From positions 4,554,267 through 4,618,266 of the forward strand of contig NZ_CP030287.1 in NCBI RefSeq assembly GCF_003287935.1: 64,000 nt of DNA, in the 5' to 3' direction. Position 1 is the stretch's first letter. Each line of letters opens with the position of its first letter. The stretch is from Streptomyces sp. ICC1 (GTDB taxonomy: Bacteria; Actinomycetota; Actinomycetes; Streptomycetales; Streptomycetaceae). The translations under genes were made by a program, and so were the position numbers. Of this stretch, positions 1-64,000 are shown piece by piece. The notes under the pieces are model-generated. The model made no database searches and was not told where the DNA came from. It worked only from the letters and a program-made list of their open reading frames with translations.

Positions 1-286
1 CTTCGGAGGCGAGGCCCCGCACGACGGGGACGACCCGGCGCAGCTCCTCCTCCTCGTCGACGCGGGAGGCGCCGGGGCGGGTGGACTCACCGCCGACGTC
101 CACGAGGTCGGCGCCCTGGGCGACGAGGTCGAGGCCGCGCTTGACGGCCGCGGTGGTGTCGAACCAGCGGCCGCCGTCGGAGAAGGAGTCGGGGGTGACG
201 TTGACGACGCCCATGACCCCGCAGCGGTCCCACTCCGGCAGGCCGGTGACCCGGCCCCGCTCGGTGGCCGCGCGCTTCGTGTTCAT
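1..286 (-). CDS. folP: Dihydropteroate synthase, N-terminal part (cut by window edge)
   Basis: Condenses 6-hydroxymethyl-dihydropterin diphosphate with p-aminobenzoate in cytoplasmic folate synthesis. The reverse-strand translation from the ATG at 284-286 contains CGVMGVVNVTPDSFSDGG, the pterin-binding signature of DHPS, followed by GADLVDVGGESTRPGA, the second family signature. Only about 95 residues of the usual 270-290 lie in the window, so the 3' end is missing. The next gene to the right, MprF-like, is on the same strand and ends about 80 bp upstream of this start, so folP could share its transcript. No sign of breakage in the visible part. Confidence 0.93.
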   Translation of the reverse strand, partial: MNTKRAATERGRVTGLPEWDRCGVMGVVNVTPDSFSDGGRWFDTTAAVKRGLDLVAQGADLVDVGGESTRPGASRVDEEEELRRVVPVVRGLASE

Positions 287-368
287 GACTCCAGGGTATG
301 GGGTGGCCCGGACCCGGCAGGGCCCCCGGAGCCGGGCGGCTCCGGGGGCCCTGGACGGCGTACGGGGC

Positions 369-2225
369 TTACGCGGCCTGGACCTCGCGCTCCGCCGGGG
401 CGGGCACCGCCGCGCGCACGGCGTGGTGGTGGGCGCAGGTGCGGACCGGCTTGGGACGGCGGCGGCTGGCGAACAGGCGGGGCAGGGCCAGCGTCACGAA
501 GCCCTCGGCCTGCATCGCGGCGAAGCCGATGCGGGGCAGGTCCCGGGGGGTGCGGAAGACCACGAAGCGGGGCTCCCAGCGGGGGCGGAACTTCGCGTTG
601 AACTTGTACAGCGACTCGATCTGGAACCAGCGCGAGAGGAACACCAGCAGGCTGCGCCACATCCGCAGCACCGGGCCGGCGCCGATCTTCTCGCCGCGGG
701 CCAGCGCCGAGCGGAACATCGCGAAGTTCAGCGAGACCTTCTCGATGCCCAGCGCCGGGCAGGCCTCCAGGGAGGCCACGATCAGCAGCTCGTTCATGCC
801 GGGGTCGGCGGCGCGGTCGCGGCGCATCAGCTCCAGCGACATGCCGTCCTTGCCCCACGGGACGAAGTGCAGGACGGCCTTCAGGTCGCCGAAGGGGGAC
901 GGGTCGTCCTCCTCGACGCGGTGCGCGGTGGCGATGTAGCAGTCGCCGTCGCCCGGGTCGCCGACCCGGCCCAGCGCCATGGAGAAGCCGCGCTCGGTGT
1001 CGGTGCCGCGCCAGGCCTCGGCGGCGCCCCGTACCTGCTCCAGTTCGGTCCCGGTCAGCTCGCTGACCCGGCGGACCTGCGTGGTGTAGCCGTTGCGCTC
1101 GATGCGCTTCACCATCTGGCGGACGTTGCGCATCGCCCGGCCGGACAGCGAGAAGTCTTTGACGTCGACGATCGCCTCGTCCCCGAGCTCCAGGGCGTCG
1201 AGCCCGGTCTCCCGGGTCCAGACCTCGCCGCCGGTCTCGCTGCAGCCCATGACGGCGGGGGTCCAGGAGTGGGCCTTGGCCTCCTCCATGAACCGCTCGA
1301 TGGCGCCGGGCCAGGCCTCGACGTCGCCGACGGGGTCGCCGGAGGCGAGCATCACGCCGGAGACCACGCGGTAGGTGACGGCCGCCTTGCCGCTGGGGGA
1401 GAAGACGACGGCCTTGTCGCGGCGCAGCGCGAAGTGGCCCAGCGAGTCGCGGCCGCCGTGCTTGGCGAGCAGCTCGCGCAGCTTGACCTCGTCGTCGGCG
1501 GTGAGCCGGGCGGCCGGGTGCTCGGGGCGGAAGGCCAGGTAGATGGTGGTGACGGCGGTCAGCATGCCGAGGGCGCCGAGCGAGTAGCCGACGGTCCAGG
1601 ACACCCGGCCTGCGTAGTCGACGGGGCCCTCGAAGCCGAAGAGCCCGTAGACGACGTGGCTGATCTGCTCGTACACGCCCGGATTGCCGACCACGCGGCC
1701 CGGGTGCGAGTTGACGATGACCAGTCCGAGCCCGATGGAGCCGGCGCTCATCAGGACGAAGTTGGCGAGCGCCTTCCAGCGGCTGCGCGGGTCCGGGAGC
1801 GCCTTGAATTCACTCTGGTGGCGCAGCAGGAGCCACAGGAGCACCGCCGAGATCACCACGCCGGCGACGGAGTGGCGGTAGGTGAACTGGGCGACCGCGC
1901 CGGCGGGCAGCAGCACCACGGCGGCCCGCCAGGCACGGCGCTTGTGGCGCTTGAGCCCGTGGGCGAGCAGCAGGAGCAGGACGCCCGCGCTGAGCGCCAG
2001 CGCGGCGGCGAAGGGACCGAAGGAGCCGGGCAGCACCTCGGTCACGGCGTGGATGCGGCTGTGCCTGAACCGCGGGAAGACTCCCGCGGCGATGTCCAGC
2101 AGGCCGACGACCATGACGGCCGTGCCCACCAGGCCGGGGACGGCCTCCGGTCGTGGGCCACGGAGGATTCGACCGACCCGCTTCGGAACCTGTCCCGACT
2201 TATCGCCATCTATCCTGCTAGACAT
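369..2225 (-). CDS. MprF/LysX-like membrane protein with DUF2156 aminoacyl-transferase domain
   Basis: Predicted 618-residue integral membrane protein. About six hydrophobic segments lie in residues 30-260, followed by a soluble DUF2156 domain (about 270-590) with the family's GMSLELMRRD, NELLIVASLE and LNFAMFRSALARGE stretches. Families with this layout (MprF, the LysX N-terminal part, phosphatidylglycerol lysyltransferases) transfer an amino acid from aminoacyl-tRNA to phosphatidylglycerol and alter surface charge. It is shorter than full MprF (about 840 residues) because the flippase part is reduced. The substrate amino acid cannot be read from sequence. It is divergent from the esterase at 2378, with a 152-bp intergenic region. 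Confidence 0.85.
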   Translation of the reverse strand: MSSRIDGDKSGQVPKRVGRILRGPRPEAVPGLVGTAVMVVGLLDIAAGVFPRFRHSRIHAVTEVLPGSFGPFAAALALSAGVLLLLLAHGLKRHKRRAWRAAVVLLPAGAVAQFTYRHSVAGVVISAVLLWLLLRHQSEFKALPDPRSRWKALANFVLMSAGSIGLGLVIVNSHPGRVVGNPGVYEQISHVVYGLFGFEGPVDYAGRVSWTVGYSLGALGMLTAVTTIYLAFRPEHPAARLTADDEVKLRELLAKHGGRDSLGHFALRRDKAVVFSPSGKAAVTYRVVSGVMLASGDPVGDVEAWPGAIERFMEEAKAHSWTPAVMGCSETGGEVWTRETGLDALELGDEAIVDVKDFSLSGRAMRNVRQMVKRIERNGYTTQVRRVSELTGTELEQVRGAAEAWRGTDTERGFSMALGRVGDPGDGDCYIATAHRVEEDDPSPFGDLKAVLHFVPWGKDGMSLELMRRDRAADPGMNELLIVASLEACPALGIEKVSLNFAMFRSALARGEKIGAGPVLRMWRSLLVFLSRWFQIESLYKFNAKFRPRWEPRFVVFRTPRDLPRIGFAAMQAEGFVTLALPRLFASRRRPKPVRTCAHHHAVRAAVPAPAEREVQAA

Positions 2226-2377
2226 CGCTTCCCGTTGCTCCGCGAGAGATCATGTGGCCGAAGGCCGCGACAGCCTCCGGTGTGTGGTGCGTCCCCTAGG
2301 ACGACATCGAGGGCGAGCGGGTTCACTCTTCCGTCGAGAAAAATCCAGTCCTGCCATAGAAAGTCGACTGACTGCTC

Positions 2378-3487
2378 ATGGGTCTCACCAGTAATACGGT
2401 CCTGGCTATGGCCATCATCGCCGGTGTGCTGCTCTTCGCGGCCACGGTGTGGTTCTGGCCGAAGCTCTCGGGCCGCTCCTGGCGCTCGGTCCTCGGCCGC
2501 ATCGGCCTCCTCCTGGCGACGCAGCTGGCGCTGTTCTCGGCGGTGGGTCTCGCGGCCAACAAGTCGTTCCTCTTCTACGGTTCCTGGGCGGACCTGTTCG
2601 GCCAGGAGACGTCCATCGGCAAGGTGGTCGACCACGGCATGAGCAGCGACGACATCAAAGTCGTCGACAAGCAGAAGCTGGACGTGCCCGGCGGAGCCAA
2701 GCCGCAGGTCGGCGGGCAGATCCTGAAAGTGGCCATAACCGGCCAGAAGTCGAAGATAACCAGCCCGGGTTACGTGTGGCTGCCGCCGGAGTACTTCCAG
2801 CCGCAGCACAAGGACCAGAACTTCCCGGCATCCATCATCCTCACGGGTTACCCGGGAACGGCCGAGAACCTGATCAAAGGGCTGAACTACCCGATGACGG
2901 CCTTCAAGCAGGCCAAGGCGGGCAAGATGAAGCCGATGATCCTGGTCATGCTCCGCCCGACGGTGGCGCCCCCGCGCGACACCGAGTGCGTGGACATACC
3001 CGGTGGCCCGCAGACCGAGACCTTCTTCGCCGAAGACCTCCCCCAGGCCATCCAGGACACCTTCCGGGTCGGCAAGGAGCCGCGGAACATGGGCTTCATC
3101 GGCAACTCGACGGGCGGCTACTGCGCCCTGAAGATCGCCGCGCACTACCCGCAGACCTTCGGTGCCGCCGCGGGCCTGTCCGCGTACTACGAGGCCCCCG
3201 ACGACCCGACCACCGGCGACCTCTTCCACGGGGACGAGAAGCTGAAGGCGCGCGCCAACGTCCTGGAGTCCCTCAAGGCGAAGAAGCCGACCGGCACGTC
3301 CTTCCTCGTCACCAGCAGCGAGCAGGGCGAGCCGAACCTCGGCGACACGAAGAAGTTCATCAAGCTGGTCAAGGGCCCGGACCGGGTCTCCTCGATCATC
3401 CTCGACAGCGGCGGCCACAACTTCAACACCTGGCGCCGCGAGATCCCGCCGATGCTGGTGTGGATGAGCCAGCGCATCCAGGCCTGA
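2378..3487 (+). CDS. Membrane-anchored esterase-family alpha/beta hydrolase (copy 1)
   Basis: A 369-residue protein. The N-terminus begins MGLTSNTVLAMAIIAGVLL and holds two to three hydrophobic segments in residues 1-75. The rest is an esterase/mycolyltransferase-type hydrolase, with GFIGNSTGGYCALKIA giving a nucleophile Ser in GNSTG and SGGHNFNTW supplying the likely catalytic His. The catalytic domain is probably extracytoplasmic. It is a paralogue of the gene at 27645-28718: same length, same TM layout, and shared motifs TGYPGTAENLI/HGYPGSPRTWI, STGG/STGA and GGHNF. It is divergent from the MprF-like gene. The substrate is unknown; a lipid or acyl-polysaccharide ester is an inference. Confidence 0.82.
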   Translation: MGLTSNTVLAMAIIAGVLLFAATVWFWPKLSGRSWRSVLGRIGLLLATQLALFSAVGLAANKSFLFYGSWADLFGQETSIGKVVDHGMSSDDIKVVDKQKLDVPGGAKPQVGGQILKVAITGQKSKITSPGYVWLPPEYFQPQHKDQNFPASIILTGYPGTAENLIKGLNYPMTAFKQAKAGKMKPMILVMLRPTVAPPRDTECVDIPGGPQTETFFAEDLPQAIQDTFRVGKEPRNMGFIGNSTGGYCALKIAAHYPQTFGAAAGLSAYYEAPDDPTTGDLFHGDEKLKARANVLESLKAKKPTGTSFLVTSSEQGEPNLGDTKKFIKLVKGPDRVSSIILDSGGHNFNTWRREIPPMLVWMSQRIQA

Positions 3488-3547
3488 ACGGGTCCCGGGC
3501 CCGAACGGGTCCCGGTGCCCGCCGCCGGCCGGCGCCCCGCTCGGCCG

Positions 3548-4510
3548 TCAGGCCGACTGGGGCGCCGCCCGGCGCAGCGCCCGGTGCACGCCCTCCGGGG
3601 TGAGTACGCCGATCAGCGCGCCGGAGTCCGGGTCCGTGACCCCGATCCGGCCCTCGTCCTCCTGCAGCAGCAGCGCGAGCGCCTCGCGCAGCGTCGCCCC
3701 CAGCGCCACTCCGGCGGTGGGGGCCTTTCCGTCCGCGGCGGTCAGGTCGGCCTCGGAGACCGGGGTGACGGCGAGCCGCTTGAGCCCCCGGTCGGCGCCG
3801 ACGAAGCCGGCCACGTACTCCGTCGCCGGGGCGCCCAGCACCTGCGCCGGGCGGGCGAACTGCTCGATGGTGCCCGCTCCGTAGACCGCGATGCGGTCGC
3901 CGAGCCGCACCGCTTCCTCCAGGTCGTGCGTGACCAGCAGGATCGTCTTGCGCACCGTCTTCTGCAGCGCCAGGAACTCGTTCTGCAGCCGCTCGCGCAC
4001 CACCGGGTCCACCGCGCCGAACGGCTCGTCCATCAGGAGCACCGGCGGGTCCGCGGCCAGTGCGCGGGCCACGCCCACCCGCTGGCGCTGCCCGCCGGAC
4101 AGCTGCTCCGGGTAGCGGCCCCCGTAGACGGCCGGATCCAGTCCGACCAGGTCGAGGAGTTCCGCCGCCCGCGCGCGGGCCTTCGCCTTCGGGGTGCCGA
4201 TCAGCTGCGGCACGGTGGCCGTGTTCTCCAGCACGGTCTTGTGCGGGAACAGCCCGACCTGCTGGATGACGTAGCCGATGCGGCGGCGCAGTTCGACCGG
4301 GTCGGCGGCCGCGATGTCCTCGCCGTCCACCAGGATCCGGCCGGAGGTCGGCTCGATCAGCCGGTTGACCATCTTCATGGTGGTCGTCTTGCCGCAGCCG
4401 GACGGGCCCACCAGGGTGACCAGTTCGCCCTCCGCGACCTCGAAGGACAGGTCCGCGACCGCCGTCGTCCCGTCGGGGTAGCGCTTGGTCACTTGCTCGA
4501 ATCGGATCAC
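3548..4510 (-). CDS. OpuC/ProV-type compatible-solute ABC transporter ATPase
   Basis: A 320-residue ATPase of a glycine betaine/choline/carnitine importer. Walker A is GPSGCGKTT, the signature is LSGGQRQRVGVARAL, and Walker B is VLLMDEPFGAVDP, with the H-loop in LLVTHDLEEA. The C-terminal 100 residues carry a CBS-like regulatory stretch (EDEGRIGVTDPDSGALIGVL), as in OpuCA/OpuAA, where ionic strength or c-di-AMP sensing occurs. The two permeases and the binding protein are divergently encoded at 4645-7057, so the transporter is split across two transcripts that share the region 4511-4644. It probably acts in osmoprotection. Confidence 0.93.
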   Translation of the reverse strand: MIRFEQVTKRYPDGTTAVADLSFEVAEGELVTLVGPSGCGKTTTMKMVNRLIEPTSGRILVDGEDIAAADPVELRRRIGYVIQQVGLFPHKTVLENTATVPQLIGTPKAKARARAAELLDLVGLDPAVYGGRYPEQLSGGQRQRVGVARALAADPPVLLMDEPFGAVDPVVRERLQNEFLALQKTVRKTILLVTHDLEEAVRLGDRIAVYGAGTIEQFARPAQVLGAPATEYVAGFVGADRGLKRLAVTPVSEADLTAADGKAPTAGVALGATLREALALLLQEDEGRIGVTDPDSGALIGVLTPEGVHRALRRAAPQSA

Positions 4511-4644
4511 ATCACCATCCTTCCCTACCGGCGCGGCCGGTTTGTGAAGGGAGTGTTGCCCGCGTGCGAAGGATTCCGGCCATTGTCGGCAGTGCGGGTT
4601 AGGGTCACTCCTACGTACGTTCGGTGACGGGGGGTGAGGAGCGC

Positions 4645-5331
4645 ATGGCCGGGCAGAACTGCCTGGTGGCGAACGACTGGGTCTGCTGGGACTACGTCAC
4701 GTCCCGCTCCCAGGAGCTCACCGATGCCACCCTCGAACACGTCTGGATCACGGGTGTGTCGGTCCTGATCGGCATCGCCGTGTCCGTTCCGCTCGCGCTG
4801 CTGGCCCGCCGCGGCCGCCACTGGGCGGCCCCCGTGCTCGGCATCACCACCCTGCTCTACACGGTCCCCTCGCTCGCCATGTTCTCCCTGCTGCTGCCCG
4901 TCTTCGGCCTCTCGGCCGCGCTGGTGGTGACGGGCCTCGTGCTGTATTCGCTGACGATCCTCGTCCGCAACGTGCTGGCCGGCCTCGAAGCCGTCCCCGA
5001 GGAGGTCCGGGAAGCCGCCCGCGGCATGGGCTACGGCCCCGGCCGGCTGCTGTGGCAGGTCGAACTGCCGCTGGCCCTGCCCGCCCTGCTGGCCGGCGTA
5101 CGGATCGCCACCGTCTCGACGGTGGCACTGACCACGGTCGGCTCCATCGTCGGCAAGGGCGGCCTCGGCAACCTCATCGCCCCCGCCGTGAACAGCTCCT
5201 TCAAGGCCCAGGTGCTCACCGCCTCGGTGCTGTGCGTGCTGCTCGCGCTGCTCGCGGACCTGGCCCTGCTCGGCCTCCAGCGGCTGCTCACGCCGTGGAC
5301 CCGGGCGGCCCGCGCCGCGGAGGGGGCCTGA
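4645..5331 (+). CDS. OpuC-type ABC transporter permease 1
   Basis: A roughly 228-residue inner-membrane permease with about five to six TM segments. It has the importer EAA loop (EVREAARGMGYGPGRLLWQVELPLALPALLAGVR). It forms the channel with the second permease encoded immediately downstream. The ATG near 4645 is preferred because a GTGAGGAG-type ribosome site lies just before it. An in-frame GTG seven codons upstream is an alternative but has no evident ribosome site. The stop overlaps the next start (TGATG), which indicates translational coupling. The early residues NCLVANDWVCWDYV are typical of actinobacterial OpuC permeases. Confidence 0.92.
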   Translation: MAGQNCLVANDWVCWDYVTSRSQELTDATLEHVWITGVSVLIGIAVSVPLALLARRGRHWAAPVLGITTLLYTVPSLAMFSLLLPVFGLSAALVVTGLVLYSLTILVRNVLAGLEAVPEEVREAARGMGYGPGRLLWQVELPLALPALLAGVRIATVSTVALTTVGSIVGKGGLGNLIAPAVNSSFKAQVLTASVLCVLLALLADLALLGLQRLLTPWTRAARAAEGA

Positions 5332-5996
5332 TGGGAGTGCTGGGACAGGCCTGGGACTGGCTGGCCGACGGAGCCAACTGGTCCGGTGAGAGCGGCGTCT
5401 GGCACCGGCTGGGCGAGCACGCGTACGTCAGCGGGATCGCCCTGGCCCTGGCCTGCGCGGTGGCCCTGCCGGTCGGGCTGTGGCTCGGCCACCTCGGCAA
5501 GGGCGGCGGCCTCGCGGTCAACGTCTCCAACATCGGCCGGGCCGTCCCCGTCTTCGCCGTGCTGGCGCTGTTCATGGTCTCGCCGCTGCGCAACGCCGGC
5601 TACGTGCCGACCATCATCGCGCTCGTGCTCTTCGCCGTCCCGCCGCTGCTGACCAACGCCTACGTGGGCATGCGCGAGGTCGACCGCTCGGTGGTCGAGG
5701 CGGCGCGGGGCATGGGCATGTCCGGCGGCCAGCTCTTCTGGCGGGTGGAACTCCCGCTGGCCCGCCCCCTGGTGATGACGGGCCTGCGCTCGGGCGCCGT
5801 CCAGGTCATCGCCACGGCCACCATCGCGGCGATGGTCGGCCAGGGCGGCCTCGGCCGGATCATCACCGCCGGCTTCAACACGTACAACACCCCGCAGGTC
5901 GTCGCGGGCGCCCTGCTCGTCGCGGTGCTGGCCCTGCTGGTGGAGGGCGCGCTGGTGGCGGCCGACCGGCTGCTGCCGGGTGGCGCCTCCCGCTGA
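5331..5996 (+). CDS. OpuC-type ABC transporter permease 2
   Basis: A 221-residue permease whose ATG shares one base with the previous TGA. It has several hydrophobic helices and the EAA loop VVEAARGMGMSGGQLFWRVELPLARP. It ends in GALLVEGALVAADRLL. Paired permeases of this size are characteristic of OpuC/YehYW-type osmoprotectant importers, in contrast to ProW, which is a single longer chain. The gene is translationally coupled upstream and followed 68 bp later by the substrate-binding lipoprotein. Confidence 0.92.
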   Translation: MGVLGQAWDWLADGANWSGESGVWHRLGEHAYVSGIALALACAVALPVGLWLGHLGKGGGLAVNVSNIGRAVPVFAVLALFMVSPLRNAGYVPTIIALVLFAVPPLLTNAYVGMREVDRSVVEAARGMGMSGGQLFWRVELPLARPLVMTGLRSGAVQVIATATIAAMVGQGGLGRIITAGFNTYNTPQVVAGALLVAVLALLVEGALVAADRLLPGGASR

Positions 5997-6064
5997 CGAC
6001 GCCCGACGACGCCCGACCCCGACGACGCCCCCGCCGTTTCCCCGCCCCCTCGAAGGAGATCGAC

Positions 6065-7057
6065 ATGAGCAAGTCCACACGCGTCCTCGGCGCGGCCCTG
6101 GGTGCCGTCGCCCTGACCGCATCGCTCGCCGCGTGCGGCGGCGACAGCCTGGAGAAGACGCAGGGCGGCGGCTCCTCGGCCGCCGCCTCCGGCGCCGCCG
6201 AGGGCGGCAAGGGCGGCAAGCTGGTGATCGGCGCCGCCGGATTCACCGAGTCCAACGTGCTGGCCGAGCTGTACGCGCAGCTCCTGAAGGACGCCGGCTA
6301 CTCCACCTCGATCACCACGGTCAACAACCGCGAGCTGTACGAGCCCTCGCTGGAGAAGGGCGAGATCGATGTCGTCCCGGAGTACGCGGCGACCCTCGCG
6401 GAGTTCCTCAACGCCAAGGTGAACGGCCCGAAGGCGCCCGCCGAGAAGCCGGTCGCATCGAGCGACGTGGCGGCGACGGTGGCGGCCCTGGAGAAGCTGG
6501 CGGCCCCGCTCGGGCTGAAGGCGCTGCCGGCGGGCGCGGCGGTCGACCAGAACGCCTTCGCGGTGAGCAAGGAATTCGCCGCGAAGAACAATCTGAAGAC
6601 CCTTTCCGACCTCGGCAAGTCCGGCCTGAAGGTGAAGATCGCGGCGGGCGACGAATGCGCGGTGCGGCCCTTCTGCGCACCCGGTCTGCAGAAGACGTAC
6701 GGAATCGACGTTTCCGGCATCGACCCCAAGGGCGTCGGAACCCCGCAGGCCAAGCAGGCGGTCAAGGACGGCGCCGACCAGCTCGTCCTGACCACCACCA
6801 CGGACGCCACCCTCGACAGCTTCGGCCTGGTCCTGCTCGAGGACGACAAGAAGCTCCAGAACGCCGACAACGTCCTGCCGGTGGTCAACGCCAAGGACGC
6901 CGGCGCCCCCGAGATCGCGGCCGCCCTCGACAAGCTCACCAAGGTGCTCACCACGGCGGACCTGGTCGACCTGAACCGCAAGGTCGACTCCGAGCGCGCC
7001 AAGCCGGCGGACGTCGCGAAGGCCTACCTGGAGTCCAAGGGACTGGTGAAGAAGTAG
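6065..7057 (+). CDS. Osmoprotectant-binding lipoprotein of OpuC-type transporter
   Basis: A 330-residue substrate-binding protein (OpuAC/QAT family). The signal peptide ends in a lipobox, LAAC at residues 21-24, so the mature protein should be lipid-anchored at Cys24. The binding fold begins GKLVIGAAGFTESNVLAELYAQLLKDAGY and includes NNRELYEPSLEKGEIDVVPEY, both family signatures. A linker rich in Gly, Ser and Ala follows the lipobox. The ATG is preceded by AAGGAGATCGAC. Likely ligands are glycine betaine, choline or carnitine; the aromatic cage cannot be assigned by eye. A hairpin follows at 7101-7128. Confidence 0.93.
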   Translation: MSKSTRVLGAALGAVALTASLAACGGDSLEKTQGGGSSAAASGAAEGGKGGKLVIGAAGFTESNVLAELYAQLLKDAGYSTSITTVNNRELYEPSLEKGEIDVVPEYAATLAEFLNAKVNGPKAPAEKPVASSDVAATVAALEKLAAPLGLKALPAGAAVDQNAFAVSKEFAAKNNLKTLSDLGKSGLKVKIAAGDECAVRPFCAPGLQKTYGIDVSGIDPKGVGTPQAKQAVKDGADQLVLTTTTDATLDSFGLVLLEDDKKLQNADNVLPVVNAKDAGAPEIAAALDKLTKVLTTADLVDLNRKVDSERAKPADVAKAYLESKGLVKK

Positions 7058-7100
7058 CAGTTGGGCCTTTGGCGCGGAAAGTCGCGCGACGGGGCGGGTA

Positions 7101-7128
7101 ACTGCTCGGGAACAGATTCCCGGGCAGT
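7101..7128 (+). terminator. Hairpin downstream of osmoprotectant transporter operon
   Basis: A 12-bp stem with one mismatch (ACTGCTCGGGAA / TTCCCGGGCAGT) and a 4-nt loop lies 44 bp after the binding-protein stop. There is no U-tract, as is common for Streptomyces hairpin terminators. Confidence 0.55.
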
Positions 7129-7166
7129 CGCCCCACACCCTGTCCACTCCCTGTAAATTTCGGGCC

Positions 7167-8330
7167 ATGCCCCGTGGACGCCACCGCAATCCCGAACCCC
7201 TTCACCGGCTGCTCACGCCGACGACCGTCGCCGGTGTGTCCGCCGCCGGGGCCGCAGCGGCCTGGCTGCTCGCGGAACCGATGGCGCTGCGGCTGCTCGT
7301 GGCCCTCACCGCGGCCGCCGGCGTGGCCGGCGCCGTCGTCATGCGGTCCTGGGACCGCGCGGCCGGGCGCCGGGTCGCGGAGCTCGGGCGCGAGCGCGTC
7401 AAGGACGAGTGGAAGACGGACGAGCGGATAGCCGAGCTCGAATCCGACCTCGAAGAGGCCCGGGTGCTGCGCGGCAAGCTCGACGCCAAGCTGCGCGCCA
7501 AGCGGGTCGAGCTCGCGGGCCTGCGCGGCGAGCACGCCGCGCTGTTGCGGAGGTACGCGACCGCCGAGACCGAGCGGGCGAGCGCACTGGAGCGGCGCCG
7601 GCTGCTGGCCATCGAGGCCGCCGCGGTGCCGGCCATCGAGGCCGCCGCGCCGCCGAAGGAACTTCCGGCCGTCTCCGAGGAGCGCACCCCGTCCGGCGCG
7701 GCCACCCCGGTCGGCTTCGCCCGCGCCAACGCCGCGCTGGCGGCCTTGGCCCGCAAGGACCGGCCGGCCGCGGCGCCGTCGGCCCCGGCGCGGCAGCTGG
7801 TCCCGGCGGCCGCCGCGGGTGCTCCGGCTGCTGCCGCCACCGCTGCCGTCGCTCCTGCTCCCGCTCCCGCCGCTCCCGCTGCCCCCGCTCCTGCTCCCGC
7901 CGCTCCCGATGCCGCCGCCGCTGTGGTGCCGACCCCCGCTGCCGCCGCCGCGCCGGAGGCGCACGCACGGCCCGCGGTCACCGGCCCGGCCGCGGCCGTC
8001 CCCGCGCGCAGGCTCGCGGCCGCGGTGACCCCGTACGACCCCCGGCGCCGGGCGGCCTCCCGCGCGCTCGGCGGCTTCGACTTCTTCGGCACCAAGACCG
8101 CGGCGCAGGCCCGCGCGGTCATCGAGTCCGTCCAGAACGAGGACCTGGCCGACGTGGTCGGCGCGGAGGTCCTCGCGGTCCACAAGGCGGAGTCCGCCCA
8201 GGGCGGCTCGGAGCCGGAGTTCAAGCCGGCCACCGCCGAGCACCGCGCGGTGGGCCAGGTCATCGACCTGACGGCCCACGACGAGACCGAGCCCATCGAC
8301 GTGGCACAGCTGCGCACGGCCATCTCCTGA
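7167..8330 (+). CDS. Ala/Pro-rich membrane-anchored protein with coiled coil, function unknown
   Basis: A 387-residue protein of unknown function. After a short basic N-terminus come two hydrophobic stretches (about residues 15-60, AAAAWLLAEPMALRLLVALTAAAGVAGAVV). Next is a charged helical region (about 75-160: RIAELESDLEEARVLRGKLDAKLRAKR) that looks like a coiled coil. A long Ala/Pro linker (about 165-290) with repeated APAPA units follows, then a globular tail (SRALGGFDFFGTKTAAQARAVIESVQNEDLADVVGAEVLAVHK). The layout suggests a cell-envelope or cytoskeletal scaffold protein, but that is only an inference. A dense polypyrimidine run at about 7840-7925 encodes the linker. I recognise no enzyme motif. 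Confidence 0.75.
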   Translation: MPRGRHRNPEPLHRLLTPTTVAGVSAAGAAAAWLLAEPMALRLLVALTAAAGVAGAVVMRSWDRAAGRRVAELGRERVKDEWKTDERIAELESDLEEARVLRGKLDAKLRAKRVELAGLRGEHAALLRRYATAETERASALERRRLLAIEAAAVPAIEAAAPPKELPAVSEERTPSGAATPVGFARANAALAALARKDRPAAAPSAPARQLVPAAAAGAPAAAATAAVAPAPAPAAPAAPAPAPAAPDAAAAVVPTPAAAAAPEAHARPAVTGPAAAVPARRLAAAVTPYDPRRRAASRALGGFDFFGTKTAAQARAVIESVQNEDLADVVGAEVLAVHKAESAQGGSEPEFKPATAEHRAVGQVIDLTAHDETEPIDVAQLRTAIS

Positions 8331-8364
8331 CCGTGCGGGCCCGGCACGATCCGAAAGAGCCGGC

Positions 8365-9003
8365 CTAACCGGCCTGGCCGGCCTGGCTGGCGTACGAGTC
8401 CACCAGGCGGGCCAGGTGGCGGCCCGCGACCAGGAGCGGGGTCCGGCTCCGGGTGACCTGAGCGCTCGTCTCGGCGCCCTCCAGGGTGTTGATGACCGTC
8501 GAGGCCAGATCGCGGGCCCGCGCCTCGGGGTGGCCCGAGGCCAGGAGCTTCGCCGCCACGATCTCCTCCCAGTGGGCGAAGGCCCGGGCGCAGGCCGTCT
8601 GGAGCTCCGGGATGCGGCCGACCGTCTCCAGGGCCGTCGTGGTCACCGGGCAGCCTTCGCGCCAGTCCGAGGCGGCGAGGGCGTCGGCGAGCAGCTCCGC
8701 GACGGTCTCCACGGCACGCGCCGGGTCCGGGTGCGAGGCGAGCCCGGCGCTGATCAGCTCCGTGAACTCCTCGTCGCCGTAGTGGATCGCGGCCACCGCC
8801 AGTTCCTGCTTGCCGCCCGGGAAGAAGTGGTAGAGCGAGCCCAGGGTGGCTCCGGCCTCGCGGACCAGCTGTTTGACCGGGGTGTTCTCGTAGCCGCCGC
8901 GCTGCATCAGGCGGGAGGCGGTGCGGACCAGCCGGTCGCGGGTCCCCAGTGCCGTCTGCGGCGTTGCCGTCTCGTCCGTCGCCGTCGCCTCTGCTGCTGC
9001 CAT
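8365..9003 (-). CDS. TetR/AcrR-family repressor (LmrA/YxaF-like)
   Basis: A 212-residue regulator. The N-terminal HTH is at about residues 20-65 (TRDRLVRTASRLMQRGGYENTPVKQLVREAGATLGSLYHFFPGGKQEL), where GSLYHFFPGGKQEL is the typical recognition-helix end. The C-terminal ligand domain (EWREGCPVTTTALE-like DWREGCPVTTTALETVG) matches the LmrA/YxaF subgroup. It is divergent from the imine-reductase-like gene at 9129. Two identical palindromic operators occupy the 125-bp gap, so it very probably represses that gene and itself. The ligand is unknown. Confidence 0.92.
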   Translation of the reverse strand: MAAAEATATDETATPQTALGTRDRLVRTASRLMQRGGYENTPVKQLVREAGATLGSLYHFFPGGKQELAVAAIHYGDEEFTELISAGLASHPDPARAVETVAELLADALAASDWREGCPVTTTALETVGRIPELQTACARAFAHWEEIVAAKLLASGHPEARARDLASTVINTLEGAETSAQVTRSRTPLLVAGRHLARLVDSYASQAGQAG

Positions 9004-9025
9004 GGGGGCGATGCTACCCCTGATT

Positions 9026-9048
9026 CTGGATAGAGCGCTCGTTCTAGT
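9026..9048. promoter_or_regulatory. TetR operator, copy 1
   Basis: The core at 9031-9046 reads TAGAGCGCTCGTTCTA and has dyad symmetry TAGAnCGnnCGnTCTA. A 23-bp block including it is repeated exactly at 9073-9095. It lies 23 bp before the tetR start codon. Confidence 0.75.
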
Positions 9049-9072
9049 CCCGTGCTACGGTCGCTCCGAGCG

Positions 9073-9095
9073 CTGGATAGAGCGCTCGTTCTAGT
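9073..9095. promoter_or_regulatory. TetR operator, copy 2
   Basis: An exact duplicate of the block at 9026-9048, with a centre-to-centre spacing of 47 bp. It lies 34 bp upstream of the oxidoreductase start at 9129. Two spaced identical sites suggest cooperative control of both divergent promoters. Confidence 0.75.
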
Positions 9096-9128
9096 GGGAT
9101 TCGCGATCGACACGGGGAGCAGTCCGTC

Positions 9129-10082
9129 ATGAGCCAGAACCAGAACCAGAACCAGAACCAGGGCGAGAGCCGGAACCAGGTGCGGGGCGCGGGCCCGGCG
9201 GGGCGCGCCACCGTCAGCGTGCTGGGGCTGGGCCCCATGGGCCAGGCCATGGCCGCCGCCTATCTGGACGCCGGTTACGAGGTCACCGTCTGGAACCGCA
9301 GCCCCGGCAAGGACGCCGGACTCCTGGCACGCGGTGCCCGCCCGGCCGCCACCGCCGCCGAGGCCGTCGCCGCGAGCGCGCTCACCGTCCTCAGCCTCAT
9401 CGACGTCGACGCCATGTACGGGGTCCTCGCGGACGCCTCCCTCACCGGCCGGGTGCTGGCCAACCTCTCCTCCGACGTCCCCGACAAGGCGCGGGCCGCC
9501 GCGCGGTGGGCCGAGGAGCGCGGCGCCTCGTACCTCACCGGCGGGGTCAACGTCCCGCCGTCGGGGATCGGACAGGAGGGGGCGTCCGTCTTCGTCAGCG
9601 GGCCGCGCGAGGCGTACGAAGGCCACCGCGCCGCGCTCGACGTGCTCGCCGCCACCGACTACCGGGGCGCCGACCCCGGTTACGCGCAGCTCTACTACCA
9701 GCTCAACATGATCATGTTCTGGACCGCGTACACCGGCTGGTACCAGGCCCTCGCCGTCGCCCGCGCCAACGGCCTGACGGCGGCCGACGTCCTGCCGTAC
9801 GCCGGGTACACCGCCGACGCGATGCGCGGGTTCTACGAGGGCTCCGCCCCGCTCGTCGACGCGGGCGCGCACGAGGGGACGCACCAACGCCTCGCCATGT
9901 GCGCGGCGAGCGTCGAGCACGTCCTGCACACCGCCGCCGACTCCGGCGTGGACACCGGGATCCTGGCCGCGCACGCCGAGCTCTACCGGCGCGGAGTCGG
10001 GGCGGGCTTCGGGGCCGACAGCAGCTCGCGGCTGATCGGCCTGCTGGAAGGTGCGGGAAGCGCTTCCCGGTCGCAGCCCTAG
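9129..10082 (+). CDS. NAD(P)H-dependent imine reductase-like oxidoreductase (6PGDH-fold)
   Basis: A 317-residue oxidoreductase. The Rossmann motif GLGPMGQAMA is at residues 33-42, followed by GYEVTVWNRSPGK, which is diagnostic of the imine reductase/reductive aminase branch of the beta-hydroxyacid dehydrogenase superfamily. The C-terminal helical domain (YQLNMIMFWTAYTGWYQALA onwards) forms the dimeric active site in that family. The N-terminus has an unusual run of NQ repeats (residues 3-11) from a CAGAAC microsatellite, so the functional start may be less extended. Its divergent TetR and double operator suggest induction by a small amine or imine substrate. The last 4 bases overlap the convergent lipase gene. 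Confidence 0.88.
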   Translation: MSQNQNQNQNQGESRNQVRGAGPAGRATVSVLGLGPMGQAMAAAYLDAGYEVTVWNRSPGKDAGLLARGARPAATAAEAVAASALTVLSLIDVDAMYGVLADASLTGRVLANLSSDVPDKARAAARWAEERGASYLTGGVNVPPSGIGQEGASVFVSGPREAYEGHRAALDVLAATDYRGADPGYAQLYYQLNMIMFWTAYTGWYQALAVARANGLTAADVLPYAGYTADAMRGFYEGSAPLVDAGAHEGTHQRLAMCAASVEHVLHTAADSGVDTGILAAHAELYRRGVGAGFGADSSSRLIGLLEGAGSASRSQP

Positions 10083-11356
10083 CGGAGCGAGTCGAACCAG
10101 CGGGCGGCCTGGGGCGCCGAGCGGATCGCCGAGGTGAAGTGGTCCGCGTCCGGGCCCTGGTCGACGAGGGTCGCCCGGACCCCGCGGCGGGCCAGGTCGT
10201 CCGCGCAGGCGCGGGCGTTGGCGATAGGCACGTCGGTGTCGGCGGAGCCCGCGTAGAGGCGGACGGGCGCGGCGGGCTTCCAGTCGCAGGAGCCGTCATT
10301 GGCCTCCAGGGCCGTGCGCAGGGCCCCGCGCGGGTCGCGGATGTTCTCGGCCCACGCCGGGGTGAGCAGCTCCTGCGGAGTCGCGGGGAGCGCGGCCACG
10401 ATGTCCTCCTCGCTGTGGTTCCCGTCGAACAGGCCTTCCACAGCCTGTGCGTAGGGCGCGCGGAACACCTCGGCCGGGTCCTTGTAGAGCGGGTGCAGCC
10501 GGTTCTGGGCGGTGAGGAAGTAGGAGAGGTAGAAGACGGCGCTGCGCGGGGAGACCCGGCCGTCGGTGATGCCGGGCAGCTCCGAGCCGAGCAGGTCGTA
10601 CGGGCCGGCGATCGGGGCCAGGCCGCGCAGCCGGAAGCCGCTGCCGGGCCGGGAGAGCTCGCGGCCCAGCGCCATCGCGACCTGCCCGCCCTGCGAGAAG
10701 CCGGTCGCGTACACGTCCCGGGTGGTGGTGCGGCCCAGCCGGCCGGCGGCGGTGCGGGAGGCCTTGAGCATGTCGACGGAGGCGGTGACGGAGGACCGGG
10801 TGTCCATGTACGGGTGGCTGCCCGGGCCGCCGCCCAGGCCCAGGTAGTCCGGGGCGGCGACGGCGCGGCCGGCGGAGGCGTGCAGGTACGGGGTGATCCG
10901 GTTGAAGCCCGCGCCCCCGGACGGGGCGTCGTCGCGGGTGGCGAGCGTCCCGTGGGTGTCGGAGACCAGGTCGAGGCGGCGCGGGCCCTGCTCGGGGAGG
11001 ACGAGGAGGCCGGTGGCGGTCGTGGGGCGGCCCTGGGGGTCGACGGTGGCGTAGGTGAGGCGGTAGGCCGCGATGCCGTGGCGGACGGTGGAGGAGTCCA
11101 TGCCGAAGGAGGAGAGCTGGGCGGCGACATCGGCGCGGCTGAGGCGGTCGAGGGGAGTGAAGGCGAGGAGCGCCCCGCGGGCGGCGGCGCTCCGCTCGGC
11201 GCTCCGCTCGGAGCCGCCGGCGGTGGCGGTGGAGGCGGCGATCGGTGCGGCCAGGGCGGCGGGGGCGGCGAGGCCGCCGAGGACGGCGGCGAGGACCACG
11301 GCCGCGGCGCCGCGGCGCACCCGCCGGCGGGTGCTCTGCTTCTGCTGGGTCGTCAT
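10079..11356 (-). CDS. Secreted lipase-type alpha/beta hydrolase
   Basis: A 425-residue secreted protein. The signal peptide has a charged RRRVRRG n-region and hydrophobic core (AAAVVLAAVLGGLAAPAALA), possibly Tat-dependent. The catalytic region has the LIP family pattern: YLGLGGGPGSHPYMD, then GFSQGGQVAMALG with the nucleophile Ser in GFSQG. SADTDVPIANA supplies the likely Asp and GPDADHF the His. This matches fungal/actinobacterial secretory lipases (LIP, PF03583). The signal sequence marks the start at 11356. It overlaps the stop of the convergent oxidoreductase by 4 bp. Confidence 0.88.
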   Translation of the reverse strand: MTTQQKQSTRRRVRRGAAAVVLAAVLGGLAAPAALAAPIAASTATAGGSERSAERSAAARGALLAFTPLDRLSRADVAAQLSSFGMDSSTVRHGIAAYRLTYATVDPQGRPTTATGLLVLPEQGPRRLDLVSDTHGTLATRDDAPSGGAGFNRITPYLHASAGRAVAAPDYLGLGGGPGSHPYMDTRSSVTASVDMLKASRTAAGRLGRTTTRDVYATGFSQGGQVAMALGRELSRPGSGFRLRGLAPIAGPYDLLGSELPGITDGRVSPRSAVFYLSYFLTAQNRLHPLYKDPAEVFRAPYAQAVEGLFDGNHSEEDIVAALPATPQELLTPAWAENIRDPRGALRTALEANDGSCDWKPAAPVRLYAGSADTDVPIANARACADDLARRGVRATLVDQGPDADHFTSAIRSAPQAARWFDSLR

Positions 11357-11430
11357 GCCCCGAAGCTACGGCGCCCCGCGCGGCCCCGACATCCGGCAAC
11401 CCGGTGCAGTCCAGGGGGTGTTAGCCCCAC

Positions 11431-11471
11431 CAGTGCTGTGACCCGGTGGACCTATCCGGTCACAGCACTAG
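11431..11471. repeat. CTAG-bounded foldback repeat, short form (copy A)
   Basis: A 41-bp palindrome with arms AGTGCTGTGACccGG and CCGGTCACAGCACT around a short loop, ending in CTAG. The arms match the ends of the longer repeats at 12627, 22599, 26428 and 30817. The right end overlaps and provides the TAG stop of the small gene at 11468-11683. Confidence 0.85.
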
Positions 11472-11683
11472 AACAAGGGGAGCTGGCCCGGGTTCGGGGA
11501 CAGGGCGAAGCCGTCCAGCGTCGGGGCGGACGCGCCGAGGACCACGCGGGCCCGGGATCCGGGACAGGAGACGAGGTCCCCGCGCCCCCGGCCCGAGGGC
11601 GGGTCGTGGCGGGCGATCCGCCCGGCGGTGACGGCGCAGTCGCGGCCGCAGGAGGGGCAGGCCCGGCGGGGTGAGTGGGACAT
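11468..11683 (-). CDS. Small zinc-ribbon-like protein
   Basis: A 71-residue protein with CPSC-GRDC near the N-terminus (residues 10-17) and one further Cys in DLVSCPGS, so three to four candidate metal ligands. The sequence RIARHDPPSGRGRG and the basic, Pro-rich composition resemble short conserved hypothetical proteins of Streptomyces. The ribosome site before the ATG is weak. The stop codon TAG lies inside the CTAG end of the repeat at 11431-11471. Function unknown; DNA/RNA binding is only suggested by the Cys pattern. Confidence 0.5.
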   Translation of the reverse strand: MSHSPRRACPSCGRDCAVTAGRIARHDPPSGRGRGDLVSCPGSRARVVLGASAPTLDGFALSPNPGQLPLF

Positions 11684-11765
11684 GCCCCAAGTCTGCCCTG
11701 CCCCAAGGACATCGGCCCGCCCCGCCCGACCGCCCTGCCTCGGCCCCGCGGAGGCGCCGCCGGGG

Positions 11766-12617
11766 TCAGGCGCCGCGGGCCGCCCGCCAGGCCTCGTGGG
11801 CGCGGTTCACGCGGGCCCACAGCGCCGACCGGTCCGCCGGGGTCAGATCGTCCAGCCCGCGGCCGAAGACGCCCCCGATGACCTCGAAGAACTCCTCCTG
11901 GTCGGCCAGTTCGCGCTCGCTCGACCCCTGCACGCCGTCGACGCGGGTCAGGATCCGCCCGCGCAGCGCGTCCGAGCCCTCCGCGTCGCGCCGCAGCACC
12001 GCGAAGGTCCGGACGAACGGGGAGTCCCCGGCCGTCGAGAACCACGCGTGCATGGCCTCGAAATCGGCCGTGGCCGCCGGGGCGTCGCGGAAGTTCACCC
12101 GGGGCATGGGGCCGGCGAAGTTGCGCAGCGTCCAGCCCGGGCCCTCGCCCTCCAGCGGATCCAGCCGTTCCAGCGCGTACCGGAACCCGCCCTGCTCGTA
12201 GGAGCCCTCGCGCAGCGGCAGCGGCTCGTACGGGCCGTCGCCCAGCCCGGCGTCCACCAGGTACGTCGTCCCCTCGACGTGGACGGTCAGCGCGAGGTGC
12301 CCGCCGCTGACCGAGCGGTCCCCGGGGTCGGCGTTGACGCCGCCGGCGTGCCGCGTGACCTCGTAGCCCAGGGTCTCCAGGAGCAGCGCGAGGCCGCCGT
12401 TGAGGTGGAAGCAGTAGCCGCCGCGGCCGGCCGCGAAGCGGCGCGCGGACAGCTCGGGGTCGATGCCGGGCGGCCGGCCGAGCTGGATGTCGACGTTGTC
12501 GTAGGCGATGCGCTCCACGTGCGCCCGCTGCAGCGCGAACAGCCCCTCGGCGGAGGGGCTGCCCGGGTCGGCGATGCCGAGCCGCCGCAGGTAGTCGGCG
12601 GTTATGCCAGAGATCAT
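11766..12617 (-). CDS. nat: Arylamine N-acetyltransferase
   Basis: A 283-residue NAT-family enzyme that moves acetyl from acetyl-CoA to arylamines or hydrazines by a ping-pong mechanism. The catalytic triad is visible: Cys69 in RGGYCFHLN, His107 in SGGHLALTV and Asp122 in YLVDAGLGDGPYEPLPL. The length matches the bacterial family (about 270-285). In actinomycetes, NAT homologues also serve as amide synthases in ansamycin clusters, but no such cluster is nearby. A foldback repeat (12627-12817) lies just upstream and could affect its promoter. Confidence 0.95.
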   Translation of the reverse strand: MISGITADYLRRLGIADPGSPSAEGLFALQRAHVERIAYDNVDIQLGRPPGIDPELSARRFAAGRGGYCFHLNGGLALLLETLGYEVTRHAGGVNADPGDRSVSGGHLALTVHVEGTTYLVDAGLGDGPYEPLPLREGSYEQGGFRYALERLDPLEGEGPGWTLRNFAGPMPRVNFRDAPAATADFEAMHAWFSTAGDSPFVRTFAVLRRDAEGSDALRGRILTRVDGVQGSSERELADQEEFFEVIGGVFGRGLDDLTPADRSALWARVNRAHEAWRAARGA

Positions 12618-12626
12618 CGAGCCACC

Positions 12627-12817
12627 CTAGTGCTGTGACCGGAAGGGTTCACCGGGTCGCGGCGCCCGGCACGGCACCTCGCCGCGTTGTCGGACCACGG
12701 CGGTACGTCCAGTACGAGGCGTGGTCCTCCGCCCGGGGGCCCCTCCCAGCGGTAGCTGGGGGAGATGCACCGCACCGGACACCGCGACCCGGCAAACCTT
12801 CCCGGCCACGGCACTAG
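12627..12817. repeat. CTAG-bounded foldback repeat, long form with nested palindrome (copy B)
   Basis: A 191-bp copy of the family seen at 22599 and 26428 (165 bp each). The left end is CTAGTGCTGTGACCGG and the right end GGCCACGGCACTAG. The inner part also folds (CGGGTCGCGG at left against CCGCGACCCG at right). Relative to the 165-bp copies, 5 bp (TTGCG) are replaced by 31 bp carrying a separate palindrome (CCCCTCCCAGC-GGTA-GCTGGGGGAG) at about 12734-12764. It lies between nuoD and nat, both leftward. It has no coding capacity. Confidence 0.88.
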
Positions 12818-12842
12818 GCGGTGTCCTCGAGCCCGCGCGGGG

Positions 12843-13985
12843 TCATTTGTCGATGTCGCCGACGACGAAGAAGAGCGAGCCGAGGATCGAGACCATGTCC
12901 GCGACCAACTGCCCGGGCAGCAGCACCGCCAGGGCCTGGATGTTGTTGTACGAGGCCGAGCGCAGCTTGAGCCGGTACGGGGTCTTCTCGCCCTTCGAGA
13001 CCAGGTAGTAGCCGTTGATCCCCAGCGGGTTCTCGGTCCAGGCGTACGTCTCGCCCTCCGGCGCCTTCAGCACCTTGGGCAGCCGCTGGTTGATCGGACC
13101 GGGCGCCAGCTGCGCCATCCGGTCCAGGCAGGCGACCGCCAGGTCCAGCGCGTTGTGGGTCTGCTCCAGCAGCACCTCGAAGCGGGCCAGGCAGTCGCCC
13201 TCGGTACGGGTGACGACCTTGAGCACGTCCTGGAGATCGCCGTAGGCGAGGTACGGCTCGTCGCGGCGCAGGTCGAAGTCGACTCCGGAGGCGCGGGCGA
13301 TCGGGCCGGAGACCCCGTACGCGTGCACGGCCTCGGCGGACAGGACGCCGACGCCGCGCGTGCGGGCGCGGAAGATCTCGTTGCCGCGCACCAGGTCGTC
13401 GTAGACGTGCATGCGGGTGCGGACGTCGGCGATGGCCTCGCGGGCGCGGCCCAGCCAGCCGGCCGGGAGGTCCTCCTTGAGGCCGCCGACCCGGTTGAAC
13501 ATGTAGTGCATGCGGCCGCCGGAGATCTCCTCCATGACGGCCTGGAGCTCCTCGCGCTCGCGGAACGCGTGGAAGATCGGGGTGATGCCGCCCAGCTCCA
13601 GGGGGTACGAGCCGAGGAACATCAGGTGGTTCAGCACCCGGTTCAGCTCGGCGAGCAGGGTCCGCATCCACACGGCCCGCTCGGGGACCTCCATGCCGAG
13701 CATCCGCTCGACGGCCATGACGACGCCCAGCTCGTTGGAGAACGCGGACAGCCAGTCGTGGCGGTTCGCGAGCATCACGATCTGCCGGTAGTCGCGGGCC
13801 TCGAAGAGTTTCTCGGCCCCGCGGTGCATGTAGCCGACCACCGGCTCGGCGCTCACGATCCGCTCGCCGTCCAGGACGAGGCGCAGGCGCAGCACGCCGT
13901 GCGTGGAAGGGTGCTGGGGGCCGATGTTCAGCACCATGTCGGTGCTCTCCGCCGCGCCGCCGATGCCGACCGTGGTCTCCGTCAT
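12843..13985 (-). CDS. nuoD: NADH-quinone oxidoreductase subunit D homologue, solitary
   Basis: A 380-residue homologue of the 49-kDa complex I subunit, related to hydrogenase large subunits. Signatures include [55 protein letters not shown] and [29 protein letters not shown]. The C-terminus ([12 protein letters not shown]) is close to the family ending. It is shorter than operonic NuoD (about 440 residues), mainly at the N-terminus. No other nuo gene is in this window, so it is a stand-alone copy. It probably duplicates the operonic gene; whether it enters complex I is unknown. Confidence 0.92.
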
Positions 13986-14016
13986 GGCCGCATTCTCGCA
14001 GCCCTACGCTAGGGAG

Positions 14017-14508
14017 ATGGAAACCGGGACAACGGGTGAGACGAGCCGACCCGAGTGGGTGGGGCTGCCGGGCGGGCTGCTCACCTTGCGGCGGCTCCTG
14101 CTGGTGGTGTGGACGGGGTTCTTCGGCCTGGTGACGGCCCTGGTGCTGGGGCTGGCGGCCGGCCCGGTCTGGGCTTCGCTCGGCGCGCTGTGGCTGGTGG
14201 TCCTGGCCTGGGGCTGGGTGGTGCTCGGCCGCAACTGGCGCTCCTGGCGCTACGCCGAGCGCGCGGACGACCTGCTGATCAGCCGGGGCGTGCTGTGGCA
14301 CGAGGAGACCGTGGTCCCGTACGGGCGGATGCAGCTGGTCGAGGTGGCCTCGGGGCCGCTGGAGCGCCGCTTCGGACTGGCCTCCGTACAACTGCACACG
14401 GCCGCGGCGGCGACGGACGCCCGGATCCCCGGGCTCGCGCCCGCGGAGGCGGAGCGGCTGCGCGACCGGCTGACCGAGCTCGGCGCGGCAAGATCGGCCG
14501 GCCTGTGA
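14017..14508 (+). CDS. Bacterial PH-domain membrane protein (YdbS-like)
   Basis: A 163-residue membrane protein with two TM helices (about residues 25-75, LLLVVWTGFFGLVTALVLGL and LGALWLVVLAWGWVVLG). A bPH2 (DUF304) domain follows, with DDLLISRGVLWHEETVVPYGRMQLVEVASGPLERRFGLASVQLHTAAA, the family core. Such genes are usually followed by, and overlap, a longer two-PH-domain partner (YdbT-like). Here a GTG overlapping the TGA at 14505 opens only a 46-codon Pro/Gly/Ala-rich reading frame, so the partner is absent or deleted. Divergent from nuoD with 31 bp between. Confidence 0.85.
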   Translation: METGTTGETSRPEWVGLPGGLLTLRRLLLVVWTGFFGLVTALVLGLAAGPVWASLGALWLVVLAWGWVVLGRNWRSWRYAERADDLLISRGVLWHEETVVPYGRMQLVEVASGPLERRFGLASVQLHTAAAATDARIPGLAPAEAERLRDRLTELGAARSAGL

Positions 14509-14640
14509 CCGCGCGGTCCGTGCCCGCGGCCGGTGGACCCGTCCCCGATGCGCCCGTCCCCGGTGCCCCCGGCTTCGGTGCCCCCGGCCTCGGTGCCCCC
14601 GCCCCGCCTCCTCTTTCCCGTCGTGGGGCGGGCAGGTGGT

Positions 14641-15045
14641 GTTAAAGGGACAGGCCCGGGGGGCGGTCTCGGGGGCGGCCGCGGCCCCGGTCCCGTCCCG
14701 TCCGGCCAGGACATCCGCTCCGCGGCGCAGCAGCCGCGCCCCGCCCACCGCGTTCCCGCGCGCGGAGTGCGTCAGCCCGACCGCCAGCTGCGCGAGCCCC
14801 CGCCACAGCGGCGCCTGCTCCTCGGGCCCGGACTTCCAGGCGTCCTCGAACACCTCGTGCGCGTGGAAGGGCTTCCCCGCGTCCAGCAGCCGCTGCGCCT
14901 GCGCGACGCTCTCCGCGGGGGTCCGCACCACGCCCTCGGGCTGCCGCCCCACTCCTTGAGCCCCGTAGGGCAGCGGCCGCCCCAGCCCGTCCCTCGGCCG
15001 GGCGCTGCGCGCCCGCCCCTCAGCGTCCCGATCCCTTGCCTTCAC
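14641..15045 (-). pseudogene. DUF309 protein, C-terminus lost
   Basis: From the GTG at 15043-15045 (ribosome site AGGGAGGATGAG upstream) the frame encodes a recognisable DUF309 domain. It contains VAQAQRLLDAGKPFHAHEVFEDAWK, then GLAQLAVGLTHSARGNAVGGARLLRRGADVLA. Homology ends near 14700, and the frame then runs on through low-complexity sequence and the antisense of the PH-domain gene without a nearby stop. The expected remainder of the domain is missing. With the missing PH partner opposite, this suggests one deletion around 14.51-14.70 kb removed the 3' parts of two convergent genes. The function of DUF309 is unknown. Confidence 0.65.
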
Positions 15046-15163
15046 CCCCTCATCCTCCCTCCACCGATTACCCGTGCATGCACACCCCTCGTCGTGGGGT
15101 AATGTTCTGCATGTGCCGCCGGGACGGGGAAAGCCCAAGTGGGAAGCCCAGTCGGAAGCACAA

Positions 15164-15237
<74 letters not shown>

Positions 15238-15252
15238 CTCGAAAGAGTCGTA

Positions 15253-15299
15253 GATCAGAGGCCGTATCGGAGCGATCCGATACGGCCTCTGATCGTTTT
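15253..15299 (+). terminator. Strong intrinsic terminator after tRNA-Pro
   Basis: A perfect 18-bp stem (15253-15270 with 15277-15294), 6-nt loop AGCGAT, followed by GTTTTC. It begins 15 bp after the tRNA. Confidence 0.9.
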
Positions 15300-15323
15300 C
15301 CGGGTCCGGGTCCGGGTCCGGGT
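15300..15323. repeat. Tandem CCGGGT hexanucleotide repeat
   Basis: Four exact tandem copies of CCGGGT directly after the tRNA terminator, outside any gene. Confidence 0.8.
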
Positions 15324-15481
15324 CGGCGACAGCCGGCCGGGCACGATCGCGTTGAGCGCGCGTCAGCTCGGACCCCGGGCTTGCCGCCCCGCTCCCGCGG
15401 ACGCAAGCTGGAAGTACAGCTGTGCGAGCCTGCCTCCGTCTCGACGACGGCTCCTCGGGGACGACTGAGTGGGCGGTGTCC

Positions 15482-16345
15482 ATGAAGCGCGGATCCCATC
15501 TTGCCGTCCTTGCCGCTACCGGTGCGATGGCGGCCGCCCTCTCCCTGCTCGCGCCGCACGAGTCGTCGGCGGCCCCGCAACCCCAACCGACCCCGCAACC
15601 GTCCTGGAACCCCGAGCAGAGACTGCCGGAGGCGGAATCGGGGCAGGGATTCTCCAGCGAAGCGCAGCAGAACGGTGTGGTCGACGTTCCCGCATTCCTT
15701 ACCGTCATCGTGAAGGACGCCGACAGAATGTGGGCGGAATACTTCGCGCGGATTCAAGGACTCGTGGAGCCGTCGGTGAGGTATCACCTCGTGGGTACGG
15801 TACTGGAACCGACGTACACGTTCGCGGCCGAATGCGGCGGCACGGTGGTCACCGGCTTCACGTCCAATGCCTACTACTGCCATGCCGGCGAAGGGGACAT
15901 CGTCCTGCCGGTCTTCTCCTTCGCCAAGATATGGAGCGGGGAGCTCTTCGGTCGGGTTCCGGAGAAAACGGGCGACTTCGCCGCGGCCGTCGTCGTGGCC
16001 CATGAATTCGGTCACCACATCCAGGACGAGATATTCAAGCAGTACAACGCCCTGAACGTGCCGGTCCCGGACATGCCGAGCGGTGACAAGAACAAAGAGC
16101 TGATCGCCGACTGCTTCAGCGGGAACTGGGCGTTCAGCGCATTCCACAAGGGGTACATCCAATCGGGCGACTGGGCCGAGGTCATCGCCTCGCTGAGAGC
16201 CATCGGCGATCCCCCGGGAAAATCCGGGCACGGAACCCCCGACGAGAGGCAGGCGGCCTTCGAGAGGGGATACAACACCGGAGATCCCACCCGCTGCATC
16301 GTCGCCTACTGGCCGGGTGCCGCCTCCGCCCTGAACCTGCGGTGA
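15482..16345 (+). CDS. Secreted neutral zinc metallopeptidase (YpfJ-like)
   Basis: A 287-residue exported protein. The signal peptide covers about residues 1-30 (HLAVLAATGAMAAALSLLAPHESSAA), followed by a Pro/Gln-rich linker. The zinc site HEFGH is at residues 174-178. A downstream ELIADCFSGNWA supplies the third ligand and disulfide Cys, as in the PF04228 putative neutral zinc metallopeptidases. The C-terminus has the family's DERQAAFERGYNTGDPTRC. Base composition is lower in G+C than neighbours (several AT-ending codons), hinting at recent acquisition. It sits just downstream of tRNA-Pro. The substrate is unknown. Confidence 0.9.
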   Translation: MKRGSHLAVLAATGAMAAALSLLAPHESSAAPQPQPTPQPSWNPEQRLPEAESGQGFSSEAQQNGVVDVPAFLTVIVKDADRMWAEYFARIQGLVEPSVRYHLVGTVLEPTYTFAAECGGTVVTGFTSNAYYCHAGEGDIVLPVFSFAKIWSGELFGRVPEKTGDFAAAVVVAHEFGHHIQDEIFKQYNALNVPVPDMPSGDKNKELIADCFSGNWAFSAFHKGYIQSGDWAEVIASLRAIGDPPGKSGHGTPDERQAAFERGYNTGDPTRCIVAYWPGAASALNLR

Positions 16346-16596
16346 GCGGCGCGCTCGCGGCGTGAACGAGTCGGCCGCCGGTGGCCGGGAAAAACGCTTG
16401 GACTGCGCGGGTGCCGTCGCGGGACACTGCGATTCCTGGTCCACCGGTGCCCCTGCCGGTGCCGGATCGAACCGCGCAGGGCCGCGGCGCCGGGTCCCGC
16501 CCGCCCGTCACACGATCACCCGAGCGAGGGAACTCGCGCCCGGCGTCTCCGCTGAGAAGCACGTGGCGAGTCGCCACACGACGACACAGGGTTGGA

Positions 16597-18429
16597 ATGG
16601 GATCGCCGCAATCGCCGCAGTCACGTGAAACCTCGCCGGGCAAGGGCTCGGTGCTCCTCGTACTCCGCTACTACGGACGGGAGTTGGCCCGGCAGAAGCG
16701 ATTGACGCTGCCGGCGATGCTGCTCCCCGCGCTCGGCAACATCGGCATCAACTACATCGCGCCGCTGATCGTCGCGAAGCTCGTCGGCCGAATCGCCGCA
16801 GGCGGGAGCGGGAGCGGGAGCGGCATGGGCATCGGCTCGACGCTGCCGTACGTCCTCGGCTTCGCCGGCGTGCTGCTGCTCTCGGAGGCACTGTGGCGCC
16901 TCGGGCTGCACTGCCTCAACCGCCTCGACGCCCGCGGCATCGAGCACATGTACGTCATCGGCATGGACGAGCTCTTCGCCAAGGACGCCGCGTTCTTCCA
17001 CGACAACTTCGCCGGGTCGCTGACCAAGCGGGTCCTGAGCTTCGCCTCCCGGTTCGAGGAGCTCGTCGACACGCTGACGTTCTCGGTCATCGGCAGCTTC
17101 GTGCCGCTGCTGTTCGGCTCGGTCGTGCTGTGGCAGTACGAACCGCTGCTCGTCGTCGGGCTCTTGGCGATGATCACGCTGACAGCGCTGTGCGTGGTGC
17201 CGCTCGTCCGGCGCCGGCAGGCGCTCGTCGACGAGCGCGAGGAGGCGATCGCCCGGGTGTCGGGCCACGTCGCCGACAGCCTGATGAACATGGACACCGT
17301 CCGGGCGTTCGCCGCCGAGGAGAGCGAGGCCGCCGAGCACCGGTCCCGCGTCGCCGCCTCGAGGCGGCTCATGCTGCGGTCGTGGGACTACGGCAACCTG
17401 CGCATCGACACGCTGGTCGCGCCCATGTCCGTACTGACCAACGCGCTCGGCCTGCTGATGGCGGTCGCGCTCGCCGGGGGCGGGCACGGCGTGGAGGCGG
17501 TCGTCGTCGCGTTCACGTACTACACCAACGCGACGCGGATCATGTTCGAGTTCAACCAGATCTACCGCCGTCTGGAGAGCTCGATGACGGAGGCCGCGCA
17601 GTTCACCGAACTGCTGCTGAAGCCGCCGACCGTACTCGACCCGCCCTCCCCGGAGCCGCTGCTGTCCCGCGGCGCCTGCGTCCGCTTCGAGCAGGTGACC
17701 TTCGCGCACGGGGGCAGCGGAAAGCCGCTCTTCGAGGGGCTCGAGCTGGCCGTGCCCAGCGGGGCGAAGATCGGTCTCGTCGGCCGCTCCGGCGGCGGCA
17801 AGACCACGCTCACCCGGCTGCTGCTGCGGATGACGGACATCGAGGCCGGCCGGATCCTGATCGGCGGGCAGGACATCAGCCGGCTCCGCCAGGCCGACCT
17901 GCGCGGCATGATCGCCTACGTTCCGCAGGACCCGGCGATGTTCCACCGCACGCTGCGGGACAACATCGCCTTCGCCCGGCCGGGCGCCACCGACGCCGAG
18001 ATCCGGCGGGCGGCCGAGGCGGCGCACGTCACCGAGTTCGCCGACGCGCTCCCGGACGGCTTCGGCACGATGGTGGGCGAACGCGGCATCAAGCTGTCGG
18101 GCGGACAGCGCCAGCGGGTCGCCCTCGCCAGGGCCATCCTGCGCGACGCGCCGATCCTGCTGCTCGACGAGGCGACCAGCGCCCTGGACTCCGAGAGCGA
18201 GATCCTCGTCCAAGAGGCGCTGTGGCGGCTCATGGAGGGGCGGACGGCGCTCGTGGTGGCGCACCGGCTGAGCACGGTGGCCACCATGGACCGGCTCGTC
18301 GTACTCGACCGCGGACGGATCGTGGAACAGGGCACGCACCAGGAGCTGCTCACCTCGGCAGGCGCCTACGCGAAGCTCTGGAAGCACCAGTCGGGCGGCT
18401 TCCTCGGCGAGACTCCCACGCGGCCCTGA
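16597..18429 (+). CDS. ABC exporter (fused membrane and ATPase domains)
   Basis: A 610-residue half-transporter of the MsbA/MDR type. The membrane domain spans about residues 30-330 with six helices, starting LLVLRYYGRELARQKRLTLPAMLL. The nucleotide-binding domain covers about 365-600. It has Walker A GRSGGGKTT, signature LSGGQRQRVALARAIL, Walker B ILLLDEATSALD and H-loop VVAHRLSTV. It should act as a homodimer and export a lipid, peptide or drug. The ATG at 16597 is favoured; the open frame extends to 16381 without a clear ribosome site. Only a 22-bp-arm hairpin (18444-18490) separates it from the next gene. Confidence 0.9.
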   Translation: MGSPQSPQSRETSPGKGSVLLVLRYYGRELARQKRLTLPAMLLPALGNIGINYIAPLIVAKLVGRIAAGGSGSGSGMGIGSTLPYVLGFAGVLLLSEALWRLGLHCLNRLDARGIEHMYVIGMDELFAKDAAFFHDNFAGSLTKRVLSFASRFEELVDTLTFSVIGSFVPLLFGSVVLWQYEPLLVVGLLAMITLTALCVVPLVRRRQALVDEREEAIARVSGHVADSLMNMDTVRAFAAEESEAAEHRSRVAASRRLMLRSWDYGNLRIDTLVAPMSVLTNALGLLMAVALAGGGHGVEAVVVAFTYYTNATRIMFEFNQIYRRLESSMTEAAQFTELLLKPPTVLDPPSPEPLLSRGACVRFEQVTFAHGGSGKPLFEGLELAVPSGAKIGLVGRSGGGKTTLTRLLLRMTDIEAGRILIGGQDISRLRQADLRGMIAYVPQDPAMFHRTLRDNIAFARPGATDAEIRRAAEAAHVTEFADALPDGFGTMVGERGIKLSGGQRQRVALARAILRDAPILLLDEATSALDSESEILVQEALWRLMEGRTALVVAHRLSTVATMDRLVVLDRGRIVEQGTHQELLTSAGAYAKLWKHQSGGFLGETPTRP

Positions 18430-18443
18430 CCCGGCGCGGGGCC

Positions 18444-18490
18444 AGCGCTGTGACCGGAAAGGTCCACCGGACCTTTCCGGTCACAGCGCT
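18444..18490. repeat. CTAG-family foldback repeat, perfect short hairpin
   Basis: Two perfect 22-nt arms (18444-18465 and 18469-18490) with a 3-nt loop ACC. The arm begins AGCGCTGTGACCGGAAAGG. It is the same family as the repeat at 11431, with AGCGCT in place of AGTGCT. Unlike the other copies it lies between two genes in the same direction and may act as a terminator. Confidence 0.85.
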
Positions 18491-18501
18491 AGGGTGCGCA
18501 C

Positions 18502-19440
18502 GTGAGCATTCATGTCGTCTTGGGATTCGGGCCCGCCGGGGCCGCCACCGCTCGGTTGCTGGCCGAACAGGGCCGTTCCGTACGGGTCGTGACCGCGTCG
18601 GGCCGGAGCCCGGAGCCGGGGATCGAGCACGTCGCGGTGGACGCGACGGACAGCGCGCGGCTGGCCGACGCGGTGAAGGGCGCGGCCGTGATCTACGGCT
18701 GCGCCGCGCCGCCGTACCACCGCTGGGCCGCCGACTGGCCCCGGCTGACCTCGGCGGCCTGCGCCGCGGCCGAGGCGACCGGGGCCGTACTGGTCATGCT
18801 GGGCAACCTCTACGGCTACGGTCCGGTGGACGGCCCGCTGACGGAAGACCTGCCGCTCGCGGCGACGGGCACCAAGGGGCGGGTTCGCGCGGCCGGTTGG
18901 GAGCAGGCGCGCCACCTGCACGAACAGGGCCGGATCAAGGCCGTGGAGGTGCGGGCCTCGGACTTCTTCGGGCCCGGCGTGACCGGCGGCGGCCACCTCG
19001 CCGCCCGGGTCGTGCCCCCGCTGCTGCGCGGCAAGCCCGTCTCCACGCTCGGGGACCCGGACGCCCCGCACAGCTGGTCGTACCTTCCCGACGTGGCCAG
19101 GGCCCTGGTCGAGGTCGCCGGCGAGGAGCGGGCCTGGGGGCGGGCCTGGCACGTGCCCACCGAACCCGCCCTTTCCGTACGGGAGATGGCCGGACTCCTG
19201 GCCGCCCGGTCGGGAACCGGGCCGGCCGTCGTGCGCCGGATCCCCTCCGCCGTACTGGCCGCGGCGGGGGTCTTCTCCCCGCTGCTCCGGGAACTGAGGG
19301 AGGTCCGCTACCAGTTCGACCGTCCGTTCGTCGTCGATTCGGGCGCCTACGAGGCCGCGTTCACGGTCCGGGCCACCCCCGTCGAGGAGCAGGTCGCGGC
19401 AACCGTGGACTGGTGGCGCGAGCGCCTGGCGGCCGGGTGA
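18502..19440 (+). CDS. NAD-dependent epimerase/dehydratase family protein
   Basis: A 312-residue Rossmann protein starting at GTG. The dinucleotide motif is VLGFGPAGAATARLLAEQG (residues 5-23), and the atypical-SDR core continues with VDATDSARLADAVKGAAVIYGCAAPPYHRW. LVMLGNLYGYGPVDGPLTED contains the Tyr region (NLYGYG) and DFFGPG marks the substrate-side loop. The C-terminal part resembles sugar-nucleotide or NmrA-like reductases. The natural substrate cannot be assigned. The gene follows the ABC exporter by 72 bp, separated by the foldback hairpin. Confidence 0.85.
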   Translation: MSIHVVLGFGPAGAATARLLAEQGRSVRVVTASGRSPEPGIEHVAVDATDSARLADAVKGAAVIYGCAAPPYHRWAADWPRLTSAACAAAEATGAVLVMLGNLYGYGPVDGPLTEDLPLAATGTKGRVRAAGWEQARHLHEQGRIKAVEVRASDFFGPGVTGGGHLAARVVPPLLRGKPVSTLGDPDAPHSWSYLPDVARALVEVAGEERAWGRAWHVPTEPALSVREMAGLLAARSGTGPAVVRRIPSAVLAAAGVFSPLLRELREVRYQFDRPFVVDSGAYEAAFTVRATPVEEQVAATVDWWRERLAAG

Positions 19441-19453
19441 CGTCCGGGGCCCG

Positions 19454-20713
19454 TCACGTCCGGGGCCGCACGCTGTCCGGTTGGGCGGCGCCGGCTTCCG
19501 GCGCGGCAGGGTCCGGGAGGCGGCGGGCCAGGGCCCAGGCCAGCAGGGGCAGTACGGCCAGCGGGAGCAGGGCGGCGCGCAGCGAGGCGGCGTCGGCCGC
19601 GGCTCCGATGAGGGGGCTCGCCAGCCCGCCGACGCTGACGGTCAGGCCCAGGGTGACCCCGCTCGCGGTGCCCATGCGCGTCGGGAGGTAGTCCTGGCCC
19701 AGAGTGACCTGGAGCGAGAACGGCGCGTACAGCGCGGCGGCGGCCAGCGCGGAGCACACGTACACCAGGGGCAGCGGGAGGAAGAGGATCCCGGCGATGG
19801 CGGGCACCGCGGCCGCGTAGGAGCGGTGGACGGTGGTGACCCGGCCCCAGCGGGCGGCCAGCCGGCCGCCGAGGAGGGTGCCGCCCGCACTCCCCGCGAA
19901 CAGGGCGAACAGGGCCACCGCCCCGGCGGTCTCGCCGCCGCCGCGTTCACGCACGTACAGGGCGATGAAGGTGCTCAGGCCGATGAAGACCACGGAGCGG
20001 ACGACGACCACGCACGAGAGGCGCAGGAACGCCCGCCAGTGGTCGGCGGACCGCCCGGAGCGCGGGTCGCCGGTCGGGAGCGCGGCGCCCGAACGCCGTC
20101 CGGAGGGCGGCCAGTTGAGGAACACCCCGATCGTGGCCGGAAGGGCGAGCAGCCACCAGCCCGCCGTCCCCGGCAGGGCCAGCGCGGCGACGACCAGCAG
20201 CGGTGCGCACGCGAAGCCGATGGTGCCGCCGAGGGCGAACCAGCTCATCGTGCCGTGCCCCGGGCCGCCCGTCGTGCGGACCAACCGGGCGGCCGCCGGG
20301 TGGTAGGCGGCGACGCCCAGCCCGGAGAGGGCGACGGCGGCGAGCGTGGCCGGATACCCGGCGTCGAGCCCGACCAGGGCCACGCCGAGACCGGCGGCGG
20401 CGGTGGCCAGCGGGATCAGCCAGGGCATCGGCCACCGGTCGGTCAGCACGCCGAACAGCGGCTGCACCACGGAGGAGAGCAGGGAGGCGGCCAGCACGAT
20501 GCCGGAGGCGGCGGCGTACCCGTACGCGCGCTCGGAGACGAGGAACGGGACGAGCGCGGCGACGGCGCCCTGGTAGACGTCCACGCACGAATGGCCGGCG
20601 GAGAAGCCGGCCGTACGCATCCGGCCGGGCGGTCCGGACGACGGACGGGCCCGGGATCCAGTGCTGGGATCGGCCGCGGGAAGGGGAGTTGTCGAGCCTG
20701 TCGTCGAAGTCAC
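19454..20713 (-). CDS. MFS transporter (fosmidomycin-resistance-like)
   Basis: A 419-residue, 12-helix major facilitator protein. N-terminal DVYQGAVAALVPFLV and GVLTDRWPMPWLIPLATAAAGLGVALVGL (loop 2-3 GxLxDR) identify the family. AAYHPAAARLVRTTGG is typical of the Fsr (fosmidomycin resistance) branch. The chosen GTG at 20711-20713 has a GGGGGATCC-like site upstream; the longer frame to 21019 overlaps the divergent araC gene. It faces the AraC-type regulator at 20768 across 54 bp, so that regulator probably controls it. Confidence 0.87.
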   Translation of the reverse strand: MTSTTGSTTPLPAADPSTGSRARPSSGPPGRMRTAGFSAGHSCVDVYQGAVAALVPFLVSERAYGYAAASGIVLAASLLSSVVQPLFGVLTDRWPMPWLIPLATAAAGLGVALVGLDAGYPATLAAVALSGLGVAAYHPAAARLVRTTGGPGHGTMSWFALGGTIGFACAPLLVVAALALPGTAGWWLLALPATIGVFLNWPPSGRRSGAALPTGDPRSGRSADHWRAFLRLSCVVVVRSVVFIGLSTFIALYVRERGGGETAGAVALFALFAGSAGGTLLGGRLAARWGRVTTVHRSYAAAVPAIAGILFLPLPLVYVCSALAAAALYAPFSLQVTLGQDYLPTRMGTASGVTLGLTVSVGGLASPLIGAAADAASLRAALLPLAVLPLLAWALARRLPDPAAPEAGAAQPDSVRPRT

Positions 20714-20767
20714 GGTTCGAGGATCCCCCTCTCCCGGGGCGGCTCGCTTCCGATAAATTGCCGGGTG

Positions 20768-21547
20768 ATGCAGAAGATCCGCCACACCCCCCGCGCGGCG
20801 ACGAGCGTGCGCGAGCTCGACACCCACCACGGCATCGATCCGCACCGCCACGACGACCACCAGATCTGCTACGCCGGATCGGGGGTGCTGTCGGTCACCA
20901 CCGACGCCGGCACCTGGGTCGCGCCGACCACCCGCGCCCTGTGGATCCCGGCCGGAACGGTGCACGAGCACCGCGCGTTCGGCCGCGCGGACCTGCACTG
21001 CGTGGGCCTGCCGACCCACCTCAACCCGCTTTCCCTCTCGGCCCCCGCCGTGCTCGCCGTCGGCCCGCTGCTGCGCGAGCTGATCCTGGCGTACACCAGG
21101 ACCCCCGAGGACGGCAGCGCGGAGCGGCGCCGGCTGCTCGCCGTCCTGCTCGACCAGCTCCGCGCTTCACCACTCCAGCCCCTGCACCTGCCCGCCCCGG
21201 CCGATCCCCGGCTGGCCGCCGTGTGCGCGCTGCTGCACGCCGACCCGGCGGACCCGCGCGGGCTGGCGGAACTCGCGGCGGCATCGGGTGCGGGGGCCGG
21301 CGGGCGCACGCTGAGCCGGCTGTTCCGCGCCGAGCTGGGCATGACGTTCCCCCAGTGGCGCACCCAGCTGCGCCTGCACCAGGCCCTGCGCCTGCTGTCG
21401 GTCGGTACCCCGGTCACGGCGGTGGCCCACCGCTGCGGCTGGTCCTCGGCGAGCGCCTTCATCGACGTCTTCCGTCGCGCCTTCGGCCACACCCCCGGCA
21501 CCCACGCGAAGGAACGGGACCCGGCACACTGGGTGGGTGATCAATGA
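20768..21547 (+). CDS. AraC-family transcriptional regulator
   Basis: A 259-residue regulator with an N-terminal cupin-like sensor (about residues 8-90, THHGIDPHRHDDHQICYAGSG with metal-like His residues, and WIPAGTVHEHRAFG). Two C-terminal HTH motifs cover about 155-255 (GRTLSRLFRAELGMTFPQWRTQLRLHQALRLL and AHRCGWSSASAFIDVFRRAFGHTPG). An in-frame GTG directly precedes the chosen ATG. It overlaps the next gene's start by 11 bp, and is divergent from the MFS transporter, its likely target. Confidence 0.92.
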   Translation: MQKIRHTPRAATSVRELDTHHGIDPHRHDDHQICYAGSGVLSVTTDAGTWVAPTTRALWIPAGTVHEHRAFGRADLHCVGLPTHLNPLSLSAPAVLAVGPLLRELILAYTRTPEDGSAERRRLLAVLLDQLRASPLQPLHLPAPADPRLAAVCALLHADPADPRGLAELAAASGAGAGGRTLSRLFRAELGMTFPQWRTQLRLHQALRLLSVGTPVTAVAHRCGWSSASAFIDVFRRAFGHTPGTHAKERDPAHWVGDQ

Positions 21548-22559
21548 GAGCGGTGACGTGGTGTGCGGGCGGGACGGGCGCGTGGGGGTGGTGACCCTCA
21601 ATCGGCCCCGGGCGCTCAATGCGCTGACCCATGGCATGGTGCTGCGGATGTCCGAGGCGTTGGCCGGGTGGGCGGCCGATCCCCGGGTCGAGCAGGTGGT
21701 CCTTCGGGGGGCCGGGGAGCGCGGGCTGTGCGCCGGTGGGGACATCCGGGCCATCCATGACGACGCCAAGGGCGGGAGCAGGGCTTCCGTCGGCTTCTGG
21801 CAGGACGAGTACCGGCTCAATGCCCGCATCGCCCGGTATCCGAAGCCCTACGTCGCCCTCATGGACGGGATCGTGATGGGCGGCGGGGTCGGGGTGTCCG
21901 CCCACGGGAGCGTCCGCGTCGTCACCGAGCGGTCCCGCGTCGCCATGCCCGAGACCGGCATCGGGTTCGTGCCCGACGTCGGCGGGACCTACCTGCTGGC
22001 CCGCGCGCCCGGGCGGCTCGGGGTCCATCTCGCGCTCACCGGCGCCGCCGTGGGGGCCGCCGACGCGATGCTGTGCGGGCTCGCCGATCACTTCGTGCCC
22101 TCCGACCGGCTGGCCGCGCTGACCGCCGAGCTCGCCGGCGCCCCCGCCCCCGAGGTCATCGCGCGGTACGCCGCCACGCCCGAGCCGGGGCGGCTCGGGC
22201 AGTGGCGGGGGTGGATCGACCACTGCTACGCGGCCGACACCGTCGAGGAGATCGTGGACCGGCTGCTCGGGTACGGGGACCCGGCGGCCAAGGAAGCCGC
22301 CGAGACGATCCTCGCCAAGTCCCCGACCGCCCTCAAGGTGACCCTGGAGTCGCTGCGCCGGGCCGCCGCCCTCGACGGGCTGGAGGCCGTGCTGGAGCAG
22401 GAACTCCGGGTCTCAAGCAACATGCTGGCCGCGCCCGACCTGGTCGAGGGCATCCGGGCCCAGGTCGTCGACAAGGACCGCAGCCCCCGCTGGTCCCCCG
22501 CCTCGCTGGAGGGCGTTGCCGAGGGGGACGTCGCGCGGTTCTTCGGCCCGCTCGGATAG
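21537..22559 (+). CDS. 3-hydroxyisobutyryl-CoA hydrolase (enoyl-CoA hydratase superfamily)
   Basis: A 340-residue crotonase-fold enzyme. GERGLCAGGDIRAIHDDAK provides the oxyanion-hole region. MDGIVMGGGVGVSAHGSVRVVTERSRVAMPETGIGFVPDVGGTYLLAR is the HIBYL-CoA hydrolase signature, with the catalytic Glu in PETGIG. The C-terminal ECH_2 helical extension (KSPTALKVTLESLRRA, then ASLEGV) sets the family apart from simple hydratases. It removes CoA from 3-hydroxyisobutyryl-CoA in valine catabolism. The GTG start lies inside the end of the AraC gene. A repeat remnant and full repeat follow its own TAG stop. Confidence 0.9.
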   Translation: MINESGDVVCGRDGRVGVVTLNRPRALNALTHGMVLRMSEALAGWAADPRVEQVVLRGAGERGLCAGGDIRAIHDDAKGGSRASVGFWQDEYRLNARIARYPKPYVALMDGIVMGGGVGVSAHGSVRVVTERSRVAMPETGIGFVPDVGGTYLLARAPGRLGVHLALTGAAVGAADAMLCGLADHFVPSDRLAALTAELAGAPAPEVIARYAATPEPGRLGQWRGWIDHCYAADTVEEIVDRLLGYGDPAAKEAAETILAKSPTALKVTLESLRRAAALDGLEAVLEQELRVSSNMLAAPDLVEGIRAQVVDKDRSPRWSPASLEGVAEGDVARFFGPLG

Positions 22560-22568
22560 GGACCCCCC

Positions 22569-22602
22569 GCGACCCGGCAAACCTTTCCGGCCGCAGCCCT
22601 AG
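22569..22602. repeat. Right-end remnant of CTAG foldback repeat
   Basis: A 34-bp segment (GCGACCCGGCAAACC ... CCGCAGCCCTAG) equal to the right end of the 165-bp element. It directly abuts, and shares the CTAG of, the full copy starting at 22599. Confidence 0.8.
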
Positions 22603-22763
22603 TGCTGTGACCGGAAAGGTCCACCGGGTCGCGGCGCCCGGCACGGCACCTCGCCGCGTTGTCGGACCACCGAAGTACGTCCAGTACGAGCGGCGGCCCT
22701 CCGCCTTGCGATGCACCGCACCGGACACCGCGACCCGGCAAACCTTTCCGGCCGCAGCACTAG
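22599..22763. repeat. CTAG-bounded foldback repeat, 165 bp (copy C)
   Basis: Bounded by CTAG on both sides with ends TGCTGTGACCGGAAAGGT and ACCTTTCCGGCCGCAGCA when read outward-in; inner arms CGGGTCGCGG / CCGCGACCCG. Exactly the length of copy D (26428-26592) and nearly identical to it. It lies between two convergent genes, and its right CTAG contains the TAG stop of the UvrA-like gene. No open reading frame of note. Confidence 0.9.
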
Positions 22764-25024
22764 CGGGCGTCCGCCACGTACGCGCGCAGGTGGCGGGCCG
22801 TCAGGGTGTCCGATGTGGCGACGAGTTCGGCCGGGGTGCCCTCGAAGACGACCCGGCCGCCCGCGTGGCCGCCGCCCGGGCCGATGTCGATCAGCCAGTC
22901 GGCGTGCGCCATGACCGCCTGGTGGTGCTCGATGACGACGACCGAGTTGCCGTCGTCGACGAGCCGGTCCAGCAGTGCGAGCAGTTTGTCCACATCGGCC
23001 ATGTGCAGCCCGGTCGTCGGCTCGTCCAGGATGTAGGTCGAGGACTTCTCCGCCATGCTGATGGCGAGCTTGAGCCGCTGGCGTTCACCGCCCGACAGGG
23101 TGTTCAGCGGCTGCCCGAGGCGCAGGTAGCCGAGCCCCACGTCCGCGAGCCGGCCCAGGATCGCCCGCGCCTGGCCGGTGGCGAAGAACTCGTACGCCTC
23201 CGCCACCGGCATGTCGAGCACCTCGGCGATGTTCTTGCCGCGCAGCCGGTACGTGAGCACCTCCGGCGTGAACCGCTTGCCCTCGCACCGCTCGCAGACC
23301 GAAGCCACCCCGGCCATCATCGCCAGGTCCGTGTAGAGGAGCCCGAGGCCGTTGCAGTGGGGGCAGGCGCCTTCCGAATTGGCGCTGAACAGCGCGGCCT
23401 TGACCCCGTTGGCCTTGGCGAAGGCGGTGCGTATCGGGTTCAACAGGCCGGTGTACGTCGCAGGGTTGGAGCGGCGCGAGCCCCGGATCGGGGACTGGTC
23501 GGCGACCACCACCCCGTCGCGTCCGGCCAGGTACCCGTGGATCAGCGAGCTCTTCCCGGAGCCCGCCACGCCCGTCACCACGGTCAGCACCCCGAGGGGC
23601 ACGTCCACGCTGACGTCCTTGAGGTTGTGCAGATCGGCGTCCTTGACGGACAGCTGCCCGCGCGGACTGCGTACGGACTCCCGCAGTTTCGCCCGGTGTT
23701 CGAGGTGCCGGCCGGTGAGGGTGCCGGAGGCGCGCAGGCCGGCCACGTCCCCGTCGTAGCAGAGCCGCCCGCCGGCGGTGCCGGCGCCCGGGCCGAGGTC
23801 CACGATGTGGTCGGCGATCGCGATGACCTCGGGCTTGTGCTCCACGACCAGCACCGTGTTGCCCTTGTCGCGCAGCCGCAGCAGCAGGTCGTTCATCCGC
23901 CGGATGTCGTGCGGGTGCAGGCCGGTGGTCGGTTCGTCGAAGACGTACGTGATGTCCGTGAGCGAGGATCCGAGGTGCCGGACCATCTTGACCCGCTGGG
24001 CCTCGCCGCCCGACAGGGTGCCGCTGGGGCGGTCCAGGCTGAGGTAGCCGAGGCCGATCTCGACGAGGGAGCCGAGGAGTTCGCGCAGGTTCGCCACCAT
24101 CGGCGCCACGCCCGGGTCTTCGATGCCGGCGACGAACCCGGCGAGATCGCTGATCTGCATCGCCGAGCACTCGGCGATGTTCACGCCCTCGATCCGCGAG
24201 CCGAGCGCGGCGGCGGTCAGCCGGGTGCCGCCGCAGTCCGGGCAGTCGGCGAAGACCACGGCGCGGTCCACGAAGGTCCGGATGTGGGGCTGCATGGACT
24301 CGCGGTCCTTGGACAGGTACGTCCGGGTGATCTTGGTGATCAGGCCCTCGTAGGTGACGTTGTTGGTGCCGGTCTTCACCTTCACCGGGTCCTTGTGCAG
24401 GAAGTCGGCCCACTCCCGCTCGGTGAAGTCCTTCAGTCTGGTGTCGGGGGAGTAGAAGCCGGAGCCGGCCATGACCTGCCAGTACCAGGAGTCCACGGCG
24501 AAGCCGGGGACGGTGATCGCCCCTTCGTTGAGGGAGAGTTCGCGGTCGACGAGCTGGTCCACGTCGATCTCGGAGACCTGGCCCGTGCCCTCGCAGCGGG
24601 GGCACATGCCGTCGGGGGTGTTGAAGCTGAAGGCGCCGGCCGCGGCGATGCGCGGGGTGCCGAGCCGGGAGTAGATGATCCGCAGCATCGTGTAGGCGTC
24701 GGTCGCGGTGCCCACGGTGGAGCGGGAGCCCGCGCCCATCCGCTCCTGGTCGACGACTATGGCCGCGCTCAGGTTGTGCAGGGCGTCCACGTCCGGCCGG
24801 CCCAGGCTGGGCATGAACGATTGGATGAAGGCCGTGTACGTCTCGTTGATCATGCGCTGTGACTCGGCCGCGATGGTGCCGAAGACGAGCGAGGACTTCC
24901 CGGATCCGGAGACGCCGGTGAAGACGGTGAGGCGGCGCTTGGGGATGTCGAGCGAGACGTCCGCGAGATTGTTCTCCCGGGCGCCCCGGACCTGGATGAC
25001 CTGATGGTTGTCGGCAAGGCTCAT
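22760..25024 (-). CDS. UvrA-like ABC ATPase (DrrC-type, putative drug-resistance/excision protein)
   Basis: A 754-residue duplicated ABC ATPase. First half: Walker A GVSGSGKSS, zinc modules CPRCEGTG and CPDCGG, signature TLSGGEAQRVK. Second half: GVAGSGKSS, CPHCNGLG/CERCEGKR, TLSGGERQRLK and YILDEPTTGLH. It is shorter than housekeeping UvrA (about 950) because the UvrB-binding insert is reduced. This form matches the UvrA2/DrrC group that protects producers from DNA-intercalating drugs. The ATG at 25024 begins MSLADNHQVIQVRGARENNL. The VOC gene lies 77 bp upstream on the same strand. The stop TAG is supplied by the foldback repeat. Confidence 0.9.
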   Translation of the reverse strand: MSLADNHQVIQVRGARENNLADVSLDIPKRRLTVFTGVSGSGKSSLVFGTIAAESQRMINETYTAFIQSFMPSLGRPDVDALHNLSAAIVVDQERMGAGSRSTVGTATDAYTMLRIIYSRLGTPRIAAAGAFSFNTPDGMCPRCEGTGQVSEIDVDQLVDRELSLNEGAITVPGFAVDSWYWQVMAGSGFYSPDTRLKDFTEREWADFLHKDPVKVKTGTNNVTYEGLITKITRTYLSKDRESMQPHIRTFVDRAVVFADCPDCGGTRLTAAALGSRIEGVNIAECSAMQISDLAGFVAGIEDPGVAPMVANLRELLGSLVEIGLGYLSLDRPSGTLSGGEAQRVKMVRHLGSSLTDITYVFDEPTTGLHPHDIRRMNDLLLRLRDKGNTVLVVEHKPEVIAIADHIVDLGPGAGTAGGRLCYDGDVAGLRASGTLTGRHLEHRAKLRESVRSPRGQLSVKDADLHNLKDVSVDVPLGVLTVVTGVAGSGKSSLIHGYLAGRDGVVVADQSPIRGSRRSNPATYTGLLNPIRTAFAKANGVKAALFSANSEGACPHCNGLGLLYTDLAMMAGVASVCERCEGKRFTPEVLTYRLRGKNIAEVLDMPVAEAYEFFATGQARAILGRLADVGLGYLRLGQPLNTLSGGERQRLKLAISMAEKSSTYILDEPTTGLHMADVDKLLALLDRLVDDGNSVVVIEHHQAVMAHADWLIDIGPGGGHAGGRVVFEGTPAELVATSDTLTARHLRAYVADAR

Positions 25025-25101
25025 GGGTGGTTTTCGGCTCCCGGCTCTCGGTTGTTGATGCGCGGTTCGCGGTTCGCCGTCGGCGGTTCGCGGTTCGGTG
25101 C

Positions 25102-25521
25102 TCAGGCCCCGGCCCCGATATCGGCCCCGGCATCGGCCTCGGTCCCGGTGTCCACCCAGTCCACGATCTCCACGACCACTCCGTTCGGGTCGGACACCAG
25201 GAACACGCGCTCGCCCCAGGGCTCCACGCGCGGCTCCATGAGGATCGTGACGCCCTCCGCGCGCAGCCGCTCGTACTCGGCGGGCAGGTCGGCCACGGTG
25301 AACGCGAGGAGCACTCCGGCGGCGCGCTGCTCGCGCAGTCCCTCGGGGAGTACCTCCAGACCGCGCCGTACGAAGACCACGTGCGGGCCGTCGGGGTGGG
25401 ACAGGGAGGCGAAGCCGTCGGCGGCCATCGTCTCCTGGAATCCGAAATGCCTGGTCAGGAAGGTGGATGAGGCGTTGGTGTCCTCGACGGTCAGACATGT
25501 GGCGGTGCTCGCGATGCGCAT
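25102..25521 (-). CDS. VOC (glyoxalase/bleomycin-resistance) family protein
   Basis: A 139-residue protein with two beta-alpha-beta-beta-beta modules: IASTATCLTVEDTNASSTFLTRHFGF, and GVTILMEPRVEPWGERVFLVSDPNGVVVEIVDW with the typical DPNG and terminal Glu. Members bind or modify small molecules, including antibiotics. The ATG at 25519-25521 has an excellent AGGAGGAG ribosome site. It is the first gene of a leftward unit with the UvrA-like gene and is divergent from the TetR gene at 25625, so the trio looks like a detoxification locus. Confidence 0.9.
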   Translation of the reverse strand: MRIASTATCLTVEDTNASSTFLTRHFGFQETMAADGFASLSHPDGPHVVFVRRGLEVLPEGLREQRAAGVLLAFTVADLPAEYERLRAEGVTILMEPRVEPWGERVFLVSDPNGVVVEIVDWVDTGTEADAGADIGAGA

Positions 25522-25555
25522 GGATCTCCTCCTGTATCGTGGCTCGGAGTTTCAT

Positions 25556-25575
25556 TGTACACAGTATTCTATACA
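25556..25575. promoter_or_regulatory. Candidate TetR operator between VOC and TetR genes
   Basis: AT-rich near-palindrome TGTACA-N8-TATACA inside an otherwise GC-rich 103-bp divergent intergenic region. It is positioned to overlap both promoters. Confidence 0.5.
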
Positions 25576-25624
25576 GCGTAGAAAGTTACTGTGCGGACTG
25601 CCGGGAGGCAGGGAGGAGCAGGGC

Positions 25625-26395
25625 GTGGCGAAGGACCGGAGCGGGGCGGGCGATCCCGTCCGCACACTGGAACTGCTGTGGCGCGAGCCGGGGCAGGGGG
25701 CGCCCAGCGGGCGGCGCGGGCCCCGGCAGGGGCTTACCGTGGACGCCGTCGTCGACGCGGCGATCGCGCTCGCCGACGAGGCGGGTGCCGCCGACCAGTC
25801 CGGGCTGGCCGCGCTGACCATGCGGGCGCTGGCCCAGCGGCTCGGAGTCACGCCCATGACCCTCTACACGTACGTCCCCGGCAAGGCCGAGCTGCTCGAC
25901 CTGATGCTCGACGGGGCGTACCTGGCCATGGAGCGCGCTGCGCCGGCCCCCTCCGGCCCCTGGCGCGAGCGCATCACCCGCGTCGCCGACGACAACCGCG
26001 CCCTGCTCGTGCGGCACCCGTGGATCGCTGAACTGTCCGTAACGCGGCCTCCGTTGGGGCCCGGCGTGATCGGAAAGTACGACCACGAGCTCGCGGCCTT
26101 CGACGGCATCGGCCTCACCGACGCGGAGATGGACGCCGCCCTGACCCACCTCCTCGGCTTCGTTCACGCGAACGCCCTGGCCGCGGCCGACACCGCCGCA
26201 CACAACGCCCGCCAGAGCGACCAGGACTGGTGGGAGGCCAGCGCGCCCCTGCTGGAACGGGCCATGGACCCCGAGCGCTACCCTCTCGCCGGGCGGGTCG
26301 GCAGCGCGGTCGGCGCGTACGACCCCGAGACGGTCTGGGCCTTCGGCCTGCGCTGCCTGCTCGACGGGATCGCCCGCCGGGTGGACAAGGGGTAA
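25625..26395 (+). CDS. TetR-family regulator with tetracycline-repressor-type C-terminal domain
   Basis: A 256-residue regulator. The HTH is at about residues 40-85 (TVDAVVDAAIALADEAG ... LTMRALAQRLGVTPMTLYTYVPGKAELLDLML). The C-terminal TetR_C domain covers about 95-250. A roughly 35-residue N-terminal extension (DPVRTLELLWREPGQGAPSGRRGPRQ) precedes the HTH, a pattern common in actinobacterial drug-responsive TetRs. The GTG start follows a GGAGGAGCAGGGC ribosome site. It is divergent from the VOC/UvrA-like pair, which it presumably represses. A foldback repeat follows downstream. Confidence 0.92.
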   Translation: MAKDRSGAGDPVRTLELLWREPGQGAPSGRRGPRQGLTVDAVVDAAIALADEAGAADQSGLAALTMRALAQRLGVTPMTLYTYVPGKAELLDLMLDGAYLAMERAAPAPSGPWRERITRVADDNRALLVRHPWIAELSVTRPPLGPGVIGKYDHELAAFDGIGLTDAEMDAALTHLLGFVHANALAAADTAAHNARQSDQDWWEASAPLLERAMDPERYPLAGRVGSAVGAYDPETVWAFGLRCLLDGIARRVDKG

Positions 26396-26418
26396 AAGGG
26401 GAGCGGAGGCCTGGCGGG

Positions 26419-26431
26419 GTCACAGGGCTAG
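26419..26431. repeat. Short right-end remnant of CTAG foldback repeat
   Basis: GTCACAGGGCTAG resembles the repeat terminus GTCACAGCACTAG and shares its CTAG with the full copy beginning at 26428. Confidence 0.6.
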
Positions 26432-26592
26432 TGCTGTGACCGGAAAGGTTCACCGGGTCGCGGCGCCCGGCACGGCACCTCGCCGCGTTGTCGGACAACA
26501 CCGGTACGTCCAGTACGAGGCGTGGTCCTCCGCCTTGCGATGCACCGCACCGAACACCGCGACCCGGCAAACCTTTCCGGTCACAGCACTAG
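26428..26592. repeat. CTAG-bounded foldback repeat, 165 bp (copy D)
   Basis: The most intact copy: left CTAGTGCTGTGACCGGAAAGG and right CCTTTCCGGTCACAGCACTAG ends are exact inverted repeats, and the inner arms (CGGGTCGCGG / CCGCGACCCG and beyond) extend the foldback. It lies between convergent tetR and SDR genes. Its right CTAG supplies the TAG stop of the SDR gene. Confidence 0.92.
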
Positions 26593-27512
26593 CGGTAGCC
26601 CGTGGCGTCCGCCGGGCGGTCCGGGTCCTGGACCTCGACCATGTACCGCCAGGCGTCCGGCCGGCTGCCGTCGAGGTCCGTGAAGCCGTAGACCCCGGCG
26701 AGCTGCCCGCTGGAGAGCGACTGCCCGTTCCAGCGGGAGACCTGCGGGTCGGCGGCCAGGGCCGCGACCGCGCGGCCGACGTAGGACGGGGTCTCCGAGA
26801 TGCCGAAGTGCGGGACCTTCTCCAGTGCGTCCCGCCAATTCGCCTCGGTGACCCCGAAGGCGTCGAGCATCATCTCGGAGCGGAGCCAGCCGGGGGTCAG
26901 CGCGACCGCCGTCGCGCCGCGCGGCCCCACCTCGTGTCCGAGCGCGAACGCCATCCGCAGCACGGCCGACTTGGCGATGTCGTAGAAGAACGAGACCCGG
27001 TAGCGGGTCGCGTTGTACTCCGCCGTGCCGTCCGTCATCTCCACCACCAGCCCGCCCGGCTCGCGCAGCAGCAGCGGGAGCGCGTAGTGGCTGGTGACGG
27101 CGTGGGTCTCCACCGCGAGCCGCAGCAGCCGCAGCCCCTTGTCCAGGTCGTGCTCCCAGACCGTGCTCTCCCACTCGAAGAGCAGCTCGCCGCCCCAGAT
27201 GTCGTTCACCAGCACGTCGAGGCGGCCCTGCTCGGTGTCGATCCGCTCCACCAGCGCCCGCACCTGCTCCGGCACCAGGTGGTCCGCGACCACCGCGATC
27301 CCGTGCCCGCCCGCCGCGGAGACCAGCTCGGCCGTCTCCTCGATCGTCTCCGGCCGGTCGTACTCCGAGCGCCGGCCCCGCGTGCTGCGCCCGCTCACGT
27401 ACACCGTCGCGCCCCGCGCCCCCAGCTCGACCGCGATGCCGCGCCCCGCGCCCCGGGTCGCCCCGGCCACCAGGGCCACCTTGCCTTCCAGATCCCGCCG
27501 TTCTTCACCCAT
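26589..27512 (-). CDS. Short-chain dehydrogenase/reductase
   Basis: A 307-residue SDR. The cofactor motif GATRGAGRGIA is at about residues 17-27, followed by VYVSGRSTRGRRSEYDRPETIEETAELV, with basic residues suggesting NADP. The active-site Tyr-Lys pair is in FFYDIAKSAVLRMA. The C-terminal part (GGELLFEWESTVWEHDLDKGLRLL, SRWNGQSLSSGQLAGVYGFTDLDG) matches the DHRS1-like branch. The TAG stop lies in the terminal CTAG of the foldback repeat. Substrate unknown. An isolated gene. Confidence 0.9.
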   Translation of the reverse strand: MGEERRDLEGKVALVAGATRGAGRGIAVELGARGATVYVSGRSTRGRRSEYDRPETIEETAELVSAAGGHGIAVVADHLVPEQVRALVERIDTEQGRLDVLVNDIWGGELLFEWESTVWEHDLDKGLRLLRLAVETHAVTSHYALPLLLREPGGLVVEMTDGTAEYNATRYRVSFFYDIAKSAVLRMAFALGHEVGPRGATAVALTPGWLRSEMMLDAFGVTEANWRDALEKVPHFGISETPSYVGRAVAALAADPQVSRWNGQSLSSGQLAGVYGFTDLDGSRPDAWRYMVEVQDPDRPADATGYR

Positions 27513-27644
27513 GCCCGCGACCCTACGACGTCCGCGCGCGGCGGGCCCCGAACAACCCGCCCGGCCGGCCGCGCTGTTGGCCGCACGGGGCGGTCTGCGG
27601 GGCCGGGGGTCTGCGAGGCCGGGCGGCCCGCGGGGCCGGGCGGT

Positions 27645-28718
27645 CTACGGGGCCCCGGCCGGCGGGGAGATCTCCGTGCTCAGCCACCCCAGCGCGTCGG
27701 GGTACATCCCGATCCAGGTCTGGAAGTTGTGGCCGCCCTGCGGCCGGACCAGGGTCTTGACCCGGACCCCGGTCCCCTCGGCCGCCTTGGTGAAGTCGGC
27801 GAGCTGCTGCGGCGGGCTGTCCTTGTCCTGCGAGGAGGTGGCCAGGAAGAGGCCCACGTCATCGGTCCTCTTAGCGTGCCGGACCAGCCACATCGGGCTG
27901 TTGCGCTCGCGCAGGACGGGATCGGCCAGCACGTCCGGGTCCCCGGTCAGCGGATCGGGGTCCAGGGCCGCGCCCGCCCGGAACGCCTTCGGGTACTGGA
28001 GCGGCAGCTTGGCCGCGCAGAACGCCCCCGTCGAGATGCCCATCACCCCCCAGCCCGCGGGCTGGGGCAGGGTGCGGAAGTTCTTGGCGACCAGGTCCGG
28101 GACGTCCTCGGCCAGCCAGTCGGCCACCTTGCGCCGCGGCGTGTTGGTGCAGTCGGTGTTGACCCCGCCCGGGTAGATCTCGGGGATCACCAGGATGAAC
28201 GGGTGCGCGGCGCCCAGCTGGACCAGCTGCTCGAGCGCTCCGGGCATGTTGCCGAGGTCGATCCAGGTGCGGGGCGAGCCCGGGTAGCCGTGCAGCAGCA
28301 TCAGTACGGGGAACCGGGTCTGCTCCGCGCCCGGCGCGTCGTACTCCGGGGGAGTCCACACGATCACCTGGCCGGCCAGCTTCGAGTGGGAGCCCCGGAA
28401 GTACGTGCTGCGCGTGCCGTCACCGCCCAGGGTGAATTTGGCCCGCCCCAGGGGCGGCCCGGTCATGGCGGAGTCGTTCTGCCCGGCGTCGGTGCCCAGG
28501 AGGTCGTCCCAGGAGGAGTAGAGGCCGTAGCTCCCGTTGATCCAGGTGGCCACCACGCAGATGGCGGTGAGCTGGCACAGGCCGATCATCACCAGCCGGG
28601 CCGGCCAGCGCACCCAGCCCGGGCCGGGGATCCGGTTCCACAGGAGCAGTGCGGCCAGCATGGCGAGCACGGTGACGACGATCAGGGTGACGAGGAACGA
28701 CGTACTGGTCAGCTCCAC
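27645..28718 (-). CDS. Membrane-anchored esterase-family alpha/beta hydrolase (copy 2)
   Basis: A 357-residue paralogue of the gene at 2378. The GTG at 28716-28718, preceded by GGAGGCGCA, gives an N-terminus VELTSTSFLVTLIVVTVLAM that aligns with the paralogue; a longer frame to 28787 lacks this support. Two to three TM segments precede the hydrolase. The nucleophile is in GVMGISTGAFCAAKL, with HGYPGSPRTWIDLG as oxyanion region and PQGGHNFQTW as His loop. The active site should face outside. The function of this duplicated anchored esterase is not established. Confidence 0.83.
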   Translation of the reverse strand: MELTSTSFLVTLIVVTVLAMLAALLLWNRIPGPGWVRWPARLVMIGLCQLTAICVVATWINGSYGLYSSWDDLLGTDAGQNDSAMTGPPLGRAKFTLGGDGTRSTYFRGSHSKLAGQVIVWTPPEYDAPGAEQTRFPVLMLLHGYPGSPRTWIDLGNMPGALEQLVQLGAAHPFILVIPEIYPGGVNTDCTNTPRRKVADWLAEDVPDLVAKNFRTLPQPAGWGVMGISTGAFCAAKLPLQYPKAFRAGAALDPDPLTGDPDVLADPVLRERNSPMWLVRHAKRTDDVGLFLATSSQDKDSPPQQLADFTKAAEGTGVRVKTLVRPQGGHNFQTWIGMYPDALGWLSTEISPPAGAP

Positions 28719-28997
28719 TGCGCCTCCACTGCGCCGGCTCCTGACATGCGGGACGACTTGACCGTAATGTCCGGACAATACGTTCAATCTACGGCGAGCG
28801 CCGCCCGGGAAGGGGTGGCGTGCGCACCGTTTCGGCCGGGAAGCCCGGGCTCTGCCGCCTCCGACCCGACGCCTCCGACCCGGCGCCTCCCGGCGACCCG
28901 AGCCCGGCGTCCTGGGGTAGATTCACCGCCTGTTCATCAGCACGGCTCCGGGGGTTTGGGCCGTCTTGGTGCCGTATGAGGCAGGATCGACGGGGAT

Positions 28998-29846
28998 ATG
29001 CGGAACACTCCGAAAAGAACGAATCGCCGGATCCAGTCCGGGACGCGGTCCGGGCTGTCGCCGACGCCGGCGGCGCGCACGGTCTACCAGGTCAAGCTGC
29101 TCGTCGACCCCGAGCAGGTGCTGGACGCCGGCGGGCTGCCCACGGACGCGGCGGCCGACGCGCTCTCGCTGGGCGCGCCCGGCCGCGTCGAGGTCGCGCA
29201 GTACGTGGACGACGCCGGGCGGAGCCTGAACGGCCAGGGCTGGATCGTCCGCATCCGGCGCCACGACGACGAGAACCGCATCCGCCTCGCCTACAAGGCA
29301 CGCTTCGACATCGACGGCGACGGCTCGGAGCCGGCCGAGGTGCGGCGCGTGATGGACCGGGCCGGCGAGCACGACTTCGCCACCGGCTGCGGGAACTACC
29401 GGATCCAGGTCAATCTCAGCCACACCCGCGCCACCCTCGACTTCACCAACAAGAAGTGCCGCCCGGTCCCGGGCCTGGCCCCCGGCGAGCTCCCCGGCCT
29501 CGAGGCCTCCCGCGCCCTCGTCCTGGACCGGCTCCCCGGAAAGCTCGCCCGGTGGGGCGCGAAACCGGCCGGATGGGCGCAGGCCGTCACCGCTTCATCC
29601 CGTCTCCACGGCCCCGTAAGCCAGGCGAACTATCCTGGCCGCATGCTCGATCACGCGATGGAGACACAAGTCAGCCGACTGCGCACCGCGTCCGGCGAGC
29701 TGACCTGGTTCGCGGAGATCACCGCCAAGGCGCACACCCTGCGCGAAGCCGTCGAACTGCGCTCCGACCTGATGGGCAAGCTCCGCGCCGAGGGCTGGCT
29801 GCTGGAGCGCGACGCCTTCAAGACCGAGCTCATCCTCGGCCCGTGA
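28998..29846 (+). CDS. Possible CYTH-like domain protein, function unknown
   Basis: A 282-residue protein. The central part has features of the CYTH/triphosphate-tunnel fold: TVYQVKLLVDPEQ, GWIVRIRRHDDENRIRLAYKARF and RATLDFTNKKC form alternating charged strands. However, the classic N-terminal ExExK is not clearly present, so this is tentative. The C-terminal 65 residues (MLDHAMETQVSRLRTASGELTWFAEITAKAHTLREAVELRSDLMGKL) look helical and could be a separate module. The stop overlaps the next GTG (GTGA), so it is translationally coupled to the SbcD-like phosphoesterase, suggesting a shared role in nucleotide or nucleic-acid processing. Confidence 0.6.
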   Translation: MRNTPKRTNRRIQSGTRSGLSPTPAARTVYQVKLLVDPEQVLDAGGLPTDAAADALSLGAPGRVEVAQYVDDAGRSLNGQGWIVRIRRHDDENRIRLAYKARFDIDGDGSEPAEVRRVMDRAGEHDFATGCGNYRIQVNLSHTRATLDFTNKKCRPVPGLAPGELPGLEASRALVLDRLPGKLARWGAKPAGWAQAVTASSRLHGPVSQANYPGRMLDHAMETQVSRLRTASGELTWFAEITAKAHTLREAVELRSDLMGKLRAEGWLLERDAFKTELILGP

Positions 29847-30820
29847 CCACCTCCGCGCCCGGCCCGATACGCGTGGCCCACCTGGCCGACCTGCACATAG
29901 GGTCCGCCCTGCGCGGGCTGGCCGACCACCCCGGAGCGCCCGCGATAGACCCGTACGAGGCGCCGTACGAGGCCCTGCGCGCGGCCGTGCGCCACATCGT
30001 CGGGGACGGCTACCACGCGGTGCTCCTCGCCGGGGACGTCTTCGACCGCCGCCACGACGACGCCCGCGCGCTGGCCGCCTGCCAGGACGCGCTCGGCGCC
30101 TTCCACGAGGCGGGCCTGCGCACGGCGGTGGTCTCGGGCAACCACGACGCCGAGAGCCCGCTGCCGCACAAGCTGCACCTCCCGCCGTCCGTGCGCTGGC
30201 TCCCCGCGGACGCCCCCGCGTCGGTGTGCTGGCCCGACCTCGGCATCACCGTCCACGGCCAGTCCGTGGGGGATCCGGACGAGCGCCGGGACCTGGCCGC
30301 CGGATACCCGCGCCCGGTCCCCGGCACCGTCAACATAGGGCTCCTGCACACCAGCCTGCACGGGGCCTGGAGCCGCCGGACCTGCGCGCCGACCGACCCG
30401 CGGACACTGGCGCGCGCCGGATACGACTACTGGGCGCTCGGCCACGTCCACCACCGGCTCGTCCCGGGCACCGGCGCGTTCGCGGTGTACCCCGGGAACA
30501 CCCACGCCCGGGGCCCCGGCGAACCGGGCGGCCGCGGTTTCACCGAACTCCGCATCGGGGCCGGCGGCCGGATCGGGATCCGGCAGGTCGACACCGCCCC
30601 CGTCCGCTACGAGGACCTCCACTTGCCTTGCCCGGAGACCGCCGAGGCCGACCTGCGGGCCCGGTTCGCGGCCGTCCCGCCGCCGCCCCCCGGCGGCGCC
30701 GTCGTGTGGACCCTCACCGCCGCCACGCCCCCCGGCCTCCTGGGCCCGGCGCGCGCCCTGGCCGGTCCGGGCGCCATGGTCTGCCCCGCGCCCGGTGAGC
30801 CCCTCCGACCGCAGCACTAG
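29843..30820 (+). CDS. SbcD/Mre11-like metallophosphoesterase
   Basis: A 325-residue calcineurin-type phosphoesterase of the DNA-repair exonuclease group. Metal motifs are in order: HLADLHIGS (DxH), LLAGDVFDRR (GDxxD), VSGNHDAES (GNHD), LLHTSL (H) and GHVHH (GHxH). No SbcC partner is in view. The GTG overlaps the upstream stop by 4 bp. The last codons, LRPQH-stop, are read from sequence matching the right end of the CTAG foldback repeat, so the natural C-terminus has been replaced by repeat-derived codons. Confidence 0.87.
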   Translation: MTTSAPGPIRVAHLADLHIGSALRGLADHPGAPAIDPYEAPYEALRAAVRHIVGDGYHAVLLAGDVFDRRHDDARALAACQDALGAFHEAGLRTAVVSGNHDAESPLPHKLHLPPSVRWLPADAPASVCWPDLGITVHGQSVGDPDERRDLAAGYPRPVPGTVNIGLLHTSLHGAWSRRTCAPTDPRTLARAGYDYWALGHVHHRLVPGTGAFAVYPGNTHARGPGEPGGRGFTELRIGAGGRIGIRQVDTAPVRYEDLHLPCPETAEADLRARFAAVPPPPPGGAVVWTLTAATPPGLLGPARALAGPGAMVCPAPGEPLRPQH

Positions 30821-30871
30821 TGCTGTGACCGGAAAGGTCCACCGGGCAAACCTTCCCGGCCACAGCACTAG
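30817..30871. repeat. CTAG foldback repeat, internally deleted 55-bp form (copy E)
   Basis: Left end CTAGTGCTGTGACCGG and right end CCGGCCACAGCACTAG joined at CCACCGGGCAAACC, as expected if the 165-bp element recombined between its internal CCGGG-type inverted arms. About 12 bp of another right end (CCGCAGCACTAG) abut it at 30809-30820 and form the end of the SbcD-like gene. Confidence 0.87.
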
Positions 30872-30903
30872 GCTCTGTCGCCCGACCCGTTGCCCCGCGC
30901 GCT

Positions 30904-32496
30904 TCAGCGGGCGCGGACGCGCACCGCCACCGAGTGCCACCCGGTCGCCCCGTCGGGGACGGTTCCGGCGCGTTCCCCCGTCTGTACGGCGCCCGTCCGG
31001 TCCGTGGCCCGGACCTCCAGAATGTGCGGGCCGGGAGCCGCCTCCCAGATCCACACCCACTGGCGCCAGGTGTCGTCGCCGTCCGCTTCCCCGAGCCGCG
31101 CCTCCTGCCAGACGCCCGCGTCCACCCGTACCTCGACCCGGGCGATGCCCCGGTGCTGCGCCCAGGCCACCCCGGCGACCGCCACCCGCCCGGGAGCGGG
31201 TTCGGCCGAGGGGCGCGGGGTGTCGATGCGCGACTGGGTCTTGACCGGGGCGCGCGGGGCCCAGGACCGGCGCACCCAGTACGCGTCGTACGCGGAGAAG
31301 GTGGTCAGCCGCAGCTCGGTCAGCCACTTGCACGCGGAGACGTACCCGTACAGGCCCGGCACGACCATCCGTACCGGGAAGCCGTGCCGGAAGGGGAGCG
31401 GCTCGCCGTTCATCCCGACGGCCAGCAGTGCCTCCCGGCCGTCCATCACGGCCTCGACGGGGGTGCCCAGCGTCATCCCGTCCACCGAACGCGCCACCAG
31501 CTGGTCGGCCGGACCGCCCTGCGACGGCGGCCGCACCCCGGCCTCGCGGAGCAGGTCCGCGAGGCGTACGCCGAGCCAGCGGGCGTTGCCGGCGTACGGG
31601 CCGCCGACCTCGTTGGACACGCACGTCAGGGTGATGTCGTGCTCGACCAGCGGACGGGCGAGCAGCTCGCGCAGGCCCAGGGCGAGCGGCCTGGCCACCC
31701 CCTCCCCGTGGATGCGCAGCCGCCAGGCGTCCGCGTCCACGCGCGGGACGACCAAGGCGGTGTCCACGCGGTAGAAGTCCGCGTTCGGGGTGAGGAAGCG
31801 GGAGGCCCCGGGAATCCGCAGGTCCGCCCCGGCCGGTACCGGCGGCGCCGGCACGGAGGGCGCCGGGAGGACGAGGTCCGTACGGGAGGCCGTGGCGCCC
31901 GCCGAGCCGAAGGCGCCGAGCCTGCGCCCCGCGTACCCGGCCGCGGCCGAGAGCGCGAGGGCGCCGAGGACGAGGCGGCCGAAGCCGCGCCGGTCCAGGC
32001 CGTCGGCCCCGGCCCCGGCCCCGGTCCCGGCCCCGGTCGCGGGTCGTTTCAAGGCTCTGACCAGCAGGTACAGCATTCCGGCGGCCGCGGCTCCACCCAC
32101 CAGGGAGGGCAGGGCGTCCTTCCACGAGGCCTCGGGGCGGCTGAGCGCGGCCACCGCCCCGAGCACCCCGACGGCGCCCGCGAGCACCAGGCCGGCCGGC
32201 ATGCGGCGTACGGCGAGCAGCCCGGCCAGGGCGGCGACCGCGCCGAGCACGACGAGGATGCCGAGGGCCAGGACCAGCTTGTCTCCGGTGCCGAACTGGC
32301 GGACCGCCCACTCCTTGAGCCCGACCGGGGTGCGGTCCACCACGGCCCCGCCGATCGCGGTCACCGGGGAGGCCTCGGGCCGGACGGCCGCGGCCGCCAG
32401 GTGCGCCAGAGCCAGCCCGAAGGCGGCGGCGACCAGCCCGCCGGCCGCGCCGAGCGCGTACCGCCGCCGCCCCGGGTCCGCCTTCGCGCTGTTCAT
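30904..32496 (-). CDS. Membrane-anchored sulfite-oxidase-like molybdopterin oxidoreductase
   Basis: A 530-residue protein. Four to five TM segments cover residues 12-165, then a second hydrophobic segment after a DRRGFGRLVLG twin-Arg-like stretch (about 185-215), then the Moco domain. The latter has TPNADFYRVDTALVVPRVDADAWRLRIHGEG and HDITLTCVSNEVGG with the molybdenum-ligating Cys. A Mo-co dimerisation domain of Ig type follows (GRVAVAGVAWAQHRGIARVEVRVD). The active site is probably extracytoplasmic. The substrate is not known for this actinobacterial class. It is followed upstream by anti-sigma and sigma genes in the same direction (24 bp gap), a frequent arrangement. Confidence 0.9.
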   Translation of the reverse strand: MNSAKADPGRRRYALGAAGGLVAAAFGLALAHLAAAAVRPEASPVTAIGGAVVDRTPVGLKEWAVRQFGTGDKLVLALGILVVLGAVAALAGLLAVRRMPAGLVLAGAVGVLGAVAALSRPEASWKDALPSLVGGAAAAGMLYLLVRALKRPATGAGTGAGAGADGLDRRGFGRLVLGALALSAAAGYAGRRLGAFGSAGATASRTDLVLPAPSVPAPPVPAGADLRIPGASRFLTPNADFYRVDTALVVPRVDADAWRLRIHGEGVARPLALGLRELLARPLVEHDITLTCVSNEVGGPYAGNARWLGVRLADLLREAGVRPPSQGGPADQLVARSVDGMTLGTPVEAVMDGREALLAVGMNGEPLPFRHGFPVRMVVPGLYGYVSACKWLTELRLTTFSAYDAYWVRRSWAPRAPVKTQSRIDTPRPSAEPAPGRVAVAGVAWAQHRGIARVEVRVDAGVWQEARLGEADGDDTWRQWVWIWEAAPGPHILEVRATDRTGAVQTGERAGTVPDGATGWHSVAVRVRAR

Positions 32497-32519
32497 TCGC
32501 CGTCACCCTCCGCCCGGTC

Positions 32520-33260
32520 CTACGCGCCCCCGCGCGCCGGGAGCGCCAGCAGCATCAGCGGCTTCGTCGTCGGCGCGGCCGAACCGCCCGCCGGTTCCAG
32601 GGTGAGCCCGACCCCGGTGGCCGCGCCCACGGCGCCCGTCAGCAGGGCCGGAGCATCCGGCCGGGCCGGATCCAGCAGCCCCGCCGGACGCATGGCGCCC
32701 GCCGGGTCGGCGAACCACAGCTGGTAGGACCGGCCGGCCGGCGCGGAGGGCATTCCCGCGGCCACGAACACCGCCCGGTCCCGGTCCCGGGAGACCACGA
32801 CCGTGCCCGTCGCTCCGCCGGCCCCGCGGCCCACGACCAGCCGGGCGTCGGGGGCCGTCAGCACCCCGGTCAGCGCCTCCGCCCGGGCCCGCGCCAGGTG
32901 CTCGGACTGCCGGGCCTCGTCCGCCCGCCGGTCCTGCCAGACGGCCACGCCGCCGAGCCCGGCCACCGCCACCAGACTGGCCGCCAGGGCCCAGCGCAGC
33001 CAGGGCCGGCCGTGGCCGCGGACGACCCCCGGCGCGGGCGCGGGGCGCTCCTCGGCGCGGATGCGGCGCAGCACCGCCTCCCGGAGCTCCGGCGGCGGCT
33101 CCACGGCGACGGCCCGGCCCAGCAGGGCCGCCGTGGCCGCGAAGTCCCGTACCTCTCGGGCGCACGCGGGGCACGACTCCAGATGTGCCTCGAAGGCCGT
33201 GCGCTCCGCCGGGGCCAGCGCGTCCAGGACGTACGCCCCGGTGTCCTCGTGCACGCTCAT
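32520..33260 (-). CDS. Anti-sigma factor (RskA-like)
   Basis: A 246-residue RskA-family anti-sigma factor. The N-terminal zinc anti-sigma motif is HLESCPACAREV (HxxxCxxC), preceded by TGAYVLDALAPAERTAFEAH. One TM helix is near residue 95 (LRWALAASLVAVAGLGGVAVW). The extracytoplasmic RskA domain has SYQLWFADPAGAMRPAGLLDP and the terminal TLEPAGGSAAPTTKPLMLLALP, typical of the family. It should bind the SigK-type sigma encoded 31 bp upstream and release it after regulated proteolysis. It probably governs the molybdoenzyme gene downstream. Confidence 0.93.
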   Translation of the reverse strand: MSVHEDTGAYVLDALAPAERTAFEAHLESCPACAREVRDFAATAALLGRAVAVEPPPELREAVLRRIRAEERPAPAPGVVRGHGRPWLRWALAASLVAVAGLGGVAVWQDRRADEARQSEHLARARAEALTGVLTAPDARLVVGRGAGGATGTVVVSRDRDRAVFVAAGMPSAPAGRSYQLWFADPAGAMRPAGLLDPARPDAPALLTGAVGAATGVGLTLEPAGGSAAPTTKPLMLLALPARGGA

Positions 33261-33291
33261 CAGCCGCTCACCCCGATTCCGGATCCGATCC

Positions 33292-33867
33292 TCATGCCGA
33301 GACCCCGAGACAGGTCCGCAGCCGCAGCAGGCCGTCCCGCAGCCTCGTCTTCACGGTACCGAGCGGAACCGACAGCGTCTGCGCCACCTCGCTGCACGTC
33401 AGGCCCCGGTAGTACGCCAGGGCCACCGACTGGCGCTGGATCTCGGTCAGCGACGCCAGGCAGTGCCGCACCCGCTCCCGGTCCTCGCGGTCCATCGCCG
33501 CCTCGCTCACCTCGTCGAACTCCGGCAGCGCCGCCTCCAGCCGGGCCGCCCGCAGCTCCCGGTCCCTGGCCGCCTGCGCGGAGCGCACCCGGTCCACCGC
33601 CCGCCGGTGGGCGATCATCAGCACCCAGGCGCGCACCGTGCCCCGGTCGGCGCGGTAGCGGCCGGCGGTGCGCCACACCTCCACCAGCACTTCCTGGGCC
33701 ACCTCCTCCGCCTGGGCCCGGTCCCGCAGCACGGCGTGCGCCACCCCCAGCACGGACCCGCTCACCGCCTCGTACACGGAGACGAAGGCCGCCTCGTCCC
33801 CCTCGGCGACCCGGCCGAGCTGGACGGACAGACGCTCGCTCTCACCGGTGCCCGTCACGTCATCCAC
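33292..33867 (-). CDS. sigK: ECF sigma factor, SigK-like
   Basis: A 191-residue group IV sigma factor. Region 2 (AEGDEAAFVSVYEAVSGSVLGVAHAVLRDRAQAEEVAQEVLVEVWRTAGRY) and region 4 (LTEIQRQSVALAYYRGLTCSEVAQTLSVPLGTVKTRLRDGLLRLR) are complete. The short linker and the cognate RskA-like gene place it in the SigK group. The GTG at 33865-33867 has GGAGGATCGGTGCC upstream; a longer frame to 33912 exists. It forms an operon with the anti-sigma and molybdoenzyme genes. Confidence 0.92.
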   Translation of the reverse strand: MDDVTGTGESERLSVQLGRVAEGDEAAFVSVYEAVSGSVLGVAHAVLRDRAQAEEVAQEVLVEVWRTAGRYRADRGTVRAWVLMIAHRRAVDRVRSAQAARDRELRAARLEAALPEFDEVSEAAMDREDRERVRHCLASLTEIQRQSVALAYYRGLTCSEVAQTLSVPLGTVKTRLRDGLLRLRTCLGVSA

Positions 33868-33990
33868 GGCACCGATCCTCCGCGATCCGCCGGCATTCCT
33901 CCGCGGTCGCACGCCTTGTCAGCCATTCGGAGCCGCCGCGCCACCGGATTGGCCGCAATCGGCTCCCGTACGCCCCCGCGCCGTTCCGGA

Positions 33991-34173
33991 TCACGCGCGA
34001 GGGCGGCCGGCCCGTTCGGCGGCCCGCCGGGCCATGGCCGCGAGCGGGCCCTCCGCGCCGCCCGCCGCCGTCCAGCAGTTCAGGGCGGCCTTCCCGCGCT
34101 TGCGCAGCTCCACGACCCCGTCGGTGAACGGCTCCAGGGCCATCGGGGGCCTCATCGGGTCGGTCTCGGACAT
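33991..34173 (-). CDS. Small conserved-type protein, function unknown
   Basis: A 60-residue reading frame (MSETDPMRPPMALEPFTDGVVELRKRGKAALNCWTAAGG...). Its composition is balanced and protein-like, and the alternative frames are not. The ribosome site is weak. It lies upstream of sigK on the same strand with a 123-bp gap. It has no recognised motif or TM helix. It could be a conserved short Streptomyces protein or a chance frame. Confidence 0.45.
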   Translation of the reverse strand: MSETDPMRPPMALEPFTDGVVELRKRGKAALNCWTAAGGAEGPLAAMARRAAERAGRPRA

Positions 34174-34195
34174 GGCGGGCGCTCCCGGCGTCGGA

Positions 34196-34230
34196 AGGGG
34201 CGGCCGCCGGTGGTTCCGGAGGCCGCCCCT
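34196..34230 (-). terminator. Hairpin downstream of GH89 gene
   Basis: A perfect 10-bp GC stem AGGGGCGGCC / GGCCGCCCCT with a 15-nt loop. It sits between the GH89 stop and the small gene at 33991-34173. Confidence 0.55.
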
Positions 34231-34371
34231 GATCGATTTCCGTCAGTGAACCCGGGGCCCCGCCCCTCCCGCTGGAGCTCGGCTCGCGGCTCCCTCGCGA
34301 GGGTGGGCGGATTCCCACGGGAGGGTGAAGATCAGATCATCGTGCGATTTTCGCCGTGCCCGTCGTGTACG

Positions 34372-36663
34372 TCATTCGGCCTCGGGCAGGGTGGCCGCGA
34401 CCGCGGCGGCCAACACGTAGGGGTCCCCGGTCGGCCGGACCGGGTGGCGCGTGGTGAGCCTCGCCCACCGCTCCTCGAAGGCGTGCCAGTCGATGGCCCT
34501 CGGCGCGGCCCGCCGGACGAGCGCCTCCTCCAGCGAGGCGAAGTAGGCCGACCACCGCGGCGCGTACAACTCCGAGACCAGACCGCTCCATTCGCGGTTC
34601 GCGTAGTCGTGCAGGAAGCCGCCCTCGCTGGTGCTCTGGCGGCCCCACACGCTCAGGATCGAGCGGGCGTCGTACTCGTAGCGGTCCCGCTCCGCCTCGT
34701 CCGCGCCGTGCGCCCGGGCCGCCGACAGCCAGGACCCGAGGAGGAAGTGGGGATCGGAGCCGACGAGCGCGTCCAACTGCTTCTCGCGCTCGGCCCATTC
34801 GGCGGTCAGCTCGCGAAAGAGGGCCAGGTCGCGGGCATCGTAGGCCGCCTTGACGCGCGGCAGCAGCGCCCGCGAGTGGTTGGCGAGGGCCTGGCGGGCG
34901 GTGTCCACCAGGTCGAAGCGGTAGGCGCTGGAGCCGCGCAGCAGGGGGTCCACCTCGAGCAGGTGGCCCAGCGCGCGGCGCACCGAATCCGCCGGGTAGC
35001 GCATCGACTTGGGGCTCCAGTAGGCGGATCCCGCCGCCGTCAGGCTCGGCCGGGCCGCGAACAGGCTGTCCTGGGACTCCGACCAGAGCCCCGAGGAGGT
35101 GTTGTACGGTCCCTGCCGCAGCTCTTCCCAGGCCGCCGCGGCCCGGGCGTCCGGCCGTCCGTACCGCCGGTCCGCGAACCGCGCGAACCACTGCTTCTGG
35201 TCGATCGGGCCCGGCTCCCACGCGAGGTCCGTGAACAGGTCGAAGGCCGCCGGGTTGGTCCCGGTCGCCTCCGGCAGGTAGGCGATGCCGGTCAGCGCAC
35301 TGTCGGCCTTCGCCCGCCAGGACCCGAACCGGTCGATCCACACCGAGGTGTTCGCGCCGACCGTCGTGTGCCCGCCGAAGTTGTAGATGGTGCCCATCGC
35401 GTACGGGGCGCCGCCCCAACGGGTCTCGCGGTCCAGGCGGTTGTAGCGGTCCGACAGCCCGTCCAGGATCAGCAGCTTCGAGGTGTCCACCCCGGCCAGG
35501 AGCTCCTTCGTCGGATCGTCCTGCCAGCCCAGCACCGCCCACAGCGCACCCGGATGGGCCGCCCACAGCGCCTTCTGTACGGCGCCCGCGGCCTCCTTCA
35601 CATCGACCGAACCGGTCTGCCCGCCCTCGTGCAGCGGGCTCATCCGGTACATCGAGCTGTCCCCGAACAGCGCCCGCTGCTCGGCGTAGTAGTCGGCGGC
35701 CAGCCTCGCGAAGGCCTGCGAGGCCGGGTCCAGCCAGTCCGGCCGGTCGAAGCCCGCCCAGTCGCCCTGCGGCACGGTCACCGCGCCCGGGTTGCGCTCG
35801 GCGAAGGACGGCGGCACGGTGCCGAAGTAGCCCGGCAGCACCGGGGTCATGCCGAGGCCGCGCAACTGTTCGGCGATCTTTCCGCCCAGCTCGGCGCGCG
35901 CCTTCATCAGCTGCTCGGTGACGGGTCCGCCGAAGCCGCTGAGGTTCTGCAGCAGCCACCAGCTCTGGTGGCCGGGGCCCGGGATCCACTCCCGCAGCTC
36001 CGCGGGCGTGTAGCCGAAGCGCTGGAGCGCCCGGTAGTACGGGTACTCGGCGCCGACCTGCACGAACACCTCGTTGACGCCGTGCAGGGCGAGCAGGTCG
36101 ATCTGCCGCTGGTGCTCCTCGAAGGTGCGGTAGGCGCCCGAGTAGCCGTCGTCGGTGTCGTTGAGGGCGTAGCGGTGCGCCACGAGGGCGGTCCGGGTGA
36201 CCGGGGCGGGCACGGCGGGCAGCTCGGCGGGCAGCATCCCGATGCTGTCGCCGGGCCAGCCGATGTCGGCGCCGGCGACGTGCTGGAGGTACCAGCCGAC
36301 TCCGGTGAGCAGGGTGGCGCCGGTGGAGCCGCGGACGGTGACCGCGCCGGCCGTCCCGGAGACGGTGAAGGAGTCCTTCGCCGTCGCGGCGTCCGCCACC
36401 AGCGTGAACTGCCCGGCGTGCTTCGGCAGCAGCCGCTCCAGGGCGGCCCGCGCGGGGGCCGCGTCGAAGGCCCGCGGCCCGGGTGCCTCCACCTCGTGTC
36501 CCGCACCGGCCGGTGCGGGGGACTGGGCCCCCCGGGACGTGGCGCCCGGTGCGGCCCCGGCGACCGCCAGGGTCAGCAGGGCCGCGGGCAGCGCGGCCAG
36601 GATGATCCGGCGGCGCACCCGCGCGGCCCCGTCGCGTCGTGGGACAGTGCCCGGCATACGCAT
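34372..36663 (-). CDS. Secreted alpha-N-acetylglucosaminidase (GH89, NAGLU-like)
   Basis: A 763-residue exported glycosidase. The signal has RRDGAARVRRRIILAALPAALLTLAVAGAAPGA, Tat-like. The NAGLU N-terminal domain covers about residues 60-150, and the tim-barrel domain about 150-490, with ALNDTDDGYSGAYRTFEEHQRQIDLLALHGVNEVFV, YPYYRALQRFGYT and LGMTPVLPGYFGTVP. A helical C-terminal domain follows. It cleaves terminal alpha-GlcNAc from glycans. At the position where human NAGLU has its second catalytic Glu (LDLFAES), this protein appears to have Asp (LDGLSDRYN), based on manual alignment. The start is chosen at the first ATG before the signal; the frame is open into the upstream GNAT gene. Confidence 0.88.
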   Translation of the reverse strand: MRMPGTVPRRDGAARVRRRIILAALPAALLTLAVAGAAPGATSRGAQSPAPAGAGHEVEAPGPRAFDAAPARAALERLLPKHAGQFTLVADAATAKDSFTVSGTAGAVTVRGSTGATLLTGVGWYLQHVAGADIGWPGDSIGMLPAELPAVPAPVTRTALVAHRYALNDTDDGYSGAYRTFEEHQRQIDLLALHGVNEVFVQVGAEYPYYRALQRFGYTPAELREWIPGPGHQSWWLLQNLSGFGGPVTEQLMKARAELGGKIAEQLRGLGMTPVLPGYFGTVPPSFAERNPGAVTVPQGDWAGFDRPDWLDPASQAFARLAADYYAEQRALFGDSSMYRMSPLHEGGQTGSVDVKEAAGAVQKALWAAHPGALWAVLGWQDDPTKELLAGVDTSKLLILDGLSDRYNRLDRETRWGGAPYAMGTIYNFGGHTTVGANTSVWIDRFGSWRAKADSALTGIAYLPEATGTNPAAFDLFTDLAWEPGPIDQKQWFARFADRRYGRPDARAAAAWEELRQGPYNTSSGLWSESQDSLFAARPSLTAAGSAYWSPKSMRYPADSVRRALGHLLEVDPLLRGSSAYRFDLVDTARQALANHSRALLPRVKAAYDARDLALFRELTAEWAEREKQLDALVGSDPHFLLGSWLSAARAHGADEAERDRYEYDARSILSVWGRQSTSEGGFLHDYANREWSGLVSELYAPRWSAYFASLEEALVRRAAPRAIDWHAFEERWARLTTRHPVRPTGDPYVLAAAVAATLPEAE

Positions 36664-36665
36664 CG

Positions 36666-36725
36666 TCCTCGTCTCGGTCGTCTCGGTCGTCTCGGTGGGC
36701 TCGGTAGGCTCGGTCGTCAGGGTGG
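36666..36725. repeat. Degenerate 9-bp tandem repeats between GNAT and GH89 genes
   Basis: Repeated CTCGGTCGT/CTCGGTGGG units, read on the minus strand as a run of Thr-Glu-Pro/Thr codons. It lies in the open frame that links the GNAT and GH89 coding regions. Confidence 0.65.
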
Positions 36726-36827
36726 GCTCCGCCGGTCCCGGCGGCTCGGGCGCCGGTCGGACGCCCGGCCGGTTCGCCGGCTGCTGCCCTGTTCGCTGCC
36801 CCGTCTGCTTGCCCATGGCGCGGGCCG

Positions 36828-37539
36828 TCAGACCGGCAGGGACCAGACCTGGTCGACCCGGTGGTCGCCGCAGGGGGTGAGGCGCAGCCGCTCGGCGGGG
36901 GTGCCGGGCTCGGCGGGGACTCTGGTGGTGGTGGATGATCCCGGTCCAGGCCTTCTTGACGTCGTAGTCCGCCGCCTGGAGCGGCTTGCGCAGGACCGTG
37001 CAGGGGCGTCCCGCCTCGCGGTCCGCGGCCTGGTGCAGGGCCGCGTACCCCTGGGACCGCCAGAACGCGAGGGCCTTGGGGTTGTTGTCGAGCACGGCGA
37101 TGCGCAGGCCCGTGCGTCCGGCGGCGCGGAAGCGGTCCTCGACCAGGCGGGCCAGGGTGCGGCCGTACCCCTCGCGGTGCGCCGTGGCGTCGATGAGCAG
37201 CAGGCCGATCCACGGGTCCGGGTCCCCGGCGGCCTGGTCCCCGGCGGCCGGGTCGCCAGGGGAAGTATGGCCAGGGGAAGTGCGGCCGGTGTGGGCGAGG
37301 GTGACGGCCAGGCCCACGAGGCGGCCCGCGGAGCGTGCGAGGAGGACCTCGGCGCCTTCGTGGGCGAGCTCGTCGGCGAGCGCGGCGGCGACCTGCTCGA
37401 CCGTGATGCGGCCGGGGTCGGGGAAATCTCCGCTGAGCTCGAAGAACGCGTGGTTGGTCGCGTAGAGCGCGGCGATTTCGGTGAGGACCGGGCCGGGGAG
37501 GGCGCCGTCCTCGACGGGGGCGAGCGGGAGGAGGATCAC
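36828..37539 (-). CDS. GNAT-family acetyltransferase (3' end uncertain)
   Basis: The N-terminal 195 residues form a GNAT domain: WIGLLLIDATAHREGYGRTLARLVEDRF is the acetyl-CoA loop region and LDNNPKALAFWRSQGYAALHQ the C-terminal signature. An Ala/Gly/Asp/Ser insert is near residue 95. After KPLQAADYDVKKAWTG the frame has no stop and runs in phase into GH89, forming a potential 1055-codon frame. In another phase, a protein-like tail (RLRLTPCGDHRVDQVWSLPV) ends in TGA at 36828-36830. A frameshift, a sequencing indel or an overlapping gene remnant are all possible. I give 36828 as the likely end. Confidence 0.65.
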
Positions 37540-37553
37540 CTACCGAACGGTAG
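37540..37553. promoter_or_regulatory. Perfect palindrome at GNAT start
   Basis: CTACCGAACGGTAG, two 6-bp arms around AA, immediately before the GNAT start codon. The form TACCG-N2-CGGTA is typical of TetR-class half-sites, but no cognate regulator is adjacent. Confidence 0.35.
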
Positions 37554-37555
37554 CG

Positions 37556-37588
37556 AAGCCCCCTCCCCGGACGGCCGGGAGGGGGCTT
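37556..37588 (-). terminator. Terminator downstream of terD
   Basis: A perfect 12-bp stem AAGCCCCCTCCC / GGGAGGGGGCTT with a 9-nt loop, starting 20 bp after the terD stop. Confidence 0.8.
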
Positions 37589-37607
37589 CAGCTGGGGTGG
37601 GACCGGA

Positions 37608-38183
37608 CTAGATGTTGACGCCGAAGTCCTGGGCGATACCGGTCAGGCCCGAGGCGTAGCCCTGGCCGACCGCGCGGAACTTCCAGTCGGCGCCGTTGCG
37701 GTAGAGCTCGCCGAAGACCATGGCGGTCTCGGTCGCGGCGTCCTCGGAGAGGTCGTAGCGGGCGATCTCGGCGCCGCCGGCCTGGTTCACGACGCGGATG
37801 TACGCGTTGCGGACCTGGCCGAAGTTCTGGCTGCGGGTCTCGGCGTCGTAGATGGAGACCGGGAAGACGATCTTGTCCACGTCGGCGGGGAGGCCGGCCA
37901 GGTTGACGTTGATGGACTCGTCGTCGCCGGAGCCCTCGCCGGTGCGGTTGTCACCAGTGTGGACGATGGTCTGGTCCGGGGTGGACTTGTTGTTGAAGAA
38001 GACGAAGTGGCCGTCGGAGACGACCTTGCCGAGCGGGGTGACCGCGATGGCGGAGGCGTCAAGGTCGAAGTCGACACCGGTCGTCGTGCGAACGTCCCAG
38101 CCGAGGCCCACGGTGATGGCCGTGAGGCCCGGGGCCTCCTTGCTGAGCGAGACGTTTCCGCCCTTGGAGAGGCTTACTGCCAT
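37608..38183 (-). CDS. terD: TerD-family stress/tellurium-resistance protein
   Basis: A 191-residue TerD-fold protein. [32 protein letters not shown] and the calcium-binding segment [11 protein letters not shown] are family hallmarks. Others are [47 protein letters not shown] and [20 protein letters not shown]. TerD proteins bind Ca2+ and in Streptomyces influence differentiation and stress response; the mechanism is unclear. The length is exactly typical. Monocistronic, with a terminator at 37556-37588. Confidence 0.95.
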
Positions 38184-38360
38184 GGTGACTGGTGTCCCTT
38201 CCTAGTCTCACTGGGTCTCACGTATCGCGAACCGCGAGCGCGCCCAAGTTACCGCTGCCCTCCATAACGCGGGGAGGGGGCCGGTAGGTTCCTGCGTCGG
38301 CGGATTGTCCGTGGGGAAATGCGGGTGACGGGGCCCCGGCGGGGACGGATCATAGGGGGC

Positions 38361-38786
38361 ATGCCTGGTCCCTATGTCATCCGCGGTTCGGTCGTGCTCC
38401 CCGAGGGCGAGCTCGCCTGGCGCTTCTCGCGGTCCTCGGGGCCCGGGGGGCAGCACGTGAACACCTCGGACTCGCGGGCGGAGCTGCTCTTCGACCTGGG
38501 GGCGACGAAGGCGCTGCCGGAGGTGTGGAAGGAGCGCGCGCTGGAGCGGCTGGCGTCCCGCCTGGTGGAAGGGGTGGTGACGGTACGGGCCTCCGAGCAC
38601 CGCTCGCAGCTGCGCAACCGGGAGATGGCGCTGGTCCGGCTGGCCGCGCTGCTGGCGGAGGCGACCGCGCCGCCGCCCAAGGCGCGGCGGGCGACGAAGA
38701 TCCCCCGGGGCATCAATGAGCGCCGGCTGCGCGAGAAGAAGGCCCGCGGCGAGACCAAGCGCGGACGCAACGCGCGGGACTGGTAG
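38361..38786 (+). CDS. arfB: Peptidyl-tRNA hydrolase ArfB (ribosome rescue)
   Basis: A 141-residue class-I release-factor-like protein. The catalytic GGQ lies in RSSGPGGQHVNTSDSRAEL. The C-terminal tail is basic and probably disordered (RRATKIPRGINERRLREKKARGETKRGRN), as needed to enter the empty mRNA channel of stalled ribosomes. Length and architecture match ArfB/YaeJ/ICT1 rather than full RF1/RF2. The ATG at 38361 follows ATAGGGGGC. Confidence 0.93.
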   Translation: MPGPYVIRGSVVLPEGELAWRFSRSSGPGGQHVNTSDSRAELLFDLGATKALPEVWKERALERLASRLVEGVVTVRASEHRSQLRNREMALVRLAALLAEATAPPPKARRATKIPRGINERRLREKKARGETKRGRNARDW

Positions 38787-38878
38787 CGGGGCGGGTAGCG
38801 GGCGCGGCTGGTAGCGGGCGGGGCGGGCCGCGGGGCCGCGGGTCTTCGCCGCGGCCCCGGCCGGCGGCGCGCCCGCGG

Positions 38879-39448
38879 CTACGGCGCCAAGTGGCGGTAG
38901 CGGCCGCGGAAGTACGTCAGCGGCGGCGAGTCCGGCGAGGGCTGTGCGGCCGTGAGGACCCGGCCGACGACCAGGGTGTGGTCGCCCGCCTCGACGCGGT
39001 TCTCGGTCCGGCACTCCAGGGTGGCCAGCGCCCCCGGCAGGAGCAGGGCCCCGGAGACCTCGCCCCGGGTGGTGGGCACGTCCGCGAAGAGCAGACGGTC
39101 GCTGATGCGGCCCTTCATCGAGAACCGGCTCGCGATCTGGACCTGGTGGTCGGCGAGCACCGAGACCGCCCACAGGGGCTGCTCCGCGAGCAGGTCGTCC
39201 ATCCGGGAGCCCTCGCGCAGGCTGACCAGGACCAGCGGCGGGTCCATGGACACGGACATGAAGGCGGTCGCCGTCATCCCGGCGTCCTCGCCGCGCGGTC
39301 CGCCGGCGGTCAGCGGGGGCTCGTGCGCGGTGATCAGGCTCACGCCCGCCGCCAGTCGGGACATCGCGGCCCGGAACTCGTCGTTGCTCACCCCCTCAGG
39401 ATGGGGTGCGGGCTCGGGAAGCGTTGTCGCAGGGGTCGTGTTCGGCAC
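38879..39448 (-). CDS. Flavin reductase-like (FMN-binding split barrel) protein
   Basis: A 189-residue flavin_Reduct-family protein. FRAAMSRLAAGVSLITAH begins the split barrel. GMTATAFMSVSMDPPLVLVSLREGSRMDDLL is the FMN-phosphate loop, and WAVSVLADHQVQIASRFSMKGRISDRLLF and GDHTLVVGRVL complete it. Such proteins supply reduced FMN or FAD to a partner monooxygenase, or act as one. No partner oxygenase is adjacent, so it could serve several. It is divergent from cdgB. Confidence 0.9.
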   Translation of the reverse strand: MPNTTPATTLPEPAPHPEGVSNDEFRAAMSRLAAGVSLITAHEPPLTAGGPRGEDAGMTATAFMSVSMDPPLVLVSLREGSRMDDLLAEQPLWAVSVLADHQVQIASRFSMKGRISDRLLFADVPTTRGEVSGALLLPGALATLECRTENRVEAGDHTLVVGRVLTAAQPSPDSPPLTYFRGRYRHLAP

Positions 39449-39620
39449 AGGGGGGACGCTACTGTCGCCCTCTCGCGCGGCGCATCGGGCTGAGGTCCGA
39501 GCCGCCCCCCGCCCGTCGACCTAGGCCGTCCTGGGTCCGGGCGTATCGTTTGCTCCCGGGAATACGGCCGGTGAAGCGTCGGCGACGAACCGGTGACACG
39601 TGCACCTTTATTCATCTCAT

Positions 39621-39634
39621 GTGACTTGAGTCAC
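39621..39634. promoter_or_regulatory. Perfect palindrome upstream of cdgB (possible BldD-type site)
   Basis: GTGACTTGAGTCAC is a perfect 14-bp palindrome, followed by TTGTTGACC, a possible -35 region. The form GTGA-N6-TCAC is close to the described BldD box (AGTGA-Nm-TCACC). It lies 128 bp before the cdgB start. Confidence 0.5.
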
Positions 39635-39761
39635 AGAGAGCAAGATTTGTTGACCCTGTGTACCTGCCGCACAGCTCACTGTGATTCAGTGGACGGGACA
39701 CCGCAACGAAACGCCGATGACAAACCTGGAGTTGCTGTCGAGGTCTCGGGGAGAGCGAGCA

Positions 39762-41507
39762 ATGGAGACCGAGTCGGAGCCGTACGTCCGTCTTGCGACC
39801 CTGCGGCAGCTGCACCAAGTGGTGGCCGAGCTCAATACGGCCCGGAGCCTGGCCGACACCCTGCAGACCGTCGTGGACGGCATCGTCGTCGGCCTCGGAT
39901 ACGAACTCGCCTGTGTCAACCTCGTACGCCCTGACGGGGATCTGGTCGTCGCCGCCTTCGCCGGGGACCCCGCCGCCGAAGCCCTGATCACCGGCCGGGT
40001 CGGCTCGCGCGCCTCCTGGGAGCGCCGCCTGACGATGGGCGAGAACTGGGACGGCCTGCGCTTCATCCCGCACACCGAGGGCTGGGTCCTCATGGAGGAC
40101 GACGTCCCCCAGTGGCACACCGACGGCCCCGACCCGCGCTTCGAAGACGAATGGCACCCCGAGGACCGGCTCTACGCCCCCATGTACGCCTCCGGCGGCG
40201 AACTGCTCGGCGTCGTCTCCGTGGACCGCCCGCGCAACGGCCGGCGCCCCGGCGCGTGGGGCCGCGAGGCGCTCCAGATGTACGCGTTCCAGGCCGCCAT
40301 TGCGATCAGCAACGCCCGGCTGCGCGCGAACATGCAGCGCGCCCTGGTCCGCCTGGAGCGCGAGCAGCAGGCCCTGCGCGCCAGTGAAGAGTCGTTCCGC
40401 CAGGCCTTCGAGTACGCGCCCAGCGGCATGGCCATCGCCGAGATGGGCGGCGACCAGCACGGCCGCCTGCTGCGCACCAACGACGCGCTGTGCCGGCTGC
40501 TGGGGCGGCCCGCCTCCGTGCTGCGCCGCTACTCCTTCTCCGACCTGGTCCACCCCGAGGACATCGGCACCCTGCTGCGCACCTCCGCCGAGGGCGGCCG
40601 CGCCGAGCTGCGCCTGGGCCGGCGCGACGGCACGTACGTCTGGGTGTCGCTGCGCAACTCCGTGGTGGCGGACGCCGCCGACGGGCCCCGCTTCCTCCTC
40701 ACCCACGTCGAGGACATCGAGGAGCGCAAGCGGCACGAGCTCCAGCTCGCCCACCGGGCCAGCCACGACTCGCTGACCGGCCTGCCCAACAGCGCCGAGC
40801 TGCGCGCCCGGCTCGGCGCCCGGCTCTGCCGCCTGCCGCAGTCGGTGCGCGCCACCGCCGTGGAGGCGCTGGACGCGGCCTACGAGGGCCGGCCCGCGCC
40901 GGACGGCATCCCGGGCCAGGCGACGGGCGCGGGCACCGGCCCGGGCGCGGGCTCCGGCGAGCACGGCTTCCGGCCCGACGGCTTCCCCGACCCCTTCGAG
41001 TTCCCCGGCGGTCCCGGCGGCCCGCCCGGCCACGGGGCCGGCCCGGCGGGGGGCCCGTACGACCACCACGTGCACACGGTGGCGCCCGCGACCGAGATCG
41101 ACGACGGCACGAAGGGGCTCGCGGTGCTCTTCTGCGACCTCGACGGCTTCAAGTCGATCAACGACCGGTTCGGGCACCACACCGGCGACGCGGTCCTGAT
41201 CGAGGTGGCCCGGCGGCTGACGACCGGCGTCAGGGACGGTGACACCGTCGCCCGCCTGGGTGGTGACGAGTTCGTGGTCCTGGCCGACGGCCTGGGCGCC
41301 GCGGACGCCGCCGACCTCGCCGTGCGGCTGCGCAACGCGATCATCCCGCCGATCCGGGTGGACGGCCGCGCGGTCCGTGTGGGAGCCAGTTTCGGCATCG
41401 GCTGGGCCAGCTGCGGGATGTCCGCGGACGAGGTCCTGCGCTCCGCCGACCAGCGGATGTACATCGAGAAGCGGTCCCGCTCGAAGGCCCACCGCCGGGC
41501 CGGGTGA
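39762..41507 (+). CDS. cdgB: GAF-PAS-GGDEF diguanylate cyclase (CdgB-like)
   Basis: A 581-residue c-di-GMP synthase. The GAF domain covers about residues 10-190, PAS/PAC about 205-325 (SEESFRQAFEYAPSGMAIAEM ... GTYVWVSLRNSVV ... LLTHVEDIEERKRHE) and GGDEF about 330-575. The active-site GGDEF is at residues 500-504. The allosteric I-site RDGD (RxxD) is at 491-494, exactly five residues before it, so both synthesis and product inhibition should work. An unusual Gly/Pro/Ala-rich insert (about 375-440) splits the GGDEF domain after SHDSLTGLPNSAELRARL. The start is chosen at METESEPYVRLATL after a GGGGAG site. The architecture and neighbours match S. coelicolor CdgB. Confidence 0.93.
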   Translation: METESEPYVRLATLRQLHQVVAELNTARSLADTLQTVVDGIVVGLGYELACVNLVRPDGDLVVAAFAGDPAAEALITGRVGSRASWERRLTMGENWDGLRFIPHTEGWVLMEDDVPQWHTDGPDPRFEDEWHPEDRLYAPMYASGGELLGVVSVDRPRNGRRPGAWGREALQMYAFQAAIAISNARLRANMQRALVRLEREQQALRASEESFRQAFEYAPSGMAIAEMGGDQHGRLLRTNDALCRLLGRPASVLRRYSFSDLVHPEDIGTLLRTSAEGGRAELRLGRRDGTYVWVSLRNSVVADAADGPRFLLTHVEDIEERKRHELQLAHRASHDSLTGLPNSAELRARLGARLCRLPQSVRATAVEALDAAYEGRPAPDGIPGQATGAGTGPGAGSGEHGFRPDGFPDPFEFPGGPGGPPGHGAGPAGGPYDHHVHTVAPATEIDDGTKGLAVLFCDLDGFKSINDRFGHHTGDAVLIEVARRLTTGVRDGDTVARLGGDEFVVLADGLGAADAADLAVRLRNAIIPPIRVDGRAVRVGASFGIGWASCGMSADEVLRSADQRMYIEKRSRSKAHRRAG

Positions 41508-41575
41508 GTCCGCTCGCCACCCGTGGGCGCACCTGTTCGGGGTAGGCTCGCCGCGGTCGAAAGGAGTGACCTGCG

Positions 41576-42628
41576 ATGACGACGCCCGCGAACAACAGCC
41601 CGAACGGTGGGGCGGACAAGCCCGAGGACGACGATCCGTTCGGCTACCTCTACGAGGACGGCCAGGCCGCCGGTGCCACCCCGCCCGGCCAGGGCGGCGG
41701 GTACGGCTACCCAGGGCTCGTCGGCGGTCAGTCGGGCGGCGCGCAGCCGGGCGTGCCCCGGACCTCGTACAACCAGGTCCGCACGGTCGGCGACCGGCCG
41801 TACGGCGGCCAGCGCGGCCCCGTTCCGTACCAGCAGGGCGGCCCGCAGCAGGGCGGCCCGCAGCAGTCCCAGGGTTACCAGGCGCAGTACCAGGCCCCCG
41901 AGGCGCTGCAGGCGGGCGGCTACGGCGTGCCGCCGCAGCAGCAGTCCGCGCCGCAGTACACGCAGTCCGTGCCGCTGCCGGGCGGCGGCGGTCACGGCGG
42001 TGGCGGCGGGTCCAGCCGCAAGGGCATGCTCATCGCCGCCGTCGCGGTGGTCGCTGCGGTCGCGATCGGCATCGGTGCCGCGGTGACCTTCGGTGACAAG
42101 GACAAGAACGACGACAAGAACAAGGCGAACCCGGGCCAGAGCCAGTCGGCTCCCTCGAACAACCCGTCCGGCCAGCCGAGCGGCTCCGCGTCGCCGGAGG
42201 CCGAGCTGCCCAAGGGCGACGCGGGCGGTCCGGGCATGGTCATCAGCGGCGGCGCGTCGCTGATGAACACCACGCCGGGTGCGAAGAGCGCGAGCGGCCA
42301 GTACGTCGGCAACTTCAACCAGCCGGGCGCGGCGGTGACCTGGACGCTGGACGTGCCCAAGGAGGGCACCTACCGGCTCTACGTGCGCTTCGGCATCCCC
42401 GGCGAGGACGCGAACGGCACCCTCGCGGTGAACGGGAAGCCGAACGGCTCGCCGCTGAGCATGCGGAACTTCGCCGGGTCGGCCAAGGGCGACTGGGAGA
42501 AGGGCTGGCAGTCCACCTGGGGCCAGGTGACCCTCAACAAGGGCACCAACACGATCAAGCTGTCGTGCGAGGCCGGCAACAAGTGCCAGGTCAACATCGA
42601 CCAGCTCTGGCTGCAGGCGGGCGGCTGA
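41576..42628 (+). CDS. Membrane protein with extracellular carbohydrate-binding-like domain
   Basis: A 350-residue protein. The cytoplasmic N-terminal half is low-complexity and rich in Gly, Gln, Pro and Tyr (YQQGGPQQGGPQQSQGYQAQYQ). One TM helix is near residues 145-170 (GMLIAAVAVVAAVAIGIGAAVTFG). A Ser/Pro/Asn linker follows. The extracytoplasmic C-terminal domain of about 130 residues (YVGNFNQPGAAVTWTLDVPKEGTYRLYVRFGIPGEDANGTLAVNG ... NTIKLSCEAGNKCQVNIDQLWL) has the jelly-roll pattern of CBM6/35-type modules. It may bind cell-wall or matrix glycan. The AAGGAG ribosome site is good. The gene follows cdgB by 68 bp in the same direction. Confidence 0.8.
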   Translation: MTTPANNSPNGGADKPEDDDPFGYLYEDGQAAGATPPGQGGGYGYPGLVGGQSGGAQPGVPRTSYNQVRTVGDRPYGGQRGPVPYQQGGPQQGGPQQSQGYQAQYQAPEALQAGGYGVPPQQQSAPQYTQSVPLPGGGGHGGGGGSSRKGMLIAAVAVVAAVAIGIGAAVTFGDKDKNDDKNKANPGQSQSAPSNNPSGQPSGSASPEAELPKGDAGGPGMVISGGASLMNTTPGAKSASGQYVGNFNQPGAAVTWTLDVPKEGTYRLYVRFGIPGEDANGTLAVNGKPNGSPLSMRNFAGSAKGDWEKGWQSTWGQVTLNKGTNTIKLSCEAGNKCQVNIDQLWLQAGG

Positions 42629-42676
42629 TCCGACAGGATCCGACAGGATCCGACAGGATCCGAGAGGATCCGAGCG
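42627..42676. repeat. Five tandem 10-bp repeats
   Basis: GATCCGACAG repeated three times exactly, then GATCCGAGAG and GATCCGAGCG, starting at the stop codon of the upstream gene and ending just before the convergent kinase gene. Confidence 0.9.
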
Positions 42677-42683
42677 GGACGGT

Positions 42684-43604
42684 CTAGCCGGCCGTGACCT
42701 TCACCGACCCCCGTACCTCCTCGTAGGTGCGGGGGTCGAACTCTCCCGCGGCGGGGGCCGCGACCGTGGCCGCCGAGAGGGCGACCGCGCGGACCAGCCG
42801 CTCCGGCCAGTCCAGGCCCTCGGCGAGGGCGGAGAGCAGGCCGGCGACGGCGGAGTCGCCGGCGCCGGTGGGGTTGCCCGCCAGGGTGCGGGGCGGGGCC
42901 GCCCGCCAGGTGCCCCGGGCGGTCGAGGCGAGCAGGCCCGCCGGGCCGAGCGAGGTGATCACGGCGTGGGCGCCGCGCCGGCGGGCGTCCCGGGTGGCGG
43001 GCAGCGGGTCCCGGGATCCGGTCAGCTCGGCGAGTTCGGCGGCGTTCGGCTTGATCATGTCGGGGCGGGCGGCGACCCCGCGCCGCAGGGCCTCGCCGCT
43101 GGTGTCCAGGAGTACGGGGACGCCGGCCGCGCGGGCCGCCCGGACCAGGACGGCGTAGGCGCCGACGGGGACGCCCGGGGGCAGGCTGCCGCACAGGGCC
43201 ACGGCGTGCGCGCCGTCCGCGAGCAGGGCCTCGTAGCGGGACAGGAAGCCGGCCCACTCGGCCGGGGTGATCAGCGGGCCCGGCTCGTTGAACTGCGTGG
43301 TGTCGCCCGAGGCCTCGTCGACGACGGCGAGGGTGCGCCGGGTGGTGCCCGCGCAGGGCACCAGCGCGTCGCGCACGCCGGGGGAGGCGGCGAGCAGTTC
43401 GCGTACGACGGCTCCCGTGCGGCCGCCCGCGAAGCCGGTCGCGGTCACCTCGTGGCCGAGGGCGGCCAGGACGCGGGCGACGTTGAGGCCCTTGCCGCCG
43501 GGGCGTTCGGCGACGTCGGTGACGCGGTGGGAGGCGTGCGGGTGCAGCTTCGGGACGCGGTAGGTGACGTCGAGCGCGGTGTTGGGCGTCACGGTCAGGA
43601 TCAT
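42684..43604 (-). CDS. 1-phosphofructokinase-family sugar kinase (PfkB)
   Basis: A 306-residue ribokinase-fold enzyme. MILTVTPNTALDVTYRV and GGKGLNVARVLAALG are the LacC/FruK N-terminal signatures. NPTGAGDSAVAGLL carries the catalytic Asp and anion hole. KPNAAELAELTG is the shared middle motif. It phosphorylates fructose-1-phosphate, tagatose-6-phosphate or a related hexose phosphate. No fruA/PTS gene is adjacent. Its place next to nagA-nagK suggests a role in amino-sugar or hexose phosphate use, but that is an inference. Confidence 0.9.
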   Translation of the reverse strand: MILTVTPNTALDVTYRVPKLHPHASHRVTDVAERPGGKGLNVARVLAALGHEVTATGFAGGRTGAVVRELLAASPGVRDALVPCAGTTRRTLAVVDEASGDTTQFNEPGPLITPAEWAGFLSRYEALLADGAHAVALCGSLPPGVPVGAYAVLVRAARAAGVPVLLDTSGEALRRGVAARPDMIKPNAAELAELTGSRDPLPATRDARRRGAHAVITSLGPAGLLASTARGTWRAAPPRTLAGNPTGAGDSAVAGLLSALAEGLDWPERLVRAVALSAATVAAPAAGEFDPRTYEEVRGSVKVTAG

Positions 43605-43741
43605 GGCGGGCCTCGGTCTCGGGGTGTGCCGGGATCATGCCAGGAGGCGCCGCCCTGCGGTAGCCGGGGCAAGGGTGCGGCCGGCCCGGTTCCCCGGACC
43701 GGCCGCGACCGTGTGATGCCCGCTCATGACGGTTGCCGTTG

Positions 43742-44905
43742 CTACGCCTTGACCGGGTTGACGATCCATTCGCCGCGCCGCATGACGCCCTTGACGTCGA
43801 AGGCGGAGTCGAGGACGACGAGGTCCGCGTACTTGCCGGGCTCCAGCGAGCCGACCTGGTCGTAGACGCCGATCAGCTTGGCCGGGTTGGCGGAGATCGC
43901 CTGGACCACGGACTCGACGGGGAGCTTGTCGAGGGTGACGGACCGCTTGAAGGCGGTGTCCAGGGTGAGGGTGGAGCCCGCGATGGAGCCGCCCTCGACG
44001 AGGCGGGCGACGCCCTCCTTGACCTCGACCTCCAGCGGCCCGAGGTGGTAGATGCCGTCGCCGAAGCCGGCGGCGTCCATCGCGTCGGTGATCAGCGCCA
44101 CGCGGTGCGCGCCCGCGTGGTGGAAGGCCAGCTCCAGCATGGCCGGGTGCAGGTGGGTGCCGTCGTTGATGAGCTCGACGGTGACCCGCTCGTCCTCCAG
44201 CAGCGCCGCGATCGGGCCGGGGGCGCGGTGCTCCAGGCCCGGCATCGCGTTGTAGAGGTGGGTGGCCACGGTGGCGCCCGCGTCGATGGCCTCGAGGGTC
44301 TGCTCGTACGTGGAGTCCGTGTGGCCGATCGCGGCGATGACCCCGTGCTCGGCCAGCAGCCGTACGGAGTCCAGGCCGCCCGGGAGCTCGGTGGCGAGGG
44401 TGAACATGCGGGCGGCGCCGTGGGAGGCGTCGATCAGCTTGCGGACCTCGGCCGGGTCGGGGTCGCGCAGCAGGTCTTCCTTGTGGGCCCCCTTGCGGCA
44501 GGGGTTGATGAAGGGCCCCTCGAAGTGGATGCCCGCGATGTCGCCCTGCTGGGTCAGCTCGGAGAGCAGCCCGGCGCGGCGGGCGAGCTCGTCGAGGTCG
44601 CCGGTGACGGTGGAGGCGACCAGGGTGGTGGTGCCGTGCTCGCGGTGGGTCCGTACGCCCTTGAGCACCTCCTCGGCGGTGCCGGAGGTGAAGGAGGCGC
44701 CGCCGCCGCCGTGGTTGTGCATGTCGACGAAGCCGGGGACGACCAGGCAGCCGGTGAGGTCGACCACGGCCGCGTTCTCGTCGGCGCTGCCGGCGATGCG
44801 CTCGCCGTCGACGATGAGGCGGCCGCCCTTGACGATGCCGGTGGGCAGCACCACGTCGGCTCCGGAGAGAACGGTGCTGCGGGCCACATGTGCGCTTCCG
44901 GACAT
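43742..44905 (-). CDS. nagA: N-acetylglucosamine-6-phosphate deacetylase
   Basis: A 387-residue amidohydrolase that releases acetate from GlcNAc-6-phosphate to give glucosamine-6-phosphate. The metal motif is VDMHNHGGGGASF, followed by GIHFEGPF with the metal-binding Glu. His residues are in AIGHTDSTYEQ and ATHLYNAMPGLEHR, with the catalytic Asp in ALITDAMDAAG. Length and motif order match NagA. The ATG shares one base with the upstream kinase stop (TGATG), so the pair is coupled and under the DasR-like box at 45875. Confidence 0.96.
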   Translation of the reverse strand: MSGSAHVARSTVLSGADVVLPTGIVKGGRLIVDGERIAGSADENAAVVDLTGCLVVPGFVDMHNHGGGGASFTSGTAEEVLKGVRTHREHGTTTLVASTVTGDLDELARRAGLLSELTQQGDIAGIHFEGPFINPCRKGAHKEDLLRDPDPAEVRKLIDASHGAARMFTLATELPGGLDSVRLLAEHGVIAAIGHTDSTYEQTLEAIDAGATVATHLYNAMPGLEHRAPGPIAALLEDERVTVELINDGTHLHPAMLELAFHHAGAHRVALITDAMDAAGFGDGIYHLGPLEVEVKEGVARLVEGGSIAGSTLTLDTAFKRSVTLDKLPVESVVQAISANPAKLIGVYDQVGSLEPGKYADLVVLDSAFDVKGVMRRGEWIVNPVKA

Positions 44906-45846
44906 CAGGCAGGTACCTCCGTGGCGAGTAGATCCCAGGCGAGCAGCCCTGCGCCCAGGCATCCGGCGGTGTCCCCTAGGGCCGCCGGAACGATGTGGGG
45001 CAGCCGCTGGAACGTCACGCGTTCCTCCACGGCCGTCCGGAGTGGTGTGAACAAGGTTTCCCCGGCCTCGGCCAGACCGCCACCGATGATCAGGGTGCTC
45101 GGGTCCAGCAGGGTGATGGCGGTGACCAGGCCGTCGGCGAGGGCTCCGATGGCGGCGAGCCACACTTCCTTCGCGGCGGGGTCGCCGGATTCGACGGCCT
45201 TGGCGCAGTCCGCGGCGTCGGCTTCGGGGTCGCCGGAGGCGGCCGCCCAGGCGCGGCTGACGGCGGAGGCGGAGGCGAGGGTCTCCAGGCAGCCGTACTG
45301 GCCGCAGCCGCAGGCGGGGCCGCCGGGGCGGACCACGATGTGGCCGATCTCGCCGGCGTAGCCGTGCGCGCCGGCCTCGATGCGGCCGGCGATGCCGATG
45401 GCGCCGGCGATGCCGGTGCCGAGCGGGACGAACAGGAAGCGGTCGGCGCCGCGGCCCGCGCCGATGCGGCCTTCGGCGAGTCCGCCCGTGCGGACGTCGT
45501 GGCCGAGGGCTACGGGGATCCCGCCGAGGCGTCTGGCGAGCAGTTCGCGCATGGGGACGTCGCGCCAGCCCAGGTTCGCCGCGTAGACGGCGATCCCGTT
45601 CTCGGCGTCGACGATGCCGGGGACGGCGACGCCGGCGGCCGAGGCGGCCACGGCGAAGCGCTCCCGGCCCAGGGCGAGGAGTTCGAAGGCGAAGTCCTGG
45701 ATCGTCTCGACGACGGCTTCGGGACCGCGCTCGCGGCCGGTGGCGCGGCGCGCTTCGTAGAGCAGGGTGCCGTCGTCGGCGACGAGGGCGGCCTTCATCC
45801 CAGTGCCGCCCACATCGAGGGCGATGACGTGTTTCACGGGTTTCAC
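44905..45846 (-). CDS. nagK: ROK-family N-acetylglucosamine kinase
   Basis: A 313-residue ROK sugar kinase. The ATP-binding motif is IALDVGGTGMKAALV. The ROK zinc motif is CGCGQYGCLE. HDVRTGGLAEGRIGAGRG and EIGHIVVRPGG (with EIGH catalytic/sugar contacts) match GlcNAc kinases. Translational coupling to nagA and a DasR-type operator support GlcNAc phosphorylation as its job. Two in-frame GTGs (45846 and 45837) precede KHVIALD; I use the first. Neither has a strong ribosome site, so it may be leaderless or weakly translated. Confidence 0.93.
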   Translation of the reverse strand: MKPVKHVIALDVGGTGMKAALVADDGTLLYEARRATGRERGPEAVVETIQDFAFELLALGRERFAVAASAAGVAVPGIVDAENGIAVYAANLGWRDVPMRELLARRLGGIPVALGHDVRTGGLAEGRIGAGRGADRFLFVPLGTGIAGAIGIAGRIEAGAHGYAGEIGHIVVRPGGPACGCGQYGCLETLASASAVSRAWAAASGDPEADAADCAKAVESGDPAAKEVWLAAIGALADGLVTAITLLDPSTLIIGGGLAEAGETLFTPLRTAVEERVTFQRLPHIVPAALGDTAGCLGAGLLAWDLLATEVPA

Positions 45847-45874
45847 GGGTGACAGTCTCGCGTGCTTGGAGGGG

Positions 45875-45890
45875 AAAGGTCTAGTCCACT
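45875..45890. promoter_or_regulatory. DasR-responsive element (dre) upstream of nagK-nagA
   Basis: AAAGGTCTAGTCCACT matches the dre consensus ACTGGTCTAGACCACT at 13 of 16 positions, including the core GGTCTAG-CCA. It ends 29 bp from the nagK start. DasR is the GlcN-6-P-responsive GntR repressor of Streptomyces aminosugar genes. Confidence 0.85.
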
Positions 45891-46031
45891 GAGGGGGATT
45901 GTTGAGCCGCCATACAAATTCGGGACCTTGGTCGGTGCGCGGGCCCGCGCCGAGGAGTTCGCGCGCAGGTGTGCTGGTGGGCGCGTGCAGGGCGTGTGCA
46001 CGTTTGGGGGTGGATGTTGACGAGGCGCGAG

Positions 46032-46047
46032 AGTGGTGTAGACCTTT
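46032..46047. promoter_or_regulatory. Second dre-like box upstream of solute-binding lipoprotein gene
   Basis: AGTGGTGTAGACCTTT matches the dre consensus at 12 of 16 positions (core GGTgTAGACC). It lies 41 bp before the lipoprotein start, on the other side of the divergent region from the nagK site. Confidence 0.65.
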
Positions 46048-46087
46048 ACGCGAATCGTACGGAACAACCTGGGGTGGAACGAGAACT

Positions 46088-47404
46088 GTGAAGGCTCGAA
46101 CTGTGCAGGCCCGAAACCTGAACCTCGCCGCGTCCGGCCTCGCGCTCGGCCTGACGACGGTGATGCTGACCGGCTGCGGAGCCCTGTCGAGCCTCACCGG
46201 GAACAACGAGGTCACCCTGCGGGTCGTGGCGGCCGACTACGGGGACAATCCCGAGAACTCCTCGAAGGGCTACTGGAAGGGCCTCGCCACGGCCTTCGAG
46301 CAGAACCACCCCGGCATCAAGGTCCAGGTCGACGTCTACTCCTGGTCCGAGGTCGACGCCAAGGTCGCCGAGATGGTCAAGGACGGCAAGGCCCCCGACG
46401 TCGCCCAGATCGGCGCCTACGCCGACTACGCCGCCGACGGCAAGCTCTACTCCGCCGACGAACTGCTGTCCGTGAAGACCGAGGCCGACTTCCTCGCGCC
46501 GCTCGCCGACGCGGGCAAGGTCAAGCGCGTCCAGTACGGCATGCCCTTCGTGGCCAGCACCCGGCTGATGTTCTACAACGAGAAGCTGCTCACCGACGCC
46601 GGCGTCATCCCCAAGGACGCCAAGGGCGCCTGGCAGCCCAAGAGCTGGGCCGAGCTGGAGGCCGCGGCCAAGAAGCTCAAGGCGGCCGGGGTCCCGACCC
46701 CCTTCGCGCTGCCCCTGGGCCGCGAGGAGGCGCAGGCCGAGACCATGCAGTGGATGCTCGCGGGCGGCGGCGGCTACAGCGACAACGAAGAGGCGTACTC
46801 GATCGACTCCGCGGACAACGTCAAGACCTTCGAGTACCTGCGCGACAAGCTCGTCGCACCGGGCCTGACCGGCCCCGTCGAGCCGTCCAAGCTGGACCGG
46901 CAGGCCGCCTTCGACGCTTTCACGCGCGGCGAGGTCGGCATGCTCAACGGGCACCCGACGCTGCTCAAGCAGGCCGCCGACAAGGGCGTGAAGTACGGCA
47001 TGGTCCCCATGCCGACCTCCGACGGGACCGACCACTCGACGATGGGCGTCGCCGACTGGGTCATGGCCTTCAAGACCGGCCACAAGAAGGAGTCCGGGCA
47101 GTTCCTGGACTTCCTGTACGAGCCGAACAACGTGACGGCCTTCACCGGCAAGTACGACCTGCTCCCGGTCACCACCAGCGGCTACCGGGAGATGCAGGCC
47201 GCCACGGGCGCCTCGTCGACGCAGCTGAAGACCTTCCTGCAGGCGCTGCCGAACGCGCGGCTGTACCCGGTCGGCAAGAAGTCCTGGGCGGGCGTGAGCG
47301 AGGACATCAAGAAGAACATCGGCACGACCGTGCAGCCGGGCGGACAGCCCGCCAAGGTCCTCGGCGAGATAGCGGAGACGGCGCGCAAGAACGACCCGCG
47401 CTGA
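46088..47404 (+). CDS. Sugar-binding lipoprotein of an ABC importer (orphan)
   Basis: A 438-residue family-1 extracellular solute-binding protein. The signal peptide ends in lipobox LTGC (Cys30), so it should be lipid-anchored. The mature fold begins VTLRVVAADYGDNPENSSKGYWKGLATAFEQNHPGIKVQVDVYSWSEVDAKVAEMVKDGKAPDVAQIG, typical of oligosaccharide and amino-sugar binders. No permease or ATPase gene is adjacent, so it must use a distant membrane complex and a shared MsiK-like ATPase. The dre-like box upstream and divergence from nagK-nagA suggest an aminosugar or chitin-derived ligand. Confidence 0.9.
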   Translation: MKARTVQARNLNLAASGLALGLTTVMLTGCGALSSLTGNNEVTLRVVAADYGDNPENSSKGYWKGLATAFEQNHPGIKVQVDVYSWSEVDAKVAEMVKDGKAPDVAQIGAYADYAADGKLYSADELLSVKTEADFLAPLADAGKVKRVQYGMPFVASTRLMFYNEKLLTDAGVIPKDAKGAWQPKSWAELEAAAKKLKAAGVPTPFALPLGREEAQAETMQWMLAGGGGYSDNEEAYSIDSADNVKTFEYLRDKLVAPGLTGPVEPSKLDRQAAFDAFTRGEVGMLNGHPTLLKQAADKGVKYGMVPMPTSDGTDHSTMGVADWVMAFKTGHKKESGQFLDFLYEPNNVTAFTGKYDLLPVTTSGYREMQAATGASSTQLKTFLQALPNARLYPVGKKSWAGVSEDIKKNIGTTVQPGGQPAKVLGEIAETARKNDPR

Positions 47405-47440
47405 GCGGTGGCTGTCGGAGGGCGGCGTTAATCTGGCCGT

Positions 47441-47689
47441 ATGACGGACGACGGGCGGCCGCCGGCCGGGCTGACCGCCGACGAGGCGGCGGTGCTCGCC
47501 TACGAAGGGCGCACCTGGCCCGGACCCGGCGCCAAGGAGCGGGCCATACGGGAAGGGCTGGGGATGGCCCCGGTCCGCTACTACCAGCTGCTCAACGCGC
47601 TGATGGACGACCCGAGGGCGCTGCGGCACGCGCCGGGCACCGTGAACCGGCTGCGGCGCATCCGCGAAGCCCAGCGGGCACGGCGGTAG
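47441..47689 (+). CDS. DUF3263 small helix-turn-helix-like protein
   Basis: An 82-residue protein with the DUF3263 pattern: ILxYEGRTWPGPGAKERAIREGLGMAPVRYYQLLNALMDDPRAL. The middle resembles a winged-helix or sigma-4-like HTH, and the C-terminus is Arg-rich (RLRRIREAQRARR), which suggests DNA binding. Such proteins are widespread in actinobacteria without an established role. It follows the lipoprotein gene by 36 bp and precedes otsB by 77 bp. Confidence 0.88.
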   Translation: MTDDGRPPAGLTADEAAVLAYEGRTWPGPGAKERAIREGLGMAPVRYYQLLNALMDDPRALRHAPGTVNRLRRIREAQRARR

Positions 47690-47766
47690 CGGTGGCGGCA
47701 GCGGTCGCGGCAGCGGTCTTCCGCGCGCCGTAGCCGTGGCCCGGCTCGGCCGTTAGGGTCGAGCGT

Positions 47767-48615
47767 ATGGGGAGCCATCCGCACGATCTGCCGATGCCCG
47801 TCACAGCCGCCGGACGCGAGGGACTCGACGCCCTCCTGCACGCACCGCACCACTCCGTCGTCGCCCTCGACTTCGACGGCACCCTCGCCGACATCGTCCC
47901 CGACCCCGATCAGGCGCGGGCCCACCCCGCGGCCGTCGCCGCGCTGTCCGCGCTGGCGCCCCGCGTGGGATCGGTCGCGGTCGTCACGGGCCGGCCGGCC
48001 GGGGTCGCCGTCCGCTACGGCGGCTTCGCCGGGGTCCCGGGCCTCGAGCACCTGGTGGTGCTGGGGCACTACGGGGCCGAGCGCTGGGACGCCGTGAGCG
48101 GCATCGTGCACGCCCCGGCCGAACACCCCGGGGTGGCGGCGCTGCGCGCCGAGCTGCCGGGGTTCCTGGACGCGATCGGCGCGTGGCGCGGCACCTGGAT
48201 CGAGGAGAAGGGCCAGGCGCTGGCCGTCCACACCCGCCGGGCGGACGACCCCGCGGCTGCCTTCGCGGCCCTGCGCGAGCCCCTGGAGGGGCTGGCGGCC
48301 CGCCACGGGCTGATGGTCGAGCCGGGCCGCGCGGTGCTGGAGCTGAGGCCGCCGGGCATGGACAAGGGCGTGGCGCTCACGGAGTACCTCGCGGAGGTGG
48401 GGGCGACCTCCGTGCTGTACGCGGGCGACGACCTGGGCGACCTCGCGGCGTTCTCGGCGGTGGAGAAGCTGCGGGGGGACGGGCTGCCGGGGCTGCTGGT
48501 GTGCAGCGGCTCGGCGGACGTGCCGGAGCTCGCCGCACGCGCGGACCTGGTCCTGTCCGGCCCGGCCGAGGTCGTGGCGCTGCTGGCCGCGCTGGCCGCG
48601 GCCGTACACGCCTGA
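47767..48615 (+). CDS. otsB: Trehalose-6-phosphate phosphatase
   Basis: A 282-residue HAD-superfamily phosphatase. The nucleophile motif is ALDFDGTLADIVPDP (DxDGT). VVTGRPAGV is motif II, and VLYAGDDLGDLAAF carries the metal Asp pair of motif IV. The central cap (LVVLGHYGAERWD, GTWIEEKGQALAVHTRRA) matches OtsB. It dephosphorylates trehalose-6-phosphate to trehalose. Convergent with otsA, the preceding pathway enzyme. Confidence 0.94.
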   Translation: MGSHPHDLPMPVTAAGREGLDALLHAPHHSVVALDFDGTLADIVPDPDQARAHPAAVAALSALAPRVGSVAVVTGRPAGVAVRYGGFAGVPGLEHLVVLGHYGAERWDAVSGIVHAPAEHPGVAALRAELPGFLDAIGAWRGTWIEEKGQALAVHTRRADDPAAAFAALREPLEGLAARHGLMVEPGRAVLELRPPGMDKGVALTEYLAEVGATSVLYAGDDLGDLAAFSAVEKLRGDGLPGLLVCSGSADVPELAARADLVLSGPAEVVALLAALAAAVHA

Positions 48616-48643
48616 CCCGGGCGGGGCCGGGCAACGGCCCCGC

Positions 48644-48705
48644 ACGGCTCAGCCCGGACACGGCTCAGCCCGGCGCGGCTCAGCCCGGACGCGGCTCAGT
48701 CCCGG
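48644..48705. repeat. Four degenerate 15-16-bp tandem repeats between otsB and otsA
   Basis: ACGGCTCAGCCCGGAC-type units with period 16, 15 and 16 bp. The last unit contains the otsA stop codon (48696-48698). Confidence 0.85.
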
Positions 48706-50051
48706 AGGTCCGTGAGCTGGGCCGTGAGCCACTGGGCCGGGGGGAGGGCCGTCGCCGCCGCGGCCAGCCGCTTCGTACGGTCCGCGCGCTCGGCCGCCGG
48801 CATGGACAGCGCCGCGTGCAACGCCCGCGCCGTCGCCGTGACGTCGTACGGGTTCACCGTCAGCGCGTCCTCGGCCAGCTCCTCGTACGCCCCCGCCCCC
48901 GTCGACAGCACCAGCGCGCACCCCGCCTCCGACACCACCGGGATCTCCTTCGCCACCAGGTTCATCCCGTCCCGCACCGGATTGACCAGCGCCACGTCCG
49001 CCAGCCGGTACGCCGCCAGCGACCGCGCGAAGTCGTCCTCCACCGAGACCAGCACCGGCTGCCAGTCCGCGGTGCCGAACTCCTCGTTGACCGAGGCCGC
49101 CAGGTCCGCCACCGCCCGCGTGTACTCCCGGTACACCGCCAGGTCCTGCCGGGACGGGTAGGCGGAGGCCAGGTGCACCACCCGCCCGCGCCACTCGGGG
49201 TGGACCTCCAGCAGCTCCCGGTAGGCCAGCAGGCCCCGCAGGATGTTCTTCGACAGCTCCGTGCGGTCCACCCGGACGATCGTCTTCAGGCCGGCCGTCC
49301 GCTCCCGCAGCTCCGCCAGCTTCGCGTCCACCTCCGGCCGGTGCGCCAGCGCCCGCAGCTCGTCCCCGTCCACGCCCAGCGGGTACACCGCCACCGGCGC
49401 CTCGGGCCCCGCCGACGCCGTGAACTCCCGCGCCCACCGCTCCGTGTGGAAGCCCACCCGGTCCGCCCCGAGCATCCCCCGCAGCAGCTGCCCGCGGATG
49501 TCGTCCGGGAGCATCCCCAGGAACTCGGGCGACGCCCACGGGGTGTGCGTGAAGTGCCCGATCCGCAGGTCCGGGCGCAGCTCCCGCAGCAGGCCCGGGA
49601 CCAGTGCCAGGTGGTAGTCCTGGACCAGGACGCGGGCCCCCTGCGCGGCCTCCTCGGCCAGGGCCGCGGCGAACGCCTCGTTGTACGCCGTGTACGAGGC
49701 CCAGCGCCGCCGGAACGCCGCGTCGAAGACCGGCTCGCGCGGGATGTCGTACAGGTGGTGGTGCAGGAACCACAGCACCGAGTTCGCGATGCCGTTGTAC
49801 GCGTCGTCGTAGACCGCGGGATCGATGTCCAGCATCCGGACGCCCGGCTCGGCCACGCCCCGCCGTACCGCCTCGCGGTCCGCGTCCGAGAGCGCCGCGC
49901 AGATCCACAGCGCGCCGGGCTGCTCCGCGAGGGCCGCGGAGAGGCCGGAGACGAGCCCGCCCCCGCCGCGGCGGGCACTGAGCGTTCCTTGCGCGTCGAG
50001 GGCGTACGAGAGCGGGCCGCGGTTCGCGGCGACGAGCACCTGGGAAGCCAT
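48696..50051 (-). CDS. otsA: Trehalose-6-phosphate synthase (GT20)
   Basis: A 451-residue retaining glycosyltransferase making trehalose-6-phosphate from UDP- or GDP-glucose and glucose-6-phosphate. Motifs are RGGGGLVSGLSAAL (N-terminal loop), RVLVQDYHLALVPGLLRELRPDLRIGHFTHTPWASPEFLGMLP, VAVYPLGVDGDEL, KTIVRVDRTELSKNILRGLLAYRELL and RDGMNLVAKEIPVV, in family order. The stop lies in tandem repeats. It runs convergently with otsB, and gpgS is upstream on the same strand. Confidence 0.96.
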   Translation of the reverse strand: MASQVLVAANRGPLSYALDAQGTLSARRGGGGLVSGLSAALAEQPGALWICAALSDADREAVRRGVAEPGVRMLDIDPAVYDDAYNGIANSVLWFLHHHLYDIPREPVFDAAFRRRWASYTAYNEAFAAALAEEAAQGARVLVQDYHLALVPGLLRELRPDLRIGHFTHTPWASPEFLGMLPDDIRGQLLRGMLGADRVGFHTERWAREFTASAGPEAPVAVYPLGVDGDELRALAHRPEVDAKLAELRERTAGLKTIVRVDRTELSKNILRGLLAYRELLEVHPEWRGRVVHLASAYPSRQDLAVYREYTRAVADLAASVNEEFGTADWQPVLVSVEDDFARSLAAYRLADVALVNPVRDGMNLVAKEIPVVSEAGCALVLSTGAGAYEELAEDALTVNPYDVTATARALHAALSMPAAERADRTKRLAAAATALPPAQWLTAQLTDLRD

Positions 50052-50116
50052 GCGGCGAACCTAGCCCGCCCCGCCCCCGGTCAAACGTCAGTGCCCGCGC
50101 GCGGCGGGTTGCCCGT

Positions 50117-51097
50117 TCACGCCGCGCGCCGCCGCGCGTACTCCTCGATGTCCCGCATCGGCGGCCGCTCCTCGGTGTCCACGGGGTGGTCGTGGGCGAC
50201 GAAGCCGTCCGGGCCGCGGTCGAACTGCGTCAGCTCCGGCCGGACGAGGTGCCCGCGCGCGAGCCGCACCTGCGCGGTGCGGTAGATCGCCGCGGCCATC
50301 CGCCCCAGTGCCTGCCCGTCCTGGTGGCGGTGGAGCCGTACGCCCACGTCCACCTGGGCGAGCGCGTCCAGCCCGGCCGTGTGCAGGGCGTCCACCATCA
50401 GGCCCAGCTCGACCCCGTAGCCGACGGGGAACGGCAGCCGTTCCAGCAGCTCGCGGCGGACGGCGTACTCGCCGCCCAGCGGCTGGACGAAGCCGGCCAG
50501 CTGCGGCCAGTGCAGGTTGAGCAGGGGGCGGGCCACGAGCTCGGTGACCCGGCCGCCCTGGCCGGGGGCGATCCCGTCGGGGTCGGGCCCGGTGACGAGG
50601 GGGCGGTCGTACATGGCCTTGACGAAGCGCAGGTCCGGATCGGTCAGCAGCGGGCCGACGATCCCGGAGACGAAGTCGGCCGAGAAGTCGCGCAGATCGG
50701 CGTCGACGAAGCAGACGATGTCACCGGTGGTCGCCAGCAGCGAGCGCCACAGCACCTCGCCCTTGCCGGGCAGGGCGGGGATCCGCGGCAGGATGTCGTC
50801 GCGGTGGACCACCCGGGCCCCGGCCTTCGCCGCGACCTCCGCCGTGCGGTCGGTGGACCCCGAGTCGACCACGACCAGCTCGTCCACCAGGGGCACCGCC
50901 AGCCCCTCGATCAGATCGCGCCGGATCACCTCGACGATGTCGCCGACCGTCGCCTCCTCGTCGAGCGCCGGCAGCACCACGCTCACGGTGGTCCCGGCTG
51001 CCCGCTTGGCGGAGAGCAGCTGGCCGAGCGGTCGGTCGGCGGCGGACCAGGAGCGGTCGGCCAGCCATCGCTCCACCTCTTCCAGCACCTTCAGCAC
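50117..51097 (-). CDS. gpgS: Glucosyl-3-phosphoglycerate synthase
   Basis: A 326-residue GT-A (GT81) enzyme transferring glucose from NDP-glucose to 3-phosphoglycerate. VSVVLPALDEEATVGDIV is the nucleotide-sugar site. DELVVVDSGSTDRT and CFVDADLRDFSADFVSGIVGPLL contain the metal DxD (DAD). LNLHWPQLAGFVQPLGGEYAVRRELLERLPFPVGYGVELG is GpgS-specific. The product is a precursor of glucosylglycerate or methylglucose polysaccharides. The location beside otsA and otsB suggests an osmolyte cluster. The GTG start follows AGGGA closely. Confidence 0.95.
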   Translation of the reverse strand: MLKVLEEVERWLADRSWSAADRPLGQLLSAKRAAGTTVSVVLPALDEEATVGDIVEVIRRDLIEGLAVPLVDELVVVDSGSTDRTAEVAAKAGARVVHRDDILPRIPALPGKGEVLWRSLLATTGDIVCFVDADLRDFSADFVSGIVGPLLTDPDLRFVKAMYDRPLVTGPDPDGIAPGQGGRVTELVARPLLNLHWPQLAGFVQPLGGEYAVRRELLERLPFPVGYGVELGLMVDALHTAGLDALAQVDVGVRLHRHQDGQALGRMAAAIYRTAQVRLARGHLVRPELTQFDRGPDGFVAHDHPVDTEERPPMRDIEEYARRRAA

Positions 51098-51276
51098 TCC
51101 CTGGTTCTTCCATCGTTTCGACCGAAATGTGATCCATCTCGCGGTTCGGACGGCTGTCTCAACCCCCCGGGCCTTCGGTTACAGTCTTGAACAACGCGAA
51201 GGTCCACCGCATGCCGGGGGTCCCCGCGTACAAACGCCCGGGTGCGCCGTAGAGCGCGTCGCCCGGTGCCATACCG

Positions 51277-51433
51277 CTCATCCAGAGGGGCAGAGGGACA
51301 CGGCCCGTTGAAGCCCCGGCAACCCTCCAGTCGGTTCTCGCGATCGCGCACATCCAGCGGCGTCAGCGAGGTCCCCGGCTAGGGAAGGTGCCAATTCCGT
51401 CTCATGGCGAAGTGCGCCATGGGGAAGATGAGG
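51277..51433 (+). ncRNA. SAM-I (S-box) riboswitch in thrC leader
   Basis: The sequence follows the S-box consensus: 5' P1 strand CTCATCCAGAGGGGCAGAGGG, then GGCCCGTTGAAGCCCCGGCAACC (described here in two parts: GGCCCGTTGAA, GCCCCGGCAACC), GGTGCCAATTCC, and the 3' P1 strand GATGAG at 51427-51432. AGGAG immediately overlaps P1's 3' end, 19 nt before the thrC ATG. ATGGCGA (51403-51409) could also pair with TCGCCAT (51445-51451) at the start codon, suggesting control of translation. It binds S-adenosylmethionine. Confidence 0.93.
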
Positions 51434-51451
51434 AGAAAGGGCCTCGCCATC

Positions 51452-52762
51452 ATGGCTGCACAGTCTGTCGCAACCTCTGCCGAAACCGTTGAAACCGCCA
51501 CTTCTGGCACTTCTGTCGATCTCGGTCCCGCCACCGGCCTCTCCTGTCGTGAGTGCGGCACCCGCTTCGAGCTCGGCCCGATCTTCGCCTGCGCCGAGTG
51601 CTTCGGCCCGCTCGAAGTCTCGTACGACCTGCCGCTGGGTGATCCGGAAGCCCTGCGCGCCGCGATCGAGGCCGGCCCCGACAACATCTGGCGCTACGCG
51701 CCGCTGCTGCCCGTCCCGGCGGACGTGGCCTCCAAGCCGAGCCTGAACCCGGGCTTCACCAAGCTCGTGGACGCGCGGAACCTGGCCAAGGAGCTGGGCG
51801 TCACCGGCAAGCTCTACGTCAAGGACGACTCCGGCAACCCGACGCACTCCTTCAAGGACCGCGTCGTGGCCATCGCCGTCGAGGCCGCCCGCGCCTTCGG
51901 CTTCACCACCCTGTCCTGCTCCTCCACCGGCAACCTGGCCGGCGCCGTCGGCGCCGCCGCCGCCCGCGCCGGCTTCCGCTCCTGCGTGTTCATCCCGCAC
52001 GACCTGGAGCAGGGCAAGGTCATCATGGCCGGTGTCTACGGTGGCGACCTGGTCGGCATCGAGGGCAACTACGACGACGTCAACCGCTTCTGCTCCGAGC
52101 TCATCGGCGACCCGCTGGGCGAGGGCTGGGGCTTCGTCAACGTCAACCTGCGCCCGTACTACGGCGAGGGCTCCAAGACCCTGGCGTACGAGATCTGCGA
52201 GCAGCTCGGCTGGCAGCTGCCCGACCAGATCGTCATCCCGATCGCGTCCGGCTCGCAGTTGACGAAGATCGACAAGGGTCTGCAGGAGCTGATCAAGCTC
52301 GGCCTCGTCGAGGACAAGCCGTACAAGATCTTCGGCGCCCAGGCCGAGGGCTGCTCGCCCGTCTCCACCGCCTTCAAGGCCGGTCACGAGGTGGTGCGCC
52401 CGCAGAAGCCCAACACCATCGCCAAGTCGCTGGCCATCGGCAACCCGGCGGACGGCCCGTACGTCCTGGACATCGCGCGCCGCACCGGCGGCTACGTCGA
52501 GGACGTCAACGACGTCCAGGTCGTCGAGGCCATCAAGATCCTCGCGCAGACCGAGGGCATCTTCGCCGAGACCGCGGGCGGCGTCACCGTCGGCGTGACG
52601 AAGAAGCTCATCGAGAACGGGCAGCTGGACCCCTCGCTGACCACCGTGATCCTGAACACCGGTGACGGCCTCAAGACCCTGGAGGCGGTGGCCGCCGGCG
52701 GTGGCCAGACCGCCACCATCCGCCCGAGCCTGGACGCGTTCCGCGCCGCCAACCTGGCCTGA
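51452..52762 (+). CDS. thrC: Threonine synthase
   Basis: A 436-residue PLP enzyme converting O-phosphohomoserine to threonine. The N-terminus has a four-Cys cluster (CRECGTR...CAECFGPLEVSYDLP), as in plant-type and actinobacterial ThrC. The PLP-lysine is in NPTHSFKDRVVAIAVEAA. Further signatures are SCSSTGNLAGAVGAAAARAG and CVFIPHDLEQGK. The ATG at 51452 is chosen because it follows the riboswitch; the open frame upstream runs through riboswitch sequence. The SAM-I switch would lower ThrC when SAM is high, altering the Thr/Met split of phosphohomoserine. Confidence 0.95.
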   Translation: MAAQSVATSAETVETATSGTSVDLGPATGLSCRECGTRFELGPIFACAECFGPLEVSYDLPLGDPEALRAAIEAGPDNIWRYAPLLPVPADVASKPSLNPGFTKLVDARNLAKELGVTGKLYVKDDSGNPTHSFKDRVVAIAVEAARAFGFTTLSCSSTGNLAGAVGAAAARAGFRSCVFIPHDLEQGKVIMAGVYGGDLVGIEGNYDDVNRFCSELIGDPLGEGWGFVNVNLRPYYGEGSKTLAYEICEQLGWQLPDQIVIPIASGSQLTKIDKGLQELIKLGLVEDKPYKIFGAQAEGCSPVSTAFKAGHEVVRPQKPNTIAKSLAIGNPADGPYVLDIARRTGGYVEDVNDVQVVEAIKILAQTEGIFAETAGGVTVGVTKKLIENGQLDPSLTTVILNTGDGLKTLEAVAAGGGQTATIRPSLDAFRAANLA

Positions 52763-52798
52763 TCTCCCTCCTCTGCACACCGGAAAGGCAGTAGCGCC

Positions 52799-53077
52799 AT
52801 GAGCGTCAACGTCCGCATCCCCACCATCCTGCGCACCTACACCGGCGGCAAGGCCGAGGTCCCCGCCGAGGGCACGACCCTCGCCGAGGTCATCGAGTCC
52901 CTGGAGAAGAGCCACCCGGGCATCGCCGCGCGCGTCCTGGACGACCAGGGCAAGCTGCGCCGCTTCGTGAACGTCTACGTCAACGACGACGACGTGCGCT
53001 TCGAGGGCGGGCTGCAGACGTCCACTCCGGACGGCGCGGGCGTCTCGATCATCCCCGCGGTGGCCGGCGGCTGCTGA
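52799..53077 (+). CDS. MoaD/ThiS-family sulfur-carrier protein (CysO-like)
   Basis: A 92-residue ubiquitin-like beta-grasp protein. MSVNVRIPTILRTYTGGKAEVPAEGTTLAEVIESLEKSHPGI is the MoaD N-terminus. FVNVYVNDDDVRF and the terminal SIIPAVAGGC complete it. The C-terminal Gly-Gly used for thiocarboxylate formation is followed by one extra Cys, which would have to be removed before activation. The family includes mycobacterial CysO, the sulfur donor for cysteine synthesis. It lies 36 bp after thrC in the same direction, so it is probably co-transcribed and under the SAM riboswitch. Confidence 0.9.
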   Translation: MSVNVRIPTILRTYTGGKAEVPAEGTTLAEVIESLEKSHPGIAARVLDDQGKLRRFVNVYVNDDDVRFEGGLQTSTPDGAGVSIIPAVAGGC

Positions 53078-53122
53078 ACAATCCGGCGGCCGACTTCCGG
53101 CCGCTGATGGACCAGAACGCTG

Positions 53123-53158
53123 AATTGCCCCCTCCGGTAATAAACGGAGGGGGCAATT
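53123..53158 (+). terminator. Terminator of thrC-moaD unit
   Basis: A perfect 14-bp stem AATTGCCCCCTCCG / CGGAGGGGGCAATT with an 8-nt loop, followed by CTGCTTGG. Begins 45 bp after the stop. Confidence 0.88.
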
Positions 53159-53491
53159 CTGCTTGGTTGGGCGCGGTAGAGTTGGGGAAGTCCCCTCCGC
53201 TGGACTTGCCCGCCGCATATGAGCGGGCCGCGTGAGGGTTGACATTGAGTCAACATGCAAGTGCGGTATGGGGCGTTGGCCTGGCTTGTCCGGCCCGAGT
53301 TGCCCTGGAATATTCCTAGTTTTCACCCTATTTCAATCTTTTGCCATGTCCAGAATTCTCGTCGGAATGACCTGTTGCAGACAGCAGCGGTGCGGATACA
53401 TTCAGCCCCGGTCGAGGCGTTCCGGCGCAAGTTCTGACCCGGGACCGCGAAGTGCGGTCCTGCGCAAGGGCCAGTAATAGGGGAGTTAGGC
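53159..53491 (+). promoter_or_regulatory. Long AT-richer leader and promoter region of cold-shock gene
   Basis: 333 bp without a supported gene, clearly lower in G+C than its surroundings. It contains TTGACATTGAGTCAA at 53239-53253, which combines a consensus -35 hexamer (TTGACA) with an inverted repeat TTGAC-N5-GTCAA. A strongly AT-rich block follows at about 53305-53350 (ATATTCCTAGTTTTCACCC). A long structured 5' leader is expected for csp genes. Two short open frames here (53255-53437 and 53232-53477) lack ribosome sites. Confidence 0.5.
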
Positions 53492-53698
53492 ATGGCTCAG
53501 GGCACCGTCAAGTGGTTCAACGCGGAGAAGGGCTACGGCTTCATCGCGGTCGACGGTGGTGCGGATGTGTTCGTCCACTACAGCGCCATCCAGATGGACG
53601 GGTACCGCACCCTTGAAGAGGGTCAGCGGGTCGAATTCGAGATCTCGCAGGGCCAGAAGGGTCCGCAGGCGGACATGGTCAAGCTCGCCGCCGGCTAG
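53492..53698 (+). CDS. Cold-shock protein (CspA/ScoF family)
   Basis: A 68-residue single cold-shock domain. RNP1 KGYGFIAV and RNP2 VFVHYSAI are intact, preceded by [14 protein letters not shown]. It binds single-stranded RNA/DNA as an antiterminator or chaperone. RNP1 has Ala-Val after GFI where most paralogues have Thr/Ser. The GGGGAG ribosome site is good. The gene is monocistronic, with a terminator at 53774-53814. Confidence 0.96.
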
Positions 53699-53773
53699 GC
53701 CGACCGCGATCGACCACCGACACGTACCGCGCCCGCGCACAGGGCCGCGTACGACGGCACCACTGCATGCAGA

Positions 53774-53814
53774 CGAGGGGCCCACATCCTGGACACGGGA
53801 TGCGGGCCCCTCGT
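53774..53814 (+). terminator. Terminator of cold-shock gene
   Basis: Stem CGAGGGGCCCaCATC / GATGcGGGCCCCTCG, about 14 of 15 pairs, with an 11-nt loop, 75 bp after the csp stop. Confidence 0.82.
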
Positions 53815-53891
53815 GCGCGTGCCCCCGCACCCCTTGTCCCGCCTGCTTGTTCACCAGGGGTTCCCCGAAGCCGCTTGCACTCGGGGGTGCC

Positions 53892-53936
53892 GAGTGCTAA
53901 TCATTGGCGTTAGCACTCTCCGGGTGAGAGTGCTAC
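53892..53936 (+). promoter_or_regulatory. Overlapping CIRCE elements (three half-sites)
   Basis: GAGTGCTAA (53892-53900), N9, TTAGCACTC (53910-53918), N9, GAGTGCTAC (53928-53936). The second and third half-sites form a canonical CIRCE (one mismatch). The first and second form an outward-facing symmetric pair with the same 9-bp spacing. HrcA is the expected repressor. Confidence 0.93.
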
Positions 53937-53939
53937 TAA

Positions 53940-55688
<1,749 letters not shown>

Positions 55689-55719
55689 TCGGCCCCCGGC
55701 TGATCGGCTGTTCTCGTAC

Positions 55720-55760
55720 CGAGGGCGGCACCCCTTCTCCACGAAGGGGTGCCGCCCTCG
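55720..55760. terminator. Bidirectional terminator between groEL and Uma2 gene
   Basis: A perfect 18-bp stem CGAGGGCGGCACCCCTTC / GAAGGGGTGCCGCCCTCG with a 5-nt loop, 32 bp after groEL and 16 bp from the convergent gene's stop. Confidence 0.92.
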
Positions 55761-55775
55761 GGCGTTTCCGCGTGC

Positions 55776-56360
55776 TTAGAAGCCGGTGGTGTCGATGGCG
55801 AAGTCGAACGGCTTCGGGACGTTCAGGGGCTGACCGAAGGACACGGTCGTACGGGACCGGTATCCGTGCGGGGAGGGGTCCCAGAAGCAGGTGATCTCCG
55901 AGTCCTGCATGTCGACGACCAGGTAGATGGGCACGATCTGGCCGTACACGTCCAGCTTCTCGTTCCAGTCGGCGTCCCTGGTGGAGACGGACGTGAACTC
56001 TCCGACCAACGACAGCGCCGCTCCGTCCGCGTGCAGCCCTTCCTCGTCGAAGGCCGCTTCGTCCGCGACGTACAAGTCCGGTCCGTAGCCGCGCTCCGCT
56101 GCCGGGAACCGGAAGAGGAAGGGTGAGGTGTCCGCGAAGTGCCCGTCAGGGGCGTGGGTCAGGAGCTGCTCGCGCAGGAGGCGCATGCGACGGGAGTAGC
56201 GCAGCTTGGAGAACGGCGACAAGACGATCTTCCCCCGGATGAGCTCGGCCTTGAAGCCGTCTGGCGTGTTCATCTCCGCAACCGTGTGCAGGAGCCCCTC
56301 GAACGTTGGCGGCGACACGGTCTCTATGGGTGTGGCCCGCTCGGTCATGATCGTCACCAT
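55776..56360 (-). CDS. Uma2-family (DUF820) restriction-endonuclease-fold protein
   Basis: A 194-residue protein. The Uma2 core is present: FKAELIRGKIVLSP, then ERGYGPDLYVADEAAF with the PD motif and SLVGEFTSVSTRDADWNEKLDVYGQIVPIYLVVD, supplying the ExS/T...K triad of the PD-(D/E)xK fold. FWDPSPHGYRSRTTVSFGQPL follows. These genes are abundant in actinobacteria and cyanobacteria; the biological role is unknown. The start at 56360 has GGAGGACG directly upstream. Confidence 0.9.
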   Translation of the reverse strand: MVTIMTERATPIETVSPPTFEGLLHTVAEMNTPDGFKAELIRGKIVLSPFSKLRYSRRMRLLREQLLTHAPDGHFADTSPFLFRFPAAERGYGPDLYVADEAAFDEEGLHADGAALSLVGEFTSVSTRDADWNEKLDVYGQIVPIYLVVDMQDSEITCFWDPSPHGYRSRTTVSFGQPLNVPKPFDFAIDTTGF

Positions 56361-56485
56361 CGTCCTCCGGAAGGGGTGCAGTGCCTTGCTTTCGTGCCAC
56401 GTCCCAGGCTAGTGGTGGCGCGGGGGCGCTGCTCGGTGCATGGGACGCATCGGCGGGGGGTGGCCGGGTTTGGTTGACTGGCGGC

Positions 56486-57097
56486 ATGAGTGAGCCGTTC
56501 GTCAAGATCTGCGGTCTGAAGACCGCGCGTGACATCGACACCGCCGTGGAGGCGGGGGCCGATGCCGTGGGGTTCATCCTCGCCGCCGGGACCGTGCGCA
56601 CGATCGACGCCGCCGCCGCGCGGGAGCTGGCCGCGCGGGTGCCCGCCGGGGTGCTCACCGTCGGGGTGTTCCGCGGGCAGTCGGTCGCAGAGGTCCGGCG
56701 GCTGGCCGAGGAGAGCGGCGTACGCGCCGTGCAGCTGCACGGGGACGAGGGGCCCGAGTACTACGAGGAGCTGCGCGCGGAGGGCCGGACCCTGATCCGG
56801 GCCACGGCCCGCGCGGTGGCCTCCGTGGGGGAGTACGGCGAGGACCTGCTGCTGATCGACGCCCCCGACGCGGGCTCCGGCAAGCCGTGGAACTGGGGGT
56901 CGCCGGAGTTCACCGCGCCGAACGGGCGCTGGGTGCTGGCGGGCGGGCTGAACCCGGGCAACGTGCGCGAGGCGCTCGCGGTCACCGGGGCCTGGGGCGT
57001 GGACGTGTCGAGCGGGGTGGAGCGGGAGCGCGGGGTGAAGTCCCCGGAGCTGATCCGGGCCTTCATCACGGCGGCGCGGGGTGCGACGCGGGGCTGA
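56486..57097 (+). CDS. trpF: Phosphoribosylanthranilate isomerase
   Basis: A 203-residue TIM-barrel enzyme. FVKICGLK gives the catalytic Cys near residue 9. VRAVQLHGDEGPEYYEEL, LLLIDAPDAGSGKPWNW (catalytic Asp), WVLAGGLNPGNVREAL and GVDVSSGVERERGVKSPELIRAF (phosphate-binding) are PRAI motifs in order. The loop after strand 2 (FILAAGTVRTIDAAAA) departs from the common SPR motif. No other trp gene is adjacent. In Streptomyces the bifunctional PriA usually covers this step, so this is an additional or divergent TrpF. Confidence 0.88.
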   Translation: MSEPFVKICGLKTARDIDTAVEAGADAVGFILAAGTVRTIDAAAARELAARVPAGVLTVGVFRGQSVAEVRRLAEESGVRAVQLHGDEGPEYYEELRAEGRTLIRATARAVASVGEYGEDLLLIDAPDAGSGKPWNWGSPEFTAPNGRWVLAGGLNPGNVREALAVTGAWGVDVSSGVERERGVKSPELIRAFITAARGATRG

Positions 57098-57285
57098 GCG
57101 GGGTCGACTGAGCGGGGTCGGCGCGGCGGCGCACGGCTGAGCGGTGTCGCGCGGCGGCGCGCGGGCAGGTGTGTGGATTCGCTCCGCCGTCCGGCCGCTC
57201 CTGGGACGTGTCGCCGTGAACCGGGGCGCGCGAGGTGGTCGGCTGGCCGACGGTCTCAATCGCCGACATCGAAAGGTGGTACCCG

Positions 57286-57924
57286 GTGAACCGAGCACGG
57301 TTCCTCGCCGCGGTCGTCCCGTCCCTGCTGGTGGCTGCGCTCGCCGGAGCCGGCGCGGCCGCGCCGGCCGCGGCCGATCCGCTGCCGAAGCCCAAGCCGC
57401 CCGTCCCGCACTGCTTGGGATCCGACGGGACGGACCTCAACGAGCTCTACGATGTGAAGCTGCGGATCGTCGGTCCACCCACCTGCCGCGAGATCTACGC
57501 CAAGGAGAAGTGGGTCCGGACCGTGCCGGGCTGGACCACGGCGGCCAGCGCCGAGGTGGCGGTCTATCCGGACGGCTACGAGCCGTCCCGTCCCGATCCG
57601 ATCGACGACTTCAACTCCAAGTTCGTCAGCGCCACCTACGTCCTCGACATCGGCACGCCGCAGGAGAAGCGCCAGACGTTCAAGAAGAAGGAGGTCCTGC
57701 GGACCGGTTTCGTCGACGCGGACGGGAATCCGTACTCGGCCGTCGTCTCGCCGCCGTTCAAGGCGCCGGACCTCGGCCCGCACACCCAGACCGTCTTCTT
57801 CACCCTCAAGGCGGAGCACTGCGACGGCCTCGGGACGGTCACGGAGGAGAACTGCCTGCCGGCAGGCACCTTCGACTACACGGGCGACGTCCCCATCACG
57901 GTGGTCCCGAGGCCCGACCACTAG
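57286..57924 (+). CDS. Secreted protein of unknown function
   Basis: A 212-residue exported protein. The signal peptide covers about residues 1-32 (RFLAAVVPSLLVAALAGAGAAAPAAADP). The mature domain has several Cys (HCLGSDG, PTCREIY, EHCDG, ENCLP) that could form two disulfides, and a beta-rich pattern (WVRTVPGWTTAASAEVAVYPDGYEP). I do not recognise the family. The GTG at 57286 follows GAAAGGTGGTACC; a longer frame starts at 57235. The stop overlaps the convergent TetR gene by 4 bp. Confidence 0.7.
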   Translation: MNRARFLAAVVPSLLVAALAGAGAAAPAAADPLPKPKPPVPHCLGSDGTDLNELYDVKLRIVGPPTCREIYAKEKWVRTVPGWTTAASAEVAVYPDGYEPSRPDPIDDFNSKFVSATYVLDIGTPQEKRQTFKKKEVLRTGFVDADGNPYSAVVSPPFKAPDLGPHTQTVFFTLKAEHCDGLGTVTEENCLPAGTFDYTGDVPITVVPRPDH

Positions 57925-58586
57925 CCGACTGACAGCCCCTGGTCGGCGAGCGAGTCGATCCAGCGTTCCAGCCGGCGGCCTTCCGTGGCCATCATTTCGG
58001 GGTCGCGGAAGGTGTTCGTGAGCAGCGAGATGCCCTGGTACGAGGCGATCAGGGCGACCGCCAGCTCGCGGGCGTCGGAGGTCCGGCCCAGGGCGCGGAA
58101 CTGCTGCTCGGCCCAGTCGAGCAGCACCCGCATGACCGTGGCGAGGGTCTGGTCGAGGCCGTCGTCGCGCTTGTCGAGCTCGGAGGCGAGCGAACCGGTG
58201 GGGCAGCCGTGGCGGGCGGTGAGCTCGCGCTGGTCGATCCAGCCGGCGAGGAGGGCCTTCAGCCGGTCCTGCGGGGTGGGGAGCGCGTCCAGGGCGGAGA
58301 TCAGCCCGGCCAGGTGCTGCGCGTGGGCGTCGATGGCCGCCTCGACCAGCTGGTCCTTGGTCTTGAAGTAGTAGTAGACGTTGCCGAGGGGGACGTCGGC
58401 CGCGCGCGCGATGTCGGCGATCGTCGTCTTCTCCACGCCCTGTTCGTGCAGGACCTGGGCCGCCGCCGCGGCGAGCCGTTCGCGCTTGCCCCCGCGCGCG
58501 ACCTTCGGGCGGGAGGCCGGGGATGGGGACGGCTGGGACGGCGGGGAGGCCGGGGGCGACGGTTCGGCGGAGTCTGAGTAAGTCAC
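57921..58586 (-). CDS. TetR/AcrR-family regulator
   Basis: A 221-residue regulator. A Ser/Pro-rich N-terminal tail (about 30 residues) precedes the HTH (RERLAAAAAQVLHEQGVEKTTIADIARAADVPLGNVYYYFKTKDQLVEAAI). The C-terminal domain has HGCPTGSLASELDKRDDGL, characteristic of the TetR_C group sensing reactive or electrophilic small molecules. The start is GTG at 58584-58586. It is divergent from the NmrA-like gene, with two similar palindromes between, so it should repress itself and that gene. Confidence 0.92.
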   Translation of the reverse strand: MTYSDSAEPSPPASPPSQPSPSPASRPKVARGGKRERLAAAAAQVLHEQGVEKTTIADIARAADVPLGNVYYYFKTKDQLVEAAIDAHAQHLAGLISALDALPTPQDRLKALLAGWIDQRELTARHGCPTGSLASELDKRDDGLDQTLATVMRVLLDWAEQQFRALGRTSDARELAVALIASYQGISLLTNTFRDPEMMATEGRRLERWIDSLADQGLSVG

Positions 58587-58594
58587 CTGACTAA
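58579..58594. promoter_or_regulatory. TetR operator 1 (overlapping tetR start)
   Basis: TAAGTC-ACCT-GACTAA, an imperfect palindrome with the same spacing and nearly the same arms as the one at 58638-58659. Confidence 0.6.
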
Positions 58595-58637
58595 GTGTAG
58601 ACGGGCGCGGCCCGGCGGGCTATGGTCGTCGTCACAG

Positions 58638-58659
58638 GAGTTAGTCAGTCGACTAACTC
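58638..58659. promoter_or_regulatory. TetR operator 2 (upstream of NmrA-like gene)
   Basis: GAGTTAGTC-AGTC-GACTAACTC, perfect 9-bp arms with a 4-bp spacer, 20 bp before the NmrA-like start. Confidence 0.8.
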
Positions 58660-58679
58660 ACTCACGGGTGGGAGACCTC

Positions 58680-59465
58680 ATGTTCGTCATCACGGGTGCG
58701 ACCGGAAACGTCGGCGGCGAGCTGGTACGGATCCTCGCGGCGGCGGGGGAGCCGGTCACGGCCGTCTCCCGCCGGGCGCCGGAGCACGCGCTGCCCGAGG
58801 GCGTCCGCCACCACCGCGCCGACCTCGCCGAGCCGCAGAGCCTGCGGCCCGCCCTCGACGGGGCCGAGGCCCTGTTCCTGCTCGTCGCCGGCGAGGACCC
58901 GCGGGCGGTCCTGGAGCTGGCCGCGGCGGGCGGCGTACGCAGGGTCGTGCTGCTGTCCTCGCAGGGGGTCGGGACCCGGCCCGAGCAGTACCGGCACCCC
59001 GCGGCCTTCGAGGAGGCCGTCCGCCGGTCGGGCCTGGAGTGGACGGTCCTGCGCTCGGGCGGGCTCGACTCCAACGCCTTCGCCTGGGCCGAGTCGATCC
59101 GCGCCCACCGCACGGCGGCCGCGCCCTTCGGGGACGTCGGCCTGCCGGTGGTCGACCCGGCGGACGTGGCCGAGGTCGCGGCGGCGGTGCTGCGGAGCGG
59201 GGCCGGGGGGGGGAGATCGGCGGCGGGTTGGTGGGGTTTTGCTGGATCGTGGTGCTCCGTGTGGTGCGGCAGGCACCCCGGCCCGGATGAGGCGGGCCGG
59301 GGCGGCGTGAGGGAAGTGGTCAGCGAGACCGCGAAGGGGATCCGGGCGATGCCGGCGGAGTCGCAGCGGGAGCCTGGCCGCCCGTGGCCTTGGCCTGCTG
59401 GGCGCGGTGCGCGGCCATTGTCTGTGCCCAGGCGGTCACGTCGTACAGGCCCGGGTCGATGTTGA
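58680..59465 (+). pseudogene. NmrA-like NAD(P)H-binding oxidoreductase, C-terminus lost
   Basis: Residues 1-172 are a good NmrA/NAD(P)H-binding reductase: MFVITGATGNVGGELVRILAAAGEPVTAVSRR, VVLLSSQGVGT, RRSGLEWTVLRSGGLDSN and VVDPADVAEVAAAVLR. The usual C-terminal 80-100 residues are absent. After VLRSGAG the frame enters a run of nine G at 59204-59212 and then unrelated, Trp/Gly-rich sequence up to a stop at 59465. No other frame restores homology, so this is a truncation, not a simple frameshift. The break coincides with the edge of the mobile-element-like operon. ATG 58680 follows GGGAG; regulation is by the divergent TetR. Confidence 0.75.
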
Positions 59466-59730
59466 CGTCGTAGTTGGCGATGAGCAGCGGGAGCGCCGCA
59501 CGGGTGACGAGCTGCTTCTGGGCCTTCTCGCTCAGGCCGTCGGGGGTTTCGTGCCAGACGTAGACGGGGCCTGTGGTCTCATCGGTGCGGCGCTCCAGGC
59601 CGGCACTGTCGAGGATGGCAAGGAGTTCTTCCGGTGCGTTGCTGCGGCTGACGATGTGGATGCTGCCGGGAGTGCGGGCCTGTCGGTAGATCTCGACGTC
59701 TTTGCCGGTTTCGTCGGCCAGATTTCCCAC
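59320..59730 (-). CDS. Family A protein, short copy (A1), function unknown
   Basis: A 136-residue protein, last of the leftward operon. The GTG at 59730 has an AGGAGATCCCCC ribosome site. Residues 20-90 (SIHIVSRSNAPEELLAILDSAGLERRTDE ... YVWHETPDGLSEKAQKQLVTRAALPLLIANYDVNIDPGL) align with the N-terminal half of A2 (60548) and A3 (61965). The shared pattern is PEA/PEE--ILxxxGf, Y-x-x-P--L--E-Q---T-AA--L--a-Y-V--DP. It lacks the C-terminal helical half of A2/A3 and ends in a Pro/Ser/Ala-rich tail. No TM or catalytic motif is seen. Confidence 0.75.
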   Translation of the reverse strand: MGNLADETGKDVEIYRQARTPGSIHIVSRSNAPEELLAILDSAGLERRTDETTGPVYVWHETPDGLSEKAQKQLVTRAALPLLIANYDVNIDPGLYDVTAWAQTMAAHRAQQAKATGGQAPAATPPASPGSPSRSR

Positions 59731-59758
59731 GGGGGATCTCCTCGCGGTGGTGGGTGGA

Positions 59759-60517
59759 TCAGCGGGTCGCAGATGCGACCGCCGGGCAGGGCGGGCGAGC
59801 GGGCAGCGCGGTGGGCGCGGAAGCCAGCCGGGCCGGGCGCATGGTGACGCCGACGCCGATACGGGCCAGTCGCTGGGAGACGGCCTGGACGCGGGCGATC
59901 TGCTCGCGGTCGCCGTACGACGCCGGAAGGAGGAACTGCCGGTGGTAGGGGTGGTACTGGAATCCGGCGCCGTACAGGACCACGGTTGCCTCACGCACTC
60001 CGGTGACGGCGCCGACGGCCCCGTCCGGGTGCCAGACCATGCTCACCGCCCCGGTGATCAGGGCAGGTTCGGGCCGGCGGGGTGCGGGATGGGCGGTGTT
60101 GTGCCGGACCTGGCGCAGCGCATCCTCGTAGCGGGGCAGCAGCCTGCGGGTGACCTGGGCGGCGGCGCGGGCGGGGTCGGAGGGGACGGTGATGCCGTTG
60201 GGTTCGGCGACCTGGTGGAAGGCGTCGTGATGGGCGTCCGGTTCCAGTGCGCCGATCATGAACTGGTGCCGGTACCGGGGGCGATCGAAGAGCAGCAGGC
60301 GTGCTCCGTCGGCTCGGGCGAGCACGGCCTGGTGGCCGAGGACGAAGTTGGAGGTGGCGTAGCCGACGGCTCCCATGTCCCACACCGTCGAGGTGGTGGC
60401 GATCTGGTCGTGGTAGGCGGCGTGGCGGGTGTAAGTGCTGGTCCAGGTCTCGGGCAGGCGGGCGGCGAGGCCTTCTGCGAAGGCCGCGAGATCGGTTCGA
60501 TGGTGTCGTGGAGGCAT
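59759..60517 (-). CDS. Family B protein, copy 1 (B1), function unknown
   Basis: A 252-residue paralogue of the protein at 61186. Shared blocks are LPxTWTxxxxxH (RLPETWTSTYTRH), STVWDMGAV, RLLLFDRPRYRHQFMIGAL, EPNGITVPSDP and RLLPRYEDALRQV. A separable C-terminal domain (residues 175-235: VSMVWHPDGAVGAVTG, GFQYHPYHRQFLLP, RLARIGVGVTMRP) follows. It has no signal, TM helix or known enzyme motif. The tail is Pro/Ala-rich, as in the other operon members. It starts 30 nt after the A2 stop and ends 28 nt before A1, the same spacing as the other A-B junction. Confidence 0.78.
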   Translation of the reverse strand: MPPRHHRTDLAAFAEGLAARLPETWTSTYTRHAAYHDQIATTSTVWDMGAVGYATSNFVLGHQAVLARADGARLLLFDRPRYRHQFMIGALEPDAHHDAFHQVAEPNGITVPSDPARAAAQVTRRLLPRYEDALRQVRHNTAHPAPRRPEPALITGAVSMVWHPDGAVGAVTGVREATVVLYGAGFQYHPYHRQFLLPASYGDREQIARVQAVSQRLARIGVGVTMRPARLASAPTALPARPPCPAVASATR

Positions 60518-60547
60518 GGACCGTTTCGGAGGCGGAGTGCGGCGGGT

Positions 60548-61189
60548 TCAGCGTCCCCGGGTGGGCGGCGACGCCGCTGGACCTGGAGGTGCAGGCGGTT
60601 GCGGGGAGACCGGCTTGGCGGCGGCGGCCTGATTGCGGATGTGCCGGATCTCGCCGCCGTGTCGCGAGAGCCCGCTGGTGGTGTCCATCAGCCGCATCGC
60701 GAGGTCCTCCTTGGACAGTGCGCCCTCAGTGCGCTGGCTCCAGGTGGCCCAGGTCGTGATCAGGGTCTGCACCAGGTGGGACAGCAGGCCCTCGGTGGGT
60801 GCGGCCACTTCGGCGAGGATCTCGGCGACCTGCTTGTCGTCGGTGGCCCTGCTGGCCCGCTCGGCGAGCTGGTCCAGGTAGCGGTGGGCCGCTGCCCGGT
60901 CGCCGTCAGGGGTGGCGAGCGTGTTCAGGGAGGGATCCAGGAAGACGCTGAACCCTGAGAGCAGGAGAGCCTGGGCCGCGGCGGTCGCGTAGTGGCGCTG
61001 CTGTTCGACGGGCAGGTCGTGCGGCTGGCGCAGGTAGTGGACGCCGCCGTCGCGGAAGCGTCCGACGGTCTCCAGGATGCCCGCGGCTTCTGGTGTGCAT
61101 CTGCTGGTCACCACCAGCTGGGTGCGTGGGTCGCGGGTGATCGTGACGTAATCGAGGATGAGGAAGTCGGGCTCTGCGCCGTCCTTCAC
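60548..61189 (-). CDS. Family A protein, copy 2 (A2), function unknown
   Basis: A 213-residue protein. The GTG at 61189 overlaps the B2 stop (GTGA). The N-terminal half (LDYVTITRDPRTQLVVTSRCTPEAAGILETVGRFRD ... HYLRQPHDLPVEQQRHYATAAAQALLLSGFSVFLDPSL) aligns with A1 and A3. The C-terminal half is helical (DQLAERASRATDDKQVAEILAEVAAPTEGLLSHLVQTLITTWATW ... MRLMDTTSGLSRHGGEIRHIRNQ) and aligns with A3. It ends in a Pro/Ala tail. A longer frame to 61327 exists but lies inside B2. No known domain is recognised. Confidence 0.78.
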   Translation of the reverse strand: MKDGAEPDFLILDYVTITRDPRTQLVVTSRCTPEAAGILETVGRFRDGGVHYLRQPHDLPVEQQRHYATAAAQALLLSGFSVFLDPSLNTLATPDGDRAAAHRYLDQLAERASRATDDKQVAEILAEVAAPTEGLLSHLVQTLITTWATWSQRTEGALSKEDLAMRLMDTTSGLSRHGGEIRHIRNQAAAAKPVSPQPPAPPGPAASPPTRGR

Positions 61190-61938
61190 CGGGATCGCAC
61201 GGTGTTCGCCGTGGCCGGGCGCGGTGCGGGCAGCGGCGTCGTTGCCGGAGTGCCCCGGTGGGGCGCGCTGCGCAGGGTCACACCGATGTTCAGGGCGCCG
61301 AGCGCGGCGCCGGCCGCCCGTACGCACTGTGCCTGGTGAGCCGTGTCGTCGCCGGAGGCGACGTACGCCTGCTGGCCGGGGTCGTGGACGAACCCGTGGG
61401 CTGTCAGGACGCCGGCCACGTCCGCCCGGTCGGTGGTGGCGGTGAGGTCGCCGGATTCCGTCCAGCTCATCACCAGGGTGTCGGGCTGGGAGTGGGCGCG
61501 GTTCAGGCGCAGGGCGTTGTCCTGGACCTGGGCCAGCGCGGCCTCGTATCGGGGCAGGAGGTTGGTGACGATGGCGTCGGTGGCCTGCTCGGGGTCGGCG
61601 GGTATCGCGATGCCGTCCGGCTCCCGCACCCCGCGGAATGCTTCCGCGGGGGTGTCGACGGGTGCCATGGCGGCTATGAGGAACTCGTCCTCGTAGCGGG
61701 GATGGTCAAGGAGGAAGAGCCGCCGGCCATCGTCGCGGGTCAGGATGACGTCGTGCTTCACCGGGTGCTGGGCGAGAGCTTCGGCGACGTGGTTCAGGTC
61801 CCAGACGTCGGCGGTGGCGCTGTGGCGCTCGTCGTGGGCGGTGTGCTGGCGCAGCTCATGGGTCCAGGTGCCGGGCAGGTTCTGGGTGAGGATGGCGGCG
61901 AAGGAGCCGAGCTCGTCGGGGTCGCGGTCGTAGGGCAT
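61186..61938 (-). CDS. Family B protein, copy 2 (B2), function unknown
   Basis: A 250-residue paralogue of B1. The ATG at 61938 follows GAGGAACC. Conserved blocks are NLPGTWTHELRQH, ATADVWDLNHV, RRLFLLDHPRYEDEFLIAAMAP, REPDGIAIPADPEQATDAIVTNLLPRYEAALAQVQDNALR. The C-terminal domain (LVMSWTESGDLTATTDRADVAGVLTAHGFVHDPGQQAYVASGDDTAHQAQCVRAAGAALGALNIGVTLR) matches that of B1. It starts 26 nt after the A3 stop and overlaps the A2 start by 4 bp. Cytoplasmic, with no catalytic motif visible. Confidence 0.78.
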   Translation of the reverse strand: MPYDRDPDELGSFAAILTQNLPGTWTHELRQHTAHDERHSATADVWDLNHVAEALAQHPVKHDVILTRDDGRRLFLLDHPRYEDEFLIAAMAPVDTPAEAFRGVREPDGIAIPADPEQATDAIVTNLLPRYEAALAQVQDNALRLNRAHSQPDTLVMSWTESGDLTATTDRADVAGVLTAHGFVHDPGQQAYVASGDDTAHQAQCVRAAGAALGALNIGVTLRSAPHRGTPATTPLPAPRPATANTVRSR

Positions 61939-61964
61939 GGTTCCTCGGGCGGGTCTCGGGGCGG

Positions 61965-62675
61965 TCAGCGGCGGCGGCCGGCCGGGGCGGGCAGAGCAGC
62001 AGCCGGTGTGACGGGCGTGGTGGGGATGCGGGCGGGCACGGGGCAGGGGCACGAGGCCGACTTCTCCCGTTCGTCGCTGGCGACTTCCTGGGGGCACGGC
62101 GCGCGGTGGGGGTGTACGGCCTGCCGGTCGGCGAGCCCGTTGCGGACGTGCCGCAGGTCAGAGGTGATGACGCGGAGCCGTTCGTCGACCAGGTAGTGCA
62201 GCCGCGCGGCGGTGTGCGGGTCGATGGGCTCCCCGAGGTCCTGCAGGAAGTCGGCCGTGGCGGCGAGGACTTCGGCGAGGGCCGGGAGGACACCGTCGTG
62301 GGTGGCGGTCAGCTCCGTCAGGGCGTCGCTGACTTCCTCGGTGGTCTCCGCTTCCCGGATCCGGGTCGCGAGGTGTGCGACCTGGGCGCCGAGAGAGAGG
62401 TAGTGCGGTTCGTGTTGCTCGGTGGCAAAGGCGGGGTCCGCGGTCAGGTCGTAGCCGACGGCTTGGAGGCGGGCTACGGCGCGGGTGGCCAGGCGGATCT
62501 CCTCTTCCTGGTCAAGGCCGGTAGGAAGACGGTGGTACGTCTCGTGGCGGCGGACGACTGGGACGAATCCGGTGCGTTCCAGGAGGCTGTGGGCTTCCGG
62601 GTCGCCCCCACGGGCGAGGACTTCCCCGGAGCCCGGATCGCGTCGGACGGTCAGTACACGGTGGGCGAGGGCCAA
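61965..62675 (-). CDS. Family A protein, copy 3 (A3), function unknown; start uncertain
   Basis: At least 236 residues from a TTG at 62675. The frame is open back to the TGA of the relaxase-like gene (62709-62711), and the extra residues TAESILFLALAH align with the start of A2. The true start may therefore be further upstream, at a rare codon. Blocks are HRVLTVRRDPGSGEVLARGGDPEAHSLLERTGF, ETYHRLPTGLDQEEEIRLATRAVARLQAVGYDLTADPAF, a helical half (GAQVAHLATRIREAETTEEVSDALTELTATHDGVLPALAEVLAATADFLQDLGE ... LRVITSDLRHVRNGLADRQ), then a tail with Cys (HRAPCPQEV, ASCPCPVP). Confidence 0.75.
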   Translation of the reverse strand: MALAHRVLTVRRDPGSGEVLARGGDPEAHSLLERTGFVPVVRRHETYHRLPTGLDQEEEIRLATRAVARLQAVGYDLTADPAFATEQHEPHYLSLGAQVAHLATRIREAETTEEVSDALTELTATHDGVLPALAEVLAATADFLQDLGEPIDPHTAARLHYLVDERLRVITSDLRHVRNGLADRQAVHPHRAPCPQEVASDEREKSASCPCPVPARIPTTPVTPAAALPAPAGRRR

Positions 62676-62708
62676 GAAGAGAATGCTTTCTGCGGTAGAG
62701 GCGGCCGG

Positions 62709-63572
62709 TCAGCGCCTCCGGGTGGCCCGGGACGGGAGCCCGGCGGAGGCACCTGTGGTGGCGACTCCGGCCGGGGTGCCAGGGTGCCCGGGGACGATCT
62801 CGGCGAGGTCGGATTCAAGGGCGTGGGATCGGCGGGCGATCCACTCCAGCTGGTGCGCGAGCTCCGGCCAGCCCGACGGCGCACTACCCAGCTGGTGCGC
62901 GGCCTTCTCCACGAGACGGCGGGCGGCGGCGAAATGCTGGTGCGCGCCGTTGGACAAGTCCGCCACGAAGTTGGTGCCGGGAATTTCGACGGTGGGCCGT
63001 GCCGCCGCCAGCATGTTCGCCTTGAAGGGGGCGGCGTGGTGGTCTGGCGGGGAGAGAAGGCGGAGGTCGGCTTCGATGCGCCGGCATTCCGCGGCCAGGG
63101 CGTGGGGGAGTTGCCTGGGCACGGGCGCCCGGACGCCGTCCTCCCGGACCAGATTGGCGACCAGGTCGAGGCGGTGGGGCAGGTCGCGGAGGGCGATCCA
63201 CCTGCACGGATTCGGGTCGCCGGGCGGGGCGATTCTTGAGACGCGGGCGAGCCGGTGGCCGACCTCGGACCATTCGGCCGGCGTGAGCTCCCGGTCCTCG
63301 GGGTGCAGGCGGACGCTGACGTGGAGGATGACGCGGGGATCACCACGGTAGGTGGCGGCGAAGGGGTGCTCCCGGTGCGATTCGTCGAGGTGCTGGGCCC
63401 ACTCCACCGAGGTCCATATCCGGTCCTCGTCGGTGAAGTAGTCGAGCTGCGACCAGTACGCGACGATCGTGCCGTCGGTGGTCAGGCCCTCCTGGTCGCT
63501 GACGGGCCGGCCCAGAGCCGCGGCGAGTGCGTGGGCGGACGTGGTGTCCAACTCGTGGAGTGTGGGGATCAT
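62709..63572 (-). CDS. Relaxase-like protein with degenerate HUH site
   Basis: A 287-residue protein that aligns by eye with the N-terminal domain of Streptomyces plasmid/ICE relaxases. It has an MIPxxH start, RVILHVSVRLHPEDRELTPAEW (residues 80-101), GDPNPCRWIALRD and LVANLVREDG (137-146). In active relaxases the segment between the last two blocks reads HADDHIHI (metal-binding HxH). Here it is LPHRLDL (131-137), so only one His remains. The expected active-site region near the N-terminus is also rearranged. It may be an inactive, repurposed relaxase. The ATG overlaps the upstream stop (ATGA), so it is coupled. Confidence 0.65.
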   Translation of the reverse strand: MIPTLHELDTTSAHALAAALGRPVSDQEGLTTDGTIVAYWSQLDYFTDEDRIWTSVEWAQHLDESHREHPFAATYRGDPRVILHVSVRLHPEDRELTPAEWSEVGHRLARVSRIAPPGDPNPCRWIALRDLPHRLDLVANLVREDGVRAPVPRQLPHALAAECRRIEADLRLLSPPDHHAAPFKANMLAAARPTVEIPGTNFVADLSNGAHQHFAAARRLVEKAAHQLGSAPSGWPELAHQLEWIARRSHALESDLAEIVPGHPGTPAGVATTGASAGLPSRATRRR

Positions 63573-63988
63573 CGGCTGCCGGCCCGGCCGTCGGCGACGT
63601 GGACGAGCTGGTTCAGTTCGGTGATCGAGTACCAGCCGACATCGACGGGCTTGCTGTCGGTGAACCGGGGCACGAGGTAGTCCTGCAGGGCCCGCTGGTA
63701 GATCAGGCAGTCGGGGCAGCGCGTGGAGAGGTGGACGAGGTAGCGGGGGTGTCCGGTGACGAAGCTGCGGGCGCCGCCGTCAGGGTTGCGCAGGCGCCAT
63801 CCGTCCTCGTTGGTCGGGGTGTGCCAGGACGGGGTGACCACCGTCATGGCGTCGCCCCACAGGATGCCGTCGTCCACTCCCTTGATGACCACGATCCGGT
63901 CGCCGGGAGCGAAGTGTCCGTGGGTGATGTCCCGGTCGGGGGTGATGGCGTCAGCGGGTATGAACGCGGCACGGATGGCGTCGGGCAC
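63569..63988 (-). CDS. Hypothetical protein with CPDC motif, first visible gene of the operon
   Basis: A 139-residue protein from a GTG at 63988 with AGGA eight bases upstream; the frame could extend past the window edge. HFAPGDRIVVIKGVDDGILWGDAMTVVTPSW resembles a small beta-barrel. RYLVHLSTRCPDCLIYQRALQDYLVPRF contains a CPDC pair that could bind metal or form a disulfide. No known family is recognised. The stop overlaps the relaxase-like start. Confidence 0.7.
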   Translation of the reverse strand: MPDAIRAAFIPADAITPDRDITHGHFAPGDRIVVIKGVDDGILWGDAMTVVTPSWHTPTNEDGWRLRNPDGGARSFVTGHPRYLVHLSTRCPDCLIYQRALQDYLVPRFTDSKPVDVGWYSITELNQLVHVADGRAGSR

Positions 63989-64000
63989 GGCAGAAGTCCT

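Follow-up and report, generated by a model that had tools for sequence, protein, structure and literature searches.

The window analysed here was a stretch of 64,000 nt from Streptomyces sp. ICC1, corresponding to 4.55–4.62 Mb of a 9.03-Mb single contig; the named relatives, with identities up to 95%, were Streptomyces. Towards its end, seven leftward genes were present as preliminarily described, in the order CPDC, relaxase-like, A3, B2, A2, B1 and A1. Their features, and the point at which the element is cut, are as follows:

63569–63988, minus strand: CPDC-motif protein, C-terminal GRAGSR; a neighbour often seen in relatives
62709–63572, minus strand: relaxase-like protein, C-terminal ATRRR; name from NCBI records of relatives, HUH motif not conserved
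61965–62675, minus strand: A3, M + H + tail ending GRRR; TTG start
61186–61938, minus strand: B2, Bn + M + tail ending TVRSR; AlphaFold2 mean pLDDT 87.8
60548–61189, minus strand: A2, M + H + tail ending PTRGR
59759–60517, minus strand: B1, Bn + M + tail ending SATR
59320–59730, minus strand: A1, M + Pro/Ala linker + C-terminal SPSRSR; GTG start, GAGGAG upstream
59180..59210 (about 59194), no strand: break point; the element is cut and resumes at ~7641166 of the same chromosome, on the other strand

The genes were separated by gaps of 26–33 nt, with 4-nt overlaps at CPDC/relaxase-like and B2/A2. The starts of B2, A2 and A1 were corrected from the first ATG/GTG/TTG, giving an ATG for B2, a GTG lying 4 nt over the B2 stop for A2, and the GTG behind GAGGAG for A1. 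Similarity among the products was assessed by all-against-all BLASTP of the 16 array proteins of the ICC1 genome, and the E-values hold for this 16-protein set. B1 and B2 were paralogous, with 35% over 254 columns (E = 9e-41). The claim that the three A proteins resemble one another stood for A2–A3 (26%, 9e-8) and A1–A3 (32% over 79 columns, 7e-7) but not for A1–A2 (E = 0.93); in BLASTP, the direct link of A1 is to A3 rather than to A2.

The array proteins are built as mosaics from three modules, designated M, Bn and H, none of which matched a database entry. M forms the start of A and also the end of B, Bn the start of B, and H the end of A. The division into A and B therefore held as regards paralogy and alternation, but the two families are not unrelated, M being homologous in both. 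In the AlphaFold2 model of B2, the tail had a pLDDT of about 55. In 13 of the 15 loci holding both, an A(M-H) gene immediately preceded a Bn gene, and 4 M–Bn fusion genes were found by profile, which is consistent with the earlier proposal that A and B are subunits of a hetero-complex diversified by alternating duplication. A further gene of the ICC1 genome, L005:9419-10474, has a Bn domain preceded by an A4-like start; this start is suggestive only, giving a BLASTP E of 0.075 and no M profile hit. However, stand-alone module genes are numerous (35 M, 51 H and 13 Bn), and a hetero-complex would leave unexplained the C-terminal tail common to unrelated families described below. As the explanation of the locus it appears improbable, and it is compatible with the cargo explanation to which the tail points.

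No family in Pfam, NCBIfam or PADLOC fitted the seven proteins, the Pfam rows being weak and sub-threshold only, and PDB sequences gave no fit to B, A3 or the relaxase-like protein (the best E of the A3 profile, 0.43, is at chance level). The proteins thus remain outside the described families of these databases, as had been supposed; the B1–B2, A2–A3 and A1–A3 similarities were significant, and strong matches to unrelated families were absent. Defence had been named among the possible functions, and paired genes on a mobile element would suit toxin-immunity or anti-phage cargo, but none of 8 proteins had a PADLOC match at E up to 1 and the weak Pfam rows included no toxin family. A defence role found no support in these searches and is highly improbable.

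Companions of the array in relatives included SPDY/DUF317, VWA-like and Zn-ribbon-like proteins. The SPDY/DUF317 family (PF03771) resembles A and B in being an array neighbour, located beside H proteins, and in bearing the same arginine tail. Membership of A and B in this family was considered and rejected, since they differ in having no PF03771 match and form families of their own; for 82 B members, the listing at E up to 1 contained 12 families, and PF03771 was not one of them. A literature search that covered few subscription journals found no paper naming both DUF317 and Streptomyces, nor one naming the SPDY domain or motif or PF03771. The labels VirB6-like, lipoprotein-like, VWA, ZN and CPDC used here are our own and not database names.

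For the product of 62709–63572, the designation relaxase-like agrees with the NCBI name of many relatives, but the expected HUH histidines were not conserved. In the conserved segment x-R-L-D-L-x-A-N-L, which lies where the HUH motif is expected from known relaxase sequences, R134 and D136 were each present in 72/73 sequences and H133 in only 17/73. Because these histidines are not conserved, an active relaxase is unlikely to be encoded there. TrwC (MOBF) matches were detected in 5 of 10 genomes, none within 100 kb on the array's contig (some contigs being short).

The operon proved to be incomplete as delimited in the preliminary description, since the array continues past the window. Beyond the window, genes on the same strand encoded Zn-ribbon-like, MFS transporter, helical and Bn-domain proteins; more A- and B-like genes were present and, past these, VirB4, DUF6238-like, SCO6880-like, VirB6-like, lipoprotein-like, DUF6112-like and NlpC/P60 genes, beside which a divergent DNA methylase and a DUF4913 protein were encoded. 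The order of these type IV secretion system (T4SS) genes in ICC1 agreed with the T4SS annotated on S. angustmyceticus plasmid p1 and, in parts, with two SNU607 records; VirB4 of ICC1 gave only a below-cut-off Pfam match to AAA_10 (E = 0.0055). VirB4 and the other T4SS parts adjoin the array, and in relatives a VirD4-type coupling protein is encoded at the array end. The seven genes are therefore one end of a larger array running up to a T4SS module, and the suspected link to conjugation is borne out to the extent that the array sits in an element with T4SS genes.

The genome-neighbourhood survey suggested earlier showed that array genes recur between VirB4 and VirD4, as found in 9/9 relative loci showing both ends. 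Both ends were reached in 4/9 loci of the first set (L031, L034, L035 and L038) and in 5/17 loci of the later set (G061, G209, G194, G063 and G088), all with array genes in this interval; the remaining fetched loci end before one side of it. In the first set, T4SS or VirD4 genes lay beside the array in 8/9 loci, and L033, a 17.5-kb contig with array genes only, had neither. Plasmid p1 (L028) also carried array genes between VirB4 and VirD4. The number of same-strand called genes in the interval ranged from 5 to 21 (five loci).

Among 199 genomes of the genus, B-like genes were found in 44 (E ≤ 1e-5) and an SCO6880 match in 65 (E ≤ 1e-40). For the T4SS, 66 of 79 matches (58 genomes) were kept and 13 weak or fragment matches were dropped. 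Of 96 B-like places in the 199 genomes, 85 were less than 50 kb from an SCO6880-type gene, and all 85 were downstream on the same strand. A T4SS-linked B place was present in 36 of the 44 B genomes; the other 8 were never linked, two of them having the T4SS on another contig. The T4SS was present in 38/44 genomes with B as compared with 20/155 without it.

In ICC1 the array breaks off after A1. Its expected continuation (H, SPDY, H, SPDY, SPDY, a 194-aa protein, VirD4 and more) was located at 7.641–7.650 Mb, on the opposite strand. In G061, 1.3 kb of contiguous sequence matched both sides of the break (87.7% and 92.8%) with a 15-bp overlap; therefore, either the ICC1 copy was split by a rearrangement or the assembly is wrong there. 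The ICC1 copy may be dead, because its VirD4 gene (7645225–7647018) lies 3 Mb from the array. No shared repeat of 13 or more bases was detected between the two flanks examined in ICC1, a split copy.

The Pro/Ala/Ser tails reported for these proteins were real, and they ended in arginine; they gave the strongest signal of the locus. Most array proteins end in a flexible, variable Pro/Ala/Ser linker followed by a conserved terminal Arg motif (RxR, RR or RRR). In the B family (best 120 of 182 hits), Arg occupied position −1 in 116/120 and position −3 in 110/120 sequences; in the A3 family (best 120 of 274 hits), it occupied −1 in 112/120 and −2 in 113/120. Linker positions in the B family mostly had an entropy of about 2–3 bits, and nothing in the C-terminal region was more conserved than the terminal Arg. 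The Arg codons varied synonymously (CGC 37, CGG 32, CGA 20, CGT 3 and AGA 1), and it is therefore the amino acid that is kept. Overlapping start codons were considered as a cause and do not explain the tail.

In the ICC1 array, 13/16 proteins ended in Arg as compared with 42/361 chromosomal genes (Fisher 1.4e-9), and at least 2 Arg in the last three residues were found in 10/16 and 14/361, respectively; the 361 genes were those called in 20 chromosomal stretches and in window positions 1–58700. These 16 proteins had suggested the idea of an Arg tail, which was then tested on other loci. In the first relatives, comprising 13 loci with cargo and machinery classed by profile, 80/109 cargo and 6/50 machinery proteins ended in Arg, and at least 2 Arg in the last three residues were present in 56/109 and 3/50. 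In 17 further loci, cargo was delimited by location and strand, counting from SCO6880/VirB4 as far as VirD4 or the end of the fetched sequence; 206/293 cargo and 11/66 machinery proteins ended in Arg, and 157/293 and 1/66 had at least 2 Arg in the last three. Only 2/17 opposite-strand genes inside the interval ended in Arg. Fisher values overstate the significance of these comparisons and the p-values are too good, because the loci are related and the rows not independent. D and E were absent from the last 15 residues in 67% of cargo proteins, as compared with 14% of chromosomal and 9% of machinery ones, and the mean net charge of the last 25 residues was +2.47 (293 cargo proteins), +1.06 (machinery) and +0.12 (chromosomal).

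By class, Arg endings in the 17 further loci occurred in SPDY 18/19, Bn+M 16/17, Bn without detected M 11/16, H+M 15/15, M+H 7/8, M 27/34, H 28/34, VWA 5/5, CPDC 14/15, ZN 13/17, relaxase-like with H 5/12 and unassigned 35/88 (some of the last perhaps false gene calls). The relaxase-like family as a whole ended in Arg in only 43/72. The tail is thus conserved in the array and rare in the machinery. Exceptions occurred on both sides: 87/293 interval genes had no terminal Arg, ZN and CPDC proteins had a single terminal Arg without the Pro-rich linker, and two VirB4 and some DUF6238 genes of the machinery ended in Arg. Outside the VirB4–VirD4 interval, 15/29 genes after VirD4 and 11/20 before the T4SS (G061 only) ended in Arg; therefore, the tail is a more general mark of the element's accessory genes. 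In stretches from two other T4SS plasmids of Actinobacteria the tail was lacking, with 3/31 and 2/20 genes ending in Arg.

A conserved, charged C-terminal motif that is shared by unrelated cargo, rare in the machinery and encoded beside VirD4 has the features expected of a T4SS substrate signal and leads us to propose translocated cargo. The best explanation, to which we give an even chance, is that the cluster is one end of a cargo array of an integrative and conjugative element (ICE) with an actinobacterial T4SS, its proteins being cargo of the T4SS and the Arg tail their C-terminal recognition signal. We infer that VirD4, whose gene bounds the array on its far side, would recognise the Arg tail and pass the tailed proteins to the T4SS; these would reach the recipient hypha along with the DNA and aid establishment of the element in it, A and B perhaps travelling or acting as a pair. 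A role of the B proteins as chaperones in the secretion of A-type cargo, with a type III chaperone-like fold in Bn, is very improbable.

The same evidence of position and tail would also fit proteins that stay in the donor as conjugation accessory factors for DNA processing, mating-site assembly or recruitment, with the Arg tail docking or binding nucleic acid (e.g., onto VirD4, VirB4 or DNA) without export, and the neighbours of relaxase-like and VWA-like type might serve in assembly or as adaptors. However, divergent paralogues in large number, with modules exchanged between elements, are what cargo shows more typically than machine parts do, and the machinery itself is rarely tailed, as the counts of 3/50 and 1/66 above show. 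Retention in the donor is an unlikely explanation, but one to be taken seriously.

The proposed delivery as T4SS cargo has a counterpart in Agrobacterium. According to PMC3937733, the proteins that the Agrobacterium T4SS translocates are addressed by Arg-rich peptides at the C-terminus; the signal of VirB/D4 substrates is credited to Vergunst 2005, as cited in PMC3937733 and PMC11288057, and the latter describes conjugation machines as delivering proteins, some through C-terminal signals. The likeness to the VirB/D4 substrates lies in a positive, flexible C-terminus on unrelated proteins and a T4SS with VirD4, and was judged by charge and terminal Arg. The array tails differ in having Arg at −1 and −2/−3 behind a Pro/Ala/Ser linker and in being carried by many paralogous modules; the host is a Gram-positive mycelial bacterium.

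In a more general form, which we regard as possible though somewhat short of probable, each Streptomyces T4SS element would inject between about five and twenty proteins, or even more, into recipient hyphae, most by a portable C-terminal Arg tag, and M, Bn, H and SPDY/DUF317 would be delivered, at least in these elements. If this holds, DNA transfer by conjugation in mycelial Actinobacteria is accompanied by the delivery of many proteins, a Gram-positive conjugation machine has a large tagged repertoire of effector or establishment proteins, much of this repertoire can be read from sequence by its tag, and SPDY/DUF317 acquires a testable role.

T4SS-based ICEs are already known in Actinobacteria, with 17 putative ones in PMC3218068, and PMC9513070 describes ICEs and defective ICEs in Streptomyces. 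SLP2 and cmdABCDEF (SCO4126–4131) are treated as T4SS-like genes in PMC2782261. In the portions of these texts consulted, no mention of the array or the Arg tag was found, nor was a description found in the accessible literature, from which most subscription journals are missing, so that this is weak evidence of absence. Like the actinobacterial T4SS ICEs and SLP2/cmdABCDEF, the array element has a VirB4-like ATPase, an SCO6880-family protein, an NlpC/P60 peptidase and a VirD4-type coupling protein. This is different from plasmid pSGE, in which the SCO6880, VirB4 and VirD4 genes are adjacent and there is no array, whereas 5–21 genes separate VirB4 from VirD4 in the array element.

The element was interrupted after A1, the last array gene on its side, and before the next H gene, with the break lying at approximately 59194 in the window and approximately 7641166 on the chromosomal contig G000:C1 (L127). 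The half carrying VirD4 and SPDY was found on the opposite strand, about 3.03 Mb from the A1 half. Either a real rearrangement or a misassembly is possible for this split. The window gene at 58668, presumably NmrA-like, also appeared to be truncated at the same point (~59194).

A second C-terminal motif, roughly (Q/D)DDF(G/A/V)LxA, was common to VirD4, the coupling protein, to DNA methylases and to further proteins encoded by these elements; we take one of the latter to be PAPS-reductase-like. Besides VirD4, the carriers included the following:
L006:3234-4244, methylase
L094, genes ending at 13502 and 14779
L096, gene ending at 17118
L098, gene ending at 14533
A loose pattern written for this motif picked out 8 genes among the 425 of the validation loci, VirD4 accounting for 5, and 1 among the 361 of the chromosomal set.

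In the relaxase-like protein (window 62709-63572), Arg (72/73) and Asp (72/73) were kept at the site expected for the HUH histidines, a position that we assumed from relaxase sequences. This protein is perhaps a pseudo-relaxase adaptor. For the SCO6880-type T4SS protein (L005:15752-17263), the Pfam family EccE, from the type VII (ESX) translocon, scored below threshold, with an E value of 9.3e-5 and 23.2 bits versus a cut-off of 23.7.

In this copy, an MFS transporter gene (L005:6900-8159), flanked on one side by ZN and on the other by a gene for a helical protein, occupies the place of the VWA-like gene in relatives such as L030, L032, L034, and L035. At the right end, a reading frame at approximately 4634900-4635400 of G000:C1, which we assume to be RelE-like, adjoins the DUF4913 gene; similar genes were present in relatives' elements at L028:30797 (plasmid p1) and L102:2761.
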